From positions 62,001 through 126,000 of the forward strand of contig NZ_JAJSON010000023.1 of assembly GCF_022410465.1 (NCBI RefSeq): DNA of 64,000 bases, given 5' to 3'. A model generated the notes under the pieces. That model was not told the DNA's origin and ran no database searches. It worked only from the letters and a program-made list of their open reading frames with translations. Source of the stretch: Christiangramia crocea. Its GTDB lineage: Bacteria; Bacteroidota; Bacteroidia; Flavobacteriales; Flavobacteriaceae. Both the position numbers and the translations under genes were made by a program. Below, piece after piece: positions 1 to 64,000 of the stretch (position 1 is the first letter of the stretch; every line of letters starts with the position of its first letter).

Positions 1-236
1 TTATAACCTTTTTTAGGTCCAGGTCCGGTTCCATAACTTCCAAAATAGATCCTGACCCCTGGATTATCAGAAATATTATTTTCTACGTACTCTAAATACG
101 CTTTTAATTCAGCTACTGTAAAATAAGTTTCATAAGTATCTTTATAATTTGGACCCATAGTTTTTCCGGGCCCACCCGGTTTTGTCCAGTTTTCTAAAAG
201 TTTTTTTGCTTCTGAAGGTGAAATTTGTTGCCCCAT
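1..236 (-). CDS. Hypothetical protein, 3' end outside window
   Basis: This reading frame starts at ATG 236 and runs off the left edge; 78 codons are visible. The peptide begins MGQQISPSEAKKLLENW, followed by a Gly/Pro-rich patch (KPGGPGKTMGPNYKDTYE), then TVAELKAYLEYVEN and a Gly-rich segment near the edge. There is no signal peptide and no membrane segment. I do not recognise the family. The start codon region (ATGGGGCAA on the minus strand) repeats the end sequence of the two palindromic elements upstream. It lies downstream, in transcription direction, of the duplicated pxpC tail and its terminator hairpins, so it probably has its own promoter between 237 and 330. Confidence 0.6.
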   Translation of the reverse strand, partial: MGQQISPSEAKKLLENWTKPGGPGKTMGPNYKDTYETYFTVAELKAYLEYVENNISDNPGVRIYFGSYGTGPGPKKGY

Positions 237-330
237 AATTATTTTTTTTTGGAAGGCGATTAATAGCCTTAAAGGTTAGTAGTAAATTAAAAATAGTGAA
301 ATTTTGGGTTAATTCTACGCACACAAAACA

Positions 331-350
331 AAAAGGGGAATTTTCCCCTT
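331..350 (-). terminator. Hairpin with T-run (duplicate copy A)
   Basis: AAGGGG and CCCCTT arms (333-338 and 345-350) around an AATTTT loop. On the minus strand the stem is followed by a T-rich tract. It matches in position the stronger hairpin at 650-678 and belongs to the duplicated unit. Confidence 0.45.
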
Positions 351-410
351 GCTGACATTTAGAGGCCAACATACATTTGTTCAAGTCATTTTAGTAAAGC
401 TAAAGTGTTT

Positions 411-508
411 TGGGGCAAAAAAGTGTCGACTAAGGTTACGTTATAGTTCTGAGTAGGGTCTTTTCTATAACATCACTACCAAAGTGACACTTTTTTATTT
501 TTGCCCCA
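411..508. repeat. Structured palindromic element, copy A
   Basis: Outer arms TGGGGCAAAAA (411-421) and TTTTTGCCCCA (498-508) pair perfectly. AGTGTC (422-427) pairs with GACACT (486-491). An inner stem GTTATAG/CTATAAC (440-446/465-471) closes an 18-nt loop at 447-464 that begins TTCTGAGTAG and ends GTCTTTT. The same loop is found in the second copy at 730-821 with one base difference. It sits just beyond the stop codon of the pxpC remnant. The function is unknown; it could be an RNA element in the operon's 3' region or a small mobile or recombination element. Confidence 0.65.
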
Positions 509-546
509 TTTAAGAAGTATATCACTCTAATTTAGTTCAGAATCTC

Positions 547-636
547 CTAATATTCTAGTTTTCTGAAGATTATTTTTCCTTCTAATTTCTTTTACAAAAG
601 TGTCTGCTGAGCTTTTTCTTCCAGGAAAAATGGAAT
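547..636 (-). pseudogene. Remnant of pxpC 3' end with in-frame stop
   Basis: Translating the minus strand gives LEEKAQQTLL, a TAA stop at 592-594, then KKLEGKIIFRKLEY and the normal stop at 547-549. The intact pxpC ends with LSEKAQQVLAQKMPGEKITFKKVEY, so about 28 codons are clearly homologous. The remnant has lost its upstream part, has one codon deleted and carries an internal stop, so it cannot encode a working protein. It is part of the tandem duplication with the downstream palindromic element and hairpin. Confidence 0.75.
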
Positions 637-649
637 AACTATTAAGCCT

Positions 650-678
650 AAAAAAAGGGGGATTTTCCCCCTTTTTTT
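650..678. terminator. Strong bidirectional terminator after pxpC
   Basis: A7G5 (650-661) and C5T7 (667-678) arms around a 5-nt ATTTT loop form a perfect 12-bp stem flanked by A/T runs, readable as an intrinsic terminator in both directions. It is the likely end of the pxp operon transcript. Confidence 0.7.
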
Positions 679-729
679 ATAATATTTAACCATATAAATT
701 GGCAAATCCATTTAGAAACCGAAAAAATT

Positions 730-821
730 TGGGGCAAAAAATATCGATCACGGTTGTTTTATAGTTCTGAGTAGAGTCTTTTCTATATACATACAACCAA
801 ACCGAGTCCTTTTTTGCCCCA
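730..821. repeat. Structured palindromic element, copy B
   Basis: Perfect 12-bp outer arms TGGGGCAAAAAA (730-741) and TTTTTTGCCCCA (810-821). The middle stem is GGTTGT/ACAACC (752-757/793-798), which differs in sequence from the stem in copy A yet still pairs. A conserved TATAG/CTATA stem (760-764/783-787) closes the 18-nt loop shared with copy A (one G to A change). It begins 31 bp beyond the pxpC stop codon, so it lies in the operon's 3' untranslated region. Different paired stems around a conserved loop suggest selection on structure. Confidence 0.65.
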
Positions 822-852
822 TTGTATTTACTCTAATTTAGTCAAGAATCTT

Positions 853-1713
853 CTAATATTCTACCTTTTTGAAAGTTATTTTCTCTCCCGGCATCTTTTG
901 CGCAAGCACCTGCTGAGCTTTTTCGGAAAGCTGAAGTATCCTGGGATAACCACCGGTAGTCTGGCAATCTTTCATAAGAACAATGAGCCTTCCTGAAGGT
1001 GTTAACTGAACCGTACCGGGAACGACGGGACCAGTGATAATTGGCTCCAGCTCATTCTCAAAATCTTCTTCCAACTGTACTGCCATCCGGTTGCTGTTCT
1101 TACCGGTCTTAAATGAAACGCTAAACAATTTTTGTCTCTGTTGGGCTGACAGTTCTCCGAACTCAGGCCCTGGATAAGTCTCGATCTCTGTAGATCCAAT
1201 ATAATTCAGATCTGTCTTCAGATGTGAATGAGTTTTCCTTTCTTCCATATCCTTAGAAAAAAAGAGCAGTTTCATTCCTTTTCTTAACCTGAAATCATCT
1301 GTAAGACTTTCATACCAACTCTTACTTCCCATCAGCTCCCCGGTTTGAAAGCCTCCCAATATCCCTATATAGGACCTAAAACCAGACTTTCTCGTTCCAA
1401 ATTTCAATACATCCCCACGATGGATAGGAATAATTTCATTAAGACTAACAGGGCTATCGTTAAGGATTGGAGAAAGATCGCCTCCACTGATGCTGATGGC
1501 TGTCGCGGCATTGAATTTCATCTGTGGTCCCTGGAAAGTAATCTCCAAAACCGAAGCATCCTGAGGATTTCCCAGGATAAGATTACATACCCGCATGGCA
1601 TACCTGTCCATCACCCCACTTTGAGGCACTCCATATTTCTGATAACCGAACCGCCCAAGATCCTGGATACTTGAAAATAATCCCGGTTGTAAAACTTCAA
1701 TTTCCGCTTTCAT
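853..1713 (-). CDS. pxpC: 5-oxoprolinase subunit PxpC (KipA/AHS2 family)
   Basis: PxpC is one of three subunits of the ATP-dependent bacterial 5-oxoprolinase that opens 5-oxoproline to glutamate in the cytoplasm. The 286-residue protein has the family N-terminus (LFSSIQDLGRFGYQKYGVP, then QSGVMDRYAMRVCN) and the conserved late segment GPVVPGTVQLTPSGRLIVLM. It is slightly shorter than many relatives (about 310-330 residues). Its ATG lies within the end of pxpB (17-bp overlap), indicating translational coupling. The old name KipA refers to kinase-inhibitor antagonism in Bacillus; clustering with pxpA and pxpB favours the oxoprolinase role. Confidence 0.93.
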   Translation of the reverse strand: MKAEIEVLQPGLFSSIQDLGRFGYQKYGVPQSGVMDRYAMRVCNLILGNPQDASVLEITFQGPQMKFNAATAISISGGDLSPILNDSPVSLNEIIPIHRGDVLKFGTRKSGFRSYIGILGGFQTGELMGSKSWYESLTDDFRLRKGMKLLFFSKDMEERKTHSHLKTDLNYIGSTEIETYPGPEFGELSAQQRQKLFSVSFKTGKNSNRMAVQLEEDFENELEPIITGPVVPGTVQLTPSGRLIVLMKDCQTTGGYPRILQLSEKAQQVLAQKMPGEKITFKKVEY

Positions 1714-2434
1714 AAGTTTCAGATTTCAACTCATAATTTCCGTTTTCCACTTCTTCTTTAATCTTAAAAAATTCATCTTTCGAAACCGAATAAAACCTGA
1801 TCTTATCTCCAGCAGAAAAACGAGTTGGAGGATCCATATTTTTATCAAAAAGATCTACCGGACATCTGCCTAAAATCTGCCATCCCCCGGGACTTGATTT
1901 TGGATAAATTCCGGTCTGTTTTTCACCTATTCCTACCGAGCCTTTTTCTACCGATTTTCGTGGTGTTTTCTTTCTCGAAATATGTAGCCTTTCATCCAGC
2001 CCGCCCAGGTATAAAAATCCGGGTAGAAATCCTATAAAATAAATCTGATATAAAGGAGTGGTATGAAGTCGAATTATTTCGTCTATTCCAATGTTTTTTT
2101 CCTCGGAGATCAGCTTCAGGTCCGGCCCAAAATCCTCATCATAACACACTGGCAGATAAAAGATTTGAGAGTTGATTTTTTTCGGTATATTGGCATTCTT
2201 AAAAAGACCTTTTAGCTTTGAAACCTCACTATAAATATCCTCTATAGTGAATACGTAAATAATTAATAATGAGTTGTATGTGTTAATAACCTCAACTGTT
2301 TCTTTAAGTAATTCTTTTTCCAGAAGTTTTTTATAAAACAGAAGCTCACGTAACTTTTCCGGACTATAATCCTGACCAAAATCGATCAAAATTGCCCTCT
2401 CTCCCATGGGTGATATTAAAGGAAAATCTGCCAT
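1697..2434 (-). CDS. pxpB: 5-oxoprolinase subunit PxpB (KipI/AHS1 family)
   Basis: Second subunit of the 5-oxoprolinase complex (245 residues). Recognisable AHS1 features are the opening ISPMGERAILIDFG, the central YFIGFLPGFLYLGGLDERL with the following RKTPRKSVEKGSVGIGE, and the closing segment GGWQILGRCPVDLFD before RFSAGDKIRF. No signal peptide or membrane segment is present. The start ATG shares a base with the pxpA stop codon (TAATG), and the gene overlaps pxpC, so the three subunits are translated as a coupled unit. Confidence 0.93.
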   Translation of the reverse strand: MADFPLISPMGERAILIDFGQDYSPEKLRELLFYKKLLEKELLKETVEVINTYNSLLIIYVFTIEDIYSEVSKLKGLFKNANIPKKINSQIFYLPVCYDEDFGPDLKLISEEKNIGIDEIIRLHTTPLYQIYFIGFLPGFLYLGGLDERLHISRKKTPRKSVEKGSVGIGEKQTGIYPKSSPGGWQILGRCPVDLFDKNMDPPTRFSAGDKIRFYSVSKDEFFKIKEEVENGNYELKSETYESGN

Positions 2435-3174
2435 TAAGTATTTCTTATTCCTACCCCGTGCTCGGCGAATTTTTTGTGAAGAAATTCAATGATTTCAAGT
2501 GAAGATGGTGTATCGCTATGTACACAAAAAGTATCGGCTTTAGCTTCTATCTTCACTCCATTTTCACAGGTGATTTTCTGGTCTTTGAAGATGGAAAAAA
2601 CATGCTCAAAAACAGCTTCTTTTTCAGTGATCAAAGCATGCTTTCCTGTGCGCGAAACAAGGCTGTAATTTTCATTATAATTCCGGTCTGCGAAAGCCTC
2701 AAAGATCAGGTCACATTTCCCCATAGCGAGTTCTGAAATTTTTGAATTTAGAGGCACATAAAGTTTAAAATCCTCATCCATAATTTCAAGACTTTCAAGG
2801 ATGATCCTGGCGATATTTTCGTCTTTTGCGGCGTCGTTATAAAGTGCTCCATGAGGTTTGATATGGATAAGCTTCCCTCCTTCAGATTCAGCGATCTGTT
2901 TAAGACTTAAAACCTGACCCTCTATAGAAAGCTTCAGGTCTTCCTCAGACATCTTAACGGGACTTCTTCCGAAGTTTTCCCGGTCCGGATACGACGGATG
3001 CGCTCCAATTTCAACATTATGTTCCATTGCAAGCCTTACAGTGCGATGCATGCTTTCCAGGTTACCGGCATGACCGCCACAGGCAATATTGCAGGCCGAG
3101 ATAAGCGGCATAAGCTCTTCATCGAATTTTCCTCCTTCCCCGAGGTCACAATTAATATGGATGGACTTTTTCAT
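2434..3174 (-). CDS. pxpA: 5-oxoprolinase subunit PxpA (LamB/YcsF family)
   Basis: Third 5-oxoprolinase subunit, 246 residues, of the LamB/YcsF family. The diagnostic motifs are all present: IHINCDLGEGG at the N-terminus, SACNIACGGHAGN, GAHPSYPDRENFGR, HIKPHGALYND and the C-terminal CVHSDTPSS. The length is normal (about 250). The gene is 5 bp downstream of the NRAMP-like gene and its stop overlaps the pxpB start. A cytoplasmic enzyme is expected. Confidence 0.94.
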   Translation of the reverse strand: MKKSIHINCDLGEGGKFDEELMPLISACNIACGGHAGNLESMHRTVRLAMEHNVEIGAHPSYPDRENFGRSPVKMSEEDLKLSIEGQVLSLKQIAESEGGKLIHIKPHGALYNDAAKDENIARIILESLEIMDEDFKLYVPLNSKISELAMGKCDLIFEAFADRNYNENYSLVSRTGKHALITEKEAVFEHVFSIFKDQKITCENGVKIEAKADTFCVHSDTPSSLEIIEFLHKKFAEHGVGIRNT

Positions 3175-3179
3175 TTGTT

Positions 3180-4400
3180 CTATAGATTCTGAATTACGCT
3201 AAAAATCGATTTGGCTCCTAGAAATACGGCAAGTGCGATGACCAGAAAGCCAATTATATTCTGAAAAAGGCTGTTCCGGTATTTTCCCAGAACAGATTTT
3301 TGATTCACTATCCAAAATAAGAAAATTGCGATGATTGGCAGCACAAGACCGTTTGCAATTTGCGCAAACTGGATGATTTCCACAGGTTTTATTCCCAGTG
3401 AAGAAAATAGCACCCCAAGAATGAGGATAATAATCCATACCATCTTGAACTTTCCCGATTGCATGCCCCCTTTCCAGCCGAGACAACCCTGCACCACATA
3501 AGCAGCAGCCAGCGGGGCTGTAATAGAGGAAGTGATCCCGGCAGCCAGCAAACCTATGGCCAGGAAGATAGTTGCAGAATTTCCAAACAAAGGTTCAAGA
3601 CCTGCAGCCAGATCCCCCGCATCCTCGATTTGAGTAATATTAGAGGCCGCAGCACAAATCACAATAGCCATAGATACCAGTCCCCCGAGAATGATGGAAA
3701 AAACCAGTTCCTTTCTAACGGTTCCCAGGTATTTCTTACCCTTCCATTTCTCGCTTACCAGAGAAGCATGCAGAAAAAGGTTATAGGGCACAACGGTGGT
3801 CCCAACCAGGGCGATAATAGTAAGAAGACCGGCATCGAAAGACCCAGGAATAAAACCTTCAAAGACACTGGAAATATCTGGTCTGGTTAAAAATGCAGTT
3901 AGAATAAAAGCAATACTCATCAGCAGAACAAGAGCAATAAAGACTTTTTCAAGTTTTTTATAACTCCCTAAAAAGAGCAGGATAAATGCCAGGAGTCCAA
4001 TCACCAGACTCCAAATATTAAGATCGAAATTTCCAAACTCAAAATTAACGGAAGGAAGAACAGCCTCGAGCCCCAGAACTGCCCCAGTAATATTACCGGC
4101 CTCATAGGCCGCATTTCCAATTACGATCGCTGAGAATATTAATATAAGGGTAAAAGCTCTTACAAAAGGTATCCTGATCTCCTCCCGAATACAATCGCTT
4201 AATCCTTTCCCGGAGATCAAACCAAGTCTGGCAGACATCTCCTGAAGAATGATACAGGCAAATACAGATATTAGCAGAGCCCACAACAGGGAATAACCAA
4301 AATTAACACCGGCGAGACTACATACCGTTACCGTACCCGGGCCAATAAAAGCCGCAGAAACGAGTATTCCGGGTCCTAAATTCCTGAAAAAGTTCTTCAC
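3180..4400 (-). CDS. NRAMP-related transporter of the pxp operon
   Basis: A 406-residue membrane protein with about 11 hydrophobic segments and NRAMP family framework motifs. TM1 reads FIGPGTVTVCSLAG followed by GYSLLW, where metal-transporting NRAMPs have DPGN; both the Asp and the Asn are missing. TM6 reads GTTVVPYNLFLHASLV, where the classical form has ATVMPHN, so the metal-coordinating Met is also absent. This argues against Mn/Fe transport. Bacillus carries a similar gene (ycsG) beside its pxp genes, so uptake of 5-oxoproline or a related organic acid is a reasonable inference. The start codon is GTG at 4400, in a GTGA overlap with the upstream stop. Confidence 0.85.
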   Translation of the reverse strand: MKNFFRNLGPGILVSAAFIGPGTVTVCSLAGVNFGYSLLWALLISVFACIILQEMSARLGLISGKGLSDCIREEIRIPFVRAFTLILIFSAIVIGNAAYEAGNITGAVLGLEAVLPSVNFEFGNFDLNIWSLVIGLLAFILLFLGSYKKLEKVFIALVLLMSIAFILTAFLTRPDISSVFEGFIPGSFDAGLLTIIALVGTTVVPYNLFLHASLVSEKWKGKKYLGTVRKELVFSIILGGLVSMAIVICAAASNITQIEDAGDLAAGLEPLFGNSATIFLAIGLLAAGITSSITAPLAAAYVVQGCLGWKGGMQSGKFKMVWIIILILGVLFSSLGIKPVEIIQFAQIANGLVLPIIAIFLFWIVNQKSVLGKYRNSLFQNIIGFLVIALAVFLGAKSIFSVIQNL

Positions 4401-5551
4401 TCTTTTTTCTTGTTCCCGGCTTCCTGTAATGCGTAAATAGCAAAAGTGCCAAGCCAGTGCCCCCCTTCATAACTATCCCCTACTACGTTGGGAAATGAAT
4501 AGGCAACATGTTCTTCAGCAACACTTCTAAGATGCCCATACTGTTCAGGATACTGGTTCGCCAGTCCATAGAAAACCCATGCCCGACTAAAATTAAGTCC
4601 GTCAAGATGTACCAATTTCCCGTCTGACCGATCTGAAACTTCCCCTACTTCCATAGAAAAATCCTTATTCTTAAGTTGTGGCATAAAATCGTCTATCCAC
4701 ATACTAAAAGCATTCTTGGGGAGCACACGTCTCATGATATCAACTTCAGCAAGACAGGGTGAGAGAAAATCATATCCGCTGGGTTCCCATTCCACAGGGC
4801 AGTTATCATCCTTGAGATAAAAATCCTGGGCTCTCTTGGCAACGGTTTCTTTTAACTTTTCATTCTCTGTGGCTTTCGCATAATCATAGGCTAAGGCCAG
4901 CCCGAAACCTGTATTGGTATGTTCCCCAACCCTGATGGGATAATTAAGTTTGGGAAGAAATTCCATATACCTTTGTATTATAATATCGGTTAATGGCTGC
5001 AGGTTATTGGCCAGCTCCTGCCCTAACGGGTCTTCCCAGGTCCTTAACTCTTCAGCCAGTTTGAGCAGCCAGGCCCAGCCATAGGTACGCTCATAAGAAT
5101 CGCTTTCACCTCTTTTGAAATAAGCTACCTCTCCCTGAATATTCTCTTCAGAAAGTGAATTTTTTAAAGCTTCACGAATAGCTTCTTTTTTCTCGATCTT
5201 CGGAAACTGCTTTAGAAGGCTTACCAGCGACCAGTGCGCATGAACCGATGAATGCCAATCAAAACAGCCATAAAAAGCAGGATGCAGTTCATGAGGCTCT
5301 CCAATCGCTTCTTTATTTTCAAGGGTTTGCCCCAGCTTATTGGGATATTCTGTATCTATACAATTTAGAGGCAGCTCCACCAGGTTATTAGCCTCTTCTA
5401 TACCAAGGCTTACGGGCTCAATAGCCATAATCTTATTTATATCTTCACTTATACTGTCTGTTGAAATATTGCTCTTGTTTCCATCCTGGGGTTTATCCCC
5501 TTTACATGAGGCAAGTATGAGGAAGATAAGTACTGGAATTAGTCGTTTCAT
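4397..5551 (-). CDS. DUF2891 family lipoprotein
   Basis: First gene of the five-gene pxp operon, 384 residues. The N-terminus MKRLIPVLIFLILASCKGD is a lipoprotein signal with the modified Cys at residue 16. The body matches what I recall of DUF2891: HPAFYGCFDWHSSVHAHWSLV, RTYGWAWLLKLAEEL, VGEHTNTGFGLAL and a C-terminal GDSYEGGHWLGTFA. Helical Trp/His-rich repeats suggest an alpha/alpha barrel, as in glycan-active enzymes, but no activity is known to me. Its stop overlaps the transporter start by 4 bp, so a role in supplying the pathway's substrate (for example peptide- or wall-derived) is possible but unproven. Confidence 0.8.
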   Translation of the reverse strand: MKRLIPVLIFLILASCKGDKPQDGNKSNISTDSISEDINKIMAIEPVSLGIEEANNLVELPLNCIDTEYPNKLGQTLENKEAIGEPHELHPAFYGCFDWHSSVHAHWSLVSLLKQFPKIEKKEAIREALKNSLSEENIQGEVAYFKRGESDSYERTYGWAWLLKLAEELRTWEDPLGQELANNLQPLTDIIIQRYMEFLPKLNYPIRVGEHTNTGFGLALAYDYAKATENEKLKETVAKRAQDFYLKDDNCPVEWEPSGYDFLSPCLAEVDIMRRVLPKNAFSMWIDDFMPQLKNKDFSMEVGEVSDRSDGKLVHLDGLNFSRAWVFYGLANQYPEQYGHLRSVAEEHVAYSFPNVVGDSYEGGHWLGTFAIYALQEAGNKKKE

Positions 5552-5618
5552 CAGTTTAGGTTATAGTTTACCATGTATCTGGCAACCGGTTTTATTGATT
5601 GGTTGTTCACGGATTTAC

Positions 5619-5626
5619 CAAAAATA
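5619..5626 (-). promoter_or_regulatory. Candidate -7 element for the pxp operon
   Basis: The minus strand reads TATTTTTG, a full match to the Bacteroidetes TAnnTTTG element, 68 bp upstream of the DUF2891 gene. No clear -33 TTG is visible at the usual spacing. Confidence 0.3.
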
Positions 5627-5668
5627 TAAAAATCCTTTAAAGGTTTAGTTAATTAAAACTGAAGATAT

Positions 5669-7207
5669 TCAGCCAAGCCAACCCTCACGATCCAGACTAC
5701 GGTATTGTATGGCCTCGCTTAAATGATCGCCTTTAATGGATTCGCTTTGTCCCAGATCGGCTATACTGCGTGCAACCTTTAGAATACGGTCATAGGCCCG
5801 GGCTGAAAGATTAAGCCTTTCCATGGCGGTTTTAAGCAATTGTTTGGAAGGCTCATCCAGAATACAAAACTCCCTGATCTGTCTTGGCCCCATCTGTGCA
5901 TTGTAATGAAGGTGTTCGATCTCCCGGAATCTATCAGACTGAATCTGCCTCGCTTTTGTAACCCGGTCCCTGATCTGTATGCTGCCCTCTCCTTTTCTTT
6001 CCTCACTTAGTTTCTCAAACGGAACCGGGGTAACTTCAATATGAATGTCTATCCGGTCAAGTAAAGGCCCGCTTATCCGGCTTAGATATCGTTGCATTTC
6101 AGAAGCTGTAGAAGTTACCGGGGCACCGGGATCATTAAAATAACCGCCGGGACTTGGATTCATACTTGCAACCAGCATAAAACTAGAAGGGTAAGTCACT
6201 GTAAACCTTGCCCGCGAAATTGTAACTTCCCGGTCTTCGAGTGGTTGACGCATCACCTCCAGAACACCTCTTTTGAACTCCGGAAGCTCATCCAGAAATA
6301 AAACGCCGTTATGGGAAAGAGAAATTTCACCAGGTTGAGGGTAGGCTCCTCCTCCCACTAAAGCGACATCTGATATCGTGTGGTGCGGGCTTCTGAATGG
6401 TCTGTGAGACATTAACCCAACATTGTCTTTTATTCGTCCGGCCACACTATGAATCTTTGTAGTCTCCAGAGCCTCCTGCAGGGTCATTGGAGGAAGAATA
6501 CTTGGCAATCGTTTTGCCAGCATGGTTTTTCCGGCCCCAGGAGGGCCAATAAGTATGATATTGTGGCCACCAGCTGCTGCGATCTCCATGCATCGCTTTA
6601 TAGATTCCTGTCCTCTTACATCGGCAAAATCATGCTCTAAACTTTCCAGGTTATTATAAAAGACTTCCCTCGTATTTATCTGGGTTCTTTCAAGCTCACG
6701 GCCAGCATTAAAAAATTCGATAACCTGAGTTATATTATTGATCCCATAAACTTCCAGCCCGGCCACAATTGCTGCCTCCCGGGCATTTTGCTCTGGAAGA
6801 ATAAAACCTTTAAAACCCTCTTTCTTAGCCTGGATGGCAATGGGCAAAGCCCCCTTTATTGGCTGCAGGCTTCCATCAAGTGAAAGCTCCCCCATAATAA
6901 TATAATCGGAAATAGTTTCTGCTTTGATCTGCTGGGAAGCAGCAAGGATCCCCATGGCAAAAGTAAGATCGTATGCTGAGCCCTCCTTGCGAAGGTCGGC
7001 AGGAGCCATGTTGATAATGATCTTCTTTCCGGGAAGTTTATACTTGTTATTCTGAAGAGCTGCAGTTATACGATAGCTGGATTCCTTAACAGCATTATCT
7101 GGCAGCCCCACTAAATGATAACCGATACCAGCCGCAACATTAACCTCTACGGTAATAGTCGTAGCTTCTACCCCAAACACGGCACTACCGTATACTTTTA
7201 CAAGCAT
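5669..7207 (-). CDS. comM: YifB/ComM family Mg-chelatase-like AAA+ ATPase
   Basis: 512 residues, the usual length. The N-terminal ChlI-like (Lon-protease-fold) domain starts MLVKVYGSAVFGVEA and includes YHLVGLPDNAVKES. The Mg-chelatase AAA+ domain has a Walker A GPPGAGKTML at about residues 221-230, a Walker B GVLFLDELPEF and a sensor segment MLVASMNPSPGGYF. The C-terminal helical domain contains LNLSARAYDRILKVARSIADL. In Haemophilus and Vibrio, ComM is a hexameric helicase that promotes branch migration during natural transformation; most bacteria keep it as YifB. It appears to be a single gene with no operon partners. Confidence 0.93.
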   Translation of the reverse strand: MLVKVYGSAVFGVEATTITVEVNVAAGIGYHLVGLPDNAVKESSYRITAALQNNKYKLPGKKIIINMAPADLRKEGSAYDLTFAMGILAASQQIKAETISDYIIMGELSLDGSLQPIKGALPIAIQAKKEGFKGFILPEQNAREAAIVAGLEVYGINNITQVIEFFNAGRELERTQINTREVFYNNLESLEHDFADVRGQESIKRCMEIAAAGGHNIILIGPPGAGKTMLAKRLPSILPPMTLQEALETTKIHSVAGRIKDNVGLMSHRPFRSPHHTISDVALVGGGAYPQPGEISLSHNGVLFLDELPEFKRGVLEVMRQPLEDREVTISRARFTVTYPSSFMLVASMNPSPGGYFNDPGAPVTSTASEMQRYLSRISGPLLDRIDIHIEVTPVPFEKLSEERKGEGSIQIRDRVTKARQIQSDRFREIEHLHYNAQMGPRQIREFCILDEPSKQLLKTAMERLNLSARAYDRILKVARSIADLGQSESIKGDHLSEAIQYRSLDREGWLG

Positions 7208-7285
7208 CTAATTTTATTTGGGCTAAATGTAATTTATTTTCGAATACGCAGCCGAAATTATTTTTGAAACAAATGAATTTAATCA

Positions 7286-7310
7286 ACTGATTTACAGAGT
7301 ATAAATCAGT
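7286..7310 (-). terminator. Hairpin at the end of the sensor kinase gene
   Basis: ACTGATTTA (7286-7294) and TAAATCAGT (7302-7310) form a 9-bp stem with a 7-nt loop. One arm includes the kinase stop codon. It is AT-rich with only a short T-rich tail, so termination is plausible but weakly supported. Confidence 0.35.
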
Positions 7311-8445
7311 TTTCAGAGTAGTTTAATTCGGCACGAATCTTTCCTGGTGAATTTGACTTTTTACCAAGACTAATAGAAAAAGTGGTTCCATGTTCCTCAT
7401 CACTTTCCAGACCTACTTTTCCTCCATGTGCCTGGGCCACACTTTTTACAAGTGTAAGCCCCATACCCCAGCTTTCAAGATTTCCAGTCTGAACACTACG
7501 AGCACGATTAAGGAATTTGAAAATCTCTGACTGGTTTTTTCTGGCAATAGGCTTACCATAATTATGAACTTTTATGATCACATGGTCATCTTTATCTTCT
7601 ACCATGATTGTAACGGGAGTACTATGTGACCCATATTTAACCGCGTTAGTAACCAAATTTTCAATGACTCTCCTAACCGCAGTTCCGTCGAAAATACCTG
7701 TTATTTTTTCTGAATCACACTTAAAACCTATTTCATTGGTAAATATCTGCGAAGCCTCCTTATACACCCATTTCAGTTCTTTGACTAAATCAATCTCTTC
7801 AAAGTTAAGGGTAATCCCCTCGCCAGCCTGGACGCTGATCGCATCAAGAAGCCCCTCTAGAAGTTCAAGGGATTTCTCCAAACTCTTCATCCCCATATTT
7901 TTAAGATTCTGAAACCTTTCTTCAGAATCACCGTGGTGCAGGATGTCCAGGGCGAAATAAGCCGTAGAAATAGGGGTTCTTATATCATGAGCCAGGGTGC
8001 CCACAAGTTTCTCACGCATTTCCTGCAAAGAATCACTAAACGAACTGGCCGAATTGAGCATCGCATTTTCAAGAGTATACTTAAGTATAATCCCTACTTC
8101 TTTAGTATAGACACTATGTTCAATTAATATTTCAGTTAAGACCCGGTGAAAGACCACGTATTCCTTCAATATCTGTTTGACTGTATAATGAGAAGAAGTT
8201 GCACGATGCCTTCCATGGTCCAGGCTGTTTTTCATGATCTCCCGGTATTCTTCATGCTTATGAATCCCTTTAAAATCATCATACCTGGTCATTATTTCAG
8301 AAATATCGTCCAGGAGATTCGGCAACTGATTCCGAACCGCCAAACTGGATATATTGGAAGCTTCAATCTCCAGCTTTACAGCCCGCTCCCAGTCATCCAT
8401 TATCCTGTTACTATTTTGTTTTATTATTTCAGCTGCAAGTCTCAT
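7306..8445 (-). CDS. Soluble sensor histidine kinase with RsbRD-like N-terminus
   Basis: 379 residues from ATG 8445 (a TTG two codons upstream is less likely). Residues about 1-145 are all-helical and resemble the RsbRD N-terminal sensory domain (DWERAVKLEIEAS near the start). The HisKA phosphoacceptor region is GTLAHDIRTPISTAYFALD, the N box is ENLVTNAVKYGS, and the G boxes are SWGMGLTLVKSVAQAHGG and EEHGTTFSISLG. No membrane segment is present, so it should sense a cytoplasmic signal. No response regulator gene is adjacent, making it an orphan kinase. Confidence 0.88.
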   Translation of the reverse strand: MRLAAEIIKQNSNRIMDDWERAVKLEIEASNISSLAVRNQLPNLLDDISEIMTRYDDFKGIHKHEEYREIMKNSLDHGRHRATSSHYTVKQILKEYVVFHRVLTEILIEHSVYTKEVGIILKYTLENAMLNSASSFSDSLQEMREKLVGTLAHDIRTPISTAYFALDILHHGDSEERFQNLKNMGMKSLEKSLELLEGLLDAISVQAGEGITLNFEEIDLVKELKWVYKEASQIFTNEIGFKCDSEKITGIFDGTAVRRVIENLVTNAVKYGSHSTPVTIMVEDKDDHVIIKVHNYGKPIARKNQSEIFKFLNRARSVQTGNLESWGMGLTLVKSVAQAHGGKVGLESDEEHGTTFSISLGKKSNSPGKIRAELNYSEN

Positions 8446-8463
8446 TATCAATTAAATAACGCT

Positions 8464-8494
8464 TAAAATTAACTTAATTTTTGTTTTTAAGCAA
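8464..8494 (-). promoter_or_regulatory. Candidate promoter of the sensor kinase gene
   Basis: On the minus strand TTG, a 20-nt spacer and TAATTTTA (one mismatch to TAnnTTTG) lie 19 bp before the ATG at 8445. Confidence 0.4.
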
Positions 8495-8535
8495 CCTAAA
8501 CTGTTGATACCCTAAATCTATCTTAAATTTATCAT

Positions 8536-8565
8536 AAAAAAAAGACCTGCAGAATTGCAGGTCTT
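8536..8565 (-). terminator. Intrinsic terminator of the BadF-type kinase gene
   Basis: Perfect 10-bp stem AAGACCTGCA/TGCAGGTCTT (8542-8551 and 8556-8565) with a 4-nt loop. On the minus strand the stem runs into a U-tract encoded by the A-run at 8536-8542. Confidence 0.8.
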
Positions 8566-8595
8566 GTATTATCTTTCAAAAATAAGTCTTTCCTC

Positions 8596-9456
8596 TTAGG
8601 AGACCTTAATCACTTTTTCTCTGTAATAATCGATCAAAGCATCTATAGGCCTACGTACGATATTTCCAAGTTCTATACCATATGGTTGCAATACCGCGCG
8701 AATAATATCTTCACTAAAATAAGCAATGCTCCCTATAAAGTGAACAGGAACAGATTTCACCTCCGGATACAATAATACTCTGGAATGAACAAAATCAGTG
8801 ATCCCTTCATGCAACAACTTATAGAAATAGCCATTTCTCTCATTCGTAAAAATGAATTCCGCAAAATTAGCAAGGTAAGTATTAGGGTTTTCCTTACGGT
8901 AGAGATTCATTTTGATGGTATCAGAATTAAGATCAAACTTCTGTTTGAACTTTTCAGCTACTTCGGGAGGCATTCTTTTATAGTAATAATCCCTTATAAG
9001 CCTTTTCCCAAAATAATTTCCGCTAGCCTCATCCATCAGAATATAGCCAAGTGAATCAATTGCCTGATGTATATTCTCACCATCATAATAGCAACTGTTG
9101 GAACCCGTACCAAGAATACAAACGATTCCAGGTTCGGTGGTTGCGGCATGCACTGCAGCCACAGTATCTTCCATCACAAGTACCTCATCGGCATTCGTGA
9201 AATAATTCGCTATAATACTGCGAAGCAATTCCCTGGGTATAGGAGTTCCACAACCGGCTCCATAAAAATGAACTCTTTCAATTTTATCCTTCACCTCAGA
9301 AAGTTCAGGGTTCTCCGCGAGTCTTTCTTCCAATACAACTTCCTGAAATACTGCAGGATTAAGTCCTTTACTTCTGGTCTTTAAAACCTGTTCACCTTCA
9401 TTGTTCAGAAGTATCCAGTCACATTTAGTGGAACCTCCATCAGCAATTAATATCAT
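8596..9456 (-). CDS. BadF/BadG-type ATPase, probable N-acetylglucosamine kinase
   Basis: 286 residues with the ASKHA sugar-kinase fold. The phosphate-1 motif is LIADGGSTKCDWIL at the N-terminus, the phosphate-2 region is ATTEPGIVCILGTGSNSCYY, and LMDEASGNYFGKRLIRDYY follows. The family includes eukaryote-like GlcNAc kinases and the BadF activase domain; the absence of a Cys-rich iron-sulfur site favours a sugar kinase. It lies 106 bp downstream of gapA in the same direction. The GlcNAc utilization locus at 33-50 kb has NagA and NagB but no kinase, so this enzyme could supply GlcNAc-6-phosphate. Substrate is inferred. Confidence 0.75.
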   Translation of the reverse strand: MILIADGGSTKCDWILLNNEGEQVLKTRSKGLNPAVFQEVVLEERLAENPELSEVKDKIERVHFYGAGCGTPIPRELLRSIIANYFTNADEVLVMEDTVAAVHAATTEPGIVCILGTGSNSCYYDGENIHQAIDSLGYILMDEASGNYFGKRLIRDYYYKRMPPEVAEKFKQKFDLNSDTIKMNLYRKENPNTYLANFAEFIFTNERNGYFYKLLHEGITDFVHSRVLLYPEVKSVPVHFIGSIAYFSEDIIRAVLQPYGIELGNIVRRPIDALIDYYREKVIKVS

Positions 9457-9479
9457 GCGTTCATTTATGATTAATAATT

Positions 9480-9553
9480 AAACTGAAAAAAATTCAGTTT
9501 AAGCGATAAAATTAATAAATAATATGCCTTCAAACTGAATTTCCTTCAGGTTT
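9480..9553 (-). terminator. Inverted AAACTGAA repeats after gapA
   Basis: AAACTGAA/TTCAGTTT pairs at 9480-9487/9493-9500, and again (with one bulge) at 9532-9539/9545-9553. Two consecutive AT-rich hairpins lie between gapA and the kinase gene. They could attenuate readthrough; the T-tracts are poor. Confidence 0.35.
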
Positions 9554-9562
9554 AATCTGGTT

Positions 9563-10576
<1,014 letters not shown>

Positions 10577-11569
10577 TTATACCGAAGTGATGTCTGCCAC
10601 CCTTCGTAATTCTTTATCAAATTCATGTCTTGGTTCTATCGCATCCTTCAGCGATATTTGCACTACTTTTTTGTGTTCAACACCCATCATGACATTATAT
10701 GTTCCATTCAAAATAGCTTCCACTGCACCTACGCCTAATTTACTGGCAAGCACTCTGTCAAAACAAGAGGGTTTCCCCCCTCTTTGAATATGTCCTAAAA
10801 CGGAAACTCTTATATCGTAATTGTAATCTTCAAGATCGTCATTAATATGATCAGCCAATTCGAAAACATTTTTTCCGCTTTTATCACCTTCAGCAACCAC
10901 AATAATACTGGAGGTTTTACCCTTCTCACGACTAATTTTAAGAGATTTCATTAGTCTGTTCATACTATCACTCTCCTCGGGAATCATGATTTCCTCTGCA
11001 CCCGCTCCTACGCCACTATTTAGTGCAATGTCCCCAGCATCTCTTCCCATTACTTCGATAAGGAAAAGTCTATTGTGAGAACTGGCAGTATCCCTGATCT
11101 TATCTATGGCCTCCACGACCGTATTCAAAGCGGTATCATAACCCAGCGTATAATCGGTACCATTAATATCATTATCAATGGTTGCCGGGATTCCCACAAC
11201 CGGAAAGTCATATTCATCAATTAGTAATTGTGCTCCTGTAAAGGTTCCATTTCCACCAATCACAATGAGGGCGTCCACACCAGCCAATTTCAGATTATCA
11301 TAGGCCAATTTGCGTCCTTCTGGTTTTCTAAAGTCTTCACACCTGCTAGATTTAAGAAATGTTCCACCTTTGTTTATTACATTTCTTACCGAGCGTGCAT
11401 CAAGATTTTCAAAATCTCCATCAAGTAATCCCTGATAGCCTCTATAAACTCCTGTACAATCTATTTTATAGAAAGAACAGGCACGAACTACTGCTCTAAT
11501 AGCAGCGTTCATTCCCGGGGCGTCTCCTCCGGAAGTTAACACTGCGATATTTCGTATATTTTTACTCAT
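10577..11569 (-). CDS. pfkA: ATP-dependent 6-phosphofructokinase
   Basis: Phosphorylates fructose-6-phosphate with ATP. 330 residues from ATG 11569; the longer frame to 11578 would need a TTG start. The ATP site is LTSGGDAPGMNAAIRA, the catalytic region TIDNDINGTDYTLGYDTA, and the substrate-binding segments LIEVMGRDAGDIAL and LGHIQRGGKPSCFDR are present. The Gly after TSG-G-D is that of ATP-dependent, not pyrophosphate-dependent, enzymes. It is first in a pfkA-gapA unit. A TAGCTTTG sequence matching the -7 consensus lies only 6 bp before the ATG, but no -33 supports it. Confidence 0.96.
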   Translation of the reverse strand: MSKNIRNIAVLTSGGDAPGMNAAIRAVVRACSFYKIDCTGVYRGYQGLLDGDFENLDARSVRNVINKGGTFLKSSRCEDFRKPEGRKLAYDNLKLAGVDALIVIGGNGTFTGAQLLIDEYDFPVVGIPATIDNDINGTDYTLGYDTALNTVVEAIDKIRDTASSHNRLFLIEVMGRDAGDIALNSGVGAGAEEIMIPEESDSMNRLMKSLKISREKGKTSSIIVVAEGDKSGKNVFELADHINDDLEDYNYDIRVSVLGHIQRGGKPSCFDRVLASKLGVGAVEAILNGTYNVMMGVEHKKVVQISLKDAIEPRHEFDKELRRVADITSV

Positions 11570-11764
11570 TGCGCCCAAAGCTATTCCATTTCAAAACGAT
11601 AACCTAATTTCGGAAAAAACTAAAACGTTTTCGGTTAATAACTAATAAAAAAAGCCACTTTAGCCTAGGTTTTTGCAAATATTTATGACTTTAATTATTT
11701 TTTTGTCAAAAAAAGACTCCTTCCGACGAGAAATACTCCCAGAAATAGCTCCAAATGTCATAAT

Positions 11765-11790
11765 TAAAAAAACCCGGCAAACAGCCAGGT
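11765..11790 (-). terminator. Intrinsic terminator of sucC
   Basis: On the minus strand ACC-T-GGC, a 5-nt loop and GCC-G-GGT (11772-11790) form a stem with one T/G wobble, followed by a 7-nt U-tract. It lies 27 bp after the sucC stop. Confidence 0.75.
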
Positions 11791-11816
11791 CTTTTTATTT
11801 AAAATATATGCTATTC

Positions 11817-13010
11817 TTAAGAAAGTACTTCCTGTACTTTATCAGCAGCTTCTTTAAATTCAACGGCACTAAATACCTTAAGTCCGCTATTATCAATAAG
11901 CTCTTTTGCCTTTTCAGCATTTGTCCCCTGTAATCTTACAATGATAGGAACATTTATCGCATCTCCCATATTTTTATAGGCATCAACGATTCCCTGTGCC
12001 ACGCGGTCGCAACGAACAATGCCTCCAAAAATATTTACAAGAATGGCTTCTACTTTATCGTCTTTTAAGATAAGTCTGAATGCCTCTTCTACTCTTTTTG
12101 CATCGGCCGTACCTCCAACATCAAGGAAGTTAGCCGGTTCACCACCGGCCATTTTAATTAGATCCATGGTAGCCATCGCAAGTCCGGCTCCATTCACCAT
12201 ACATCCAACATTTCCGTCTAGATCCACGTAGTTCAGTCCAACTTCCTTGGCTTCAACTTCAGTTGGATTCTCCTCACGAATATCACGCATCTCTGCATAG
12301 TCTTTATGACGGAAAAGTGCATTATCATCTAAGGTCACCTTGGCATCAACAGCAAGTATTTTATCGTCACTTGTTTTAAGCACCGGGTTGATTTCAAATA
12401 ATGAAGAATCTGATTTTTCAAAAGCCTTATATAAGGATAAAACGAATTTCACCATTTCTTTAAAGGCCTGGCCGCTTAATCCAAGATTGAAAGCGATACG
12501 ACGTGCCTGAAAACCAAGTAGTCCGGTTGCAGGATCAATATCTTCAGTGAATATAAGGTGCGGAGTTTCCTCAGCTACGGTCTCGATATCCATTCCTCCT
12601 TCAGTAGAATACATAATCATATTTCTACCTGTAGAACGGTTTAGCAGAACCGACATATAAAATTCATCTGGTTCACTATCTCCAGGATAATACACGTCCT
12701 CGGCTACCAGTACCTGATGAACTTTCTTTCCTTCGGCAGAAGTCTGGGGGGTCACCAGGTTCATCCCGATGATCTCTCCTGCTATTTCCTCCACCTCTTT
12801 AAGGTTCTTGGCAAGCTTCACACCACCACCTTTTCCACGGCCTCCGGCATGCACCTGGGCTTTGATCACGTGCCATCCGGTACCGGTTTGTTCAGTCAGT
12901 TCTTTTGCAGCATCCACTGCTTCTCTGGCATTTCTTGCAACGGTACCACGCTGGATGCGTACTCCGAAGCTGCTTAGTATTTCTTTTCCTTGATATTCGT
13001 GTATATTCAT
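11817..13010 (-). CDS. sucC: Succinyl-CoA ligase (ADP-forming) subunit beta
   Basis: TCA-cycle enzyme subunit, 397 residues. It begins MNIHEYQGKEILSSFGV, has the ATP-grasp segment KAQVHAGGRGKGGGVKLAK, and the C-terminal CoA-ligase domain with CMVNGAGLAMATMDLIK, GGEPANFLDVGGTA and VNIFGGIVRCD. The alpha subunit gene sucD is not next to it; it is expected elsewhere, as is common in Flavobacteriaceae. It is a monocistronic unit with its own promoter and terminator. Confidence 0.97.
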   Translation of the reverse strand: MNIHEYQGKEILSSFGVRIQRGTVARNAREAVDAAKELTEQTGTGWHVIKAQVHAGGRGKGGGVKLAKNLKEVEEIAGEIIGMNLVTPQTSAEGKKVHQVLVAEDVYYPGDSEPDEFYMSVLLNRSTGRNMIMYSTEGGMDIETVAEETPHLIFTEDIDPATGLLGFQARRIAFNLGLSGQAFKEMVKFVLSLYKAFEKSDSSLFEINPVLKTSDDKILAVDAKVTLDDNALFRHKDYAEMRDIREENPTEVEAKEVGLNYVDLDGNVGCMVNGAGLAMATMDLIKMAGGEPANFLDVGGTADAKRVEEAFRLILKDDKVEAILVNIFGGIVRCDRVAQGIVDAYKNMGDAINVPIIVRLQGTNAEKAKELIDNSGLKVFSAVEFKEAADKVQEVLS

Positions 13011-13044
13011 AATCAGCTATTTCTTCTTGATTAATTATGGAAAG

Positions 13045-13076
13045 CAAAAGTAACAAATACAATACTATTGTACCAA
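13045..13076 (-). promoter_or_regulatory. Promoter of sucC
   Basis: On the minus strand TTG, a 21-nt spacer and TACTTTTG, a full match to the Bacteroidetes -33/-7 pattern. The predicted start is about 28-30 nt before the sucC ATG. Confidence 0.5.
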
Positions 13077-13236
13077 TCTTTTTTGAGCATCTTAACTCTT
13101 GCAGAAACCGGGAATTCCCAGAGGATGTAATCCCTTCCTAAAAGGCGTTTCCAACGAAAAGGTTATCGTAGAAAATCAAGTTATTTCTACCATTAATGTT
13201 TATTCTCTTGTAAATTAGGCGCTTAATTTTCAGACT

Positions 13237-14412
13237 ATGAAAAAAGCCTTATTAGCACTTGCGATCGGCGGATTTGGAATTGGAATGACTGAATTTGTGA
13301 TAATGGGCATACTTCCTGAAGTGGCAGAAGCCCTGGATATCTCTATTCCCAGAGCAGGACATTTTATATCGGCCTATGCCCTAGGAGTTGTAGTTGGCGC
13401 CCCCCTGCTTACGGCTTTTGGAAGCAAATGGCCTGCACACAAGGTCCTTCTGGGTCTTATGATATGGTTCACGGTTTTTAATACACTTTCAGCATTTTCA
13501 AATTCATATTTTGTACTTCTGGTTTCAAGGTTCCTCTCCGGACTTCCCCATGGAGCTTTCTTCGGGATAGGTGCAGTGGTTGCCGGAAGACTTGCGAAAC
13601 CTGGTAAAGATGCACAGGCCATAGCCATGATGTTTACCGGCCTTACGGTAGCAAATGTTCTTGGTGTGCCTCTTGGAACATGGCTCGGACAGAATTTTAA
13701 CTGGGGAGTTTCATTTCTGGCCGTGGGAATTGTAGGAGTGCTTGCCGTTCTAAGCATCAAATTCTGGATGCCTGATTTGCCCAAAGCGACATCCAACGGA
13801 TTCAAAAAGGATCTGAAAATCCTGAAAAAGACTGAATTATGGATGGTGATACTGCTAACAACTATAGGAACCGGCGGTTTCTTTGCATGGTATAGTTATA
13901 TAGCACCCCTTATTACTGATGTTGCAGGACATTCCGAAGGAATAGTAAGTTATGCCATGATACTGGCTGGTCTAGGAATGGTTTTGGGAAATCTTCTGGG
14001 AGCCAAACTGGCTGAGATGTTCAGCCCTATCAATGCTGTGATCATCGCACTGATTCTTATGGTCATCGCTTTGATCTCGAACACTTTCCTGGCTTATGAT
14101 CAGATCGGGGTACTGGTAATGACCTTTATTTTGCCGGTTATCGCATTTTGTATTGCCACACCCATACAAATGGCGGTGATCAATTCAGCAAAAGGATCAG
14201 AAATGCTGGGATCATCCCTAAATCAGAGTGCTTTTAATATGGGTAATGCCAGTGGAGCCTACCTGGCCGGTCTGCCTATTGCCTATGGTTACGGGATTGT
14301 TTCTGCCCAGTATGTTGGTGCCGCAATGGCAGCTTTAGGGATTCTCATCGGGTTGAGCGTTATCCTAATACGGAAACAAAATTCAGCAGAACTGGAAGTA
14401 AGCAATTCTTAA
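13237..14412 (+). CDS. MFS transporter, AraJ-like DHA1 family
   Basis: 391 residues with 12 predicted membrane helices. The first helix contains GGFGIGMTEFVIMGILPEVA, the signature of the AraJ/YdhP/chloramphenicol-exporter group; motif A-like GSKWPAHKVLL follows TM2, and RFLSGLPHGAFFGIGAVVA is in TM4. The physiological substrate is unknown; relatives export sugars or drugs by proton antiport. It stands alone, divergent from sucC. Confidence 0.88.
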   Translation: MKKALLALAIGGFGIGMTEFVIMGILPEVAEALDISIPRAGHFISAYALGVVVGAPLLTAFGSKWPAHKVLLGLMIWFTVFNTLSAFSNSYFVLLVSRFLSGLPHGAFFGIGAVVAGRLAKPGKDAQAIAMMFTGLTVANVLGVPLGTWLGQNFNWGVSFLAVGIVGVLAVLSIKFWMPDLPKATSNGFKKDLKILKKTELWMVILLTTIGTGGFFAWYSYIAPLITDVAGHSEGIVSYAMILAGLGMVLGNLLGAKLAEMFSPINAVIIALILMVIALISNTFLAYDQIGVLVMTFILPVIAFCIATPIQMAVINSAKGSEMLGSSLNQSAFNMGNASGAYLAGLPIAYGYGIVSAQYVGAAMAALGILIGLSVILIRKQNSAELEVSNS

Positions 14413-14471
14413 AAGATGATCTGTTTTCAGAATTAACAAATAATATAAATCGGTTATATTTGATATATCGC

Positions 14472-14503
14472 TTGTCTAACAACAGATAAGTAAGTTATTT
14501 TTG
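14472..14503 (+). promoter_or_regulatory. Promoter of lysA
   Basis: TTG (14472-14474), a 21-nt spacer and TATTTTTG (14496-14503): a full match to the Bacteroidetes vegetative promoter. The start site should lie near 14508, about 15 nt before the lysA ATG. Confidence 0.65.
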
Positions 14504-14522
14504 CGCAAAATATTTTAGAACA

Positions 14523-15758
14523 ATGACTCAGAAGGACCTTCTTGCAGTAGCCGAAGAATTTGGAAGCCCGGTATATGTCTATGATGCTGAAAAGATCATT
14601 TCCCAATATAAAAGGCTTACCTCTGCTTTTAAAGTAAATGAACTCCGAATACATTATGCCGTTAAGGCACTTTCAAATATCTCTATCCTGAAACTTATGA
14701 ATTCTCTGGGATGCGGACTCGATACCGTATCCGTACAGGAAGTAAGACTGGGATTAGAAGCCGGAGTGGATCCTTCAAAGATCATCTATACCCCTAATGG
14801 TGTTTCCCTGGAAGAAATTGAAGAGGTCGCTAAACTGGGAGCACAAATAAATATAGATAACCTTTCGATACTTGAGCAATTTGGTAGCAGGCACCCGGAA
14901 ACCCCGGTTTGTATAAGGATCAATCCGCATGTAATGGCCGGAGGGAATTCAAAGATATCTGTAGGACATATAGACTCAAAGTTTGGCATCAGCATTCACC
15001 AGATGCCACATTTGCTAAGAATTGTTGAGAATACGGGAATGCATATAAACGGGATACATATGCATACGGGAAGTGATATCCTGGATATTGGTGTGTTCCT
15101 GCATGCTTCTGAGATACTTTTTGAGGCTGCCAAAAACTTCAAGGAACTTGAATTCCTGGATTTTGGCAGTGGTTTCAAAGTACCTTACCGGGAAGGGGAT
15201 ATTGAGACGGATATTGAGGATCTTGGTGCCCAGCTTACTAAAAAGTTCGATAAATTCTGTAAAGAATATGGAAGAGAACTTGCACTTACATTTGAACCTG
15301 GAAAATATCTGGTAAGTGAAGCAGGAAAGTTTCTGGCGAAGGTCAATGTAATCAAGCAAACAACCTCTACCGTATTTGCGGGGATCGATACAGGATTTAA
15401 TCATTTGATAAGACCCATGTTCTATGGTTCCCATCATGATATTAAGAATATTTCCAATCCCAGTGCGAAGGCCCGTTTTTATAGCGTTGTAGGCTACATT
15501 TGTGAAACTGACACATTTGCCAGTAATCGCAGAATCTCTGAGATAAGGGAAGGTGACATTTTAAGCTTTAGTAATGCAGGCGCCTATTGCTTTTCCATGG
15601 CCAGTAATTTTAATTCAAGGTACCGCCCAGCTGAAGTGCTCTGGTATAAAGGAAAGGCTCATCTTATAAGAGAACGGGAAAGCTTTGAAGACCTTACTCG
15701 CCATCAGGTTGTGATGGATTTTAAAAGCACTGAAAAAGATCTCGTCATAAAGGAATAA
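14523..15758 (+). CDS. lysA: Diaminopimelate decarboxylase
   Basis: Last step of lysine synthesis: PLP-dependent decarboxylation of meso-diaminopimelate. 411 residues, alanine-racemase-like TIM barrel. The PLP lysine is in IHYAVKALSN, the glycine-rich phosphate site is LDFGSGFKVPY, EPGKYLVSEAG follows, and the catalytic Cys region from the partner subunit is ICETDTFASNR, with GAYCFSMASNFNSR near the end. It is monocistronic, with a good promoter and a perfect terminator. Confidence 0.95.
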   Translation: MTQKDLLAVAEEFGSPVYVYDAEKIISQYKRLTSAFKVNELRIHYAVKALSNISILKLMNSLGCGLDTVSVQEVRLGLEAGVDPSKIIYTPNGVSLEEIEEVAKLGAQINIDNLSILEQFGSRHPETPVCIRINPHVMAGGNSKISVGHIDSKFGISIHQMPHLLRIVENTGMHINGIHMHTGSDILDIGVFLHASEILFEAAKNFKELEFLDFGSGFKVPYREGDIETDIEDLGAQLTKKFDKFCKEYGRELALTFEPGKYLVSEAGKFLAKVNVIKQTTSTVFAGIDTGFNHLIRPMFYGSHHDIKNISNPSAKARFYSVVGYICETDTFASNRRISEIREGDILSFSNAGAYCFSMASNFNSRYRPAEVLWYKGKAHLIRERESFEDLTRHQVVMDFKSTEKDLVIKE

Positions 15759-15780
15759 ACTTAAAAGGATATATAAAACA

Positions 15781-15810
15781 AAAAAAAGCAGCCCGCGGGC
15801 TGCTTTTTTT
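15781..15810. terminator. Bidirectional terminator after lysA
   Basis: AGCAGCCC and GGGCTGCT arms centred on CCGCGG form a perfect palindrome flanked by A and T runs of about seven on each side. Confidence 0.85.
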
Positions 15811-15882
15811 ATTTAGTGAAATTTTTAATAAATCTATAACCAACTGAATTAAGTCATTTCGGTATCTTAATACGAAAATCGA

Positions 15883-16782
15883 ATGATGACCTACAAGTTT
15901 GAAAAAGATAAAACCTTAAAGAAAAACATTACGAGTGTTGCTACCGAGGAAGTAGATGCATGTATCACATCACTTGCCACTTTGACCATCCATGAAGCCG
16001 TTCATGATATTCGTAAACGGCTGAAAAAACTGCGTGCGCTGGCCAGACTGGTAAGGGACGAAATGGGTGAAGATAATTACAAATCGGTCAACATCTATTA
16101 TCGGGACCTTGGCAGGGAACTGGCAGACTTTCGTGATCTTACCGCTCATATTGAAACTATGGAGATACTTCGTGAACGCTATGGAGACCATCTATACGTG
16201 AACTTTTTCAACTCTGTAATAAAAAATATTGAAAAAGAAAGAGATGTAATGGAAAAGGAACTGCGTGAAAAAAGTTTCTTTTCAGAACATCTGGTGAATA
16301 AGCTTAATTACGCACAAAAAGAGCTGGTCAAATGGCCAGTCAATAATAATGAGATAAGCATTATCCTTCCAAGTATACAAAGAGTATATAAAAGAGGAAA
16401 AAAAGCTCTGCAAGAGGCATATGAGAATCCAGGCAAGGAGATCTTTCATGAATGGCGTAAAAGGGTGAAATACCTGTGGTATCAGGTACTTTTACTTCAG
16501 GAAACCTGGCCTGAACTATTCAGCACTTATGAGGCAGAAATTCACGAACTTGCAGATTACCTGGGCAACGATCATGATCTTATGGTATTAAATGACAAAT
16601 TGAATAAGGATGGTTTTGGTCTTAAAGATCCCCAACAGGTGGAACTTATACATGCAGTAGTGATGGAATATAGTACCCACCTGCGCAGTAATGCTAAGGT
16701 AAAAGGTGAACTTATCTATGCTGAGGAACCTGAAGATTTCTCAAAACGGATCGATAGCTATACGAAGGTTAATTGGAATTAA
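15883..16782 (+). CDS. CHAD domain protein
   Basis: 299 residues of charged helices. The conserved His and basic residues of the CHAD domain are visible in two halves: HEAVHDIRKRLKKLRALARL near the start and FHEWRKRVKYLWYQVLLLQ in the second half, with DYLGNDHDLMVLND after it. CHAD domains bind polyphosphate and associate with polyphosphate granules; no fused CYTH phosphatase domain is present here. The next gene starts 11 bp downstream, so it probably heads a three-gene unit. Confidence 0.9.
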   Translation: MMTYKFEKDKTLKKNITSVATEEVDACITSLATLTIHEAVHDIRKRLKKLRALARLVRDEMGEDNYKSVNIYYRDLGRELADFRDLTAHIETMEILRERYGDHLYVNFFNSVIKNIEKERDVMEKELREKSFFSEHLVNKLNYAQKELVKWPVNNNEISIILPSIQRVYKRGKKALQEAYENPGKEIFHEWRKRVKYLWYQVLLLQETWPELFSTYEAEIHELADYLGNDHDLMVLNDKLNKDGFGLKDPQQVELIHAVVMEYSTHLRSNAKVKGELIYAEEPEDFSKRIDSYTKVNWN

Positions 16783-16793
16783 AAATTGATAAA

Positions 16794-17567
16794 ATGAGGG
16801 TTTTATATTTTGTTCTTTTACTACTGTTCTTCCAGTCCATCCCGGCCCAGGAAAAATCGGGAGAATTTGTAGATCTCACCTATTCATTTTCTGAGGAAAG
16901 CGTATACTGGGTCACAGCTAAGGAATTTAAGCTGGAAGAAGTTGCAAAAGGCAAAACAGATCAGGGCTTTTACTATTCAGCAAATAACTTTTCTACAGCA
17001 GAACATGGCGGAACGCATATAGACGCTCCTATACATTTTGCTGACGGAGCCCAGACTGTAGATCAAATTCCCCTTGAAAATCTAATTGGTGACGCGGTAA
17101 AAATTGATGTTTCAGATAAAGCCCTAAAAGATCCTGATTATCTGATAAGTCCTAAGGTCATCATGGACTGGGAACAGGAGCATGGTCCTATTCCTGACGG
17201 CGGAATCGTACTTTTACAAACCGGCTTTGGCCAGTATTATCCTGATGCGTCAAAATATCTTGGTACTGATAAGAGAGGGCCGGAAGCAGTTAAACAACTA
17301 CATTTTCCAGGGCTTTCAGTCGAGGCAGCAGAATGGCTGGTCACTAACCGGAAGATCAAAGCGGTGGGAATAGACACGGCAAGTATAGATTTTGGTCAGT
17401 CACAAAATTTTGCAACCCATGTAGCTTTAATGACTCAAAATATTCCCGCTTTTGAAAATGTTGCAAACCTGGACCAGCTTCCTGAAACGGGGTTCACGGT
17501 CATCGCCTTACCCATCAAGATCAAGGGTGGCAGTGGCGGACCATTAAGGATCATTGCGATTAAATAA
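16794..17567 (+). CDS. Secreted cyclase family protein (kynurenine formamidase-like)
   Basis: 257 residues from ATG 16794, which gives a clean signal peptide (MRVLYFVLLLLFFQSIPAQ); the longer frame would need TTG. The cyclase metal site is HGGTHIDAPIHF, with GIDTASIDFGQSQNF and TGFTVIALPIKIKGGSGGP near the C-terminus, as in bacterial metal-dependent amide and ester hydrolases related to kynurenine formamidase. Export to the periplasm argues against a role in tryptophan breakdown. The substrate is unknown. Confidence 0.85.
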   Translation: MRVLYFVLLLLFFQSIPAQEKSGEFVDLTYSFSEESVYWVTAKEFKLEEVAKGKTDQGFYYSANNFSTAEHGGTHIDAPIHFADGAQTVDQIPLENLIGDAVKIDVSDKALKDPDYLISPKVIMDWEQEHGPIPDGGIVLLQTGFGQYYPDASKYLGTDKRGPEAVKQLHFPGLSVEAAEWLVTNRKIKAVGIDTASIDFGQSQNFATHVALMTQNIPAFENVANLDQLPETGFTVIALPIKIKGGSGGPLRIIAIK

Positions 17568-17572
17568 TTCAA

Positions 17573-18130
17573 ATGTCAGGAAAGCTTAAAAATCCTCTTT
17601 ACTTCATCACTCTTATGCCGCCGGCATCTATTAGAACCGAAATTGAGGCTTTTAAAAAGGAGATCAGGGAGAAACATAATATTAAGCACGCGCTAAAACT
17701 TCCGGCTCATATAACCCTGCAAATTCCTTTTCGGATGCCTGAAAGAAAAGAAGATATACTCGTGAAAAAAATTAAGAAATTCTCTGCGGAAAATAAGGCT
17801 TTTGAAACCGTGCTGGATGGCTTCGGTAAATTTTCAAAACAAGTGATCTTTATAAAGATCAAGGATCATGTACCATATATTGAACTACATGAAAAACTTC
17901 AAAGTTTGATGCTTAATTTCCTGGATCTTAAAAGACACGAAATCTCATCCAAGATACACCCGCATATTACAATCGCGACCCGGGACCTTAAAAGAAGTAA
18001 CTTTCCGGCCGTGTGGAATGATTTTAAAGACCGGGAATATTCGGCCTCTTTCAAAGCAGAACACCTTTACATACTAAAACATAATGGGAATACCTGGGAT
18101 ATTTTCAGGAAATTCAAATTATGCTCCTGA
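17573..18130 (+). CDS. 2'-5' RNA ligase/phosphodiesterase superfamily (LigT-like)
   Basis: 185 residues with the two HxT active-site motifs of the 2H phosphoesterase superfamily: PAHITLQIPF about residue 45 and HPHITIATRD about residue 127. It starts 5 bp after the cyclase gene, so the two are cotranscribed. Relatives cleave or join 2',5'-phosphodiester bonds or open cyclic nucleotides; which applies here cannot be told from sequence. Confidence 0.85.
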   Translation: MSGKLKNPLYFITLMPPASIRTEIEAFKKEIREKHNIKHALKLPAHITLQIPFRMPERKEDILVKKIKKFSAENKAFETVLDGFGKFSKQVIFIKIKDHVPYIELHEKLQSLMLNFLDLKRHEISSKIHPHITIATRDLKRSNFPAVWNDFKDREYSASFKAEHLYILKHNGNTWDIFRKFKLCS

Positions 18131-18219
18131 AAATTTAACCTGCTTTTATCATAATTTCAGTATACTACACTTCATTTTTCAGTAACTTTTTCGTGTAATT
18201 CAAACTATTGTTCCCTATA

Positions 18220-19155
18220 ATGAAAACAAGGTATTCCATAGCAATCCATGGCGGTGCCGGAACCCTCATCAAGGGAAAAATGACCCCTGAAAAGGAAAAA
18301 GCTTACCGTGATACGCTGCAGCTGGCATTGGATGAAGGCTTCAAAATTCTAAAAAATAAAGGATCAGCTATAGATGCGGTGGAAAAGGCCGTGGTCGTGC
18401 TGGAAGACTCTCCACTCTTCAATGCCGGAAAAGGAAGTGTTTTTACCGCTGGCGGTACTCACGAGATGGATGCTGCAATTATGGAAGGAAAGGAGCTTAA
18501 GGCAGGAGCAGTAAGTCTGGTTAATGGTATTAAGAACCCTGTTTCCCTTGCACGGATTATCATGGAAAAAAGTCCTCATGTTCTACTGGCCGGACAGGGA
18601 GCCATGGATTTTGCCAGGCACCATGGATTCCAGCTTGAAAGCGCTGATTATTTTCATGATGAATTCCGTTATCAGCAATGGCAAAAAATAAAGGATAGTG
18701 AGCAATTTCAGCTGGACCATAGCGAGTCCAAAGATTCCAAATTTGGTACCGTAGGAGCCGTGGCCTGTGATATGCATGGTAACCTTGCCGCCGCAACCTC
18801 CACCGGTGGTATGACAAATAAGAACTGGGGACGTATTGGAGATAGCCCGCTTATTGGTATTGGTAATTATGCAAATAATAACACCTGTGCAGCAAGCTGT
18901 ACGGGAAGTGGTGAGTTTTTTATTCGCGGTGTAGTTGCCTACGATGTATCCTGCCTGATGGAATATAAAAAGTTATCACTCAGGGAAGCTGCTGAAGAAG
19001 TAATTCAACACAGGCTTTTAAAAATCAATGGAGATGGCGGACTGATTGCCGTGGATAATAAAGGAAATATAGCTATGCCTTTCAACACGGAAGGCATGTA
19101 CAGAGGAATGCGTTCTTCAAATGGCAAAAATGTAGTCGCTATTTATGAGGATTGA
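18220..19155 (+). CDS. iaaA: Isoaspartyl peptidase/L-asparaginase (Ntn hydrolase)
   Basis: 311 residues from ATG 18220 (an upstream TTG at 18208 is less likely). Plant-type asparaginase family. The proenzyme is expected to cleave itself before Thr177 in SKFGTVGAVACD; the substrate loop STGGMTNKNWGRIGDSP and the GSGEFFIRG segment follow. It hydrolyses beta-aspartyl dipeptides. There is no signal peptide. The cyanophycinase gene overlaps its 3' end on the opposite strand by 13 bp; cyanophycinase releases beta-Asp-Arg dipeptide, the substrate this enzyme finishes. Confidence 0.92.
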   Translation: MKTRYSIAIHGGAGTLIKGKMTPEKEKAYRDTLQLALDEGFKILKNKGSAIDAVEKAVVVLEDSPLFNAGKGSVFTAGGTHEMDAAIMEGKELKAGAVSLVNGIKNPVSLARIIMEKSPHVLLAGQGAMDFARHHGFQLESADYFHDEFRYQQWQKIKDSEQFQLDHSESKDSKFGTVGAVACDMHGNLAAATSTGGMTNKNWGRIGDSPLIGIGNYANNNTCAASCTGSGEFFIRGVVAYDVSCLMEYKKLSLREAAEEVIQHRLLKINGDGGLIAVDNKGNIAMPFNTEGMYRGMRSSNGKNVVAIYED

Positions 19156-20015
19156 TGACCCTCTAAAGGGGTTTCCACATGCAGGATCCTTACCTGATGT
19201 TTTTCTATATTAAACATATCCCCCTGTGCCAGGATATGTGTCTTCATGTTTGTAATAGACATTAAATCACCATCTTTCACGTACTTCTCGGTATTATGTT
19301 CAAGTTCACTGGGATCGAAAATAATGACCATCCCTGTTCCCACGATCTCTACCGTATTACATTCCTTGATCACAAGGCCCGTGTCTTCCGCCAGTCCTAT
19401 CCCAACAAGGTGCGGAAATTTAGCGACTGCTTCTGCCAGCCGTCCAAACCGGCCGCGACGAATAAAATGTGAATCTATTACAATATTGGGCAAAAAGCCC
19501 ATTCCCTTAGTCATTCCAACAGCCCCTTTTACAAATGCTTCCTTATGCCGGCCTCCGGTGATCATTTCTTCAGACATGCACATGGCACCGGCACTTGTTC
19601 CGGCAATAACAAGAGAACTATTATGATACCTGTCCATCAATATCTTATGTACACTCGTATCCTTTATTTTTTTTATGATTTCTGACTGATTTCCACCCGA
19701 AAACATTACGCAATGTGCTTTGGAAACAAGTTCAATATTTTCCATTTTTTCTGAATCCTCTCTCTTCCTGAGATTGGCAACTTCAACATTCCTGCACCCC
19801 AGTTTTCCAAATGCATCTATATAGCTCTGGCTAACTTCGGCAGGAATACTGGAGGCTGTGGGGATAACGGCTATTAAAGAGTTAACCCCTCCGCTTTCTG
19901 CAACCACCCTGGAGAGAATACCCCTTTCTATATGTTCCGTATGAAATTTCTCGTTGGTTCGGGTACCCTTGTTTTCATTCCCTCCAATAGGAATTAATGT
20001 TCCTTTAGATTTCAT
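19143..20015 (-). CDS. cphB: Cyanophycinase (peptidase S51)
   Basis: Serine exopeptidase that releases beta-Asp-Arg from cyanophycin. 290 residues; the nucleophile is Ser141 in IAGTSAGAMCM, with FSGGNQSEI upstream and IGLAEDTGLVIKE downstream, all typical of cyanophycinase. No signal peptide, so it is intracellular, as needed to use stored polymer. It is divergent from cphA (89-bp intergenic region) and overlaps iaaA tail to tail. Confidence 0.93.
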   Translation of the reverse strand: MKSKGTLIPIGGNENKGTRTNEKFHTEHIERGILSRVVAESGGVNSLIAVIPTASSIPAEVSQSYIDAFGKLGCRNVEVANLRKREDSEKMENIELVSKAHCVMFSGGNQSEIIKKIKDTSVHKILMDRYHNSSLVIAGTSAGAMCMSEEMITGGRHKEAFVKGAVGMTKGMGFLPNIVIDSHFIRRGRFGRLAEAVAKFPHLVGIGLAEDTGLVIKECNTVEIVGTGMVIIFDPSELEHNTEKYVKDGDLMSITNMKTHILAQGDMFNIEKHQVRILHVETPLEGHQSS

Positions 20016-20104
20016 TAACGTAACTTTTAGAATACTAAAATACAGTTGTTGGACGAAAAAGTCTAATTTTATTTAAGTCATTATAAATCAATCACCTGTC
20101 CCGT

Positions 20105-22759
20105 ATGAAAATAAAGGAAATCACCGCCATGCGTGGGCCCAACTACTGGTCTATACGGCGTACAAAACTTATAGTAATGGTCCTGGACCTGGAAGAAATG
20201 GAGAATTATCCATCAAATGAAATTGAGGGATTCAATGAGCGTTTAATTAATTTACTTCCCGGTCTTGAAGAACATTACTGTTCAGTGGGAAGACCAGGCG
20301 GTTTTTTACTTCGGCTTGAAGAAGGCACATGGATGGGACATGTAATAGAGCATATGGCTCTTGAAATCCAGTCCCTGGCAGGAATGGATACTTCCTTCGG
20401 AAGAACCCGGGGTTATGGTGAAAAAGGTGTTTATCATGTAGTTTTTGAGTATACTGAAGAAAGTGCAGGAAGGTATGCGGCCAGGGCTGCTGTAAATATT
20501 TGCGAGGCCATCATTGCCGGTGAACAGTACGACCTGGAAAAAGATATACAGGAATTAAGAGAACTCCAGGATGATAGTAGATTGGGACCCAGCACCGAGT
20601 CTATCATCAGGGAAGCTGAACGTCGGGGTATTCCATGGCTTAGACTGAATGAAGGCTCATTTTGCCAGCTGGGCTACGGTGCTTACCAGCAGAGAATTCA
20701 GGCGACCATCACCAGCAAAACAAGTAATATTGGAGTTGATATCGCCTGCGATAAGGAAGACACAAAGAATTTATTAAGAAAAGCCTCCATAAAGGTGCCT
20801 TACGGAAGGACTATCAGCGAGCTTTCTGAACTTGGAGAGGTATGTGAAGATATTGGTTATCCTTTGGCCATTAAACCTATCAACGGGAATCATGGTCGTG
20901 GCATTACTTCAAATATTCAGAATATTGAGCAAGCTACTGAGGGCTTTCACACGGCAAAAAAGATCTCAGACAGAGTAATTGTTGAAAGCCACATTTATGG
21001 ATCAGATTTTAGAATGCTGATTGTGAACTTCAAATTTGTGGCAGCCGCAAGACGGTCTCCTGCGCAGGTTACAGGAAATGGCAATTCAACCATAGCCGAA
21101 TTAATAGCAATCACCAATCAGGATCCACGGCGGGGATATCGGCATGAGAACTTACTCACCAAAATAGAACTAGATGATATTAGTCTGAAGCTTATTAAAA
21201 AAAAGGGTTATGAACCGGATTCAATATTACCGGCAGGAGAGACAATTATTTTAAAAGATACAGCAAACCTCAGTACCGGCGGCACCGCAGAAGATGTAAC
21301 CGATATCGTTCATCCATCCAATATCTTTCTGGCAGAAAGGATCGCAAAACTTATTGACCTTGACATCTGCGGGATAGATCTTATCACCAGTGATATTTCC
21401 AAACCCATCGAGGAGACGGGAGGCTCGGTAATAGAGGTAAATGCCGGTCCAGGCTTTCGAATGCATCTGGCTCCTACTATTGGCCTGCCCAGAAATGTTG
21501 CTGCTCCGGTACTTGATTCTTTATTCCCTGATAATAAAAATGGAAAAATCCCTGTAATTGCAGTAACCGGAACAAATGGCAAAACCACTACTACCCGACT
21601 TATTGCTCATATTGCCAAGTTAGGCGGAAAACTTGTAGGTTATACCACTACAGATGGTGTTTATATCCAGAATAGAATGATCATGAAGGGAGACTGCACC
21701 GGCCCGCTTAGTACAGAACTGGTATTAAGGGATCCAAACGTCAACTTTGCAGTACTGGAATGTGCCCGTGGAGGTCTTCTTAGAGCAGGACTTGCATTCA
21801 GGAATTGCGATATAGGAATAGTTACCAATGTGGAAGGAGATCACCTGGGACTTGCAGGCATTCATACCCAGGAGCAACTGGCCAAAGTGAAATCTGTAAT
21901 TCCGGAAACCGTGACACATGACGGCTATGCAATCCTTAATGCAGATGATGACCTGGTTTTTGATATGAGGAATTACGTAAAGTCTAAGATTGCCTTGTTC
22001 TCTATGGATGAAAACAACCCGAGAATCAAAAGATTTCAGAATGAAGGGGGCATCACGGCAATATATGAAAATGGATATATTACTATAACCAGCGGAGTCT
22101 GGAAAATGAGAGTGATGAAGGCTGATGCCATCCCGCTTACATTCAGGGGAAAAGCCAGATTCATGATCCAAAATATCCTGCCCGCTGTTCTCGCAGCTCA
22201 AATAAGTGGCTTTAGTATTGAAGATATGAGAATGGCATTGCAAAGTTTTGTTCCTTCTGATTCTCAAACTCCGGGACGCCTTAATATCTTCCGGTTCAGA
22301 AATTTCACATTTATGCTGGACTATGCCCATAACCCTACAGGGATGAGAGCCCTACAGAATTTTATAAATGCTCTCGATTTCAGACATAAGGTCGGGATCA
22401 TTGCCGGGATTGGAGACAGACTGGATACCGATACTGAGAAAATAGGAATGATCGCCGCTGAAATGTTTAATGAAATAATAATTCGTAATGACCGGGATCT
22501 TCGGGGTAAATCGGCAGAACATCTAACCTCATTACTTAGGAATGGAATTAATAAGGTAGATCCTAAAAAACTGGTTACGATTGCTGGTTCAGAGCCTGAA
22601 TCAATAAAACATGCGATCAGAAATGCAAAGAAAGAATCTTTGATCGTTCTATGTAGTGATGCGGTGAGTGATTCCTTAAAACTGCTGAAGGAATTAAAGG
22701 AAAAGGATGATAAAGGAGAGTTGAGGTTTGAAAACTCCTTTTGGCTTAACACCTTATAG
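20105..22759 (+). CDS. cphA: Cyanophycin synthetase
   Basis: Non-ribosomal synthesis of the Asp-Arg storage polymer cyanophycin using ATP. 884 residues, typical of CphA1. The N-terminal domain starts MKIKEITAMRGPNYWS; the ATP-grasp domain spans about residues 220-480 with IKPINGNHGRGIT and VIEVNAGPGFRMHLAP; the Mur-ligase-like domain follows, with P-loop VTGTNGKTTTTRL at about 484-496 and FMLDYAHNPTGMRAL later. Together with cphB and iaaA it gives full synthesis and breakdown of the polymer. No obvious truncation. Confidence 0.96.
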   Translation: MKIKEITAMRGPNYWSIRRTKLIVMVLDLEEMENYPSNEIEGFNERLINLLPGLEEHYCSVGRPGGFLLRLEEGTWMGHVIEHMALEIQSLAGMDTSFGRTRGYGEKGVYHVVFEYTEESAGRYAARAAVNICEAIIAGEQYDLEKDIQELRELQDDSRLGPSTESIIREAERRGIPWLRLNEGSFCQLGYGAYQQRIQATITSKTSNIGVDIACDKEDTKNLLRKASIKVPYGRTISELSELGEVCEDIGYPLAIKPINGNHGRGITSNIQNIEQATEGFHTAKKISDRVIVESHIYGSDFRMLIVNFKFVAAARRSPAQVTGNGNSTIAELIAITNQDPRRGYRHENLLTKIELDDISLKLIKKKGYEPDSILPAGETIILKDTANLSTGGTAEDVTDIVHPSNIFLAERIAKLIDLDICGIDLITSDISKPIEETGGSVIEVNAGPGFRMHLAPTIGLPRNVAAPVLDSLFPDNKNGKIPVIAVTGTNGKTTTTRLIAHIAKLGGKLVGYTTTDGVYIQNRMIMKGDCTGPLSTELVLRDPNVNFAVLECARGGLLRAGLAFRNCDIGIVTNVEGDHLGLAGIHTQEQLAKVKSVIPETVTHDGYAILNADDDLVFDMRNYVKSKIALFSMDENNPRIKRFQNEGGITAIYENGYITITSGVWKMRVMKADAIPLTFRGKARFMIQNILPAVLAAQISGFSIEDMRMALQSFVPSDSQTPGRLNIFRFRNFTFMLDYAHNPTGMRALQNFINALDFRHKVGIIAGIGDRLDTDTEKIGMIAAEMFNEIIIRNDRDLRGKSAEHLTSLLRNGINKVDPKKLVTIAGSEPESIKHAIRNAKKESLIVLCSDAVSDSLKLLKELKEKDDKGELRFENSFWLNTL

Positions 22760-23005
22760 AACCAGTCTATAAAAATTTAATTTACACGAAATAAACTGAT
22801 TGCTAATTGATTAACAATATTTTAGCCTATCTTTAATATCGAATCATTTTTTAAATATCCTTATATTGCATTATATTCTTACGCAATTCTAAAAGCGTTA
22901 TTTAAACTCCCCCCTTTTTTAATTTCGCCGCTCCAGTACCTGTAATTCTTTACTCCTTGATAGCTATGGATAAAGTATAATCCAATTATCTATAAATCAA
23001 TAATT
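22760..23005. other. Intergenic region, no feature recognised
   Basis: 246 bp of AT-rich sequence between cphA and the FAD oxidoreductase gene. No hairpin with a T-run and no full TAnnTTTG promoter were seen. Confidence 0.5.
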
Positions 23006-24391
23006 ATGAGCACAGTAAAATTAGAACCTTCAATGGTAGAAGAATTGAGAAGCGGCCTGAGAGGTCAATTGATTCTTGAAGGAGATGTGAATTATGAAGA
23101 TTCACGTAAGGTATTTAATGCCATGATCAGCAAGAAGCCTGCTATGATCGCAAAATGTGTGGATGTAGCAGATGTAATCACGGCTGTTAATTTTGGCCGA
23201 AAAAACAACATGCTAACCGCTGTTCGGGGTGGCGGCCATAATGGGGGCGGCCTTGGGATTTGTGACGAAGGCCTGGTCATAGACCTTTCAGGAATAAAGT
23301 ATGTAAGGGTAGACACCTCAAACAACACGGTAAGGGTTGGCGGAGGAAATCTTTGGGGTGAAGTAGATCATGCCACTCATCCATACGGCCTGGCGGTGCC
23401 TGCTGGTATAATCTCTACAACAGGAGTAGGAGGATTAACTCTGGGAGGAGGCGTAGGCCACTTAACCCGGAAGTTCGGTCTAACCATAGACAATCTTCTG
23501 GAAGTGGATATGGTTCTGGCCGACGGAAGCGTGGTCACCGCAAATAAAGATCAGAATTCAGATCTTTTCTGGGCTGTTCGTGGCGGTGGCGGCAATTTTG
23601 GAGTAGTTACTTCCTTTCTTTTCCAGGCACATGAATTGAAAAACGTGATTGGCGGACCAACCCTGTGGCCAATAGAAAAAACCGAAGAGATCATGAAATG
23701 GTACCATGATTTCATTCATAACGCACCAGAAGACCTTAACGGGTTTATTGCAACCATGGTAATCCCAGGCCCTCCATTTCCGGAAGAACTCCATGGAAAA
23801 AAATTCTGCGGAATAGTTTGGTGTTATACCGGTAAACCTGAAGAATTTGATAAGCTATTTGAACCAGTAAGAGACCACAACCCCGTTTTTGAGCATGTGG
23901 GTGAAATGCCATATCCTGTGATACAAACCTTATTTGACGGCCTCTTACCTCCGGGATTCCAGTGGTACTGGCGAGGTGATTTCTTTAGTGAAATTCCACC
24001 TGAAGCTACTAAGAAACACCTGAAATTTGGATCATCCATACCAACACCATTATCGCAAATGCACTTATACCCAATTTCGGGGGCAGCAGCGAAAGTTGGT
24101 CCCGAGGATACGGCATGGGCTTACCGTGACGCGAAGTATGCCGGGGTTTTCGTGGGAGTAGATCCGGATCCCGGGAAAGCCATGGAAATCACAAACTGGT
24201 GCAAGGACTACTGGAATGCCCTTCATCCATTCTCTATGGGGGGTTCTTATTCCAATTTCATGATGGAAGAAGGTCAGGAGCGAGTAAGGGCTTCCTTCAG
24301 GCATAATTATGAAAAACTTCAGAAAATAAAAGCCAAATACGATCCCGATAATTTCTTCAGGGTCAATCAGAACATCGAGCCAAAAGCCTGA
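23006..24391 (+). CDS. FAD-linked oxidoreductase (berberine-bridge-like)
   Basis: 461 residues. The PP-loop FAD-binding domain contains TAVRGGGHNGGG, whose His is the usual covalent FAD anchor, then ISTTGVGGLTLGGGVGHL and VRGGGGNFGVVTSFLF. The C-terminal BBE segment is KYDPDNFFRVNQNI. No signal peptide is evident. The family oxidises alcohols, sugars or amines; the substrate is unknown. It is a single gene ending in a strong hairpin. Confidence 0.88.
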   Translation: MSTVKLEPSMVEELRSGLRGQLILEGDVNYEDSRKVFNAMISKKPAMIAKCVDVADVITAVNFGRKNNMLTAVRGGGHNGGGLGICDEGLVIDLSGIKYVRVDTSNNTVRVGGGNLWGEVDHATHPYGLAVPAGIISTTGVGGLTLGGGVGHLTRKFGLTIDNLLEVDMVLADGSVVTANKDQNSDLFWAVRGGGGNFGVVTSFLFQAHELKNVIGGPTLWPIEKTEEIMKWYHDFIHNAPEDLNGFIATMVIPGPPFPEELHGKKFCGIVWCYTGKPEEFDKLFEPVRDHNPVFEHVGEMPYPVIQTLFDGLLPPGFQWYWRGDFFSEIPPEATKKHLKFGSSIPTPLSQMHLYPISGAAAKVGPEDTAWAYRDAKYAGVFVGVDPDPGKAMEITNWCKDYWNALHPFSMGGSYSNFMMEEGQERVRASFRHNYEKLQKIKAKYDPDNFFRVNQNIEPKA

Positions 24392-24411
24392 TTTATTCTT
24401 TAATACAAACG

Positions 24412-24455
24412 TATCCTTTCAGAACGGAATAGCTCTGAAAGGATATTTATTATTA
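24412..24455 (+). terminator. Terminator of the FAD oxidoreductase gene
   Basis: TATCCTTTCAGA (24412-24423) and TCTGAAAGGATA (24434-24445) pair over 12 bp, followed by a T-rich stretch. It overlaps the end of the antiporter remnant on the other strand. Confidence 0.7.
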
Positions 24456-24553
24456 CTAAGTCCTGCTATTGGGAGCTTTAGAAATTTCACATTGAGAAAA
24501 CCAAATATCGCGGCAATAGACACCAGAATGGTAGTAATTAAAAAATAATCCAT
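24419..24553 (-). pseudogene. N-terminal remnant of a CPA1-type Na+/H+ antiporter
   Basis: A 44-codon frame starting at ATG 24553 reads MDYFLITTILVSIAAIFGFL, then NVKFLKLPIA. This resembles the first helix of NhaP-type cation/proton antiporters (a pattern I recall as NYRFLKLPTTIGLM). After residue 30 the similarity stops and the frame enters the terminator hairpin of the neighbouring gene, ending at 24419. About 90 percent of the expected gene is missing. It may alternatively be read as a small membrane peptide. Confidence 0.55.
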
Positions 24554-24602
24554 TAAGCTTATTGGTTAATTATAATTCCCTCTGAAACATAGATCCTGGC
24601 TA

Positions 24603-27149
24603 TCAAAAAATCACTGAACCAAAAAAGATAGCATTGGCGAACAACTTATGGGTTTCCAGCATCATTGCCCTGAAATTTGGATTATCACTGAACATAATCA
24701 CCGTTCCCCTGCCATTTTGCTCTGCTAGAATTGCTGCAGAACCCTTAATCAATTCCAGGTTTTCGGGATGGATATATCCGCTTATGTAGGGATCACTGCT
24801 AAAGACTGCCACCTTATTGAAGGGATTGTTACCTGGCTTAAGAAAAACAGTACTGTTCTTATAGATCGATAATTCCCTGTCTTCATAGCCAAAACCAATT
24901 GGATGAGTAATATCAAGATCGGCCTTATAAAAAGAACCTCCTATCGCACGGGACCCATAATAATTATCGGCCTTTGCATAATTCATTCTTAACAGACTGT
25001 CTTTTTCTTTCTTCTGCTCTTTAAGTTCTGCCTTCACAAGCTCATTCTTGATGGCCCATTGTGTAGCCGTTCTCTGGGTTATCAAAGTTCCTCCGTTTTT
25101 GACCCAGCTTTCGATCCGTTCTTTTTCCAGATCATCATAATTCCCAGACACCATTATCAGCACATCATAATCATTAAGGGGCATTCTTTTAAAATCGCTC
25201 CGGTCTACTTTCGTGATAGGCATATTTGCATAGGTATCCATCATAAACCAGATCTCACCAGCTTCATATCCGCTGGTGCCTTCTCCAGTGAGCATAACTA
25301 CTTTGGGAAGCTCAATATCCTTAAGTTCCGGACTGCCAAGGTCAATTCCCAGCGCGCTTCTACCAGAGGCGACAGATTCTACCCTGATCCCGGCTTTCCC
25401 GGATGCCTTTTTAACCAGATCGTATAATTCCTGCGGAGTAACTGACTGATCAGCAACCGAGATCATAAGGCTTCCATACCCGAATTTCCTGATCCCGGTG
25501 TCTGTCTCTATTGAAAAAGGAGTGAATGCAGTTTTAATATTAACATCGTTCTTAAGGAGATAATACAATGCTTCGGAAGCCCCGAACTGTGACCAGTCTA
25601 TTAGATAAGCATAATCAGATTTCGCAGGAATCTTAACATTTGCAGCGATATCCTCCTTGGTTATTCTGGATCCCAGATCCAGCCTGCCAGAAGACACTTC
25701 GGTATTTGATATCCCGTAGGCCAGAGCCATAGACCAGGCTGAAGTATCATAGAATACACTATCTGCAAAACTGGTCACTTTATCGAACATGGTTTTCACC
25801 ATAAGGTTTTGAGCCTGCCCCTCCGGAACTGCATAAGCAAAATCAGGTTTAAATGTCTTATCTCCGGCTGTCACCTCATCTTCGATCCTGTAGACCTCAA
25901 TCTGATGATCCAGCAATAAGTTGGTAAACATTTTGGTTAAGCCCGGATCTTCTTCATTTCCATACACATGAAGCTTTTTTTCCTTAAGGCCCTGATCCCT
26001 GATATCCTTAAAAAATTTACGTTGCCAGTTCAGCAATAATTCCCTCTTATCTATAGTAGCCTGGATCGTTGCCAGACTGGTGCGCAGATGATTGCGTATA
26101 GTGAATGGAAATGTGATATCCTCACTTCCTGTTTTCTGAACATATCCCCTTGAGCTGGCCTGCTCATAAACAATTCCAAGTGCTCCATGAAGATCGGGAT
26201 AGGTTGAACCATATCCGGGATATGAATTATCATAGCGTTCTCCGGTGAAGTAAAGAGAGCCGATCTCATCCAGAGATTCCTGGTGATATTTTGCGAAAAT
26301 AGTATTAAGAGTATCATAATTATAACGTGGAACAATTGGGTTTTCTGATCCATATTTCTTGGTTGGTTCAAAGAAATAAGTGCTTGAACTTCCCATCTCA
26401 TGATAATCGGTCACCATATTAGGCAGCCATTTATGATAGAAAGCCACCCGATTCTTACTTTCAACCTGTGTAAGCGGCAGCCAGTCACGGTTAAGATCAA
26501 ACCAGTAATGATTGGTTCTGCCGGAAGGCCAGGATTCATTATGTTCCCTGTCCCAGTTATCTGCCACCGGAGGATTGCCTTTATTGCTATTCACCCAGGT
26601 AGTATGACGGTCGCGACCATCAGGGTTTAAGGCCGGTTCAATATGAAAAACCCCATTTTTCAGATATTCATCCACTTTTGAATCTTTTGCTGCCAAAAGA
26701 TAATAGGCTACGAGCATTGACACCTCACTACTGGAAGGCTCATTCCCATGAACATTATACCCAAGATGAACGATCACCGGCATCTTTTCTACATCTCCTG
26801 CAGAATTCTCCGGATTTACATGGGCAAGATGCTCCTGCCGAATATTTTCAAGGTTTCTAAGATTCTCTTCCGATGAAATGGTCAGGATTATTTGAGGCCT
26901 CTTTTCATGAGTATATCCAATGGTCTGGATCTGTGCATTGGGAGAAAGTTCTGCCAGCTTTTCCATATAACTGACCAGCCTGGAATATCTTGTATGCCAA
27001 TCTCCTATCTCGTAACCGAGAAATTCGGCCGGACTCGGAATGCTCTCCTCGAAACTTACATCTTCAGGAAAATAATAGTCATTCTGTGACTGTAATGGGC
27101 TAAATATTAAAATGAGTATTAGGCTGCAAAAAATGTAATTGCTCTTCAT
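24603..27149 (-). CDS. Secreted M14 family zinc carboxypeptidase
   Basis: 848 residues with signal peptide MKSNYIFCSLILILIFSPLQSQ. The M14 domain spans about residues 45-380: zinc ligands in YNVHGNEPSSSE (HxxE), LNPDGRDRHTTWVN, a later His in VTDYHEMGSSSTYF, and the catalytic Glu region LGIVYEQASSRG. The C-terminal half (about residues 500-848) contains YDVLIMVSGNYDDLEKERIE and WVKNGGTLIT, which looks like a glutamine-amidotransferase-like beta/alpha domain. It probably trims peptides in the periplasm or outside the cell. Confidence 0.88.
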   Translation of the reverse strand: MKSNYIFCSLILILIFSPLQSQNDYYFPEDVSFEESIPSPAEFLGYEIGDWHTRYSRLVSYMEKLAELSPNAQIQTIGYTHEKRPQIILTISSEENLRNLENIRQEHLAHVNPENSAGDVEKMPVIVHLGYNVHGNEPSSSEVSMLVAYYLLAAKDSKVDEYLKNGVFHIEPALNPDGRDRHTTWVNSNKGNPPVADNWDREHNESWPSGRTNHYWFDLNRDWLPLTQVESKNRVAFYHKWLPNMVTDYHEMGSSSTYFFEPTKKYGSENPIVPRYNYDTLNTIFAKYHQESLDEIGSLYFTGERYDNSYPGYGSTYPDLHGALGIVYEQASSRGYVQKTGSEDITFPFTIRNHLRTSLATIQATIDKRELLLNWQRKFFKDIRDQGLKEKKLHVYGNEEDPGLTKMFTNLLLDHQIEVYRIEDEVTAGDKTFKPDFAYAVPEGQAQNLMVKTMFDKVTSFADSVFYDTSAWSMALAYGISNTEVSSGRLDLGSRITKEDIAANVKIPAKSDYAYLIDWSQFGASEALYYLLKNDVNIKTAFTPFSIETDTGIRKFGYGSLMISVADQSVTPQELYDLVKKASGKAGIRVESVASGRSALGIDLGSPELKDIELPKVVMLTGEGTSGYEAGEIWFMMDTYANMPITKVDRSDFKRMPLNDYDVLIMVSGNYDDLEKERIESWVKNGGTLITQRTATQWAIKNELVKAELKEQKKEKDSLLRMNYAKADNYYGSRAIGGSFYKADLDITHPIGFGYEDRELSIYKNSTVFLKPGNNPFNKVAVFSSDPYISGYIHPENLELIKGSAAILAEQNGRGTVIMFSDNPNFRAMMLETHKLFANAIFFGSVIF

Positions 27150-27206
27150 AGAAACTGATTTCGATAGGCTTTAAAGATAAAAATTATTCCCTAGAAAAGA
27201 TTCTAT

Positions 27207-27866
27207 TTAAACATTATCGGGCAATACGTAAAAGTAAATTGAAATGAAGTGACTAAAAGTTCCCAAGAGAACAAAAATATGGAAAATAGCATGATTAAAC
27301 GGGATCCTATGCTGCATAAAAAGGATGGCACCTATAGTATAGAAAATACCACCACCGAACAACCACCAGAGTCCGTCACCCGGCAAATTATCTATAAGAG
27401 GTTTAATGGCAAATACGATTATCCATCCCATCACCAAATACATTGTTGTGGAAAATAACTGGTAACGCCCCGCATAATACAATTTAAAGACAGCACCTGT
27501 AATCGCCATCACCCATATCACAATCAGTATGCTCCAGCCGGTAATTCCATTAAGAGTTACCAAGGCAAAAGGCGTATAAGTACCTGCGATTAAGAAATAA
27601 ATAGACGCATGATCAAGGATGTTAAGTTTTATTCTTAAACGTTTTGATCTGGCACTGTGATAAAAAGTAGAAGCAGCATACACAAGTACCATGCTTGCTC
27701 CAAAAATGCTGAAACTTACAAGATGTTCTATTTCCCCCAGCCTCTCTGCCTTCAAAATAAGAAGGATCAGGGCCAGTATACTTAATACAAAACCTATCCC
27801 GTGAGAAATGATATTGAATTTCTCTTCTGCCGGAGGATAATAATGGCAAGGTAATTCTCTTTCCAT
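27207..27866 (-). CDS. Hemolysin III family (PAQR/YqfA-like) membrane protein
   Basis: 219 residues and seven predicted membrane helices. Conserved family residues are HGIGFVLSILALI in TM1, AASTFYHSA, DHASIYFLIAGTYTPFAL and, near the C-terminus, FHIFVLLGTFSHFISI; these Ser/His/Asp residues form the metal site of PAQR proteins. In spite of the name, the bacterial members appear to act in membrane lipid homeostasis rather than hemolysis. It is upstream of the M14 gene in the same direction. Confidence 0.88.
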   Translation of the reverse strand: MERELPCHYYPPAEEKFNIISHGIGFVLSILALILLILKAERLGEIEHLVSFSIFGASMVLVYAASTFYHSARSKRLRIKLNILDHASIYFLIAGTYTPFALVTLNGITGWSILIVIWVMAITGAVFKLYYAGRYQLFSTTMYLVMGWIIVFAIKPLIDNLPGDGLWWLFGGGIFYTIGAILFMQHRIPFNHAIFHIFVLLGTFSHFISIYFYVLPDNV

Positions 27867-28038
27867 ATTTGGGAGGTTTTAAAGAAGGGGTAAAATTCGA
27901 GGGGAGTAACTTAAATTTACGAAGATCCTGTCTAAGATTCAAGCTAAAAATTTCTTAAAATATCTTTATAACCTTTGTTCTCCCGGGAAGGAAAGAAAAA
28001 AGAAATCACCAGTAGAAAAAGGAGTAAGTATCCGGTCT

Positions 28039-29148
28039 CTATTCAGGTATTTTTATAAGGGTTTCAACCCCGGAACCATCAGCCTTATTTCTTATCTCGA
28101 AGAAGTAATTATCATGATAGAGGTTCTTTAAACGATCGTTGATGTTGGTAAGCCCCACCCCTTTTTTCATCAATTCTGCGTGCGTCTGAGATATGGGCGC
28201 CCCATCATTCTCAACCTTTATCACAAGGTATTTACCTTCTTCGTATACCGATATTTTGATATTGAGATTAGTATGATCATAAGAGTATCCATGTTTTATA
28301 GAGTTCTCAATAAGTGGCTGTAAAAGAAGTGCGGGCACTCTTTTTACCAGTAAAGAATTGTCTATTTCCTTTGTGATCGTTAGATGGTCTGAAAACCGTA
28401 CGTTGACGATATTCAGATAATATTCCAGAATTCTCAGTTCCTCATCCAGACTAATTCGGTTGCTATCGCTACTATAAAGTATTTCCCTCAGAAAATCACT
28501 GAGATCGGCAATAGTATCTTTTGCTTTCGCGGCATCTATATCTGTTAGAACAGCTATAGAATTAAGCGTATTAAATAAAAAGTGAGGTTGCAACTGGGAC
28601 GAAAGCATTTTCATCCTTGTATTCACCAGCTGGGATTCAAGCTTGGAGTGACGTTTTTCAGCCTCTTTCACCTGCTTCAAATAATAGTAGGTATAAATAA
28701 TAAAAACCATCGCAAAATAGATCAGGAAATTAAGATCTATAACATAAACAAAGGCATTAATACTCTTGCGGAGATCAAAATCTGCAAGGCTAACCCTTCC
28801 TGCGATTATAGAGTAGAAATCAAAAATCAAACGGATAATAAGCCCGATAAGAATTGAAAAAATAGTATGTATGGAAATGATCTTGACCCAGGAATAATTC
28901 TTGTTCAGGAACCTCTTGGTGCTAATAGCTATAAGGGTCATGTAACTCACTACGATGATATAATCGAAAAGGAGATTATGTACCAAAAAATCTGTCCAGC
29001 TAAAATAGTCTGGACTATCTCCAGGCATATAGTTGCGCATGTAGGCAACCTTGACAAGCAGAACAATGTCGAACATGAGATAAAAACCGGCCAGAAGCAG
29101 CACCAGCTTCAGGTCTATATACTTTCTTTTTAGTGTAGTGAGACTCAT
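28039..29148 (-). CDS. LytS/YehU-type sensor histidine kinase
   Basis: 369 residues. Four hydrophobic segments fall in the first 160 residues, then a short coiled linker and the His_kinase domain with phosphoacceptor SQLQPHFLFNTLNSIAVL. The ATPase part has LLLQPLIENSIKHGYS and KKGVGLTNINDRLKNLY. The gene begins immediately after the stop codon of the LytTR regulator (TAA-ATG with no gap), so the two form a two-component pair. The signal is unknown. Confidence 0.92.
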   Translation of the reverse strand: MSLTTLKRKYIDLKLVLLLAGFYLMFDIVLLVKVAYMRNYMPGDSPDYFSWTDFLVHNLLFDYIIVVSYMTLIAISTKRFLNKNYSWVKIISIHTIFSILIGLIIRLIFDFYSIIAGRVSLADFDLRKSINAFVYVIDLNFLIYFAMVFIIYTYYYLKQVKEAEKRHSKLESQLVNTRMKMLSSQLQPHFLFNTLNSIAVLTDIDAAKAKDTIADLSDFLREILYSSDSNRISLDEELRILEYYLNIVNVRFSDHLTITKEIDNSLLVKRVPALLLQPLIENSIKHGYSYDHTNLNIKISVYEEGKYLVIKVENDGAPISQTHAELMKKGVGLTNINDRLKNLYHDNYFFEIRNKADGSGVETLIKIPE

Positions 29149-29913
29149 TTAGATTCCTATTTTTTCAAGAAATTCCTTTTTATGGGACTTACTTACATGA
29201 AGCAGCTTTCCATCGGTCATTTTGGCGTCTATCTCAGAATAATCAGAGTGTATTATTTCTTCTACATAATTGAGGTTAACAATGCTAGACCTGTGTATTC
29301 TTACAAAGACATTCTCATCCAGGATCTCTTCAAGATTATTAAGCGATTCTCTTAACACATGCTTTTTGGAGTTCACATATAACTCGGCATAATAGCCCGA
29401 AGCGATGATGTATAAAATATCCTTCGGATCTACCAAAGCTGTTTTATTTCCCTGTTTGACAGGAATTTTTGAAACTGAATTCAGTCTGGTTGAACCTTTT
29501 GAATACTCATGGAAAAATTCAATGAGACGCTTTTCAAAGTTAGAATCAGCCTCATTTTGGGTTGTTTTTAGCACTTTACTGATGGTTTTGAAAAATCTCT
29601 CATCCTTAAAAGGCTTGAGCAAAAAGTCAAATGCCTCCACATCAAAGGCTTTTAAGGCATAATTATCATAAGCAGTAACAAAGATCACTATTGGTTTGGG
29701 TGTTATCTCCACCTGTTTAAGCACTTCAAAACCGTTCATATCCTTCATATTGATATCCAGAAAAATAAGATCCGGCTTTTCAGAATTGATCTTCTTTATG
29801 GCAGTTTTGCCATTAGAACATTCACCGAGTATTTCTATTTCCTCTATTTCCTCAAGCAAGTTCAGAACCCTTTTTCTGGCCAGTTCTTCATCATCTATAA
29901 CAAGTGCTTTCAT
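29149..29913 (-). CDS. LytTR-family response regulator
   Basis: 254 residues. The receiver domain has the acidic pocket in VIDDEELARKR, the phosphoacceptor Asp in DLIFLDINMKDMNGFEVL, Thr in FVTAYDNYALKAF and Lys in FDFLLKPFKDE. The C-terminal LytTR DNA-binding domain includes FVRIHRSSIVNLNYVEEI. It is cotranscribed with the downstream sensor kinase. Confidence 0.93.
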   Translation of the reverse strand: MKALVIDDEELARKRVLNLLEEIEEIEILGECSNGKTAIKKINSEKPDLIFLDINMKDMNGFEVLKQVEITPKPIVIFVTAYDNYALKAFDVEAFDFLLKPFKDERFFKTISKVLKTTQNEADSNFEKRLIEFFHEYSKGSTRLNSVSKIPVKQGNKTALVDPKDILYIIASGYYAELYVNSKKHVLRESLNNLEEILDENVFVRIHRSSIVNLNYVEEIIHSDYSEIDAKMTDGKLLHVSKSHKKEFLEKIGI

Positions 29914-30035
29914 AGTTTGAATTAGTATTTAATAACTGCAATTTAAAACTATTTGAACATAAAACTTATATTTTTAAAGCACTGGTATCCATACATGCTT
30001 AGGTCTTTTATAAATTATTCAAAAAGTATTCATCC

Positions 30036-30071
30036 AAAAAAAAGGCCATCAAAATTCAAGATTCTGATAGC
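30036..30071 (-). terminator. Terminator after the secreted hypothetical gene
   Basis: On the minus strand GGCTATCA and TGATGGCC (30044-30051/30064-30071) form an 8-bp stem with one wobble, followed by an eight-U tract. Confidence 0.65.
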
Positions 30072-30105
30072 CCCTGCTTAATTCAAATTATGTTTTACTT
30101 TAAAA

Positions 30106-30663
30106 TCAATCTTTACTGGCAACACTGGTTCTATCCACAGCTCTTGGATCGAGTTTAATGTTCCGTGAACGATTACCATTTTCGATTTTGATTTTATACA
30201 TTTCCTTTTCAAGCAATTCTCCCCTTCCTGAGGCTATATATTTATTTTCGGTCATATTCCAGCCCTTGTAAGCCATATACAATTCTCTTCTCATATCTAA
30301 TGGCAAAACGATATTATTAAATTTTTGATAAGTTCTCACCAACTCTCCTTCCTTGTCGAAATCTGCCAATAGATATCCCTGTCCGCTTCTTATAGTTATA
30401 TTATAGGAGTCATAATCACGGTCTCCGTAACTTGCGATAAAGTTCTGAATATCGAAATTCGCTTTCATAAAGGCTATAGGATCTTTAACAAATTCGCCTG
30501 CAGATGATTCATGTACAGTATAGGTAAAACTATTTCCATCCTCGGCAACTTCAACATCTAATGGAGCAAAACCAACTTTTGCCTCTTCAAGCTCTGTAAT
30601 TTTCTGGGCGTGACCAATAGAGGTCGCAACGATTAGTAATAAAGAAAAGATTAATGTTTTCAT
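30106..30663 (-). CDS. Secreted hypothetical protein
   Basis: 185 residues with signal peptide MKTLIFSLLLIVATSIGHAQ. The mature part is mixed alpha/beta and rich in charged residues; notable segments are DYDSYNITIRSGQGYLLADF and LVRTYQKFNNIVLP, followed by a Lys/Arg-rich C-terminus. The segment about DFDKEGELVRTYQKF resembles the repeat of PepSY-like or DUF2874-like periplasmic proteins, but the match is too weak to name. It has its own terminator. Confidence 0.75.
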   Translation of the reverse strand: MKTLIFSLLLIVATSIGHAQKITELEEAKVGFAPLDVEVAEDGNSFTYTVHESSAGEFVKDPIAFMKANFDIQNFIASYGDRDYDSYNITIRSGQGYLLADFDKEGELVRTYQKFNNIVLPLDMRRELYMAYKGWNMTENKYIASGRGELLEKEMYKIKIENGNRSRNIKLDPRAVDRTSVASKD

Positions 30664-30995
30664 GATGAATGATTTTAATAATGAATAATTTACTTCCTGT
30701 CAATTAATTGACCAATGATGATTATGATGCTAATTTACAGCAGAGTATCTCTTATTATTTCATAAAGATACCGGTAACTCATTTAGAGTAATAAAGAGAC
30801 TAATTGTAGATTTAAAATTAAAGTTCAGAACTCGATGGCTTATAATTAGCAGGACAGATTATTTCACTTCACATAATAGGCCATTCACATCACGATATAT
30901 AAATTTGAGAGCCTGAATGTCCCGGAACTTGCAGGCGAAGGCCTTTTTTGAATCGAAATTCCAAACTTTTAGAATATTTCTTGATATTTGAAACT
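30664..30995. other. Intergenic region between divergent genes
   Basis: 332 bp between the secreted hypothetical gene and the AtoE-type gene. A TAAATTTG at 30900-30907 matches the -7 consensus in the direction of the transporter but lacks a -33 partner. No gene or strong repeat was recognised. Confidence 0.45.
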
Positions 30996-32366
30996 ATGAA
31001 CATCTCCAGAAATATTGAGCAAATTTTCAAAAGACTCATTCCGGCGCCATTTACCCTGGCTGTTTTACTTAGCCTGCTTACAATTTTTATCGCTTTCTTT
31101 TTTACCGGTGAAAGAAATGCTGCATCAATGATAAAGATTTTGGGCTACTGGCAAGATGGAATGTGGAACCCTCCTTTGCTGGTTTTTGCCGTTCAAATGA
31201 TGCTTATTCTTGTCCTGGGACATGTACTTGTACTGAGTAAACCTATGGCCTGGCTTACCCGGAAATTAACAGGTATCGTAACAGGTAATGCCAGCGCGGT
31301 AATTACTGTCTCGGTTTCTACCATGTTGGTCGCTTTCTTTAACTGGGGACTCGGGCTCATCTTTGGAGCCATAATGGCTCGTAAAGTTGGCGAAGCTGCC
31401 CGGGAAAGAGGTTTTGAGATCAACTACCCTCTTGTTGGTGCCGCGGGATATGTAGGGCTAATGGTGTGGCATGGAGGAATTAGTGGAAGTGCTCCTTTAA
31501 AAGCCTCTGAAAGCGGACATATAAACAGTCTTTTTTCAGGATCGGCAGCTAACGATCTCATTACCCGGCTACCAGATACGATTCCAACGGCCAGTACTAT
31601 CTTTTCGGAATGGAACCTTATTATTTTTGGAATACTTTTGCTGTTTGTCCCCACCGTACTTTGGGTAGTTTCTAAAAGTACAGCTACCACCAAAATTGTG
31701 CTACCTGAGGAAAAAAGAGAGAAGAAGAATATTTTAATAGAAGGTGCTGAAAGACTGGACCATTCAAAATGGTTAAGCCTGTTTTTCGGAATGCTGCTAA
31801 TGGCAGGCTTTTTAGCCAGCTACTATAACGACATTCTTACTGGCAACCTCACTCCTAATATGCTGAATTTTTTCATGCTGGCCCTTTGTATACTTTTACA
31901 CCGGACTTTTGTTTCTTTTCTGAAAGCACTTGATGAGGCTATAGGAGGAGCGGCCGCTATCCTTATTCAGTTTCCCTTATATTTTGGCATTATGGGTATA
32001 ATGAAGGAAACAGGAATAGTTGGTGATATTGCAGGTTTTTTCTCTTCAATGGCTACCGATGTAAGCCTGCCCGTTTACACTTTTTTTAGTGCAGGACTAG
32101 TGAATATTTTTGTACCAAGTGGAGGTGGACAATGGGCCATACAGGGTCCCATAGTTCTGGAAAGCGCATTAAAACTAGGAGTTCCACTGAATAAAGCAAT
32201 AATGGCCTTTGCCTATGGTGACCAGATCACCAATATGCTTCAACCATTCTGGGCATTACCATTATTGGCTATCACCCGGTTAAAAGCCAGGGAAATTCTT
32301 CCCTACACCTTAATACTGATGCTGCTTGGCATTATCGTCTATGTAGGAGGCTTATTAATTATTTAG
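30996..32366 (+). CDS. AtoE-type short-chain fatty acid transporter
   Basis: 456 residues from ATG 30996; the longer frame begins at a TTG. About 10-12 membrane helices. Family motifs include IPAPFTLAVLLSLLTI, FNWGLGLIFGAIMARKV, AAGYVGLMVWHGGISGSAPL, FVPSGGGQWAIQGPIV and AFAYGDQITNMLQPFWALP. The E. coli relative AtoE takes up short-chain fatty acids such as acetoacetate. No breakdown enzymes are adjacent. Confidence 0.88.
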   Translation: MNISRNIEQIFKRLIPAPFTLAVLLSLLTIFIAFFFTGERNAASMIKILGYWQDGMWNPPLLVFAVQMMLILVLGHVLVLSKPMAWLTRKLTGIVTGNASAVITVSVSTMLVAFFNWGLGLIFGAIMARKVGEAARERGFEINYPLVGAAGYVGLMVWHGGISGSAPLKASESGHINSLFSGSAANDLITRLPDTIPTASTIFSEWNLIIFGILLLFVPTVLWVVSKSTATTKIVLPEEKREKKNILIEGAERLDHSKWLSLFFGMLLMAGFLASYYNDILTGNLTPNMLNFFMLALCILLHRTFVSFLKALDEAIGGAAAILIQFPLYFGIMGIMKETGIVGDIAGFFSSMATDVSLPVYTFFSAGLVNIFVPSGGGQWAIQGPIVLESALKLGVPLNKAIMAFAYGDQITNMLQPFWALPLLAITRLKAREILPYTLILMLLGIIVYVGGLLII

Positions 32367-32416
32367 GCCGAGCCTTAAAGAATATTGTAAATCTATAACC
32401 GGAAATATTGTAAGGT

Positions 32417-32572
32417 TTATTTCTTACGGCTGCTTCTTATAACAGCAATATCCCTGGTATGCTTCTCAATGATCTTTTCCTGTTTTGCATTATCCTTCAT
32501 CAGATATACAAGGATGGCTCCACCAATAACGATACAAACACCTACCATAATGTAGATTGAAATAGAATCCAT
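32417..32572 (-). CDS. Small single-span membrane protein
   Basis: A 51-residue frame from ATG 32572 to TAA 32417 encodes MDSISIYIMVGVCIVIGGAI, a short hydrophobic helix to about residue 24, then a charged tail ending RDIAVIRSSRKK. This is a plausible N-out, positive-inside small protein. It is convergent with the AtoE-type gene (50 bp between stops). I recognise no family. Confidence 0.5.
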   Translation of the reverse strand: MDSISIYIMVGVCIVIGGAILVYLMKDNAKQEKIIEKHTRDIAVIRSSRKK

Positions 32573-32721
32573 AAATTAAATAATAAGAAGTAAAAAGTGT
32601 AGGGGGATCGCTAATATACGAGTATTCCTACAAGCACAAAAAGAGTTAATTCATTAATTAGCAAATAATTAACATTAATATATCGAATAGTAGAATACTT
32701 CCTGGGGGGACCAAACTAAAA

Positions 32722-32743
32722 ACAGGAATTCTAAAATTCCTGT
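32722..32743 (-). terminator. Terminator of the GlcNAc polysaccharide utilization locus
   Basis: ACAGGAATT and AATTCCTGT (32722-32730/32735-32743) form a perfect 9-bp stem with a 4-nt loop, about 50 bp after the cutC stop; T-rich flanks on both sides. Confidence 0.65.
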
Positions 32744-32796
32744 CTTTTAAAGATAAAATCTATAGTTAATACTGGTACTCCTCAGCTATATTTTAA

Positions 32797-33426
32797 TCAA
32801 ATTTTACCCATAATATATTTCCCATGATATGCATTTGCACCAATAAGATCATGTAATTCGGTAAGGTTATTTGGTGTAATATGTCCTTGTGCCAAAATTT
32901 CAATTTCATCTCCTGCCAATTGTACCATTTTCTTCAATATATCCGCTCCTTCGAAAGCATTAGATTTTCCTCCGGAAGTAAGTATGGTACTGATTTCTTT
33001 AATATTCAATAATTGCTTAAGAGATTCCACAGTATCTGGTGTACTGTCAATTGCCTTATGTATAACTACCTTCAGAGGATAAGCTTCTTTTGCCAATGAT
33101 TTTATAGCTTCAATATTTAATGTATTGTCTTTATTAAGTATCCCGAAAACTACTCCTTCTACCCCAATCTTCTTACATAAATTTATACTTTCCCTCATTT
33201 GCGTTAATTCATCTTCGCTATAACAAAAATCTCCTGCCCGTGGTCTTATCATTACTCTGACAGGAATGTTAAGTGTCTCTTTAGCAGCTTCTATTAAACT
33301 CTTTGAAGGGGTGAGACCTTCTACGGCTAAATTAGAGCAAAGCTCTATTCTGTTAGCTCCCAACGCCTGAGAATTAATTGCCTGGTCCAAATTCTCAACA
33401 CATGCTTCTTTTATAATTCCTTCCAT
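32797..33426 (-). CDS. cutC: CutC family TIM-barrel protein
   Basis: 209 residues from ATG 33426 (the longer frame starts at TTG). CutC motifs: KEACVENLDQAINSQALGAN, RIELCSNLAVEGLTPS, VRVMIRPRAGDFCYS, GVVFGILNKDNTLN and TILTSGGKSNAFEGAD. The family was named for copper handling in E. coli, but that phenotype was later traced to the MicL small RNA encoded within cutC, leaving the protein's role open. Here it is the last gene of an amino-sugar utilization operon, 154 bp beyond a hexosaminidase gene, which points to carbohydrate metabolism. Confidence 0.88.
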   Translation of the reverse strand: MEGIIKEACVENLDQAINSQALGANRIELCSNLAVEGLTPSKSLIEAAKETLNIPVRVMIRPRAGDFCYSEDELTQMRESINLCKKIGVEGVVFGILNKDNTLNIEAIKSLAKEAYPLKVVIHKAIDSTPDTVESLKQLLNIKEISTILTSGGKSNAFEGADILKKMVQLAGDEIEILAQGHITPNNLTELHDLIGANAYHGKYIMGKI

Positions 33427-33580
33427 TTTTATTCTTTTAATCAATATCTCTAATTATTAACTTCCTCCCTTTAAATAGTCCATATTAGTATAAGAAAACT
33501 AAGTAGGAACTTTACAAAGCGGGAACCTTTAAACCTGAATTCATTAATAAAACTGATATAAAAGCACTCATACTTTAAGC

Positions 33581-35197
33581 TTAATTATCAATGTCTTTTC
33601 CTTTATAAAAGTTTATCCCCCCTAAAGTCCATCTTTCCTTAAGTTCTTTAAGAGAACTTTGAAACCTGTCATAATTTTTATTTTTTCTTGTAGTCCAACC
33701 AACTTCTGCATAAGCTGCCAGTCTTGGAAATATCTGCTTTTCCATTTCGGGTACGGTAGGAATCCATTCACTCCACATTTGGGTGCCTGTACCCAGGATA
33801 CGCGATTGATATTTAACATCAAGCCCTTCGGGAACAGGGTCAAATGCATAGGACTTTGATAAGGGTGTTCTATCGTACGTATAATCCAGATAAGTATCCC
33901 AATGGTTAGAGTTGACAACATCATAGCCTTCTTTAACGGCTCTATTAATAAGATCTAAGTCTCCCTTCCAGAAGTGCACGATTGCAGATTTTGCCAATTT
34001 TTGTTTTGTCTTGTTTGTATGCGGCTCCCTTTCTTCATGAATATCATCTCCTAATATTTCATTCCATCCCATCATACGCTTACCAGCATTATCAATATAA
34101 TTGGACATTTGATTTGTGAAATAAATTTGCAAATCCACCGGAGATTCTAAATCCTTCTCCTTCATAAATCTATTTGCCATTTTCGATTCCTCCCAGGGCT
34201 TAAAATTCACTTCATCCCCTCCAATATGTACTACATTGTCCGGAAAAAGAGTGAAGACTTCATCCAGAATATTTTTCAGGAACTGTACCACCTCCGGATC
34301 AGCAATATTGAAGGAATCATTCATCTTCCCAAAGGTTACAGGAACCTCATTAGTAGTACCCAAAGATCCTAACCAGGGATATGCTGCAACTGCAGCCATT
34401 GCGTGGCCGGGCATTTCAATTTCCGGAACAATAGTAATATGTCTATTTTTAGCATATTCTATAATTTCCTTTATTTGTTCTTGTGTATAAAAACCTTCAT
34501 GCGGTACACCAGTTCTCTCATCACTTCTACTTGATGTTTGAGTATCTCTTCGTCTGGACCCTATTTCGGTCAGCTTGGGATATTTCTTAATTTCTAACCG
34601 CCAGCCCTGATCATCGGTCAAATGCCAGTGAAAAGTATTCATTTTTAGAAGGGCCATTTGATCCAAAAGTTTTTTCACTTCCTGTGATCCTTTAAAATGC
34701 CTGGATTCATCCAACATAAAAGCTCTCCATGGAAACCTGGGTGTATCCGTGATCTGGAGAACTGGAACTTCAATTTTTTCATATTTCCCCTCATATTCAA
34801 AATCGGAAGGTAAAAGCTGACGCAAAGATTGAATACCGTAAAATATTCCTGAGGAGGTAGCTGCCTTTATTAAAATTCCATCTGGACTTACAGAAAGTAC
34901 ATAGCCCTCTTTTCCCAGCTGGCCCTGCAAATCACTTTCCATTATCAAGTGAATACCTTTCCCATCTTTAGAGATTTGTGGTTTATCGGCTAATCCCTTG
35001 CCTAAAAGATCAGCCAGAAAGCTTGCTTCATTTTGAAGGTTCTCAGAAGCAATAACATCTATCCCTTCTTTTAATGCAAAAGCACCTTCTCCGTATTCAA
35101 TTTTGGAAGGTTGCGGAATAATTTGAACCGTTTCATTCGCAAAAACCGGATTATTTATTAGAGCAAAAAAGATGAAAATGAAATATGTGATATTCAT
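33581..35197 (-). CDS. Beta-N-acetylhexosaminidase, GH20
   Basis: 538 residues with an N-terminal signal (MNITYFIFIFFALINNPVFA). A GH20b-like domain precedes the catalytic barrel, which starts near FPWRAFMLDESRHFKG. The catalytic Asp-Glu pair is in VVHIGGDEVNFKPWEES, and later MWSEWIPTV gives the Trp lining the subsite. It releases terminal GlcNAc or GalNAc by substrate-assisted catalysis, probably in the periplasm. It lies between nagA and cutC in the operon. Confidence 0.95.
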   Translation of the reverse strand: MNITYFIFIFFALINNPVFANETVQIIPQPSKIEYGEGAFALKEGIDVIASENLQNEASFLADLLGKGLADKPQISKDGKGIHLIMESDLQGQLGKEGYVLSVSPDGILIKAATSSGIFYGIQSLRQLLPSDFEYEGKYEKIEVPVLQITDTPRFPWRAFMLDESRHFKGSQEVKKLLDQMALLKMNTFHWHLTDDQGWRLEIKKYPKLTEIGSRRRDTQTSSRSDERTGVPHEGFYTQEQIKEIIEYAKNRHITIVPEIEMPGHAMAAVAAYPWLGSLGTTNEVPVTFGKMNDSFNIADPEVVQFLKNILDEVFTLFPDNVVHIGGDEVNFKPWEESKMANRFMKEKDLESPVDLQIYFTNQMSNYIDNAGKRMMGWNEILGDDIHEEREPHTNKTKQKLAKSAIVHFWKGDLDLINRAVKEGYDVVNSNHWDTYLDYTYDRTPLSKSYAFDPVPEGLDVKYQSRILGTGTQMWSEWIPTVPEMEKQIFPRLAAYAEVGWTTRKNKNYDRFQSSLKELKERWTLGGINFYKGKDIDN

Positions 35198-35242
35198 AGG
35201 ATATATGGTTATTTTAATACTGCTTTAATTTTTTATTCTCTG

Positions 35243-36391
35243 CTAAATAGTATACACTACTTCCCCAGCTTTAATGGTTTGTAGAATTTTTATTTTACCT
35301 GAGGTACGTTCAAAAATGATTAAGTCTGCTTTTTTACCCTCTTCCAAGCCATATAAATTATGTATCCCAAGTAGCTCCGCAGGTTTTAAGAATGCCATCT
35401 CTAGCGCTGTTTGTAACGAACTGATTTCAGAATTCACTAAATGATCTACACAAGTAAGAAGGGATTGGGCAGAACCCGCTAGCATTTTAGGATTCTCCTT
35501 CATATATAGTCTCCCTTCAGCATTCAATTCTATGGTTCCTCCAATATGACTGGAATAAGAACCTGGAGGCAAACCAGCAAATTTAGTGGAATCACTTACC
35601 AGAACGGTTTTTCCTTCTTTGAGTTTTATAAATACTTTTAACAAAGACTCAGGTAAATGAAATCCATCTGCTATTATTGTTGACCACAATTTTTCTGAAG
35701 CTAATTGTTCCCATATATAATTAGAATGACGCGGTAGCATTAGATGAGTGGCGTTACCCAAATGAGTAGATGCTCTTGCCCCTGCCTGTACTGCCTCCCT
35801 AATTTGTTCTGCACTGGCAGATGTATGGCCTATAGAAACCAGAATACCGGAAGATACACATTGCTTTATGAAACTTACCGATCCCGGCCACTCAGGCGAT
35901 ATAGTTATCAATTTAATCCGTCCCCTGGCTATTTTTTGCCATTTATTAAGGAGCTCCCAATCGGGAGCTTTTATATGTTTTAAAGGATGGGCTCCTCGAG
36001 GGCCATCCTCTGCGGATAAAAAAGGGCCTTCCAAATGGATTCCACCAATCGTTTTATTAATTATTGAATGTTTCTCACAAGCCTCTGCTATTGTTTCGAG
36101 AGTTGCACATATATTTTCATCACTGTTGGTGATTAAAGTAGGAAAATAACCAGTTATACCTTCTGCCCACAGTGATTTTGTAATACTCACAACCTGATCT
36201 ACGCTTAACCCCTCTTCATTAAAATCAATACCCTTGAATCCATTAATTTGAAGGTCAACCAGTCCCGGACATATAATTTTATCGGTGTTTAGATCTGGAC
36301 CCGATTTGATGAAACTTATTAAATCATTTTCGATACTTATTTCAACAGGTTTACCGGTTTTATAGTGAATTCCATTTAGCATTTTTCCCAT
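35243..36391 (-). CDS. nagA: N-acetylglucosamine-6-phosphate deacetylase
   Basis: 382 residues. Converts GlcNAc-6-phosphate to glucosamine-6-phosphate in the cytoplasm. Motifs: IICPGLVDLQINGFKGIDFN, GIHLEGPFLSAEDGPRGAHP with the metal-binding Glu, SIGHTSASAEQIREA, AGARASTHLGNATHLM and LVSDSTKFAGLPPG with the catalytic Asp. It is 11 bp from the symporter gene and 45 bp from the GH20 gene, within the operon. Confidence 0.94.
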   Translation of the reverse strand: MGKMLNGIHYKTGKPVEISIENDLISFIKSGPDLNTDKIICPGLVDLQINGFKGIDFNEEGLSVDQVVSITKSLWAEGITGYFPTLITNSDENICATLETIAEACEKHSIINKTIGGIHLEGPFLSAEDGPRGAHPLKHIKAPDWELLNKWQKIARGRIKLITISPEWPGSVSFIKQCVSSGILVSIGHTSASAEQIREAVQAGARASTHLGNATHLMLPRHSNYIWEQLASEKLWSTIIADGFHLPESLLKVFIKLKEGKTVLVSDSTKFAGLPPGSYSSHIGGTIELNAEGRLYMKENPKMLAGSAQSLLTCVDHLVNSEISSLQTALEMAFLKPAELLGIHNLYGLEEGKKADLIIFERTSGKIKILQTIKAGEVVYTI

Positions 36392-36402
36392 TCATTTAAA
36401 TT

Positions 36403-37875
36403 TTAATGATTCCTGTCTAAATTCATATGCAGTTTTTTAATCTCTGAAGGAACTTCCTTCTTATTAAATAACCCGAAAAAGAAAAATATTAATAATGAAA
36501 CCAAAGTTGGACCACCAATTTCAATTGCAAGCGAATGAACAGTAAATAATTTAAGAAGAACAAATGTGGTTAATCCACCCAAAATAGAGGCTATTGCGGC
36601 CTTTCCATCACTTTTGGCAAAAGCTGGCAAAAGACCTAAAATCATAGGTATGGCAATTGGTCCTAATAAGGCGGCGAACCAGGAAATTATAAGACCAAAA
36701 ACACCACCAAAATGACTAGAGTTTATCGCAGTTACAATCGTTAGAATGGTAAAACAGAGCGTGGTTATTCTGGCAAGGAGCAAACTCTTTTTACCTGAAA
36801 ATTTTCTGATTTTCGGAAAAATGACAGGCAAAATATCCCGACTTATAACTGCGGATACTGTGTTTGAATCTGAAGCAGTCATAGAAAGCGTATTTGCAAA
36901 TAGCGAGGCCAGAACAAGACCAACGAGGCCGTTAGGTAAAAATTCTCTTACCATAACGCCATAGGAAAGAGTGGGATCTGAAAGGTTTTTAAAAAATATA
37001 GGCGCAGCAAACATTGGGTAAAGTAAAATCAGTGGCCAGATAAAATAAAGCAGGGAAGATAGAATTGCTGCTTTTTTTGCAGTTTTCCCAGATGAAGATG
37101 AGATAAACCTGGTAGCAAGATTCCAGGTTCCTCCACTATAGCTAAAAAAGTTAATAATAAGAAGTACTATAGCAAAGACTACTGTATAGGGTTCGTTAAA
37201 AAAATTAGAGTGCTCAGGTGGTAATCTATCCCACATATTAAAGATCCCGTCAAAGCCATCGTCCAATTTTAAAATGATCATTACGAACATTGTCATGCCG
37301 GCCAGCAACTGAACTAAAAATTGCCCAAAATCGTTCCATACATCTGCCCACAGCCCCCCAATCGTGATGTAAATAAGGGAGACAGTACCCACAAGTAAAA
37401 TTCCAAAAGTAATTGATGCCCCGCTAAAAACATTCAGTAGAACCGCGATTGCAGCCAGTTTTCCGCCGGTATCAAAAATTTTTATAACCGCTCCGGACCA
37501 TGCAATAAGTTGTTGGGTAGTTAAATTATACCTTAACAGTAAATATTCAGTTGGTGACTGAATACCTGCATACAATCTAAGTCGTGACCATCTTGGAGCT
37601 ATATAAAAAGCTGCAATCATTGTAGCAATCCCCACAGTAAATGCCCACCAGACATATAAGGTAAACCCGTGAGTATAAGCTATCCCTGCATAGGCAACAA
37701 ACACGGCCCCACTATAGCCTGAAACGTGATGGGAAATCCCAGATAACCACCATGGCAATTTACCGCCTGCCGTATAAAAATCTGCTGAGTTTTTAACCCG
37801 AAAATAAGCCCAGCCGCCTATAGCCAGGAGCATTAAAAAATATATTGATAAGACAATCCAATCTAGTAATTGCAT
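36403..37875 (-). CDS. Sodium:solute symporter (SSS family)
   Basis: 490 residues and about 13 membrane helices. SSS features: SADFYTAGGKLPWWLSGIS in the first loop, FDTGGKLAAIAVLLN, SLIYITIGGLWADVWNDFGQ and SMTASDSNTVSAVISRDI. The sodium-binding Ser/Thr-rich helix near ANTLSMTASDSNT is intact. Its place between nagA and the esterase gene suggests it imports GlcNAc or a related amino sugar across the inner membrane (inference). Confidence 0.9.
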   Translation of the reverse strand: MQLLDWIVLSIYFLMLLAIGGWAYFRVKNSADFYTAGGKLPWWLSGISHHVSGYSGAVFVAYAGIAYTHGFTLYVWWAFTVGIATMIAAFYIAPRWSRLRLYAGIQSPTEYLLLRYNLTTQQLIAWSGAVIKIFDTGGKLAAIAVLLNVFSGASITFGILLVGTVSLIYITIGGLWADVWNDFGQFLVQLLAGMTMFVMIILKLDDGFDGIFNMWDRLPPEHSNFFNEPYTVVFAIVLLIINFFSYSGGTWNLATRFISSSSGKTAKKAAILSSLLYFIWPLILLYPMFAAPIFFKNLSDPTLSYGVMVREFLPNGLVGLVLASLFANTLSMTASDSNTVSAVISRDILPVIFPKIRKFSGKKSLLLARITTLCFTILTIVTAINSSHFGGVFGLIISWFAALLGPIAIPMILGLLPAFAKSDGKAAIASILGGLTTFVLLKLFTVHSLAIEIGGPTLVSLLIFFFFGLFNKKEVPSEIKKLHMNLDRNH

Positions 37876-37899
37876 AGTTTAAATAGAATTAGGAACCTA

Positions 37900-38751
37900 T
37901 TATATTTTAGAGTTTGAACTAATCAAATGCAGATAAGCTTGTGCATACCGGATACCAAGAATCCGCTGTGATTGCCCATTAAAATGAACATTATCTGATT
38001 TCGCCTTTAAGTCACCTGTATTTACAAGTGTCAAATTGGGATACTGATACGTGACCTCTTCAATTTTTTTGTTAATCATTTCCCATTTTTTTTCCTTATC
38101 TAATGAAAAAGATCCCAGTTCCCCACAAACAATTGGAAGGTTTTCTATTGTCGAGTAACTTCTGAAAAAATGAAACAAAGTCAATAATTTACCTTCATAT
38201 CCCGGTATTTTTTCGAGGAAAGCATCACTTTCACCCTGGTGCCATAAAATTCCTTTCAGGGTCCCTTTCTCCTGTGCTAGACGCAGTTTCTTTTTGAAGT
38301 TACTTAACAGATTAACTCCGTGGAATTCCTTATCGTTCAACCAATAGTCAACAGAACTTCCTCCCATTGCAACAGGTACAAGTGCGATTGTTATATCCTT
38401 ATCAACATTCTTTAGTAACTCATTGGCAAAGGATGTTCCCATATCTAACCCGGTTAATTCTGGTTGATATAAATGCAAGGGTTCCTTTGCTTCAATCCAT
38501 TCTCCCTTATGATTCAATGCTATAATCCTTGGGTTAGAGAGAGTGTCTTCCGGCTCTACTAATCCCCTTCCGGCCATATTAGATTGTCCTGCCATCATAA
38601 AAACCCACAGGTTTTCTTTTTCCGGAAAACTATCTACCTTCTTGATCTCCTTTGGAAAGTTCTTTGTCCTTTCGTCTGATTGCCCTTGAAGATCATGAAC
38701 CCAAACAGCAGTAAGTAAAAAAACGCTTAAAATAATTTTACTGAATTTCAT
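37900..38751 (-). CDS. Secreted SGNH carbohydrate esterase (sialate O-acetylesterase-like)
   Basis: 283 residues with a signal peptide (MKFSKIILSVFLLTAVWVHDLQ). The SASA/DUF303 signature is clear: FMMAGQSNMAGRG with the nucleophile Ser, VPVAMGGSSVDYWL, GILWHQGESDAFLEK and a C-terminal NVHFNGQSQRILG carrying the catalytic His. It probably removes O-acetyl groups from the glycan degraded by this locus. It starts 24 bp upstream of the symporter gene. Confidence 0.88.
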   Translation of the reverse strand: MKFSKIILSVFLLTAVWVHDLQGQSDERTKNFPKEIKKVDSFPEKENLWVFMMAGQSNMAGRGLVEPEDTLSNPRIIALNHKGEWIEAKEPLHLYQPELTGLDMGTSFANELLKNVDKDITIALVPVAMGGSSVDYWLNDKEFHGVNLLSNFKKKLRLAQEKGTLKGILWHQGESDAFLEKIPGYEGKLLTLFHFFRSYSTIENLPIVCGELGSFSLDKEKKWEMINKKIEEVTYQYPNLTLVNTGDLKAKSDNVHFNGQSQRILGIRYAQAYLHLISSNSKI

Positions 38752-38758
38752 TCACTCT

Positions 38759-40321
38759 CTATTTCAATTTCGCCAAGCGATTATATAAAACCTGGACGGG
38801 CTCTATTCTAATTTCATTTTGCTCTTCTATTTCAGCCTCATACAAAAAGCCTTTATTCAATTCAAAAAAACGTTTGTCTAATTCTTTTGCATCTTCAAAA
38901 ACAGCCTCCAGATCTTCCAATAATTTAGGAGCCTGTTCAGTTGAAAAATTGGGGGAGTTGTATTTTGATTCAATTATTTTAAAGTCTAGATAATGCATCC
39001 TTAAATCTGCCATTAATTTAAAGTGTGCAAATTCCTTTTTATTTCTACTGGGTTTTAACTGGACTAACTGATCCCTAATGACTGAAAACTCCTTTTGCAT
39101 CTGCTCAATACTTTCACTTTTTACCGGCTTCCCATTTTGAATTAACTCCATGGGTCTGGAAAAGAATTCCCATAGGATGTCCGCGTCTTCTTTACCTAAA
39201 CCAAATCTTTTTCTGGCATATTCCTGGACAAAAGTCTCGGGATCGATAGGATCGGTAGAATTTAAGGCTTCCGCAAAACTTGCCATCAATATTCGGAAAC
39301 CTGACAAAGGATAAGTATTCCTGATTTGCACCATATCTATAACATCGTAGCCCACATCCCAGGTAAACCCGTATACACCACTGGTTGACCAGGAGGTCAT
39401 AATCATACCTTCATAATTGGATTTACGTGCATAAGGAATAAATTCCTTTTGATTTTTAAAATGAACCGGCCAGTTAGTACCATACCAATTGTCCGGGTGG
39501 CTTCGTAAAGCCGGTGCTCCCCAAAAAGAAAAGCCTAATTCCTGCAGGGAGGCTATATCTCCAAAATGATTTATTTTCCATCCATAGTTCCAATCTACGA
39601 ATATTGTTTCTTCAGGTAGTTGTTCAGCAGCTTCAGGATATTTCAGAATAATATCCGCCCACATAACCGGTTTTTTTCCTAAATCGATTACGATTTGTGC
39701 TATAGTTTTCATATAGTCTACAAATAATTTAGATTTCCCCTCTTCTTCTACCTTTTTTTGACACTCCTCACAATGTCCTAAGAGGTATGTTTCATCTCCT
39801 CCTATATGGATATATTCAGAATTATGCAAAGCTGCTAAATCTGTAAACAAATCTTTAAAAAGAGAGGTGCTTTCGTCAATCTCCATGGGACAAAGCTGAG
39901 AGATATCCTTTCGATCTTCTTTTAAAAAACTATAGCGCGGATTTCTTAATATATATTCAACATGTCCTAAGCTTTGCTGCAAGGGAATTACCTGTATATC
40001 CAGACTTTCACAGTAAGAAATGAAATCTTTAATTTCTTCCCGGGTATATGAATATTCATTAGATATGGTAGCATGCTTATTAAAAGGGTAAGTCCCCTCC
40101 CACTCCATTACTAATGTATTCAATCCCAAACTGGATAATTCCCTGGCAAACTCCTTAAGAGCCTTTGGCGTCATTACTTGAATTCGTAAATCTAAATGAA
40201 AGCCCTTTACTTTGAATTCTTCATTATCTTTTTCAGTTGAGTATTGTGCAAAACCTTGCAATGCAAGTATTGAAAAAACACCTATCAATAAAAAAGTTTT
40301 TATTCTATATAAGATTTTCAT
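38759..40321 (-). CDS. GH20-like glycoside hydrolase, hexosaminidase D type
   Basis: 520 residues with signal peptide MKILYRIKTFLLIGVFSILA. Unlike the other GH20 of the locus it lacks the N-terminal GH20b domain and begins directly with the barrel (KGFHLDLRIQVMTPKAL). The catalytic pair is in YIHIGGDETYLLGHC, followed by a Cys-containing insertion ECQKKVEEE; later segments are VDWNYGWKINHFGD and MIMTSWSTSGVYGF. A helical C-terminal domain follows. Likely another hexosaminidase acting on a different linkage or end. Confidence 0.85.
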   Translation of the reverse strand: MKILYRIKTFLLIGVFSILALQGFAQYSTEKDNEEFKVKGFHLDLRIQVMTPKALKEFARELSSLGLNTLVMEWEGTYPFNKHATISNEYSYTREEIKDFISYCESLDIQVIPLQQSLGHVEYILRNPRYSFLKEDRKDISQLCPMEIDESTSLFKDLFTDLAALHNSEYIHIGGDETYLLGHCEECQKKVEEEGKSKLFVDYMKTIAQIVIDLGKKPVMWADIILKYPEAAEQLPEETIFVDWNYGWKINHFGDIASLQELGFSFWGAPALRSHPDNWYGTNWPVHFKNQKEFIPYARKSNYEGMIMTSWSTSGVYGFTWDVGYDVIDMVQIRNTYPLSGFRILMASFAEALNSTDPIDPETFVQEYARKRFGLGKEDADILWEFFSRPMELIQNGKPVKSESIEQMQKEFSVIRDQLVQLKPSRNKKEFAHFKLMADLRMHYLDFKIIESKYNSPNFSTEQAPKLLEDLEAVFEDAKELDKRFFELNKGFLYEAEIEEQNEIRIEPVQVLYNRLAKLK

Positions 40322-40331
40322 AAACTAAATA

Positions 40332-42257
40332 TTATCGTAAAACATTAAATTCCTTTTCTGATCTTTTACCAAAGGCAGCAACGTCTTTCGTCCCTGGGTT
40401 TTTTACTAATAAAAAAATATCCTTACCCGCATCAGTGAATTTTACCCCCGCACCTGTCTTTTTTGAAGAGTACTCCATTTGTAAGTCTATATAATTCGGG
40501 GCTATCACAAGAATTGAATGGACTACTCCATCCCCTTTAAACTTATATGAAGCCATGGGCGCGACAACATTTTCAGCTTTTTTACTTATTAAACCACTTC
40601 TGACTTCAACTTTCTCATATAAATCCCTGTTTGGAACTATTATCTTAAAGCTTTCATCTTTCCCTTGCCCGGATAAGGTTTTTTCATTTTCATTTATATG
40701 AACCTCAGGAAAATGTAATAACAATTCAAAATCATGTTCGTCTTCCGACTCAAAGCAGTCATGTAAGATAAAATACTTATCATCAACCAGAGCTACATTT
40801 CTATTCCATTGCACCCTGGAATTAACTTCTTCAAACCTTGGAGAAGTCATATAGCAAGCCTTAAATAGTTCTGTTTCCTCCAGATCTCTTATATGATTAC
40901 CGGTTGTTCTTTTGGAGGTCCAAAGTACGTCAGTGGAAGTTTCAATATCAGTTTTTCCATCTATTAGAACCGTATTATGTGCTTCTGAAGTACGATACCA
41001 TGTGACCAATTTTGGGTCATCATAATTGCAAACTCCACTATCTATTACAATTGGAGTGCCGTTATACCAGAGTGTAAAGCCTAACCTTCCGGCATGGGCA
41101 TGAGCTCCAATCGTTTTTGCAGGATTTGCCGTGACATACCATTTTTCATTAGGCTTTTCAGAGCGTAAAACCGCCAACTGGGTCTCTGGCAAAAATGCTG
41201 TTGCACTTCCTTTGAGTGGACTACTAAGAATATCTTCTAAAACGGCTATGCTAGAACCAACCGGCATTTCGTAGGAATCATTTATAGGAGGCATAGTATT
41301 ATCAGGTTGGGCAACCGTTTTAATAAAAGCACCCATTTGCTTTAACTTAGGCTTTAAATTTTCAGGAGCATTGAACTCATTGTTCATACTGAACAAATAC
41401 ATATCCCTAAAGATATGGGTCTCGAATGGATAATATCCAAACATTTGCTCCACATTTCCGCCGTCCTTATAAAATGCTTTATTTAGATGATGTGTTAGAA
41501 TTGTAATTCCTGTTTCCTTAAGTTCACCAGCTTGTTTAAAATGAGGAAAAAATACTCCTAAATAGAGCATTGCCAGACCTCCATGTGCCTGATGATTAAA
41601 TTCATTAAGCTTTTGTTTTCCAAACCACGTTAAAAGTACTTGCCCGTGATCTTTAAGGGAGTTTTCAATTAGATCTTTTTCCTGCTTATTTATTTTATTC
41701 TCAGTAAGATATAAACACCAGGTCCAATGTATGACCCTCCAGGCCGCCTGCATATCCCGCCAGTTATAATTTTTGGTTTGGGCATCGGGGGTAAGCGGGT
41801 TATCCTTAATCCATTTAGAAATATACTTCATCATGGTTTTTAAATAGGAACTATCCCCGGTTAAATAGAACATCCTCGCAAAAGAAGGAAGAAAATAAAA
41901 CCTGTTTAGCCAAACACTTTTCTCTACCTGAGTATCTTCATAAACATCCCAGCCAATATTTACACCATACTCTTCTTCAATTAGTCCTTTATTAATTTTT
42001 GCTACAATTTCTTCGTCAACCTCCGTTTTGAGAAGTTCCATATGAACTAATTTACCACCCTGGTCCTTTGGTATCAATTCACCAATATTATATTTCTTCA
42101 AATACTTAATAAAGGGAAATTGTTTTTTAATTTCCGGGTTACTGATTGCAGAAGGACTATCTATACCTAAATGCTTTGCTAAAATTGGATTAATACAAAG
42201 TAGACCCAGTCCACCACCGGCAAGCAATTTTATTAGTTCCCTTCTATCCTTAATCAT
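40332..42257 (-). CDS. Heparinase II/III family polysaccharide lyase
   Basis: 641 residues from ATG 42257; earlier in-frame ATGs at 42272 and 42293 are possible but overlap nagB more. The N-terminus MIKDRRELIKLLAGGGLGLL looks like a twin-arginine signal. An alpha/alpha toroid (FNHQAHGGLAMLYLGVFFP, GYYPFETHIFRDMYLF) is followed by the beta-sandwich with TWYRTSEAHNTVLIDGK. Heparinase II/III enzymes cleave uronic-acid polysaccharides by beta-elimination. The gene overlaps nagB by 8 bp. The exact PL family cannot be set by eye. Confidence 0.85.
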   Translation of the reverse strand: MIKDRRELIKLLAGGGLGLLCINPILAKHLGIDSPSAISNPEIKKQFPFIKYLKKYNIGELIPKDQGGKLVHMELLKTEVDEEIVAKINKGLIEEEYGVNIGWDVYEDTQVEKSVWLNRFYFLPSFARMFYLTGDSSYLKTMMKYISKWIKDNPLTPDAQTKNYNWRDMQAAWRVIHWTWCLYLTENKINKQEKDLIENSLKDHGQVLLTWFGKQKLNEFNHQAHGGLAMLYLGVFFPHFKQAGELKETGITILTHHLNKAFYKDGGNVEQMFGYYPFETHIFRDMYLFSMNNEFNAPENLKPKLKQMGAFIKTVAQPDNTMPPINDSYEMPVGSSIAVLEDILSSPLKGSATAFLPETQLAVLRSEKPNEKWYVTANPAKTIGAHAHAGRLGFTLWYNGTPIVIDSGVCNYDDPKLVTWYRTSEAHNTVLIDGKTDIETSTDVLWTSKRTTGNHIRDLEETELFKACYMTSPRFEEVNSRVQWNRNVALVDDKYFILHDCFESEDEHDFELLLHFPEVHINENEKTLSGQGKDESFKIIVPNRDLYEKVEVRSGLISKKAENVVAPMASYKFKGDGVVHSILVIAPNYIDLQMEYSSKKTGAGVKFTDAGKDIFLLVKNPGTKDVAAFGKRSEKEFNVLR

Positions 42258-43029
42258 CGCTACCGGAGACATTTTGAAAGGCTGCGTTATCAAAGTAAAA
42301 TTTACATTGTGGGTGTTTTCTTAGAATAGACGCCGGACAAGTCTCAGATATAGGACCGGTAAGGGTTCTATTCACTGCATCAGCTTTATTTTCGCCTATT
42401 ACTATACAAAACAAATTCTTTCCAGCCATTAAAGTAGGGACAGTTAATGTAATTGCCTTTTTAGGAACTTTACTCAGGTCTTCAAAACAATCATCATTTA
42501 CCTGTTGTTTTCTGCATAAATCATCTAATTCAACAGTTTTTATCACCTTTGAATCCTGAAAATCTGCCACAGGAGGATCATTAAATGCGATATGTCCATT
42601 TTCACCAATTCCCAGACAAACTATATCAATTGGTCCTTGATTAATCAATTTGGAATATCTTTCAATTTCCTGATGAACCGGAATATTGGGATTAATTGTA
42701 TAAACTTCTTTTATATCCACCTTCGAAAAAAGATGCTCCTCAAGATATTTAGAAAATAATTGTGGAGCATCTGTTGGCAAATCCAGGTATTCGTCCATAT
42801 TGAAAGCAACAATTCTATTCCAGTTAATCTCCGATGATTTTGACAGATACGCTAACATCGTATCCTGAGAAGGAGCTGCTGCAAAAATAATCCGAATGGT
42901 TCCCTGCTTTTCCTGTAATTTCAGGATACATTTCTCTATTGCCTTCCCGGCGGCTTCACCTGTTATTTTTTTTGTAGGAAAGACATTTACATCTTTCATT
43001 AAATCTAACATTTGCTTCATATCTTTCAT
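42250..43029 (-). CDS. nagB: Glucosamine-6-phosphate deaminase-like protein
   Basis: 259 residues from ATG 43029; the longer frame starts at TTG. Isomerising deamination of glucosamine-6-phosphate to fructose-6-phosphate is expected. The catalytic-base region is AFNMDEYLDLP. In the second motif E. coli NagB has GNDGHIAFNEP, while this protein has GENGHIAFNDPP: the Asp of the Asp-His-Glu triad is Asn here and the Glu is Asp. Such forms are common in Bacteroidetes paralogues, so activity or substrate may differ. A small hairpin (about 43090-43116) precedes the gene in the 111-bp gap. Confidence 0.85.
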   Translation of the reverse strand: MKDMKQMLDLMKDVNVFPTKKITGEAAGKAIEKCILKLQEKQGTIRIIFAAAPSQDTMLAYLSKSSEINWNRIVAFNMDEYLDLPTDAPQLFSKYLEEHLFSKVDIKEVYTINPNIPVHQEIERYSKLINQGPIDIVCLGIGENGHIAFNDPPVADFQDSKVIKTVELDDLCRKQQVNDDCFEDLSKVPKKAITLTVPTLMAGKNLFCIVIGENKADAVNRTLTGPISETCPASILRKHPQCKFYFDNAAFQNVSGSDD

Positions 43030-43140
43030 ACAGCAGATTAAATAATATGCTATTAATTTTGTAGGCAACTCCCTTCCATGAAGATCTCAAATATCATTTC
43101 TTATGGAAAGAAATATTGCAATAACTATAATATTGGGGTT

Positions 43141-43887
43141 TTAGTAGATCTCTACATGATCTATAATCATTTCGGCCTCCTGATTATCTGTAGGCTTTTT
43201 ACCTCTGAATAACCAAAGGTTTATTTTAAGGCGTTCATCACTATCTGGTGGAATATCACTACCGGTATAAGTCCAGGTATTGATAATATCTTCAGTTTCC
43301 GGTTCCAGGGTAAACCCTCTGAAACTACCAAACTCGATCTTATCTGGTTGCCAATTAAAGAAATGGGTTGACTGGTCTGAATTTAATTCCAGGTCATACC
43401 TTACCTTATTCCCAGCCAAATAAGATGGCTGCACTGCAAATTGAGAATCAAGTTTTTCAGGATCAGACCATCTGGAAAATTCTATGTCAATTTCTTCTTC
43501 ATCATTCTTATAAGTAAAAAGACCTCCTACTACATTTGGGTCCAGTTGATCCACCCTGTTTGCCACGTAAAAAACATATTTATTATGACCATAGGATCGC
43601 CTCAGGGTTACACCTGCACAATACCAGAGACCGCCTTTTTGAACGATTTTGAGATGTAAGCGCCCCTTTTCGTCCACCCATACATTATCCTCAGAATCTG
43701 AGAAATAATTAGGTCCTGGTCCCTGCTTTCCAGCACCTGAGGTTCTAACCACCCATTCATAACCAGAAAAATTAATTATGCGGGTAGTAGTTTCAACGGG
43801 TATTTCATCTGCTTCCTGAGATTGACTACATGCAACCATCAAAATAAGAATACCCGTTAAAACACCATGTATTAACTTTTGCTTCAT
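43141..43887 (-). CDS. GH16-like secreted lipoprotein
   Basis: 248 residues from ATG 43887 (an ATG at 43905 would add six residues). Lipoprotein signal MKQKLIHGVLTGILILMVAC. The body is a concanavalin-like jelly roll: LWYCAGVTLRRSYGHNKYVF, GLFTYKNDEEEIDIEFSRW and FFNWQPDKIEFGSFRG. EIDIE fits the GH16 catalytic pattern E-x-D-x-E. This may be an endo-acting surface hydrolase that opens the polymer before import; the linkage is unknown. Confidence 0.8.
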   Translation of the reverse strand: MKQKLIHGVLTGILILMVACSQSQEADEIPVETTTRIINFSGYEWVVRTSGAGKQGPGPNYFSDSEDNVWVDEKGRLHLKIVQKGGLWYCAGVTLRRSYGHNKYVFYVANRVDQLDPNVVGGLFTYKNDEEEIDIEFSRWSDPEKLDSQFAVQPSYLAGNKVRYDLELNSDQSTHFFNWQPDKIEFGSFRGFTLEPETEDIINTWTYTGSDIPPDSDERLKINLWLFRGKKPTDNQEAEMIIDHVEIY

Positions 43888-43919
43888 ACTAAATTTGAAA
43901 TACATCCTAACTCTTTGGT

Positions 43920-45359
43920 CTATTCTATAGTAATTAGCACATCAAAAGGTTCAAGGTTTGAGCCCGCACGATCTCTAGCTGAAAGGACAACTTTATCCTC
44001 AGTTCCCGATCCATCGTTTATGTATAAAAGGTTCATAACCTTAACATCCTGTTGTGTAAATCTGTCTCCTACCTGCAGAATATCCGCTCCTCTTATTAAC
44101 CATCCGTGTTGAGGTGTTTCTTCAACCTCAAATATGATGTCTTCAGCTGCTGCTCCAGAAACTTCAAGAACACTATTGCTAAAGGCATAAGCCTCACCGC
44201 TTCCTACTGCAAATCCTGTATTTGTAACAAATTCCAGGAAATTGTCTCCGGAAGCAATCGTAGCAATAAGCATAGGCATGTTAAAATCTGAATTCTCCTT
44301 TGAAGCAAACTCATCAGTTTCATCAGTTCCAGCCTCTCCATCCAACATCAAACTAACACGTTGTTTTCCCTGAAGATCATTGAAATAATCGGTGATGTTA
44401 AACTCAAAAGTATTTATCTTGGAAGTAGTCAGACTAGCTATGGGTGCCTCATTCTCGTCGGGTAAAGTCGCGTTATCAAAAGTTAAACTTGTCTCTTCCC
44501 ATAAGGTATCATTTACTGAATATAAATCCAGACTTACCCCTTTAGCCCTGGTATATTTTACTGCTATTTCCAGTTTCATATCGGTTATCACCCCTTCTTC
44601 ATCAAAATCCTTAAGGTCGAACATGAGAAAAGATTTTCTGTCATAGCTACCATCTCCGGTAACATTCTTAACTTTTAAAAGAGGATCATTACCAAAATTA
44701 TTTCCCGATTGACTTCCTCCATTTATATAAGTATCATGAAGAGGGAAAATAGTATCTGTTTTAACAGATGGATCCGGAGGTGCTAAATCACCCACAGGTG
44801 CAGAAAAATAGACAATAGACGACACTACATGCATTGCACCATTAGATGGCTCTAAATTGGAAGTTACTATAGTCCATTGTTTGTTTGCTCCTTCGTTTAC
44901 AATACCCTGAAAATTGCTATTATGTGATAAGAACATAGTTTGTCCGTTCTCCGTTTCATAAGCTATCGGGTTATTACTTTCCATAAGCTCCGGATCTGTG
45001 AATAACACAACATCGTTTACTATGTGGTATTTTAATGCATTACGCAAAATGGGCACCGGCACCTCATCCAGACTATTATAAGAATTGGCGTTAAGGTACT
45101 CAGTAAATGCATTATTAGTGGGTGCTATAAATGTCTTTGCCGAACCTGTCTCATAAAAATCTACAAGATCAGCACTTTTTATTGCCTGCTCAAGCATCAC
45201 TAAAGAGTCGTGGCTCTGAATATATTCCCAGGCGGTAACTCCTAATTCTCCTGTGATACCGGATTTTTGATATTCAAAATCTTCCTGAATTTCACAACTG
45301 TAAAATATGCCTAAGCAAATTCCAATTAATGAAAATGTTATAATCTTAGTATTTTTCAT
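43920..45359 (-). CDS. Surface glycan-binding lipoprotein: FAS1, DNRLRE/CBM96-like and CSPG-like domains
   Basis: 479 residues, lipoprotein signal MKNTKIITFSLIGICLGIFYSC. Residues about 40-190 look like a fasciclin domain (KTFIAPTNNAFTEYL, LRNALKYHIVNDVVL, NGAMHVVSSIVYF). Residues about 200-365 match the DNRLRE/CBM96 pattern (DTYINGGSQSGNNFGNDPLL, RKSFLMFDLKDF). The C-terminal approximately 100 residues resemble a CSPG/cadherin-like repeat (ETPQHGWLIRG, FTQQDVKVMNLLYINDGSG). It follows susD, the usual place of a surface glycan-binding protein. The combination is unusual. Confidence 0.75.
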   Translation of the reverse strand: MKNTKIITFSLIGICLGIFYSCEIQEDFEYQKSGITGELGVTAWEYIQSHDSLVMLEQAIKSADLVDFYETGSAKTFIAPTNNAFTEYLNANSYNSLDEVPVPILRNALKYHIVNDVVLFTDPELMESNNPIAYETENGQTMFLSHNSNFQGIVNEGANKQWTIVTSNLEPSNGAMHVVSSIVYFSAPVGDLAPPDPSVKTDTIFPLHDTYINGGSQSGNNFGNDPLLKVKNVTGDGSYDRKSFLMFDLKDFDEEGVITDMKLEIAVKYTRAKGVSLDLYSVNDTLWEETSLTFDNATLPDENEAPIASLTTSKINTFEFNITDYFNDLQGKQRVSLMLDGEAGTDETDEFASKENSDFNMPMLIATIASGDNFLEFVTNTGFAVGSGEAYAFSNSVLEVSGAAAEDIIFEVEETPQHGWLIRGADILQVGDRFTQQDVKVMNLLYINDGSGTEDKVVLSARDRAGSNLEPFDVLITIE

Positions 45360-45402
45360 CCTTTTTAATTTTTAATTGAACTCTCTGCAACCTTAACGGT
45401 CT

Positions 45403-46764
45403 CTATTGATAAAAAGAATTTTGTTCAAGGTTTGGGTTTCTGTTTAATGCATCTTCGTGAATAGGCCATACCAAATTACCCTCATCGTTCAAACCATTTA
45501 TAGGTTGCATTACATCTATAGCTCTCCCTGTTCTTACGAGATCAAACCATCGATGACCTTCAAAAGAAAGCTCAATTAAACGTTCGTGCAAAATAGCAGA
45601 TTCAACATCTCCATACATGGCCGTGGCCTCTGCCTCATCCAGTTCAGGTAAACCAGCCCTTTCACGAATAACATTTAATAACTCAAGAGCCTTTTCAGTT
45701 TCTCCTAATTTGTTTAGAGCCTCTGCCTTAAGAAGTATAATATCTGCCAAACGTATTAATACAATATTATTTGAAGAAGGGTCAGCGCTTTCATCATCAA
45801 ATCCCTCTCCAAAAAATTTCCAAATTTTACGCGGCTGCTCTTCCGAGGTATCATAAATAAGATTTTTCCTGAGATCTCCATCTTCAAATGAATTTCTAAA
45901 TTTATCACTAGGGAAATAATCACTATCTGAGCCTAATGCATATAACACACGTAAAGAATTGGTTTGAGTTTCATCGTATCCAACTTCAAAAATACTTTCG
46001 TTTGTATAACCCGTAGTAAATATTCGGGACCAGTCACTGATAGACATCAGAGAATACAAACTATTATTAAGTACCTTATCTGCGCTCTCGATGGCATTCT
46101 CATATTCATTCCTCAACATATAAACCTTGGTTAAAAGTGCATTTGCACTTCCCTTGGTAATCAATATTCTATCCTTTCCTCCCCCATAGCTATCACGAGT
46201 ATTTTCTGCTGCAAACTGCAGGTCTGCCACTATCTGGTCCAGTACTTCTTCTTTATTTGTTCTTTCTACAAATAAATCCTGCTCCCCGCTCTCGTAAGGC
46301 TCAGTAATCAATGGAACATCCCCCCATATACGTACTGCATAAAAATAAGAAAGGGCCCGGAGTGCTCTGGCCTGGCCAACAAGCTGTAAACCAAACTCAC
46401 CATCAGATACCAGAGGTATGTATTTAATTGCATAATTTGCCCGGCTAATGGTTTCATAAATAGAATTCCACCTTGCAGAGTTAATGGTTTTACTAAGTGT
46501 ATTTTGCTGTAAAACCAATGGATCGCCGGAGTGGTTTGTATTCACTGCATCGGCGCGGCCTTCACCCCAGTATGCAAAATTTAAACGAAAGGTAGACTGA
46601 ACGGCATCATAAATACCATACACACCTGCCTGAGCATCGCTGGTCGTCTTATAAAAACCCTGAGCAGAGAAACTGCTTACAGGTTCTTTGTCCAGAATAT
46701 CCTGGGAACAGGAAAACACACTAAATAGGACGATTGTAAATAATATTTTTTTCATTTCTTTCAT
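45403..46764 (-). CDS. susD: SusD/RagB family outer-membrane lipoprotein
   Basis: 453 residues from ATG 46764 (ATG 46755 is also possible; the frame to 46773 begins with TTG). Lipoprotein signal ILFTIVLFSVFSCSQD. SusD features: ARALRALSYFYAVRIWGDVP, ANALLTKVYMLRNEYENAI, RLADIILLKAEALNKLG and the C-terminal ERLIELSFEGHRWFDLVRTG. It forms the lid of the SusCD glycan importer and is about 12 bp downstream of the susC stop. Confidence 0.95.
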   Translation of the reverse strand: MKEMKKILFTIVLFSVFSCSQDILDKEPVSSFSAQGFYKTTSDAQAGVYGIYDAVQSTFRLNFAYWGEGRADAVNTNHSGDPLVLQQNTLSKTINSARWNSIYETISRANYAIKYIPLVSDGEFGLQLVGQARALRALSYFYAVRIWGDVPLITEPYESGEQDLFVERTNKEEVLDQIVADLQFAAENTRDSYGGGKDRILITKGSANALLTKVYMLRNEYENAIESADKVLNNSLYSLMSISDWSRIFTTGYTNESIFEVGYDETQTNSLRVLYALGSDSDYFPSDKFRNSFEDGDLRKNLIYDTSEEQPRKIWKFFGEGFDDESADPSSNNIVLIRLADIILLKAEALNKLGETEKALELLNVIRERAGLPELDEAEATAMYGDVESAILHERLIELSFEGHRWFDLVRTGRAIDVMQPINGLNDEGNLVWPIHEDALNRNPNLEQNSFYQ

Positions 46765-46776
46765 TTTTTTCAAAAT

Positions 46777-49700
46777 TTAAAATCCAAAATTTAACCCGAA
46801 GATCAAGGTCCTGCTTTGCGGATAAGAACCTTCGTCCACTCCGGCACGCAAACCGCTATAAGAGTTTACATCAGGATCAAAACCGGTATAATGTGTCCAC
46901 GTTATCAAATTTGACCCAGTGATATAGGCGTCAAGTCTTGCTAAACCTAAGTGATCAATAAGTTCAGTAGGGAATTGATATCTAAGATTTACATTCTTCA
47001 ACTTTATATAAGAACCATCTTCTACCCAACGGCTTTGAATTCTACTATCGCTATTTAAAGGATCATCACGAACCGGTTTTGGAAAATTAGTTACATCCCC
47101 CTGTTCTCTCCATCTATTTAAAGCATCTGTAGAAAGATTATTATATCGAACTACTGAATTTCGCTGATGGTTGATTTCACTATAAATGTCATTACCATAG
47201 GAAAACTGGAAAAATACACCAAGACTGAAATTTTTATAGGAGAAATTGTTTGTAATTCCTCCGAAAAAATCAGGAGTAGCATCACCTATGATTTGCCTGT
47301 CATCTCCATTAATAATATTATCTCCATTCACATCATCCCATATAGGATCTCCTCCTTTAAATTGTTGACCTAAGGCTCCATAAGTAACTCCATTCACATT
47401 ATCTTCATCCCTAGCGTAAACACCGTTAAATTTCCAGCCATAGAAAGTTCCTATTGGTAATCCTTCTTTTAATATATGGTATTTTCCGTTTTGTATATAA
47501 CCATTAGTAAGAAGCTCATCAGGAAGATCTGTTACAACATTCCGGTTTGAACTAATATTGAAGTTAGTATCCCACTGAAAATCGCCTACCATGTTACGAC
47601 TGTTTAAAGCGAATTCCACTCCTTTATTTTCTATACTCCCAATGTTCTGAGTTATATATGAAAAACCCGTAGTCCTCGGAATTGGAACATTGTAGAGTAA
47701 ATCATCTGTTTGCTTTAGATAGACATCCGCACTAAAGGATACCCGGTTTTTCCATAAAGCAACATCCAACCCAGCATTATATTGGGTTGTGGTCTCCCAG
47801 GTTAATCCAGAATTAGGCATTACAGTAGGAGTTGCACCAGAGTTATCTAAATAATTTGCACCTACTGCAAATTCACCTTGCGAAGTATAATTTCCAATGG
47901 CCTCATTACCAGTTTGCCCGACACTTAGGCGTAATTTAGCATCATTAACAGTCCTATTATTCTTTAAAAACTCTTCGTCTGAGAATCGCCATCCTACAGA
48001 GGCAGAAGGAAAATATCCAAATCTATTATCCCTACCAAAACGTGATGATCCATCTGCTCTCAGGTTTACTTCTGCGAGATATTTCCCTTTGTAATCATAG
48101 GACACTCTTCCAAAATACGATAACATGGAATGTTCAGTAATAATATTTACATCTTGATTGGAAATAGTTCCCGCACCATTCAAGGTCCTTATATTATCAC
48201 TTGAAAAGAACATCCCGTCCAGCCCTGTTCGTTCATACTTCCATTTTTGGAAACTTAATCCGGTAAGAGCAGACAGGTTATGAATCTCATCAAATTGGTT
48301 ATCATAGGTTACATAAGTTTCGTTACCCCACGTTAAATTATTAATTGAACGCACGGCTCCTGAATTGTAGCCTGGACGATAATCAAGTGTTGAAGGCAAA
48401 AACTCATCTTCTTTCATAGAGATATAATCCAGGTTCAGATTACTCCTGATTTTAAGCCCTTCCGTAAATTCATATTCTACATACTCATTACCAATTATTC
48501 GATTGGTTTTATTAAGATGGGTAGCAAGTTCAGCTAACCCGACAGGGTTTCTTTTTCCCCATTGATAGCCGTTCAAAGAGCCATCAGGAAGATACATAGA
48601 ATACGATGGCGGTCGTATTAATAATTCACGTACCACACTTAAATTCCCCGATCCCCCGGCATTAATACGATTATTGATTCCATTTGTATAGGACAAACTC
48701 TGTCCAAATTTGAGCTTATCAGTAGCATTGAAATCTACATTCAGCCGCGAAGTAACACGCTTATAGTTTGAATTTAAAATAATCCCATCCTGGTTAAGAA
48801 ATGAGGAACTCCATGCATACTTTATATTTTCTGAGCCACCTCTCACCGAAAAATCGACCTTATATTGTGGCGCTACTCGCAACACCTCATCCTGCCAGTC
48901 AACATCACCGTTATTTCTCGGACTTAATGAATCTAAAACAGCATAGGTTGGCTCAACCGGATTATCCATATTTTTATAAGAATCTATGATAACCTCTCTA
49001 TATTGACTAGCATTCAAAACACTTAATTTCCTGCTAATTTCACTAACCCCGGTAAAAGCATTGACATCAATCCTTGCTTTACCTTCCTTACCTCGTTTAG
49101 TGGTAATCATTACCACTCCATTGGCTGCCCGGGAACCATAAATTGCAGTTGAGGCTGCATCCTTTAAAATTTCAATTGACTCAATATCACCTGGATTAAT
49201 ATCGGATAATGGATTTAAACCAAAATTTTCAGTCCCATTTAAAGAAGACAAACTATTGGATTCAATAGGGACCCCATCTACCACATATAAAGGATCGTTA
49301 CCAGAGTTTAAAGAAGAATTCCCCCTCACCCTGATAGTTATCGCTCCACCGGGAGCTCCGGAATTGGAGGTTACCTGAACCCCAGCTGCCCTTCCCTGTA
49401 ATATCGAGACAGGATCCTGCTGGTTGCTCTCTGCTATTTCTTCACTCCCAACAGATGCGATAGAACCTGTTAAATTCCTCTTCTTTTTCCTCCCATAACC
49501 AACAATGACCAATTCATCAAGCTCATCAGCAACAGGCTCCAAAGACACATTAATCTCTTGTTGAGCACCAACAACAACCTCTTCAGATTCAAATCCCAGG
49601 AAAGAGAATGTAAGAACATCCCCTGGAGAAACTCCATTAATTCTGTAATTACCTTCCATATCAGAAGAAACCCCATTAGAAGTTCCTTTAAGTATCACAT

Positions 49701-49878
49701 TCACACCTAAAAGAGGCTCCCCTGTATTGGCATCGGTGATTTTTCCGAATATTGTTGCTTCTTGAGCAATTGCCGTAACAGATATGAAACACATCAATAA
49801 AACAGGCAAAACCACTTTAGGCAACAACCTAAAGCTTCTTGCAAAGCGTTTAGGATATTTTTTAGAATTCTGGTTCAT
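46777..49878 (-). CDS. susC: SusC/RagA family TonB-linked outer-membrane transporter
   Basis: 1033 residues, first gene of the locus. A signal sequence is followed by a carboxypeptidase-regulatory-like domain (FGKITDANTGEPLLGVNVIL), the SusC linker ELVIVGYGRKKKRNLTGSI, a TonB plug domain (VSILQGRAAGVQVTSNSG, IEILKDAASTAIYGSRAANG) and a 22-strand-type barrel ending QSRTLIFGLNFGF. It imports oligosaccharides in a TonB-dependent way. A LacI-type operator overlaps its promoter. Confidence 0.96.
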   Translation of the reverse strand: MNQNSKKYPKRFARSFRLLPKVVLPVLLMCFISVTAIAQEATIFGKITDANTGEPLLGVNVILKGTSNGVSSDMEGNYRINGVSPGDVLTFSFLGFESEEVVVGAQQEINVSLEPVADELDELVIVGYGRKKKRNLTGSIASVGSEEIAESNQQDPVSILQGRAAGVQVTSNSGAPGGAITIRVRGNSSLNSGNDPLYVVDGVPIESNSLSSLNGTENFGLNPLSDINPGDIESIEILKDAASTAIYGSRAANGVVMITTKRGKEGKARIDVNAFTGVSEISRKLSVLNASQYREVIIDSYKNMDNPVEPTYAVLDSLSPRNNGDVDWQDEVLRVAPQYKVDFSVRGGSENIKYAWSSSFLNQDGIILNSNYKRVTSRLNVDFNATDKLKFGQSLSYTNGINNRINAGGSGNLSVVRELLIRPPSYSMYLPDGSLNGYQWGKRNPVGLAELATHLNKTNRIIGNEYVEYEFTEGLKIRSNLNLDYISMKEDEFLPSTLDYRPGYNSGAVRSINNLTWGNETYVTYDNQFDEIHNLSALTGLSFQKWKYERTGLDGMFFSSDNIRTLNGAGTISNQDVNIITEHSMLSYFGRVSYDYKGKYLAEVNLRADGSSRFGRDNRFGYFPSASVGWRFSDEEFLKNNRTVNDAKLRLSVGQTGNEAIGNYTSQGEFAVGANYLDNSGATPTVMPNSGLTWETTTQYNAGLDVALWKNRVSFSADVYLKQTDDLLYNVPIPRTTGFSYITQNIGSIENKGVEFALNSRNMVGDFQWDTNFNISSNRNVVTDLPDELLTNGYIQNGKYHILKEGLPIGTFYGWKFNGVYARDEDNVNGVTYGALGQQFKGGDPIWDDVNGDNIINGDDRQIIGDATPDFFGGITNNFSYKNFSLGVFFQFSYGNDIYSEINHQRNSVVRYNNLSTDALNRWREQGDVTNFPKPVRDDPLNSDSRIQSRWVEDGSYIKLKNVNLRYQFPTELIDHLGLARLDAYITGSNLITWTHYTGFDPDVNSYSGLRAGVDEGSYPQSRTLIFGLNFGF

Positions 49879-49927
49879 AGTTAAAAATTCGTTAATTTAT
49901 AATAATGTTCAATGCAACAATTTGATC

Positions 49928-49959
49928 CAAATATAGAATTTAGGTTTTTGCAATGCAAA
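49928..49959 (-). promoter_or_regulatory. Promoter of the susC operon
   Basis: On the minus strand TTTG (49959-49956), a 20-nt spacer and TATATTTG (49935-49928), a full Bacteroidetes promoter match. The -33 TTTG lies inside the LacI palindrome at 49955-49966, so repressor binding would block it. Predicted start near 49923, about 45 nt before susC. Confidence 0.65.
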
Positions 49960-49966
49960 CGTTTGC
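49955..49966. promoter_or_regulatory. LacI-family operator O1
   Basis: GCAAACGTTTGC, a perfect 12-bp palindrome with the central CG typical of LacI-family sites, in the divergent region between susC and the LacI-type regulator gene. It overlaps the susC -33 element. Confidence 0.7.
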
Positions 49967-50091
49967 GTAAAAATATTTAACTTTTTATTATGTTTACCAT
50001 ATATTTTGGACTTAAATATTAATTTAAGCCTAAAAAAACCAATATATTGCAACTATATGATCATTATATCTAAGGATGTAAGGATAATTAT

Positions 50092-50103
50092 GCAAACGTT
50101 TGA
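50092..50103. promoter_or_regulatory. LacI-family operator O2
   Basis: GCAAACGTTTGA, identical to operator O1 except the last base, 137 bp from it and ending 4 bp before the preferred start codon of the regulator. Binding here would give autoregulation, or a loop with O1. It also argues that the ATG at 50090, which falls at the edge of the operator, is not the start. Confidence 0.6.
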
Positions 50104-50107
50104 TGTT

Positions 50108-51133
50108 ATGAAGGACTCAAGAATTACACTTAAGGATTTAGCCCAGGTTCTAAATTTATCTCCCTCAACAATTTCCAGGGCTCTGGCTGATCATCCTGCA
50201 ATAAGCGAAGCTACCAAGGAGAAAGTGCAAAAAAAAGCTGAAGAATTAGGTTTTATTCCCAACTCCATAGCTTCTAGCTTTAGAAAGAAAAAAAGCCATA
50301 CTTTAGGTGTTATAGTTCCCAGAATTGACATTCATTTCCACTCCCTGGTGATAAGCGGAATAGAAGAGTTTGCTTACAAGACTGGCTATAATGTAACTAT
50401 TTTTCAGTCCAAAGATTCTATTACAAGAGAAAAAGAAATCACCAAATTATTACAGAATAAAATGGTTGAAGGTGTTATTGTGTGTCTTGCTACGGAAACC
50501 TATAATTATGACCATTTTAAAAAATTCAGGAAATTGGGAGTGCCATTGGTATTTTATGATCGGGTCCCTTCGAATTATGACACAAACAAAATTGTTATCA
50601 ATGATTTTGAATCGGCATTTAAAGCAACTGAGCATTTAATAAAAAAAGGCTGTACCCGTATTGCTCATATTGCAGGTAACCAATCTACTCCAATTTTTAA
50701 AGCACGACTTCAGGGATATAAAAGTGCAATAAAGAAACATCATGGTAATCTGGACGAAAAATTAATTATCCCATGTAAAACTTTAAGTTATGAAGAAGGT
50801 GCTTTGTGTGCAGAGAAGTTTTTAAAATTTTCTCCAATGCCAGATGGAATTTTCTGTGCGAATGACTATACAGCAGTAAGTGTCATCCAGGTATTCAGGA
50901 AAGCGGGAATAAAAATCCCTGAAGATACCGCTGTAGTTGGCTTTAGTAACTATCCAATTTCACGGGTAATTGAACCCCATCTTACCACCATAAACGATAG
51001 GGCTTTTCAAATGGGTATTGAAGCTGCAAAACTACTAATCAGACTCATAGAGGAGGAGAAGAAATCTATCAAATCTGAGACTATTACGCTTGAAACAGAA
51101 TTAATTATTCGTGAATCTTCAATGAAACCATGA
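50108..51133 (+). CDS. LacI-family transcriptional regulator
   Basis: 341 residues from ATG 50108, chosen because the helix-turn-helix then starts at the usual distance (MKDSRITLKDLAQVLNLSPS, TISRALADHPAIS) and because operator O2 occupies the upstream in-frame ATG at 50090. The hinge is FIPNSIASSFRKKKSHTLGV. The periplasmic-binding-protein-like effector domain follows, with GVIVCLATETYN, PLVFYDRVPS and PDGIFCANDYTAVSV. It probably represses the divergent susC operon until an amino-sugar or phosphosugar effector is present. Confidence 0.92.
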   Translation: MKDSRITLKDLAQVLNLSPSTISRALADHPAISEATKEKVQKKAEELGFIPNSIASSFRKKKSHTLGVIVPRIDIHFHSLVISGIEEFAYKTGYNVTIFQSKDSITREKEITKLLQNKMVEGVIVCLATETYNYDHFKKFRKLGVPLVFYDRVPSNYDTNKIVINDFESAFKATEHLIKKGCTRIAHIAGNQSTPIFKARLQGYKSAIKKHHGNLDEKLIIPCKTLSYEEGALCAEKFLKFSPMPDGIFCANDYTAVSVIQVFRKAGIKIPEDTAVVGFSNYPISRVIEPHLTTINDRAFQMGIEAAKLLIRLIEEEKKSIKSETITLETELIIRESSMKP

Positions 51134-51136
51134 GGC

Positions 51137-51176
51137 AGGATCAATATTTAAATACAATAGTATTTCAATATTCTGT
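51137..51176. terminator. AT-rich hairpin between convergent genes
   Basis: AATATTTAAATAC (51143-51155) and GTATTTCAATATT (51160-51172) pair with one mismatch, between the ends of the LacI gene and the racemase gene. Confidence 0.4.
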
Positions 51177-51200
51177 CTACACTTACCTTTTTTGAAAATT

Positions 51201-51920
51201 TTAAATTCCGCCTGATAATTTCTTTTTCAATACCGGCTTTTCATCCATTATAAAATCTGCAGCCAGCTGTGCATGTAACTGGGTAGTGGCTATAAGTGGA
51301 AATTCAACTTCTTCCTGATCCAGAAGCATAGGAAGCTCGGTACAGCCCAGGATTACTCCTTCAGCACCTTGTTGCTGGAATAACTTTATCTGTTTTAAAT
51401 AGAATTCCCTGGCTTTATCAGTGAATTGTCCCTGGGTTAGCTCCTGGGAAACAAAATAATGTGATCTTAGAATATCATTGTGTGGTGGAAGCAGAGTTTC
51501 TATCCCAAAATTTTCTTTCAGGTAATCTGGTATGAATTTCCCAGTGACCGTAGGTTTATTACCAAGTAAACCAAGTTTAGTAAGTCCCTGCCTTTTAGCT
51601 TCCCTTCCAATAGCCTCTCCTATATGGAGGACAGGAATATCAAGTTGCGGCTGGATATATGAGTATGTCATATGTGGCGTGTTGGCACAGATCAATATAG
51701 CTTCGGCTCCCGCCTCCTGAAGCTTTTTTGAGACTTCCAGATATTTTGCGTTGATCTTATCATGGTCCTGTTGCCTCATCAGTTCAATATTGATGCTGTA
51801 TATGATTAGTTGTGGATTGGCCTGTGTACCTATTTTTTCACTAACCAACTCATTAATCAACTTATAATATACGATGGTAGAGTGCCAGGAGGTCCCTCCT
51901 ATCATGCCAAGCGTTCTCAT
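51201..51920 (-). CDS. Aspartate/glutamate racemase family protein
   Basis: 239 residues of the PLP-independent Asp/Glu racemase superfamily. The two catalytic cysteines are in AILICANTPHMTYS and GVILGCTELPMLL, each in its usual context; the N-terminus MIGGTSWHSTIVYYKLIN is typical of aspartate racemase. The gene is monocistronic. A CRP/FNR-like dyad and a -7 element lie directly upstream in the same geometry as the neighbouring sulfur genes. Confidence 0.9.
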   Translation of the reverse strand: MRTLGMIGGTSWHSTIVYYKLINELVSEKIGTQANPQLIIYSINIELMRQQDHDKINAKYLEVSKKLQEAGAEAILICANTPHMTYSYIQPQLDIPVLHIGEAIGREAKRQGLTKLGLLGNKPTVTGKFIPDYLKENFGIETLLPPHNDILRSHYFVSQELTQGQFTDKAREFYLKQIKLFQQQGAEGVILGCTELPMLLDQEEVEFPLIATTQLHAQLAADFIMDEKPVLKKKLSGGI

Positions 51921-51946
51921 AAGAAATCTATTTAAGGTTACTCAAA

Positions 51947-51990
51947 TAAAGTTACATCTTATACAGGATTTTGGCTGTAACAAATGTTAC
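51947..51990 (-). promoter_or_regulatory. CRP/FNR-like box and -7 element of the racemase gene
   Basis: Dyad GTAACAAATGTTAC at 51977-51990 (centre 51983.5) and, on the minus strand, TAACTTTA at 51954-51947 (one mismatch to TAnnTTTG). Centre to last base of the -7 element is 36.5 nt. Confidence 0.65.
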
Positions 51991-51993
51991 TCC

Positions 51994-52030
51994 AAAAAAA
52001 AGATGATAGTGGTTCTTACTATCATCTTTT
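51994..52030 (-). terminator. Terminator of the rhodanese-DUF2892 unit
   Basis: AAAAGATGATAGT (51998-52010) and ACTATCATCTTTT (52018-52030) form a perfect 13-bp stem with a 7-nt loop; a U-tract follows on the minus strand. Confidence 0.8.
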
Positions 52031-52059
52031 GTACTCTTTCCGGTAATTACCCTGAAAAT

Positions 52060-52278
52060 CTAATTTTTAGTCTGGTTTTCCTGAATATCGCAACTACCAT
52101 TATAACAACTTCCGCCGGCACAGCCAAAACCAAACAGTCCCATAAAAGACATATAGAGTCCGAGAACAATCCCTATCCACTGGTCATAATTAGCGGCCTG
52201 GATAATCATTGCAACACCTATAATTAGGTAAATTACGCGCCCCAGGGTCCACCCTTTAAGAAGTCTGTCCTTTATCAT
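52060..52278 (-). CDS. DUF2892 (YgaP-type) membrane protein
   Basis: 72 residues: a basic N-terminus, two hydrophobic helices (VIYLIIGVAMIIQAA and WIGIVLGLYMSFMGLFGF), and a Cys-rich tail FGCAGGSCYNGSC. DUF2892 helices are often fused to rhodanese domains, as in YgaP; here the domain is a separate gene whose start overlaps the rhodanese stop by 4 bp (ATGA). The three cysteines could carry sulfane sulfur or bind metal (inference). Confidence 0.85.
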   Translation of the reverse strand: MIKDRLLKGWTLGRVIYLIIGVAMIIQAANYDQWIGIVLGLYMSFMGLFGFGCAGGSCYNGSCDIQENQTKN

Positions 52279-52592
52279 GATATTTTCCTCTCCAGATTTC
52301 TCCAGCCTCCTCCATTATGAACATTGGTATACCCAAGGTTTTTCAAAATGCTCTTTGCACTTCCACTCCTCATCCCCGATGCACAGCAGGTAATAATAGA
52401 CTGATCCTTTTTCTTCAGTTTAGCCAGATTGTGATTCAGACTATTAAGAGGAATATTTTTAGAACCTTTAATGTGGCCTGCGGCATATTCGTTTTTGGTA
52501 CGTACATCCACAATAATTCCACCGTTCTTTAGTAACTCCGAATAATCAGGTTTAGGTTCAGATTTAAATAGTTGCTTTAATATATTAATCAT
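52275..52592 (-). CDS. Rhodanese-like protein, second of tandem pair
   Basis: 105-residue single rhodanese domain: GIIVDVRTKNEYAAGHIKGS, NIPLNSLNHNLAKL and the active loop ITCCASGMRSGSAKS. The catalytic Cys is preceded by another Cys. No signal peptide is seen. It handles sulfane sulfur or thiosulfate-type donors in the cytoplasm. It is 3 bp after the first rhodanese gene and is coupled to the DUF2892 gene. Confidence 0.92.
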   Translation of the reverse strand: MINILKQLFKSEPKPDYSELLKNGGIIVDVRTKNEYAAGHIKGSKNIPLNSLNHNLAKLKKKDQSIITCCASGMRSGSAKSILKNLGYTNVHNGGGWRNLERKIS

Positions 52593-52595
52593 AAA

Positions 52596-52874
52596 CTAGG
52601 AAAATTTTAAATAGTTAATTTCAAGCCAGGATCCACCATTGATACATTCAATGTTCTGTGCCTGCAGGTATCTCTCTACTTGTCCGCTTCTCATTCCTGA
52701 GGCGCAACAGAGGATAAGGGGTGCAGGTAATTGTTTTAATTCTTCCAACCTGTCCGGGATCTCTGTAAGGGGAATATTCTTAGACCCATCAACATGACCG
52801 GAACTATATTCTCCCGGGCTTCTCACATCTACGATGGTACCTTGATTTTCTTTTATTAATACTTCTGTTTGCAT
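52596..52874 (-). CDS. Rhodanese-like protein, first of tandem pair
   Basis: 92 residues from ATG 52874; the longer frame starts at TTG 52901, which lies in the promoter. The domain shows TIVDVRSPGEYSSGHVDGSK, NIPLTEIPDRLEEL and the active loop LILCCASGMRSGQVERYL, with the same two-Cys loop as its neighbour. The pair looks like a local duplication that has diverged. It is the first gene of a three-gene unit. Confidence 0.92.
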   Translation of the reverse strand: MQTEVLIKENQGTIVDVRSPGEYSSGHVDGSKNIPLTEIPDRLEELKQLPAPLILCCASGMRSGQVERYLQAQNIECINGGSWLEINYLKFS

Positions 52875-52898
52875 ATTTTTCTTTTCAGAATTATGTGG

Positions 52899-52942
52899 CA
52901 AAAATAAATCCCATAAGACTCTTGCACAGTTACTTATGTTAC
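52899..52942 (-). promoter_or_regulatory. CRP/FNR-like box and promoter of the rhodanese unit
   Basis: Dyad GTTACTTATGTTAC at 52929-52942 (centre 52935.5) and, on the minus strand, TATTTTTG at 52906-52899. Centre to last G is 36.5 nt. Predicted start about 52894, 20 nt before the ATG. Confidence 0.65.
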
Positions 52943-52996
52943 AAAAGATTTTGGTAATTTTTAGCCGGCATTTTATAAATTCCTTTTAGAAATTGA

Positions 52997-53203
52997 TCAG
53001 CTTTTGTTCAGTTCTTTATCATTGGTAATTCCAAACTTCTTTAATATATCCTCCATCAAACACCATTGGGTTAAGGAAGACTGAAGCAGGTTGGCTCCCA
53101 CAAAGGCAGTGAACCAAAGCCAGTTTATATTTACATAAATGGCAAGCATCAAACTTATTAAAATAAATGTTCCGGCTACGCCGCGTACTATTCTGTTTCT
53201 CAT
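52997..53203 (-). CDS. DUF2892 membrane protein
   Basis: 68 residues: MRNRIVRGVAGTFILISLML starts the first helix, and the second is WLWFTAFVGANLLQSSLT; then QWCLMEDILKKFGI. This YgaP-type two-helix unit with the late Cys is common beside rhodanese genes in Bacteroidetes. It is 16 bp after the PII-like gene and is probably the last gene of the efflux operon. Confidence 0.85.
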   Translation of the reverse strand: MRNRIVRGVAGTFILISLMLAIYVNINWLWFTAFVGANLLQSSLTQWCLMEDILKKFGITNDKELNKS

Positions 53204-53219
53204 TTTTAATGTATTTTAA

Positions 53220-53519
53220 TTAGATATATCTTTCAATGGGTAATACAACAGCTCTTACCGGATTATCGGTTTCGAGCTGTTCGTTATATGCTTTTACAAG
53301 CTTAAAGAAGCTGTCTATTTTGTCATCTTCGGTAAAACTAAAAAGCATTACCGATTCGTTGCCTCCCTTTTCACTTGGAAACCAACTCTGGGTAGCGATA
53401 AGAGAATTTCTATAGCCATCTATTTCTGAAGTACTGAAAGCTTCGATATGGGATTCCCTGAACAGCTTCAGGATATCCTTATGAAATTCTGATAGCGAAG
53501 TAACAATTAATAATTTCAT
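53220..53519 (-). CDS. PII-like/DUF3240-type small protein
   Basis: 99 residues with a ferredoxin-like beta-alpha-beta pattern: KLLIVTSLSEFHKDILKLF, SHIEAFSTSEIDGYRN, ESVMLFSFTEDDKIDSFFKL and the C-terminal VRAVVLPIERYI. Small PII-like proteins are encoded next to RND metal-efflux genes in other bacteria and may sense a ligand or metal. It follows the RND permease gene after a hairpin-containing 57-bp gap. Confidence 0.7.
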   Translation of the reverse strand: MKLLIVTSLSEFHKDILKLFRESHIEAFSTSEIDGYRNSLIATQSWFPSEKGGNESVMLFSFTEDDKIDSFFKLVKAYNEQLETDNPVRAVVLPIERYI

Positions 53520-53538
53520 CTTTTTACTGGTTTTAAGC

Positions 53539-53567
53539 TACCGAATCCCTGAATCAGAGATCCGGTA
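53539..53567 (-). other. Intercistronic RNA hairpin after the RND gene
   Basis: On the minus strand TACCGGATCTC and GGGATTCGGTA pair over 11 bp with a 7-nt loop. Two pairs are G-U wobbles that would be A-C mismatches on the other strand, so the structure fits the transcribed strand. There is no U-tract, so mRNA stabilisation or processing is more likely than termination. Confidence 0.45.
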
Positions 53568-53576
53568 ATTTTGGTT

Positions 53577-56500
53577 TTATTTATGGTTTTTCTTTTCAAT
53601 CATATAATATACCAGCGGTACTACCAGTAGTGTAAGTACTGTAGAAGCAATGGTTCCTCCCATTAGCGAGATCGCCAGACCCTGAAAAATAGGATCAAAG
53701 AGGATCACAAAAGCTCCGATCACCACCGTACCTGCGGTAAGCAGGATAGGCGTGGTTCTTACAGCTCCGGCTTCGATCACGGCCTGCTTCAGCGGAATTC
53801 CTTCTTCCAGCCTCAGGTTCACGAAATCGATGAGGAGCACCGAGTTCCGGACCATAATACCCGCCAGGGCAATCATTCCGATAAAGGAAGTCGCAGTAAA
53901 GAAAGCTCCCATTATCCAGTGACCTAGCACGATACCCACAAGGGAAAGCGGAATGGCCACCATCATCACGATTGGTGCTTTAAAGTTCTGGAACCAGCCA
54001 ACGATCAGGATATAAATGATTATGATCACACCAAGGAATGCGATTCCCAGGTCTCTGAAAACCTCCAGGGTGATCTGCCATTCTCCATCCCATTTAACCG
54101 TAAAGTCATCCTCATACTGAGGTTGCTCCATATACAGCTCATTCATAGTATAACCTTCAGGAAGCTTAATATCCTTGAGCTTCTCTTCCATTCCCAGGAT
54201 GGCATAAACCGGACTCTCAAGTTCCCCGGCCATATCGGCCAGTACGTAAACCACTCGTTTCTGGTTCTTCCGGTAAATGTTCTTTTTCCGCACATCTTCC
54301 TTCACCTTCACAAGATCCCCAACAGAGACCATCTGTCCGTTTTGTGAATGGATCTGGATCTGGGAAATGTCGTTTACTGAAGACTTTTCATTTTCGTTCA
54401 GTGCCAGTACTATTCCCACAGGCTCGGCAGCATCTTCATCATAAAGCTGGGTTACAGCATTTTCTCCAAGAGCGGTATTAAGGGTGTAGACTATCTGTTT
54501 TGGAGCCATTCCATAAAGCATCGCCTTTTCCTTATCGATCTCGAACTCGTATTCAGGCTGATCGGCTTCCACCATCCAGTCCACATCTACCACATCTTCG
54601 GTATTGTTCAGAATATCCTGTACTTCAGAAGCCACTTCTATCTGCTTCTCGTAATCAGGCCCGTAAACTTCTGCCACGATAGTAGAAAGTACTGGTGGTC
54701 CCGGTGGTACTTCCACAAGCTTTACATTGGCGTTATATTTAGCAGCTATCTTCTGAACATCGGGACGCATTAATTTCACGATATCGTGACTCTGAGCACT
54801 TCTTTCACCTTTATCTGTAAGGTTCACCTGGATATCGGCCGTGTTACTGGATCCTCGCAGGTCATAATGCCTTACCAGTCCGTTAAAGGTAATAGGTGCC
54901 GAAGCTCCCACATAGGTCTGGTAATTCACCACTTCAGGCCTTTGAGACAGGTATTGCCCAATCTCTTTAGTGACCACAGCGGTCCTTTCCAGAGTAGTGC
55001 CTTCAGGCATATCTATAATTACCTGGAATTCGTTCTTATTATCAAAAGGCAGCATCTTTACTGCTACGGTATTGGTAAAGAACATTGAAACCGAAGCCAG
55101 AAGCAACAGGATAGTTGTCCCCAGGAAGATCCATCGTTTTTTAGGGTTCTCGATCAGAGGTTTTTCAAACTTCGAATATAACCTGTAAATAAAGGTGTTG
55201 TCTATGCTGTTGTCGTTCTCCTTTAATTCTTCCGAATCCTCCTTTTCAACTTTCTTGCCCTTTTCTCTAAGGAAAAGGTATCCAAGGTATGGTGTGATGG
55301 TAAGGGCCACGAATAAGGACAGGATCATCGCGATAGATGCTCCAATCGGCATCGGGCTCATATATGGTCCCATCAGTCCGCTTACAAATGCCATTGGCAA
55401 TACCGAAGCGATCACTGTAAATGTTGCCAGAATGGTCGGGTTCCCAACCTCATTAATGGCGTACAGTGCAGCCTGTTTAAATGGTAAACGCCGCAATTTG
55501 AAGTGCCTGTGCATATTCTCGGCAATAATAATGGAATCGTCCACCACGATACCGGTCACGAATACCAGGGCGAAAAGGGTAATTCTGTTCAGCGTATAAT
55601 CGAGCATATAGTAGCTCAACAAAGTCAGGGCGAAAGTAATAGGCACCGAAAGGAAGACTACAAGTCCGCCTCGCCAGCCCATTGCAAGCATTACCACGAT
55701 GGTTACCGCAATAATGGCTCCTATAAGGTGCATCAGTAATTCGGATACCTTATGGGAAGCGGTTTCCCCGTAGTTCCTTGTCACTTCTACGTGAACATCA
55801 TCAGGAATAAGGTTCTGTTTTAAGTGATCTACCTTTTCGATGATCACATCGGCAATCTGCATCGCATCGGCACCTTTTCTTTTGGCTACCGATAGTGTTA
55901 CCGCAGGATATTCTGAATTATATTCACCTGCCTTTTCATTAGCCTGGCCGTAGCCGAAGCTTACATATTCTTTTGGAAGTTCGGGCCCGTCAACAACTGT
56001 GGCTACCTGTTTAAGGTATACCGGCTGATTATCCTGAACTCCAATAATAAGGTTATTTACATCTTCTTTTGACTCCAGAAAACTTCCGGTAGTCACCAGG
56101 AATTCGGTGTCCTGATTATCGAATTTCCCCGATGACATCTGCTGATTATTGGCTTTGATCTTTTCGGCTATCCCAAGAAAATCAACACCACTGGATGCCA
56201 TTTTGGCCTTATCCAGCACCACGCGTAACTGACGGTTTCTCCCACCTTTAACTTTAGTGATCGAAACATCTTCCACTTTTTCTATCTCGTGGTCCAGCTC
56301 TTCAGCTATCTGTTTTAACTGATAATCATTATAATTCTCACTCCACAGGGTGAGTCCAAGCACCGGAACATCGTCTATAGCCCGGGTTTTGACCATAGGC
56401 TGCGTCACATTTCGCGGCAGCTTATCCATACTCTTCATCAATTCGTTGTAGAGTTTCACGTAGGAACGCTCAATGTCTTCTCCCACATAGAACTGAACGA

Positions 56501-56789
56501 TGATCATTCCCTGTTCTTTCATAGAAGTAGAATAGACATATTCCACTCCCTTAACATTAGATATTATCTTTTCCAATGGCTTGACCACCCGGGACTCGAC
56601 CTCGGTAGGAGAGGCGCCTGGATATCCTACAAAGATATCGGCCATAGGCACGTCTATCTGAGGTTCTTCTTCTCTTGGAATAAGAAAAGAACTGTAAACC
56701 CCAACCACCATAAAGACGATCATAAGCAGTACCGTAAGTTTCGAGTTGATAAAGCCTTTGGCTATTTTACCTGCTAATCCTTCTTTCAT
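53577..56789 (-). CDS. RND efflux permease
   Basis: 1070 residues with the twelve-helix RND plan: TM1 near the start (LTVLLMIVFMVVGVYSSFLI), then PREEEPQIDVPMADI, two large periplasmic loops, and TM4 with LFALVFVTGIVVDDSIIIAE. The paired Asp in TM4 is the proton relay of AcrB-like pumps, which favours organic substrates over the HME metal type. It works with the upstream membrane-fusion and TolC-like genes to span both membranes. The substrate is unknown. Confidence 0.93.
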   Translation of the reverse strand: MKEGLAGKIAKGFINSKLTVLLMIVFMVVGVYSSFLIPREEEPQIDVPMADIFVGYPGASPTEVESRVVKPLEKIISNVKGVEYVYSTSMKEQGMIIVQFYVGEDIERSYVKLYNELMKSMDKLPRNVTQPMVKTRAIDDVPVLGLTLWSENYNDYQLKQIAEELDHEIEKVEDVSITKVKGGRNRQLRVVLDKAKMASSGVDFLGIAEKIKANNQQMSSGKFDNQDTEFLVTTGSFLESKEDVNNLIIGVQDNQPVYLKQVATVVDGPELPKEYVSFGYGQANEKAGEYNSEYPAVTLSVAKRKGADAMQIADVIIEKVDHLKQNLIPDDVHVEVTRNYGETASHKVSELLMHLIGAIIAVTIVVMLAMGWRGGLVVFLSVPITFALTLLSYYMLDYTLNRITLFALVFVTGIVVDDSIIIAENMHRHFKLRRLPFKQAALYAINEVGNPTILATFTVIASVLPMAFVSGLMGPYMSPMPIGASIAMILSLFVALTITPYLGYLFLREKGKKVEKEDSEELKENDNSIDNTFIYRLYSKFEKPLIENPKKRWIFLGTTILLLLASVSMFFTNTVAVKMLPFDNKNEFQVIIDMPEGTTLERTAVVTKEIGQYLSQRPEVVNYQTYVGASAPITFNGLVRHYDLRGSSNTADIQVNLTDKGERSAQSHDIVKLMRPDVQKIAAKYNANVKLVEVPPGPPVLSTIVAEVYGPDYEKQIEVASEVQDILNNTEDVVDVDWMVEADQPEYEFEIDKEKAMLYGMAPKQIVYTLNTALGENAVTQLYDEDAAEPVGIVLALNENEKSSVNDISQIQIHSQNGQMVSVGDLVKVKEDVRKKNIYRKNQKRVVYVLADMAGELESPVYAILGMEEKLKDIKLPEGYTMNELYMEQPQYEDDFTVKWDGEWQITLEVFRDLGIAFLGVIIIIYILIVGWFQNFKAPIVMMVAIPLSLVGIVLGHWIMGAFFTATSFIGMIALAGIMVRNSVLLIDFVNLRLEEGIPLKQAVIEAGAVRTTPILLTAGTVVIGAFVILFDPIFQGLAISLMGGTIASTVLTLLVVPLVYYMIEKKNHK

Positions 56790-56827
56790 TGTATAGCTTT
56801 TAAATTCTTATAATTTTTTGAGTCAGC

Positions 56828-57901
56828 TTATTGTTTGCTCACCGGAGCACCGTTGTATAGTTTTCCTTCAGCATCTACAATGTACTCCTCATCAGCCTTA
56901 AGTCCGGAAAGCACTTCTACCTGGTCGCCATAGGTTTTTCCTAATCTTATCCATCTTAGAAGAGCCATGTTTTGTGAACTTATGGTGTATATGCCTGTAA
57001 GGTCACCACGGTGTACGACAGCTGAGGAAGGAATAAGTACTCTTGCACTTGCTGTTTTTTGCTCCACCGGAATCTCGACACTCACATACATTCCCGACCT
57101 GATCTCATCTCCTGTTTCTTCAAGACTTATCTTTACGGGATACTGGCTTCCGGTATTCTTGGCTGAAGCACTTACCTCTGAAATAACCCCTTTAAGGGTT
57201 TTATCCAGTGTTTTCACATTAACATCTACTTCAGTCCCTTCTTTAATTGAAGAAACATCAGATTCCGGAACGGTGGCTCTTACTTCAAAAGCTCCGGGCG
57301 CTTCCATTGCAACCAATGGCATTCCCGGATTGGCCATATCGCCTTCTTCTACAAATTTGTTGGTGATCACTCCGCTAAAAGGAGCCCGAATGTTTACATA
57401 GGCAAATTGTGCCTGGATCTCATTTTTCATCTGGCGGGCCGCTTCAAGCCTGGCTTTTGCCATCTCATAGTTTGCCGTTATATCGTCCAGTTCCTTTTGG
57501 GAAGCACTGTTCTCTTCAAACAGGTTCTTAAACCTGTTATAATCTTTTTCGGCATTATTATAAGCCGCCTGTGCTTCGGTGATCTTGGCGTTTACCTGGG
57601 CAATTTTTGCCTGCAGGTCTGAGTTATTAATAGATACAAGTAACTCGCCTTTCTTTACTTTATCTCCTATCTGCACATTGATGCGATCTACATAACCCAT
57701 CATCCGGGTGCTTAATTTCGCATTATTCACAGCTTCTATCTTACCGTTAAGGCTAAGGGTGGATCCCTTTTCTGAAGCAGGTGAATTCACCTTTACCGCC
57801 AGGGCCGGTTTCTTTTCCTGTGAAGGCTTCTTATCGTCCCCACAGCTGATAAATAGACTTGCCGCTCCGGCAATTAAAAGAGTATATAATTTCAGTTTCA
57901 T
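56828..57901 (-). CDS. RND periplasmic adaptor (membrane fusion protein)
   Basis: 357 residues, lipoprotein signal ending LFISCGDDKK. The lipoyl/hairpin/lipoyl plan is clear: GYVDRINVQIGDKVKKGELL, a long coiled coil (AKITEAQAAYNNAEKDYNRF onward), then FVEEGDMANPGMPLVAME. The C-terminal beta-barrel follows, with VLIPSSAVVHRGDLTGIY. It bridges the permease and the outer-membrane channel. It is 3 bp downstream of the TolC-like gene. Confidence 0.93.
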   Translation of the reverse strand: MKLKLYTLLIAGAASLFISCGDDKKPSQEKKPALAVKVNSPASEKGSTLSLNGKIEAVNNAKLSTRMMGYVDRINVQIGDKVKKGELLVSINNSDLQAKIAQVNAKITEAQAAYNNAEKDYNRFKNLFEENSASQKELDDITANYEMAKARLEAARQMKNEIQAQFAYVNIRAPFSGVITNKFVEEGDMANPGMPLVAMEAPGAFEVRATVPESDVSSIKEGTEVDVNVKTLDKTLKGVISEVSASAKNTGSQYPVKISLEETGDEIRSGMYVSVEIPVEQKTASARVLIPSSAVVHRGDLTGIYTISSQNMALLRWIRLGKTYGDQVEVLSGLKADEEYIVDAEGKLYNGAPVSKQ

Positions 57902-57904
57902 CGC

Positions 57905-59218
57905 TTATTTTTTGGTTAAAAATTCTAAATATGCCTTGGCATAATTGTATTCGTAAATCGTTTGATAGTATTCGAGTTCCTTTTCAAGGTATTTTGCTTC
58001 TGCTGAGAGTAGGTCTGAAGTTTTTTCGAGCCCTTCCTCATAACGGTTAGTCCTGATTCTTAGGGATTCTTCAGACTGTTGCATTGCAAGTTCGCTGAGG
58101 TTCAGCTTGTTTTCTGCATCCTTAAGAGCTCTTCTGGCTTTATTAAGTTCCATAGTGCTTTTTGACACATATTGCTCATATTCGAGCTTTGCCTGTTCGT
58201 ATTCAGCCCTGCTTTTCTGCGTTTTCCCAATTCGCTTGGAACCTTGAAAAACATCCCAGCTTAATGAAACACCAGCGATATATCCACTGGCATCCCCCTG
58301 GAAAATATCTTCATCATAAAGCTCGTAGCTGCCAAAGGCATTTAATCTTGGTAAAAAGCTCATCTTATCGGCTTTATACATATCCTTTCTTGCTTCCGTA
58401 GCCAGTTCCATAGCCTTGATATCTGAACGCTCTTCGGAAATACCGGCATTTTCAGTCTCTACGAGAGAGTTTATCTGCAGGGAATCTGTAGGCTTCAGGA
58501 TTCCTTCCTGTGACTGTCCCATTAAGAACTCCAGGTAGTCTGAAGCATTTTCAAGGTTACTTTTTGCATAATGCAAACTGTTATTGATCTCAGACACCCT
58601 AACTTCCACAGAGAGGATATCGGCTTTTTGGAGATAGCCCTGCTTATATCTGTCACTGGCCATTTTCTGATTGGATAGCGCGGCTTCACGGGCCTTCTCC
58701 AAAACATTCACTGCTTTATAGGCCAGCTGAAGCTCCATATAGGCTTTTTCCACCTCCAGCTTCATATAATCCCCTGTACGTTCTCCTTTCAGGCGGGTAG
58801 CCTCCATTTTAGAATCGGCGGCCTTTCTTTTAAAGATACCGTCAAGATTCACCAAAGGTTGCTCTACCTCGATTTTTGTAGCAAAATTATTGATGCGATC
58901 CGGGTCATTAAGAAGCGCCGGATCAAAATCGCTTTGGTTGATCCTTTCCTGGTTCAGTTTAGAACCAAAGGCCATAAGTGGATTATTAGTGGTCATCCCC
59001 GTATGGGAAACACTAATATTAGGCAGAAAGACCGCATTGGTCTGCCTGTAATCTGCCCGGGCCTGCAGGAATTCCTGCTCCGAGATCTTTAATTTCCTAT
59101 TGTTTTCCATCACTCTGTTCAACACTGTATCTTTACTAACCGGTTGTACCTGCTGGGCTCTGATAGGGAGACCTGCAAGAAAGAGGAGTAGAATTGCAGA
59201 GAGTTTTATTTTCTTCAT
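57905..59218 (-). CDS. TolC-family outer membrane channel protein
   Basis: 437 residues with signal peptide MKKIKLSAILLLFLAGLPIRAQ. Two repeats of the TolC alpha/beta pattern: VLEKAREAALSNQKMASDRY and ALKDAENKLNLSELAMQQSE, with the periplasmic helical barrel and FLPNISVSHTGMTT near a strand. It is the first gene of the efflux operon (TolC, adaptor, permease, PII-like, DUF2892). Confidence 0.92.
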   Translation of the reverse strand: MKKIKLSAILLLFLAGLPIRAQQVQPVSKDTVLNRVMENNRKLKISEQEFLQARADYRQTNAVFLPNISVSHTGMTTNNPLMAFGSKLNQERINQSDFDPALLNDPDRINNFATKIEVEQPLVNLDGIFKRKAADSKMEATRLKGERTGDYMKLEVEKAYMELQLAYKAVNVLEKAREAALSNQKMASDRYKQGYLQKADILSVEVRVSEINNSLHYAKSNLENASDYLEFLMGQSQEGILKPTDSLQINSLVETENAGISEERSDIKAMELATEARKDMYKADKMSFLPRLNAFGSYELYDEDIFQGDASGYIAGVSLSWDVFQGSKRIGKTQKSRAEYEQAKLEYEQYVSKSTMELNKARRALKDAENKLNLSELAMQQSEESLRIRTNRYEEGLEKTSDLLSAEAKYLEKELEYYQTIYEYNYAKAYLEFLTKK

Positions 59219-59237
59219 TATTTATGATTTTCTGTTG

Positions 59238-59281
59238 CAAAAATAGGCCAGAGGTGCAGGCATTTCTGCAACCTTTGTTAC
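59238..59281 (-). promoter_or_regulatory. CRP/FNR-like box and promoter of the efflux operon
   Basis: Dyad GCAACCTTTGTTAC at 59268-59281 (centre 59274.5) and, on the minus strand, TATTTTTG at 59245-59238. Centre to last G is 36.5 nt. Predicted start about 59233, 15 nt before the TolC-like ATG. Confidence 0.6.
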
Positions 59282-59403
59282 CCAAGCATATTTCAAACTA
59301 TCTGGTTTCAGTAGGAAAGAAAGTTCATATTAAATAAATAGAGAGGAAGAGTGAGGCTGCGCAAATCTTTTGACCTTAAAAAGAGATCACATTAAATCGG
59401 AAC

Positions 59404-59447
59404 GTAACAAAAGTTACATTCAGGAGATAAGTAAAATATTACATTTG
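59404..59447 (+). promoter_or_regulatory. CRP/FNR-like box and promoter of the DoxX-DsbD unit
   Basis: Dyad GTAACAAAAGTTAC at 59404-59417 (centre 59410.5) and TACATTTG at 59440-59447. Centre to last G is 36.5 nt. The predicted start (about 59452) falls right at the GTG of the first gene. Confidence 0.65.
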
Positions 59448-59452
59448 CTTTT

Positions 59453-59812
59453 GTGAGTACAAAAACCTTTATTTCTATACTATTAATTCCCCTTTTTCTT
59501 GGGAAACTATTGATCGTAGATGCAAGTTTGCTCAATATTCTGGCTGAAGATGAAATTTCCTTTGTTAAACCATATTGCCAGAAGAAACAATCAAATTCAG
59601 ATATTAAGAAAACATATGAATTCAAGCAGAATTTAGATGCGAAGAATAATATTACTGAAGTAAGTAGTTTTTGTACTCCTCAGTTCAATTTTAATGTCTT
59701 CTCATGGAATTTCAATATTTCTGAAGTTATCAACATAGAAGACATACTATTCTCTTCAAGATTAAGCTATCTCTATCTGGATAGCCACTCCCCTCCACCC
59801 AAATTTGTGTAA
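59453..59812 (+). CDS. Small exported hypothetical protein, SPPP tail
   Basis: 119 residues from a GTG start; no in-frame ATG exists. A hydrophobic N-terminus (FISILLIPLFLGKLLIV) suggests export or anchoring. The middle has single Cys residues in VKPYCQKKQ and SSFCTPQFNF, and the C-terminus is LYLDSHSPPPKFV; similar proline-rich tails occur in short Bacteroidetes proteins near transporters. It heads a plus-strand unit with doxX, dsrE-like, tlpA-like and dsbD genes. The function is unknown. Confidence 0.65.
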   Translation: MSTKTFISILLIPLFLGKLLIVDASLLNILAEDEISFVKPYCQKKQSNSDIKKTYEFKQNLDAKNNITEVSSFCTPQFNFNVFSWNFNISEVINIEDILFSSRLSYLYLDSHSPPPKFV

Positions 59813-59890
59813 TTGAGATTTTAGCATTTTCTGCACTGATATCTTACATCGGTCCAGACCAGATTATCAATTACAATAACACCTATAATA

Positions 59891-60295
59891 ATGACGAACA
59901 AAATTCATATTAGTCGTCGTTCCATACAGTTATTACGAATTTTGGTTAGTGGAATTTTCCTGGTGGCAGGAGCAAATCATTTGCTGAATACCACGAAAAC
60001 AGTCCGCCGACTTGAACAGGCCAGTTTTAAAGGAATCGCCTATTTTTTTGGTGATCCGGAATGGCTTGTCATCCTCTCCGGAATCGTAATGCTGGCAGCA
60101 GGTTTTTTATTCCTGATAGGATATAAAACCAGATGGGCGGCCATCATATTATTACTTGTATTAATCCCAATAACCCTATCGGTACAGGTAGGGCAGATAA
60201 ACACTCTTGGACCACTTTTTAAAAATATAGCAATTCTGGGTGGTCTGTTGTTTTTTATCATAAATGACACCGATAAACTTTTTAAACTTAAATAA
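59891..60295 (+). CDS. DoxX family membrane protein
   Basis: 134 residues, four helices: LRILVSGIFLVAGANHLL, WLVILSGIVMLAAGFLFLIG, WAAIILLLVLIPITLSVQV and KNIAILGGLLFFII. DoxX/DoxD relatives are linked to thiosulfate:quinone oxidoreduction and to thiol or redox homeostasis. The DsrE-like gene starts 1 bp after its stop. Confidence 0.85.
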   Translation: MTNKIHISRRSIQLLRILVSGIFLVAGANHLLNTTKTVRRLEQASFKGIAYFFGDPEWLVILSGIVMLAAGFLFLIGYKTRWAAIILLLVLIPITLSVQVGQINTLGPLFKNIAILGGLLFFIINDTDKLFKLK

Positions 60296-60296
60296 A

Positions 60297-60713
60297 ATGA
60301 AAACAATTCTTTATAGCAGTATTTTGCTGATGCTAACATTATTTACCGGAAATCAGGCACAGGCACAACATAACTCCAAACATAATTATGTGGTGCTTAC
60401 CAAAAAAGTTCCGCAACTGCAGCCAATTTTAATAACGGCTGAAAGACTGAAAGAAGAAGATGGCGCCCATTTTGGCGAATTTGAGATCATCATCTGTGGA
60501 AAAGAGATAGGTGATATAACCGATTCTTCAAAAATGGGAAAGTTCATTACCAAAGCTGAAAAGTTAGGAGTGAAACTCGTAGCCTGCGGATTTTCTCTGA
60601 ATAAATTCAAGGTAGACAAAGAGGCGGTTCCAAAGGAAATGAAAGTAGTTGAAAATGGTATTCTTTACAATTTTCAGCTTCAGAAAAAAGGATATCTGAG
60701 TCTCAGTCTTTAA
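60297..60713 (+). CDS. DsrE-like exported protein
   Basis: 138 residues from ATG 60297, which gives a signal peptide (MKTILYSSILLMLTLFTGNQ, cleaved near AQAQ); the longer frame overlaps doxX. The DsrE/F-like fold is suggested by HFGEFEIIICGKEIGDI and LGVKLVACGFSLNKFKV, with a Cys in the position used for sulfur transfer in DsrE-type proteins. Export is unusual for the family but seen in Bacteroidetes. Likely a periplasmic sulfane-sulfur carrier (inference). Confidence 0.8.
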   Translation: MKTILYSSILLMLTLFTGNQAQAQHNSKHNYVVLTKKVPQLQPILITAERLKEEDGAHFGEFEIIICGKEIGDITDSSKMGKFITKAEKLGVKLVACGFSLNKFKVDKEAVPKEMKVVENGILYNFQLQKKGYLSLSL

Positions 60714-60756
60714 TAAAACCCCAGAAAAAACCATTCTCAATAAAAGGAGATAAATC

Positions 60757-61389
60757 ATGAATAATAAAAAAAAGAATATGAAGCAAACCTGGATCCAGTA
60801 TTCCATATTTGGTGCGATAGCCCTGGTGTTATATGCTACTGGCCTACACACCGAGGTGATAGGATTTGCACAAAGAGGTTTACTTGAAACCGGCTTAATG
60901 AATCCTGATGTAGAGGAAAAAACAGCTATAGCACATGTAAATAATGCTGAACCTGAATCTCTGAAAGGCATCAATAGTAATCCAGAAGCCAGCTTCGATT
61001 TACAACTTCGGGATGAAGAAGGTAATATCGTTGCCTTAACTGACTTCAAAGGCAAAGTGATCTTTATGAATTTTTGGGCGACCTGGTGCCCGCCATGTGT
61101 GGCAGAGATGCCAGCCATAGATAGGTTACACCAGGAAATGGGAGATGAAGTAGCATTTGTAATGCTTTCTATGGATCAGAATTTCGAAAAAGCGGTCTCC
61201 TTTAAAGAAAGGAAAGATTACGGGTTACCAATTTATGAACTGGCGAGCCAGCTACCAGCCATGTATCGTTCTACGGCCCTCCCTACTACCTATGTGATTG
61301 ATGCCGATGGTAAGCTTGCCCTTACACATAAAGGAATGGCCGATTATGATACCGATGAGTTCAAAAAATTCCTGAAGAGCTTAAAATAA
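60757..61389 (+). CDS. TlpA-like thioredoxin-fold protein
   Basis: 210 residues. An N-terminal anchor helix (WIQYSIFGAIALVLYATG) is followed by an AhpC/TSA-thioredoxin domain with MNFWATWCPPCVAEMPA (Cys111 and Cys114), FVMLSMDQNFEKA and the cis-Pro region ALPTTYVIDADG. It is a periplasmic disulfide reductant, probably kept reduced by the DsbD encoded next. A strong Shine-Dalgarno-like AAAGGAGA lies 6 bp before the ATG, which is uncommon in this phylum. Confidence 0.92.
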   Translation: MNNKKKNMKQTWIQYSIFGAIALVLYATGLHTEVIGFAQRGLLETGLMNPDVEEKTAIAHVNNAEPESLKGINSNPEASFDLQLRDEEGNIVALTDFKGKVIFMNFWATWCPPCVAEMPAIDRLHQEMGDEVAFVMLSMDQNFEKAVSFKERKDYGLPIYELASQLPAMYRSTALPTTYVIDADGKLALTHKGMADYDTDEFKKFLKSLK

Positions 61390-61418
61390 ATGCTTTTCAA
61401 TTCTAATTAACAGGCTGT

Positions 61419-63455
61419 ATGAAGAGATTAAAATTAGTAATGGCTTTTGTAATGCTGGCTTTAGGTATATCTGCCTACGGCCAGGTTACGGAGGCCCCGG
61501 AGTGGAAAGCCGAAATAAGGGATAAATCATTTGATGCAGGTGATACGATCACGGTAAAATTCACCGCAAAAATCCCGGACAAATGGTATTTGTATTCCAG
61601 CGATTTCAATCCAGACCTGGGACCTACGGTAACAGAATTTCAATTTGATGAAAATCCGGAATTTAAAGTCATTGATTCAGTAGTTCCTGTTGGTGCAAAA
61701 CGAAAATATGATGAAATATTTGAAGGGGAATACACCTATTTTACTAAAGAAGCTGTTTTCAAACAAAAAATTGAGATCCAGGGCAAAGATCCGGTTATAA
61801 ATGCTGTGGTCTCTTACCAGATCTGCTCTGATGAAAATGGCCAGTGTATCCCTTTTACCAGTGAGATACCGGTTACAGGTATTAAGCAAAACTCTACTGG
61901 AGAGAAAAATGAGGAACTAGAAGTGCGCGAGATGCAGGCTTTTCAGAATAATTTTAGATCTGGCAATGAACAAAAAGAGGGTGTCTCGTTCCTGATATCA
62001 TTTTTCCTAGTGTCTTTCGGGGCAGGACTGGCGGCAATATTAACGCCATGTGTTTTTCCAATGATCCCCATGACCGTTTCCTATTTTACCAAATCCGGCA
62101 GCAATAGGAAAAAAGGAATTTTCCAGGCCCTGCTCTATGGTATTTCTATCATAGTCATTTATACGATGGTCGGTACTTTGTTTTCTGTACTGTTTGGGGC
62201 GGCATTCGCCAATTTCCTTAGTACACACTGGATCCCGAATCTGTTATTCTTTGCTGTATTCGTTCTGTTTGCCTTATCGTTTTTCGGGCTCTTTGAAATA
62301 CGCTTACCAAACAGCCTGATAAATAAAATGGATAAACAGTCAAATAAAGGAGGGCTAATAGGTATTTTCTTTATGGCATTCACCCTGGTGCTGGTAGGCT
62401 TCAGTTGTACAGGACCTATCGTGGGAACAATCCTGCTTCAGGCTGCCGGCGGCGAAATGCTCAAGCCCCTGGTGGGAATGCTTGGCTTTTCTTTAGCCTT
62501 CGCCCTACCCTTTACCCTGTTCGCAATATTTCCGAACTGGCTAAGGTCTTTACCTAAAAGTGGCGGCTGGCTGAACACGGTCAAGGTTACTTTGGGCTTC
62601 CTGGAGCTGGCTTTGGCACTTAAATTCCTGAGCATAGTAGATCAGGTCTATCACTGGGACTTCCTGAGCCGTGATCTGTTCCTGATCTTATGGATCGTCA
62701 TCTTCTCTTTTCTTGGATTGTATTTGCTTGGAAAGATCACTTTTCCGCATGAAGAAAAAAGAAGCTCAATTTCTATAGGGAGAATGATCTCTGCCTTACT
62801 GGTCTTCAGTTTTGTGATCTACCTAATTCCCGGTCTCCTTGGTGCACCATTGAAAGGATTGGCCGGCTATTTACCTCCTATGAGTTCACAGGAATTCAAT
62901 ATTTCAAAATTAACTGCTAGTAGCAGCATTTCACGTAATGAGAAAGAAAATATTGCTGAATGTGGAGTTCCTAAATATGATAATCTGCTGGAAATACCGC
63001 ATGGAATACATGGTTATTTGGACTACGAGCAGGCATTAAAATGTGCAAAGAAAAAGAATAAACCTCTATTTATAGATTTCACAGGCCATGGTTGTGTGAA
63101 CTGCCGGGAAATGGAAGCCAGAGTCTGGTCAGACCCAAAGGTATTGAAAAGGTTAAAGGAAGATTATGTAGTAGTAGCCTTGTATGTTGATGAAAAAAAA
63201 GAATTACCTGAAAGTGAATGGTATGTAAGTCCCAACGACAACTGGATCAAAAAAACGATCGGTGCACAGAATCTGGATTTTATGATCCAGAAGCTCAATG
63301 CCAATGCTCAGCCTTACTATACCCTGGTAGATAACGACGGATCTTTACTGAGTGCTCCAAAAGCTTATGACCTGAATGTAGACCGGTTCGTGGATTTTCT
63401 TGATAACGGACTGAAAAGGTATAAAAGCCAAAATGACCAGGGAATAAGTTTATAA
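61419..63455 (+). CDS. dsbD: Thiol:disulfide interchange protein DsbD
   Basis: 678 residues, three-domain DsbD. A signal peptide and the alpha domain (DKWYLYSSDFNPD, VSYQICSDENGQCIPF with Cys pair) are followed by an eight-helix beta domain with Cys211 in AAILTPCVFPMIPMT and Cys330 in VGFSCTGPIVGT. The C-terminal thioredoxin domain has Cys559 and Cys562 in TGHGCVNCREMEARVW. It moves electrons from cytoplasmic thioredoxin to periplasmic partners such as the TlpA-like protein 30 bp upstream. Confidence 0.96.
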   Translation: MKRLKLVMAFVMLALGISAYGQVTEAPEWKAEIRDKSFDAGDTITVKFTAKIPDKWYLYSSDFNPDLGPTVTEFQFDENPEFKVIDSVVPVGAKRKYDEIFEGEYTYFTKEAVFKQKIEIQGKDPVINAVVSYQICSDENGQCIPFTSEIPVTGIKQNSTGEKNEELEVREMQAFQNNFRSGNEQKEGVSFLISFFLVSFGAGLAAILTPCVFPMIPMTVSYFTKSGSNRKKGIFQALLYGISIIVIYTMVGTLFSVLFGAAFANFLSTHWIPNLLFFAVFVLFALSFFGLFEIRLPNSLINKMDKQSNKGGLIGIFFMAFTLVLVGFSCTGPIVGTILLQAAGGEMLKPLVGMLGFSLAFALPFTLFAIFPNWLRSLPKSGGWLNTVKVTLGFLELALALKFLSIVDQVYHWDFLSRDLFLILWIVIFSFLGLYLLGKITFPHEEKRSSISIGRMISALLVFSFVIYLIPGLLGAPLKGLAGYLPPMSSQEFNISKLTASSSISRNEKENIAECGVPKYDNLLEIPHGIHGYLDYEQALKCAKKKNKPLFIDFTGHGCVNCREMEARVWSDPKVLKRLKEDYVVVALYVDEKKELPESEWYVSPNDNWIKKTIGAQNLDFMIQKLNANAQPYYTLVDNDGSLLSAPKAYDLNVDRFVDFLDNGLKRYKSQNDQGISL

Positions 63456-63481
63456 GCGAATATTTTAATATACCTGAAAAG

Positions 63482-63520
63482 AAAAAGCCTGTTGGATATC
63501 CCAACAGGCTTTTCTTTATA
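63482..63520 (+). terminator. Terminator after dsbD
   Basis: AAAGCCTGTTGG (63484-63495) and CCAACAGGCTTT (63501-63512) form a perfect 12-bp stem with a 5-nt loop and a T-rich tail. Confidence 0.85.
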
Positions 63521-63735
63521 AAAAAGAATTTGGCCGATCAGTTTATATTAATTGGAAAAGATTGCACCGGCCTAATTATAATGGTCCTAAAATTATTTCA
63601 CCAAAAACTGACAATGGTCATTGTTTTATTGAATTTTTAGAATTATGAATTTATCAATAAAACACCATTAAATATAAAAATAATTATGATTAACGTTAGT
63701 TTTTGCGAAAAAAAATTAAATAATTAAAGGCTATT

Positions 63736-63779
63736 GTAACAATTGTTACTTTCTCAACAAATACCGCATGGTATCTTTA
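63736..63779 (+). promoter_or_regulatory. CRP/FNR-like box and -7 element of the SQR-like gene
   Basis: Perfect palindrome GTAACAATTGTTAC at 63736-63749 (centre 63742.5) and TATCTTTA at 63772-63779 (one mismatch to TAnnTTTG). Centre to last base is 36.5 nt. Predicted start about 63784, 20 nt before the ATG. Confidence 0.65.
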
Positions 63780-63803
63780 TATCAGATTTTTAAAGCTAAT
63801 ATC

Positions 63804-64000
63804 ATGAAAAATTTAGTAATCCTTGGAGCTGGTACAGCAGGTACTATGATGGCGAATCATTTACGGCCCAAATTAAAAAGGTCTGACTGGAATATAACCA
63901 TTGTAGATCAATTCAAAACGCACTACTATCAACCGGGATTTTTATTCCTTCCTTTTGATATGTATACCGAAGATCAGGTTAAAAAAGTTGGAAAAAAATT
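63804..64000 (+). CDS. Sulfide:quinone-reductase-like flavoprotein, 3' end outside window
   Basis: The first 65 codons are visible. The FAD-binding Rossmann motif is LVILGAGTAGTMMANHL, followed by an acidic strand end (ITIVDQ) and THYYQPGFLFLPFDMY, the HxYQPG segment typical of SQR and related type II NADH dehydrogenase-like flavoproteins. SQR oxidises sulfide to sulfane sulfur at the membrane and reduces quinone. The conserved cysteines that would confirm SQR lie beyond the window. Confidence 0.8.
   Translation, partial: MKNLVILGAGTAGTMMANHLRPKLKRSDWNITIVDQFKTHYYQPGFLFLPFDMYTEDQVKKVGKK

Follow-up and report, generated by a model that had tools for sequence, protein, structure and literature searches.

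A putative CRP/FNR regulon of sulfur genes with one fixed promoter geometry in Christiangramia crocea

Introduction

In a 64,000-nucleotide stretch of the Christiangramia crocea genome (the window), five promoters carry a dyad close to GTAAC-N4-GTTAC ahead of a TAnnTTTG-type -7 element. This raises the question of whether they form one regulon and, if so, which protein controls it and in response to which signal. Our searches of an open-access library returned no account of such a regulon, and the sulfide and persulfide regulators described in the published accounts we consulted (FisR, BigR, a MarR type, PerR and AdpA) belong to other families. The explanation that we favor, and regard as moderately probable as a whole, is a single regulon under a class II activator of the CRP/FNR family encoded on another contig, C17, with reactive sulfur as its trigger.

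Results

The five dyads and -7 elements (Table 1) lie where the first-pass annotation had placed them, each in the orientation of its downstream gene, and the constant distance that it reported was confirmed: a spacer of 22 nt separates the dyad from TAnnTTTR in 5/5 sites, and the 7+22+8 = 37 positions counted from the dyad midpoint put the centre of the last -7 base at a distance of 36.5 nt. Three of the five dyads match GTAACN4GTTAC perfectly and two contain one mismatch; the final base of the -7 element is A instead of G in two of the five sites. The further claim that no such dyad occurs elsewhere in the window stood only for the dyad with its -7 element, since a sixth one-mismatch dyad, ATAACCTTGGTTAC, is present at 9906-9919, inside an ORF and without a TAnnTTTR element. 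Dyads in the window with at most one mismatch and a TAnnTTTR element no more than 60 nt away are exactly the five sites, always at an offset of 22. Because the background rate of TAnnTTTR in the window is 0.00116 per position, the probability of a common offset in five sites by chance is about 3e-12, a rough figure as the five sites were preselected in the first-pass annotation.

Table 1. Promoter sites, downstream genes and candidate regulator (window coordinates unless a contig is given)
Feature	Position	Strand	Remarks
Site 1 dyad GTAACATTTGTTAC	51977..51990	-	
Site 1 -7 element TAACTTTA	51947..51954	-	
Site 2 dyad GTAACATAAGTAAC	52929..52942	-	one mismatch
Site 2 -7 element TATTTTTG	52899..52906	-	
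Site 3 dyad GTAACAAAGGTTGC	59268..59281	-	one mismatch
Site 3 -7 element TATTTTTG	59238..59245	-	
Site 4 dyad GTAACAAAAGTTAC	59404..59417	+	
Site 4 -7 element TACATTTG	59440..59447	+	
Site 5 dyad GTAACAATTGTTAC	63736..63749	+	
Site 5 -7 element TATCTTTA	63772..63779	+	
Asp/Glu racemase family gene	51201..51920	-	Pfam PF01177; downstream of site 1
Rhodanese 1	52596..52874	-	Pfam PF00581; probable start at internal ATG; site 2
Rhodanese 2	52275..52592	-	Pfam PF00581
Efflux operon: outer membrane efflux protein, membrane fusion protein, RND pump	53577..59218	-	site 3
Unit: 119-aa ORF, DoxX, unknown ORF, TlpA-like AhpC/TSA protein, DsbD	59453..63455	+	Pfam; site 4
Type III sulfide:quinone reductase (SQR) gene, start	63804..64000	+	continues beyond window; probable start at internal ATG; site 5
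Candidate regulator, 210-aa CRP/FNR protein	G000:C17:539640-540272		outside window; end 4 nt from a site

Pfam and NCBIfam searches bore out the genes that had been assigned to the sites, namely the racemase, the rhodanese pair, the RND operon, the DoxX-TlpA-DsbD genes and SQR; the DsrE label given to the gene at 60264-60713 was not backed by any Pfam match at E<=0.001. In the site 4 unit, neither the 119-aa ORF at its head nor the third ORF had a Pfam match; the efflux operon matched OEP, HlyD_D23 and ACR_tran, and the whole SQR gene scored 658 bits against NCBIfam NF049943 (cut-off 525). The start of rhodanese 1 was set at an internal ATG because that of the longer ORF falls on the -7 element. 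Of 14 loci with racemase homologues, the present genome included, 8 carried a spacer-22 site within the flank retrieved; among six SQR homologue loci, again with our own, two had a spacer-22 site, three the dyad alone and one neither.

A genome scan with the spacing fixed, which the first-pass annotation had proposed as a check, revealed that the dyads are tied to -7 elements genome-wide: when no more than one mismatch is allowed, the 3.9-Mb genome yields 14 composite sites, against 0 for the reversed control pattern. The sites are concentrated in three sulfur loci, and the majority of the targets relate to sulfide or sulfane sulfur; within this one genome, two paralogous MBL-rhodanese, two TauE and two SQR-like genes carry sites. 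We infer that a single regulon, with about a dozen promoters in all, has the five window sites among its operators. The site at C11:105456 has no correctly oriented gene behind it. The targets are not purely sulfur genes, as they include the efflux operon, the racemase and cytochrome bd.

The regulator had been expected just to the right of the window. Only 2.76 kb of the contig (C15) remain there, no ORF in them resembles one, and C15 contains no CRP/FNR protein above the Pfam cut-off. Seven CRP/FNR proteins in the genome exceed this cut-off. The candidate regulator on C17 belongs to the family by scores above the cut-offs of both PF00027 and PF13545, and its predicted fold matches the structures of CRP, NtcA and FNR. 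It alone among the seven has R-V at the positions of CRP residues 180/181, a recognition helix that would fit the GTAAC halves. Of 30 regulator loci retrieved, 28 have a site directly beyond the gene. Among 247 genomes of the phylum, 58 contain both regulator and site, 36 the regulator only, 13 a site only and 140 neither, so that sites with at most one mismatch are absent from 36/94 regulator-bearing genomes and present in 13/153 regulator-less ones; the reversed control gave 28, 66, 19 and 134, an association with the regulator that is present as well, and weaker. At 129 of the 173 sites in regulator loci the first gene bore a label from a reference set assembled from the regulon of this genome; as the labels have that origin and all loci are regulator-centred, the figure is not an independent enrichment test. 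An OEP homologue is the first gene behind 8 of the 173.

The geometry is kept in relatives. In their regulator loci, TAnnTTTG stands at offset 22 in 101 of 444 strand-oriented exact dyads (identical site contexts entered once), while all other offsets up to 52 total 16, with at most 2 at any one. When 113 Val-helix loci were scanned without a preset motif, duplicate contexts retained, 107 perfect palindromes turned up at spacer 22, 96 of them GTAAC, and 2-12 at each of the spacers 18-21 and 23-26. The 59 relatives examined contain 259 composite sites versus 30 for the reversed control, and each of the 24 genomes of the genus, our own included, has at least two. The fixed distance is consistent with a class II activator site at -41.5. 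Clustering, conserved spacing, co-occurrence and the recognition helix give good support to the single regulon under a CRP/FNR-family activator that the first-pass annotation had put forward, with activation as its presumed mode of control.

Half-sites associated with Val helices have A at base 3 in 326 of 354 cases, and those associated with Glu helices have A in 7/14 and G in 7/14, counts that are uncorrected for kinship and comprise only 7 Glu-class sites; G is also found in 14 of 83 Val-class loci. For the kinship-corrected comparison, 50 of 140 rows were dropped for want of a usable site, and only two independent pairs resulted on the tree. The Val/Glu difference may be a natural specificity switch.

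CRP contacts cAMP through E72, R82, S83, T127 and S128. In the L122 homologue, M, M and L take the places of E72, T127 and S128, and R/K and S are retained. The candidate regulator lacks several of the cAMP contacts and scores below the NCBIfam CRP cut-off, which does not fit a cAMP-dependent CRP. Three conserved cysteines occupy its phosphate-cassette position: C77, C83 and C84 do not vary across alignments of 19 and of 46 relatives. Among wider homologues, C77 is found in 140/140 and all three cysteines in 103/140, C83 or C84 being absent in 37/140; homologues with C77 alone exist.

Discussion

The sites, their spacing, the gene content, the co-occurrence, the helix and the cysteines are features of the sequences themselves, and from them we propose a mechanism. 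The activator is most likely the 210-aa C17 protein, a dimer of which would bind GTAAC-N4-GTTAC. Provided that the last -7 base is -5, the dyad would be centred at about -41.5, in the class II activator position, and would serve in place of a -33 element at these TAnnTTTG promoters. The candidate would be a class II activator sensing reactive sulfur, most likely persulfide or polysulfide; the modification may fall on C77/C83/C84 in the former cAMP pocket. Products of the induced genes would oxidise, relay or export sulfur. The wider proposition is evenly balanced in our judgement, namely that in a widespread Bacteroidota family of CRP/FNR activators the cAMP pocket has become a cysteine-based sensor of reactive sulfur, and that this family governs sulfide oxidation, sulfur relay and sulfur export from class II promoters that all share the same exact geometry. 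If this is true, marine Flavobacteriia gain one testable regulator with an exact promoter grammar, and the target list would be useful for annotating unknown genes. The fixed distance between dyad and -7 element provides a clear-cut way to study class II activation at TAnnTTTG promoters.

The same regulator might govern the same regulon with its cysteines sensing an oxidant, NO, oxygen via a metal centre, or thiol redox state. Cysteine-based redox control has a precedent in the family in CprK, described as inactivated through disulfide formation (PMC2610375), and homologues with C77 alone and targets such as the efflux operon, the racemase and cytochrome bd would suit such a signal; the dominance of sulfur genes, with sites at paired MBL-rhodanese, TauE and SQR-like genes, speaks against it, and we consider it rather unlikely. 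Chance or promoter composition without a common regulator is hardly credible: dyads with at most two mismatches are indeed common in the window (31 observed versus 15.7 expected) and the composite search at three mismatches gave fewer matches than its control (73 versus 149), but spacing and control counts in the window, in regulator loci and in relatives contradict this explanation.

That a different CRP/FNR protein binds the sites is improbable. The gene at C3:40739-41407 sits among the sites of the C3 cluster, but three of the 59 genomes, counting our own, encode a protein of its type (E<=1e-40), whereas the genus has sites in 24/24; too rare, and with a differing helix (K-E), it was rejected as the general regulator. 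The other contender, the R-A helix protein at C17:157082 (L005), likewise lacks Glu at the CRP-181 position. Less probable again is a nitrosative-stress regulon of the HcpR2 type. The motif predicted for HcpR2 in the published description, GTAACnnnnGTTAC, is identical to the one met here (PMC1274295), but HcpR2 is described with Pro where the candidate has Val, hcp gave no PF03063 match at E<=1e-20 in the whole genome, and the regulator profile returned one weak match (E 2.7e-4) in the short flanks of 30 Bacteroidota hcp loci; on the last two results HcpR identity was rejected. RedB, whose reported motif is a non-palindromic 12-mer (PMC9603854), was also set aside.

The motif and geometry of the favored C17 regulon resemble those of NtcA and of the predicted HcpR2. 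NtcA is reported to bind GTAN8TAC, with the site centre about 41.5 nt upstream of the start (PMC3898017); it shares the R-V helix and is among the closer PDB relatives of the candidate. In contrast, NtcA responds to 2-oxoglutarate and nitrogen at promoters of another type, overall similarity is low (57.5 bits against profile), and the candidate scored 47.8 bits against TIGR03697, below the NtcA family cut-off of 244.95. HcpR2, likened here by its published description, is the predicted regulator of hcp, which forms its regulon. The best PDB sequence match, 3dv8, is a CRP/FNR protein of Eubacterium rectale with similarly placed cysteines; its helix is R-E and its record bears only a structural-genomics title. 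For the P. gingivalis protein PgRsp, likened to the candidate by description only, 3dv8 served as the modelling template; PgRsp is reported to bind heme and may, by that account, represent a novel CRP/FNR family (PMC6955866). Crp of A. baumannii was found persulfidated, with no effect on Crp established in that account (PMC7315123). FisR and BigR are, as described, sulfide-oxidation regulators that sense persulfide and control persulfide dioxygenase and yeeE/yedE-type genes upon reactive sulfur (PMC7315123); FisR acts as a sigma-54 activator, BigR as a repressor, whereas the candidate regulator belongs to the CRP/FNR family.

Geometry and conservation of the sites

The regulon is real, conserved and of fixed geometry. 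The first-pass annotation had reported five dyads close to GTAAC-N4-GTTAC in the window at one fixed distance from a -7 element. All five were found (table), and the spacer was exactly 22 nt at 5/5, in the same orientation as the gene downstream, with TAnnTTTG as the -7 element at three sites and TAnnTTTA at two. Up to 60 nt from window dyads with at most one mismatch, TAnnTTTR occurred at offset 22 only, and at these five sites only. The first-pass annotation saw no other such dyad in the window; a sixth, one-mismatch dyad was present, which lay within an ORF and lacked TAnnTTTR. In two reading frames the longest-ORF start falls no further than the end of the -7 element, so internal ATGs are the likelier real starts (table).

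The proposed genome scan, run over 3.9 Mb in 32 contigs with the composite pattern (dyad, 22-nt spacer and -7 element), returned nine exact and five one-mismatch sites, and the reversed pattern used as control returned none. At three mismatches the composite search was lost in noise (73 matches vs 149 for the control). The 14 exact dyads of the genome were clustered in three regions, with two exceptions. The exact composite site on contig C11 is directed towards the end of a convergently transcribed gene and has no same-strand gene of at least 70 aa right behind it; it could be a chance match, a small RNA promoter or an antisense promoter.

A variable-gap search of 59 genomes gave at least 150 matches, and the gap was 22 in 116/150 among the matches listed (hand count). 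Among 444 strand-oriented dyads, drawn from loci of regulator homologues with Val at the CRP-181 position of the recognition helix and from four stretches of the C. crocea genome, TAnnTTTG stood at offset 22 in 101; the other offsets up to 52 accounted for 16 altogether. A motif-free scan of the 113 Val-class loci showed 107 perfect palindromes with a 22-nt spacer, against 2-12 for spacers of 18-21 and 23-26 nt. Across 177 sites, T was favoured ahead of the first half (0.87), as were T then G behind the dyad (0.54 each); a -33 element may have left this TG as a remnant.

Genes behind the sites

Features of the regulon and their locations
Feature	Location	Remark
Window	C15:62001-126000
Dyads	window 51977, 52929, 59268, 59404, 63736
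Sixth dyad	window 9906	one mismatch
ORF	window 52596-52901	likelier start 52874
ORF	window 63768-64000	likelier start 63804
SQR gene	window 63804-64000	runs on to about 126967 on C15, past the right edge
Small leader ORF	window 59453-59812
Second small leader ORF	fetched locus L065, about 8126-8515	precedes SoxB-like gene on C3
Exact dyad clusters	C3 33-45 kb; C15 114-128 kb; C17 530-540 kb
Isolated exact dyads	C5:14350; C11:105456
Isolated composite site	C11:105426-105469	exact
Candidate regulator	C17:539640-540272
TauE	C3 cluster
SoxB-like protein	C3 cluster	TIGR04486, 258 bits, under cut-off 550
MBL-rhodanese protein	C3 cluster
SQR-like protein	C3 cluster	under its cut-off
YeeE/YedE pair	C3 cluster
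SoxA/TsdA-type cytochrome c	C3 cluster
Second MBL-rhodanese gene	C17 cluster	behind fatty-acid-hydroxylase gene
Cytochrome bd operon	C17 cluster	exact dyad, -7 with two mismatches
Second TauE	C17 cluster
DUF302 gene	C17	preceded by further site
Window genes	C15 cluster
Type III SQR	C15 cluster, after window genes	over its cut-off
DsrC/TusE	C15 cluster	over its cut-off
DsrE2-like protein	C15 cluster

The MBL-rhodanese proteins are putative persulfide dioxygenases, a name taken from domain make-up without a curated family match. Two units of the regulon open with a small ORF of unassigned family; the two proteins are alike by eye, and the window copy gave no Pfam match.

Counterparts of the window promoters were present in some homologous loci. 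Of 14 racemase loci (own included), eight carried a site with spacer 22 and no more than two mismatches in the fetched flank, about 400 nt distant in some, and two fetched loci (L274 and L275) hold counterpart sites for the rhodanese pair. Among 173 sites in regulator loci, eight had a homologue of the efflux operon's outer membrane protein as first gene, and one each preceded DoxX, TlpA and leader-ORF homologues elsewhere. The six SQR loci, own included, had spacer 22 in two, the dyad alone in three and neither in one.

At E<=1e-80, the SQR gene was found in 6/59 relatives, own included, and in 0/23 other genomes of the genus, while a homologue in G030, a genome of another genus, is 95% identical. 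This patchy distribution and high identity suggest recent horizontal transfer of the gene's sulfur cluster.

The candidate regulator

Seven CRP/FNR HTH domains in the genome exceed the Pfam cut-off. Good but indirect evidence identifies the regulator as a 210-aa CRP/FNR protein encoded on C17. Its gene stops 4 nt short of a dyad with a one-mismatch -7 element, directed at TauE, and a site with at most two mismatches occupies the same place in 28/30 fetched loci of relatives. In a wider set of 140 loci, counting exact or one-mismatch sites with A or G accepted at half-site base 3, a site lay just past the gene in 68/113 loci with a Val helix (one more was too short to score) and 7/27 with a Glu helix. 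The regulator gene is itself the first gene behind 7/173 sites, which suggests autoregulation in some species.

The composite site was present in 41/50 relatives with the regulator (E<=1e-10) and 2/9 without. Across 247 genomes of the phylum, 58 had both, 36 the regulator only, 13 the site only and 140 neither. The reversed control gave 28, 66, 19 and 134, respectively; thus, genome make-up accounts for part of the regulator-site link. Two genomes (G285 and G293) have exact composite sites and no regulator match at E<=1e-30; these sites may mark a diverged regulator. Several relatives (G009, G012, G004, G006 and G024) carry a second regulator copy, 61-66% identical, which in G009 and G012 adjoins further composite sites.

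Proposed signal and comparison with known systems

From gene content, we propose persulfide as the signal of the regulator. In the alignment, the regulator's cysteines C77, C83 and C84 correspond to residues 70, 76 and 77 of CRP, in the phosphate-binding cassette. The predicted structure was good overall (mean pLDDT 85.4) but poor in the cysteine region (block means 70 and 59). C77 was kept in 140/140 wider homologues; C83 or C84 was missing in 37/140, so branches may differ in their signal. Among the open-access matches listed, no paper dealt with the regulon or demonstrated sulfane-sulfur sensing by a CRP/FNR protein. Acinetobacter baumannii Crp is reported to be persulfidated, with no known effect (PMC7315123).

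Val at the CRP-181 position pairs with GTAAC, and Glu with mixed GTAAC and GTGAC halves: G occurred in 17/354 halves for Val vs 7/14 for Glu (Fisher p 5e-6, kinship ignored). Across the tree, this residue switched between Val and Glu a minimum of 4-6 times; only two independent pairs had usable sites, with the expected direction in most pairings. The pattern is not decisive but fits the specificity rule put forward for HcpR2 (PMC1274295).
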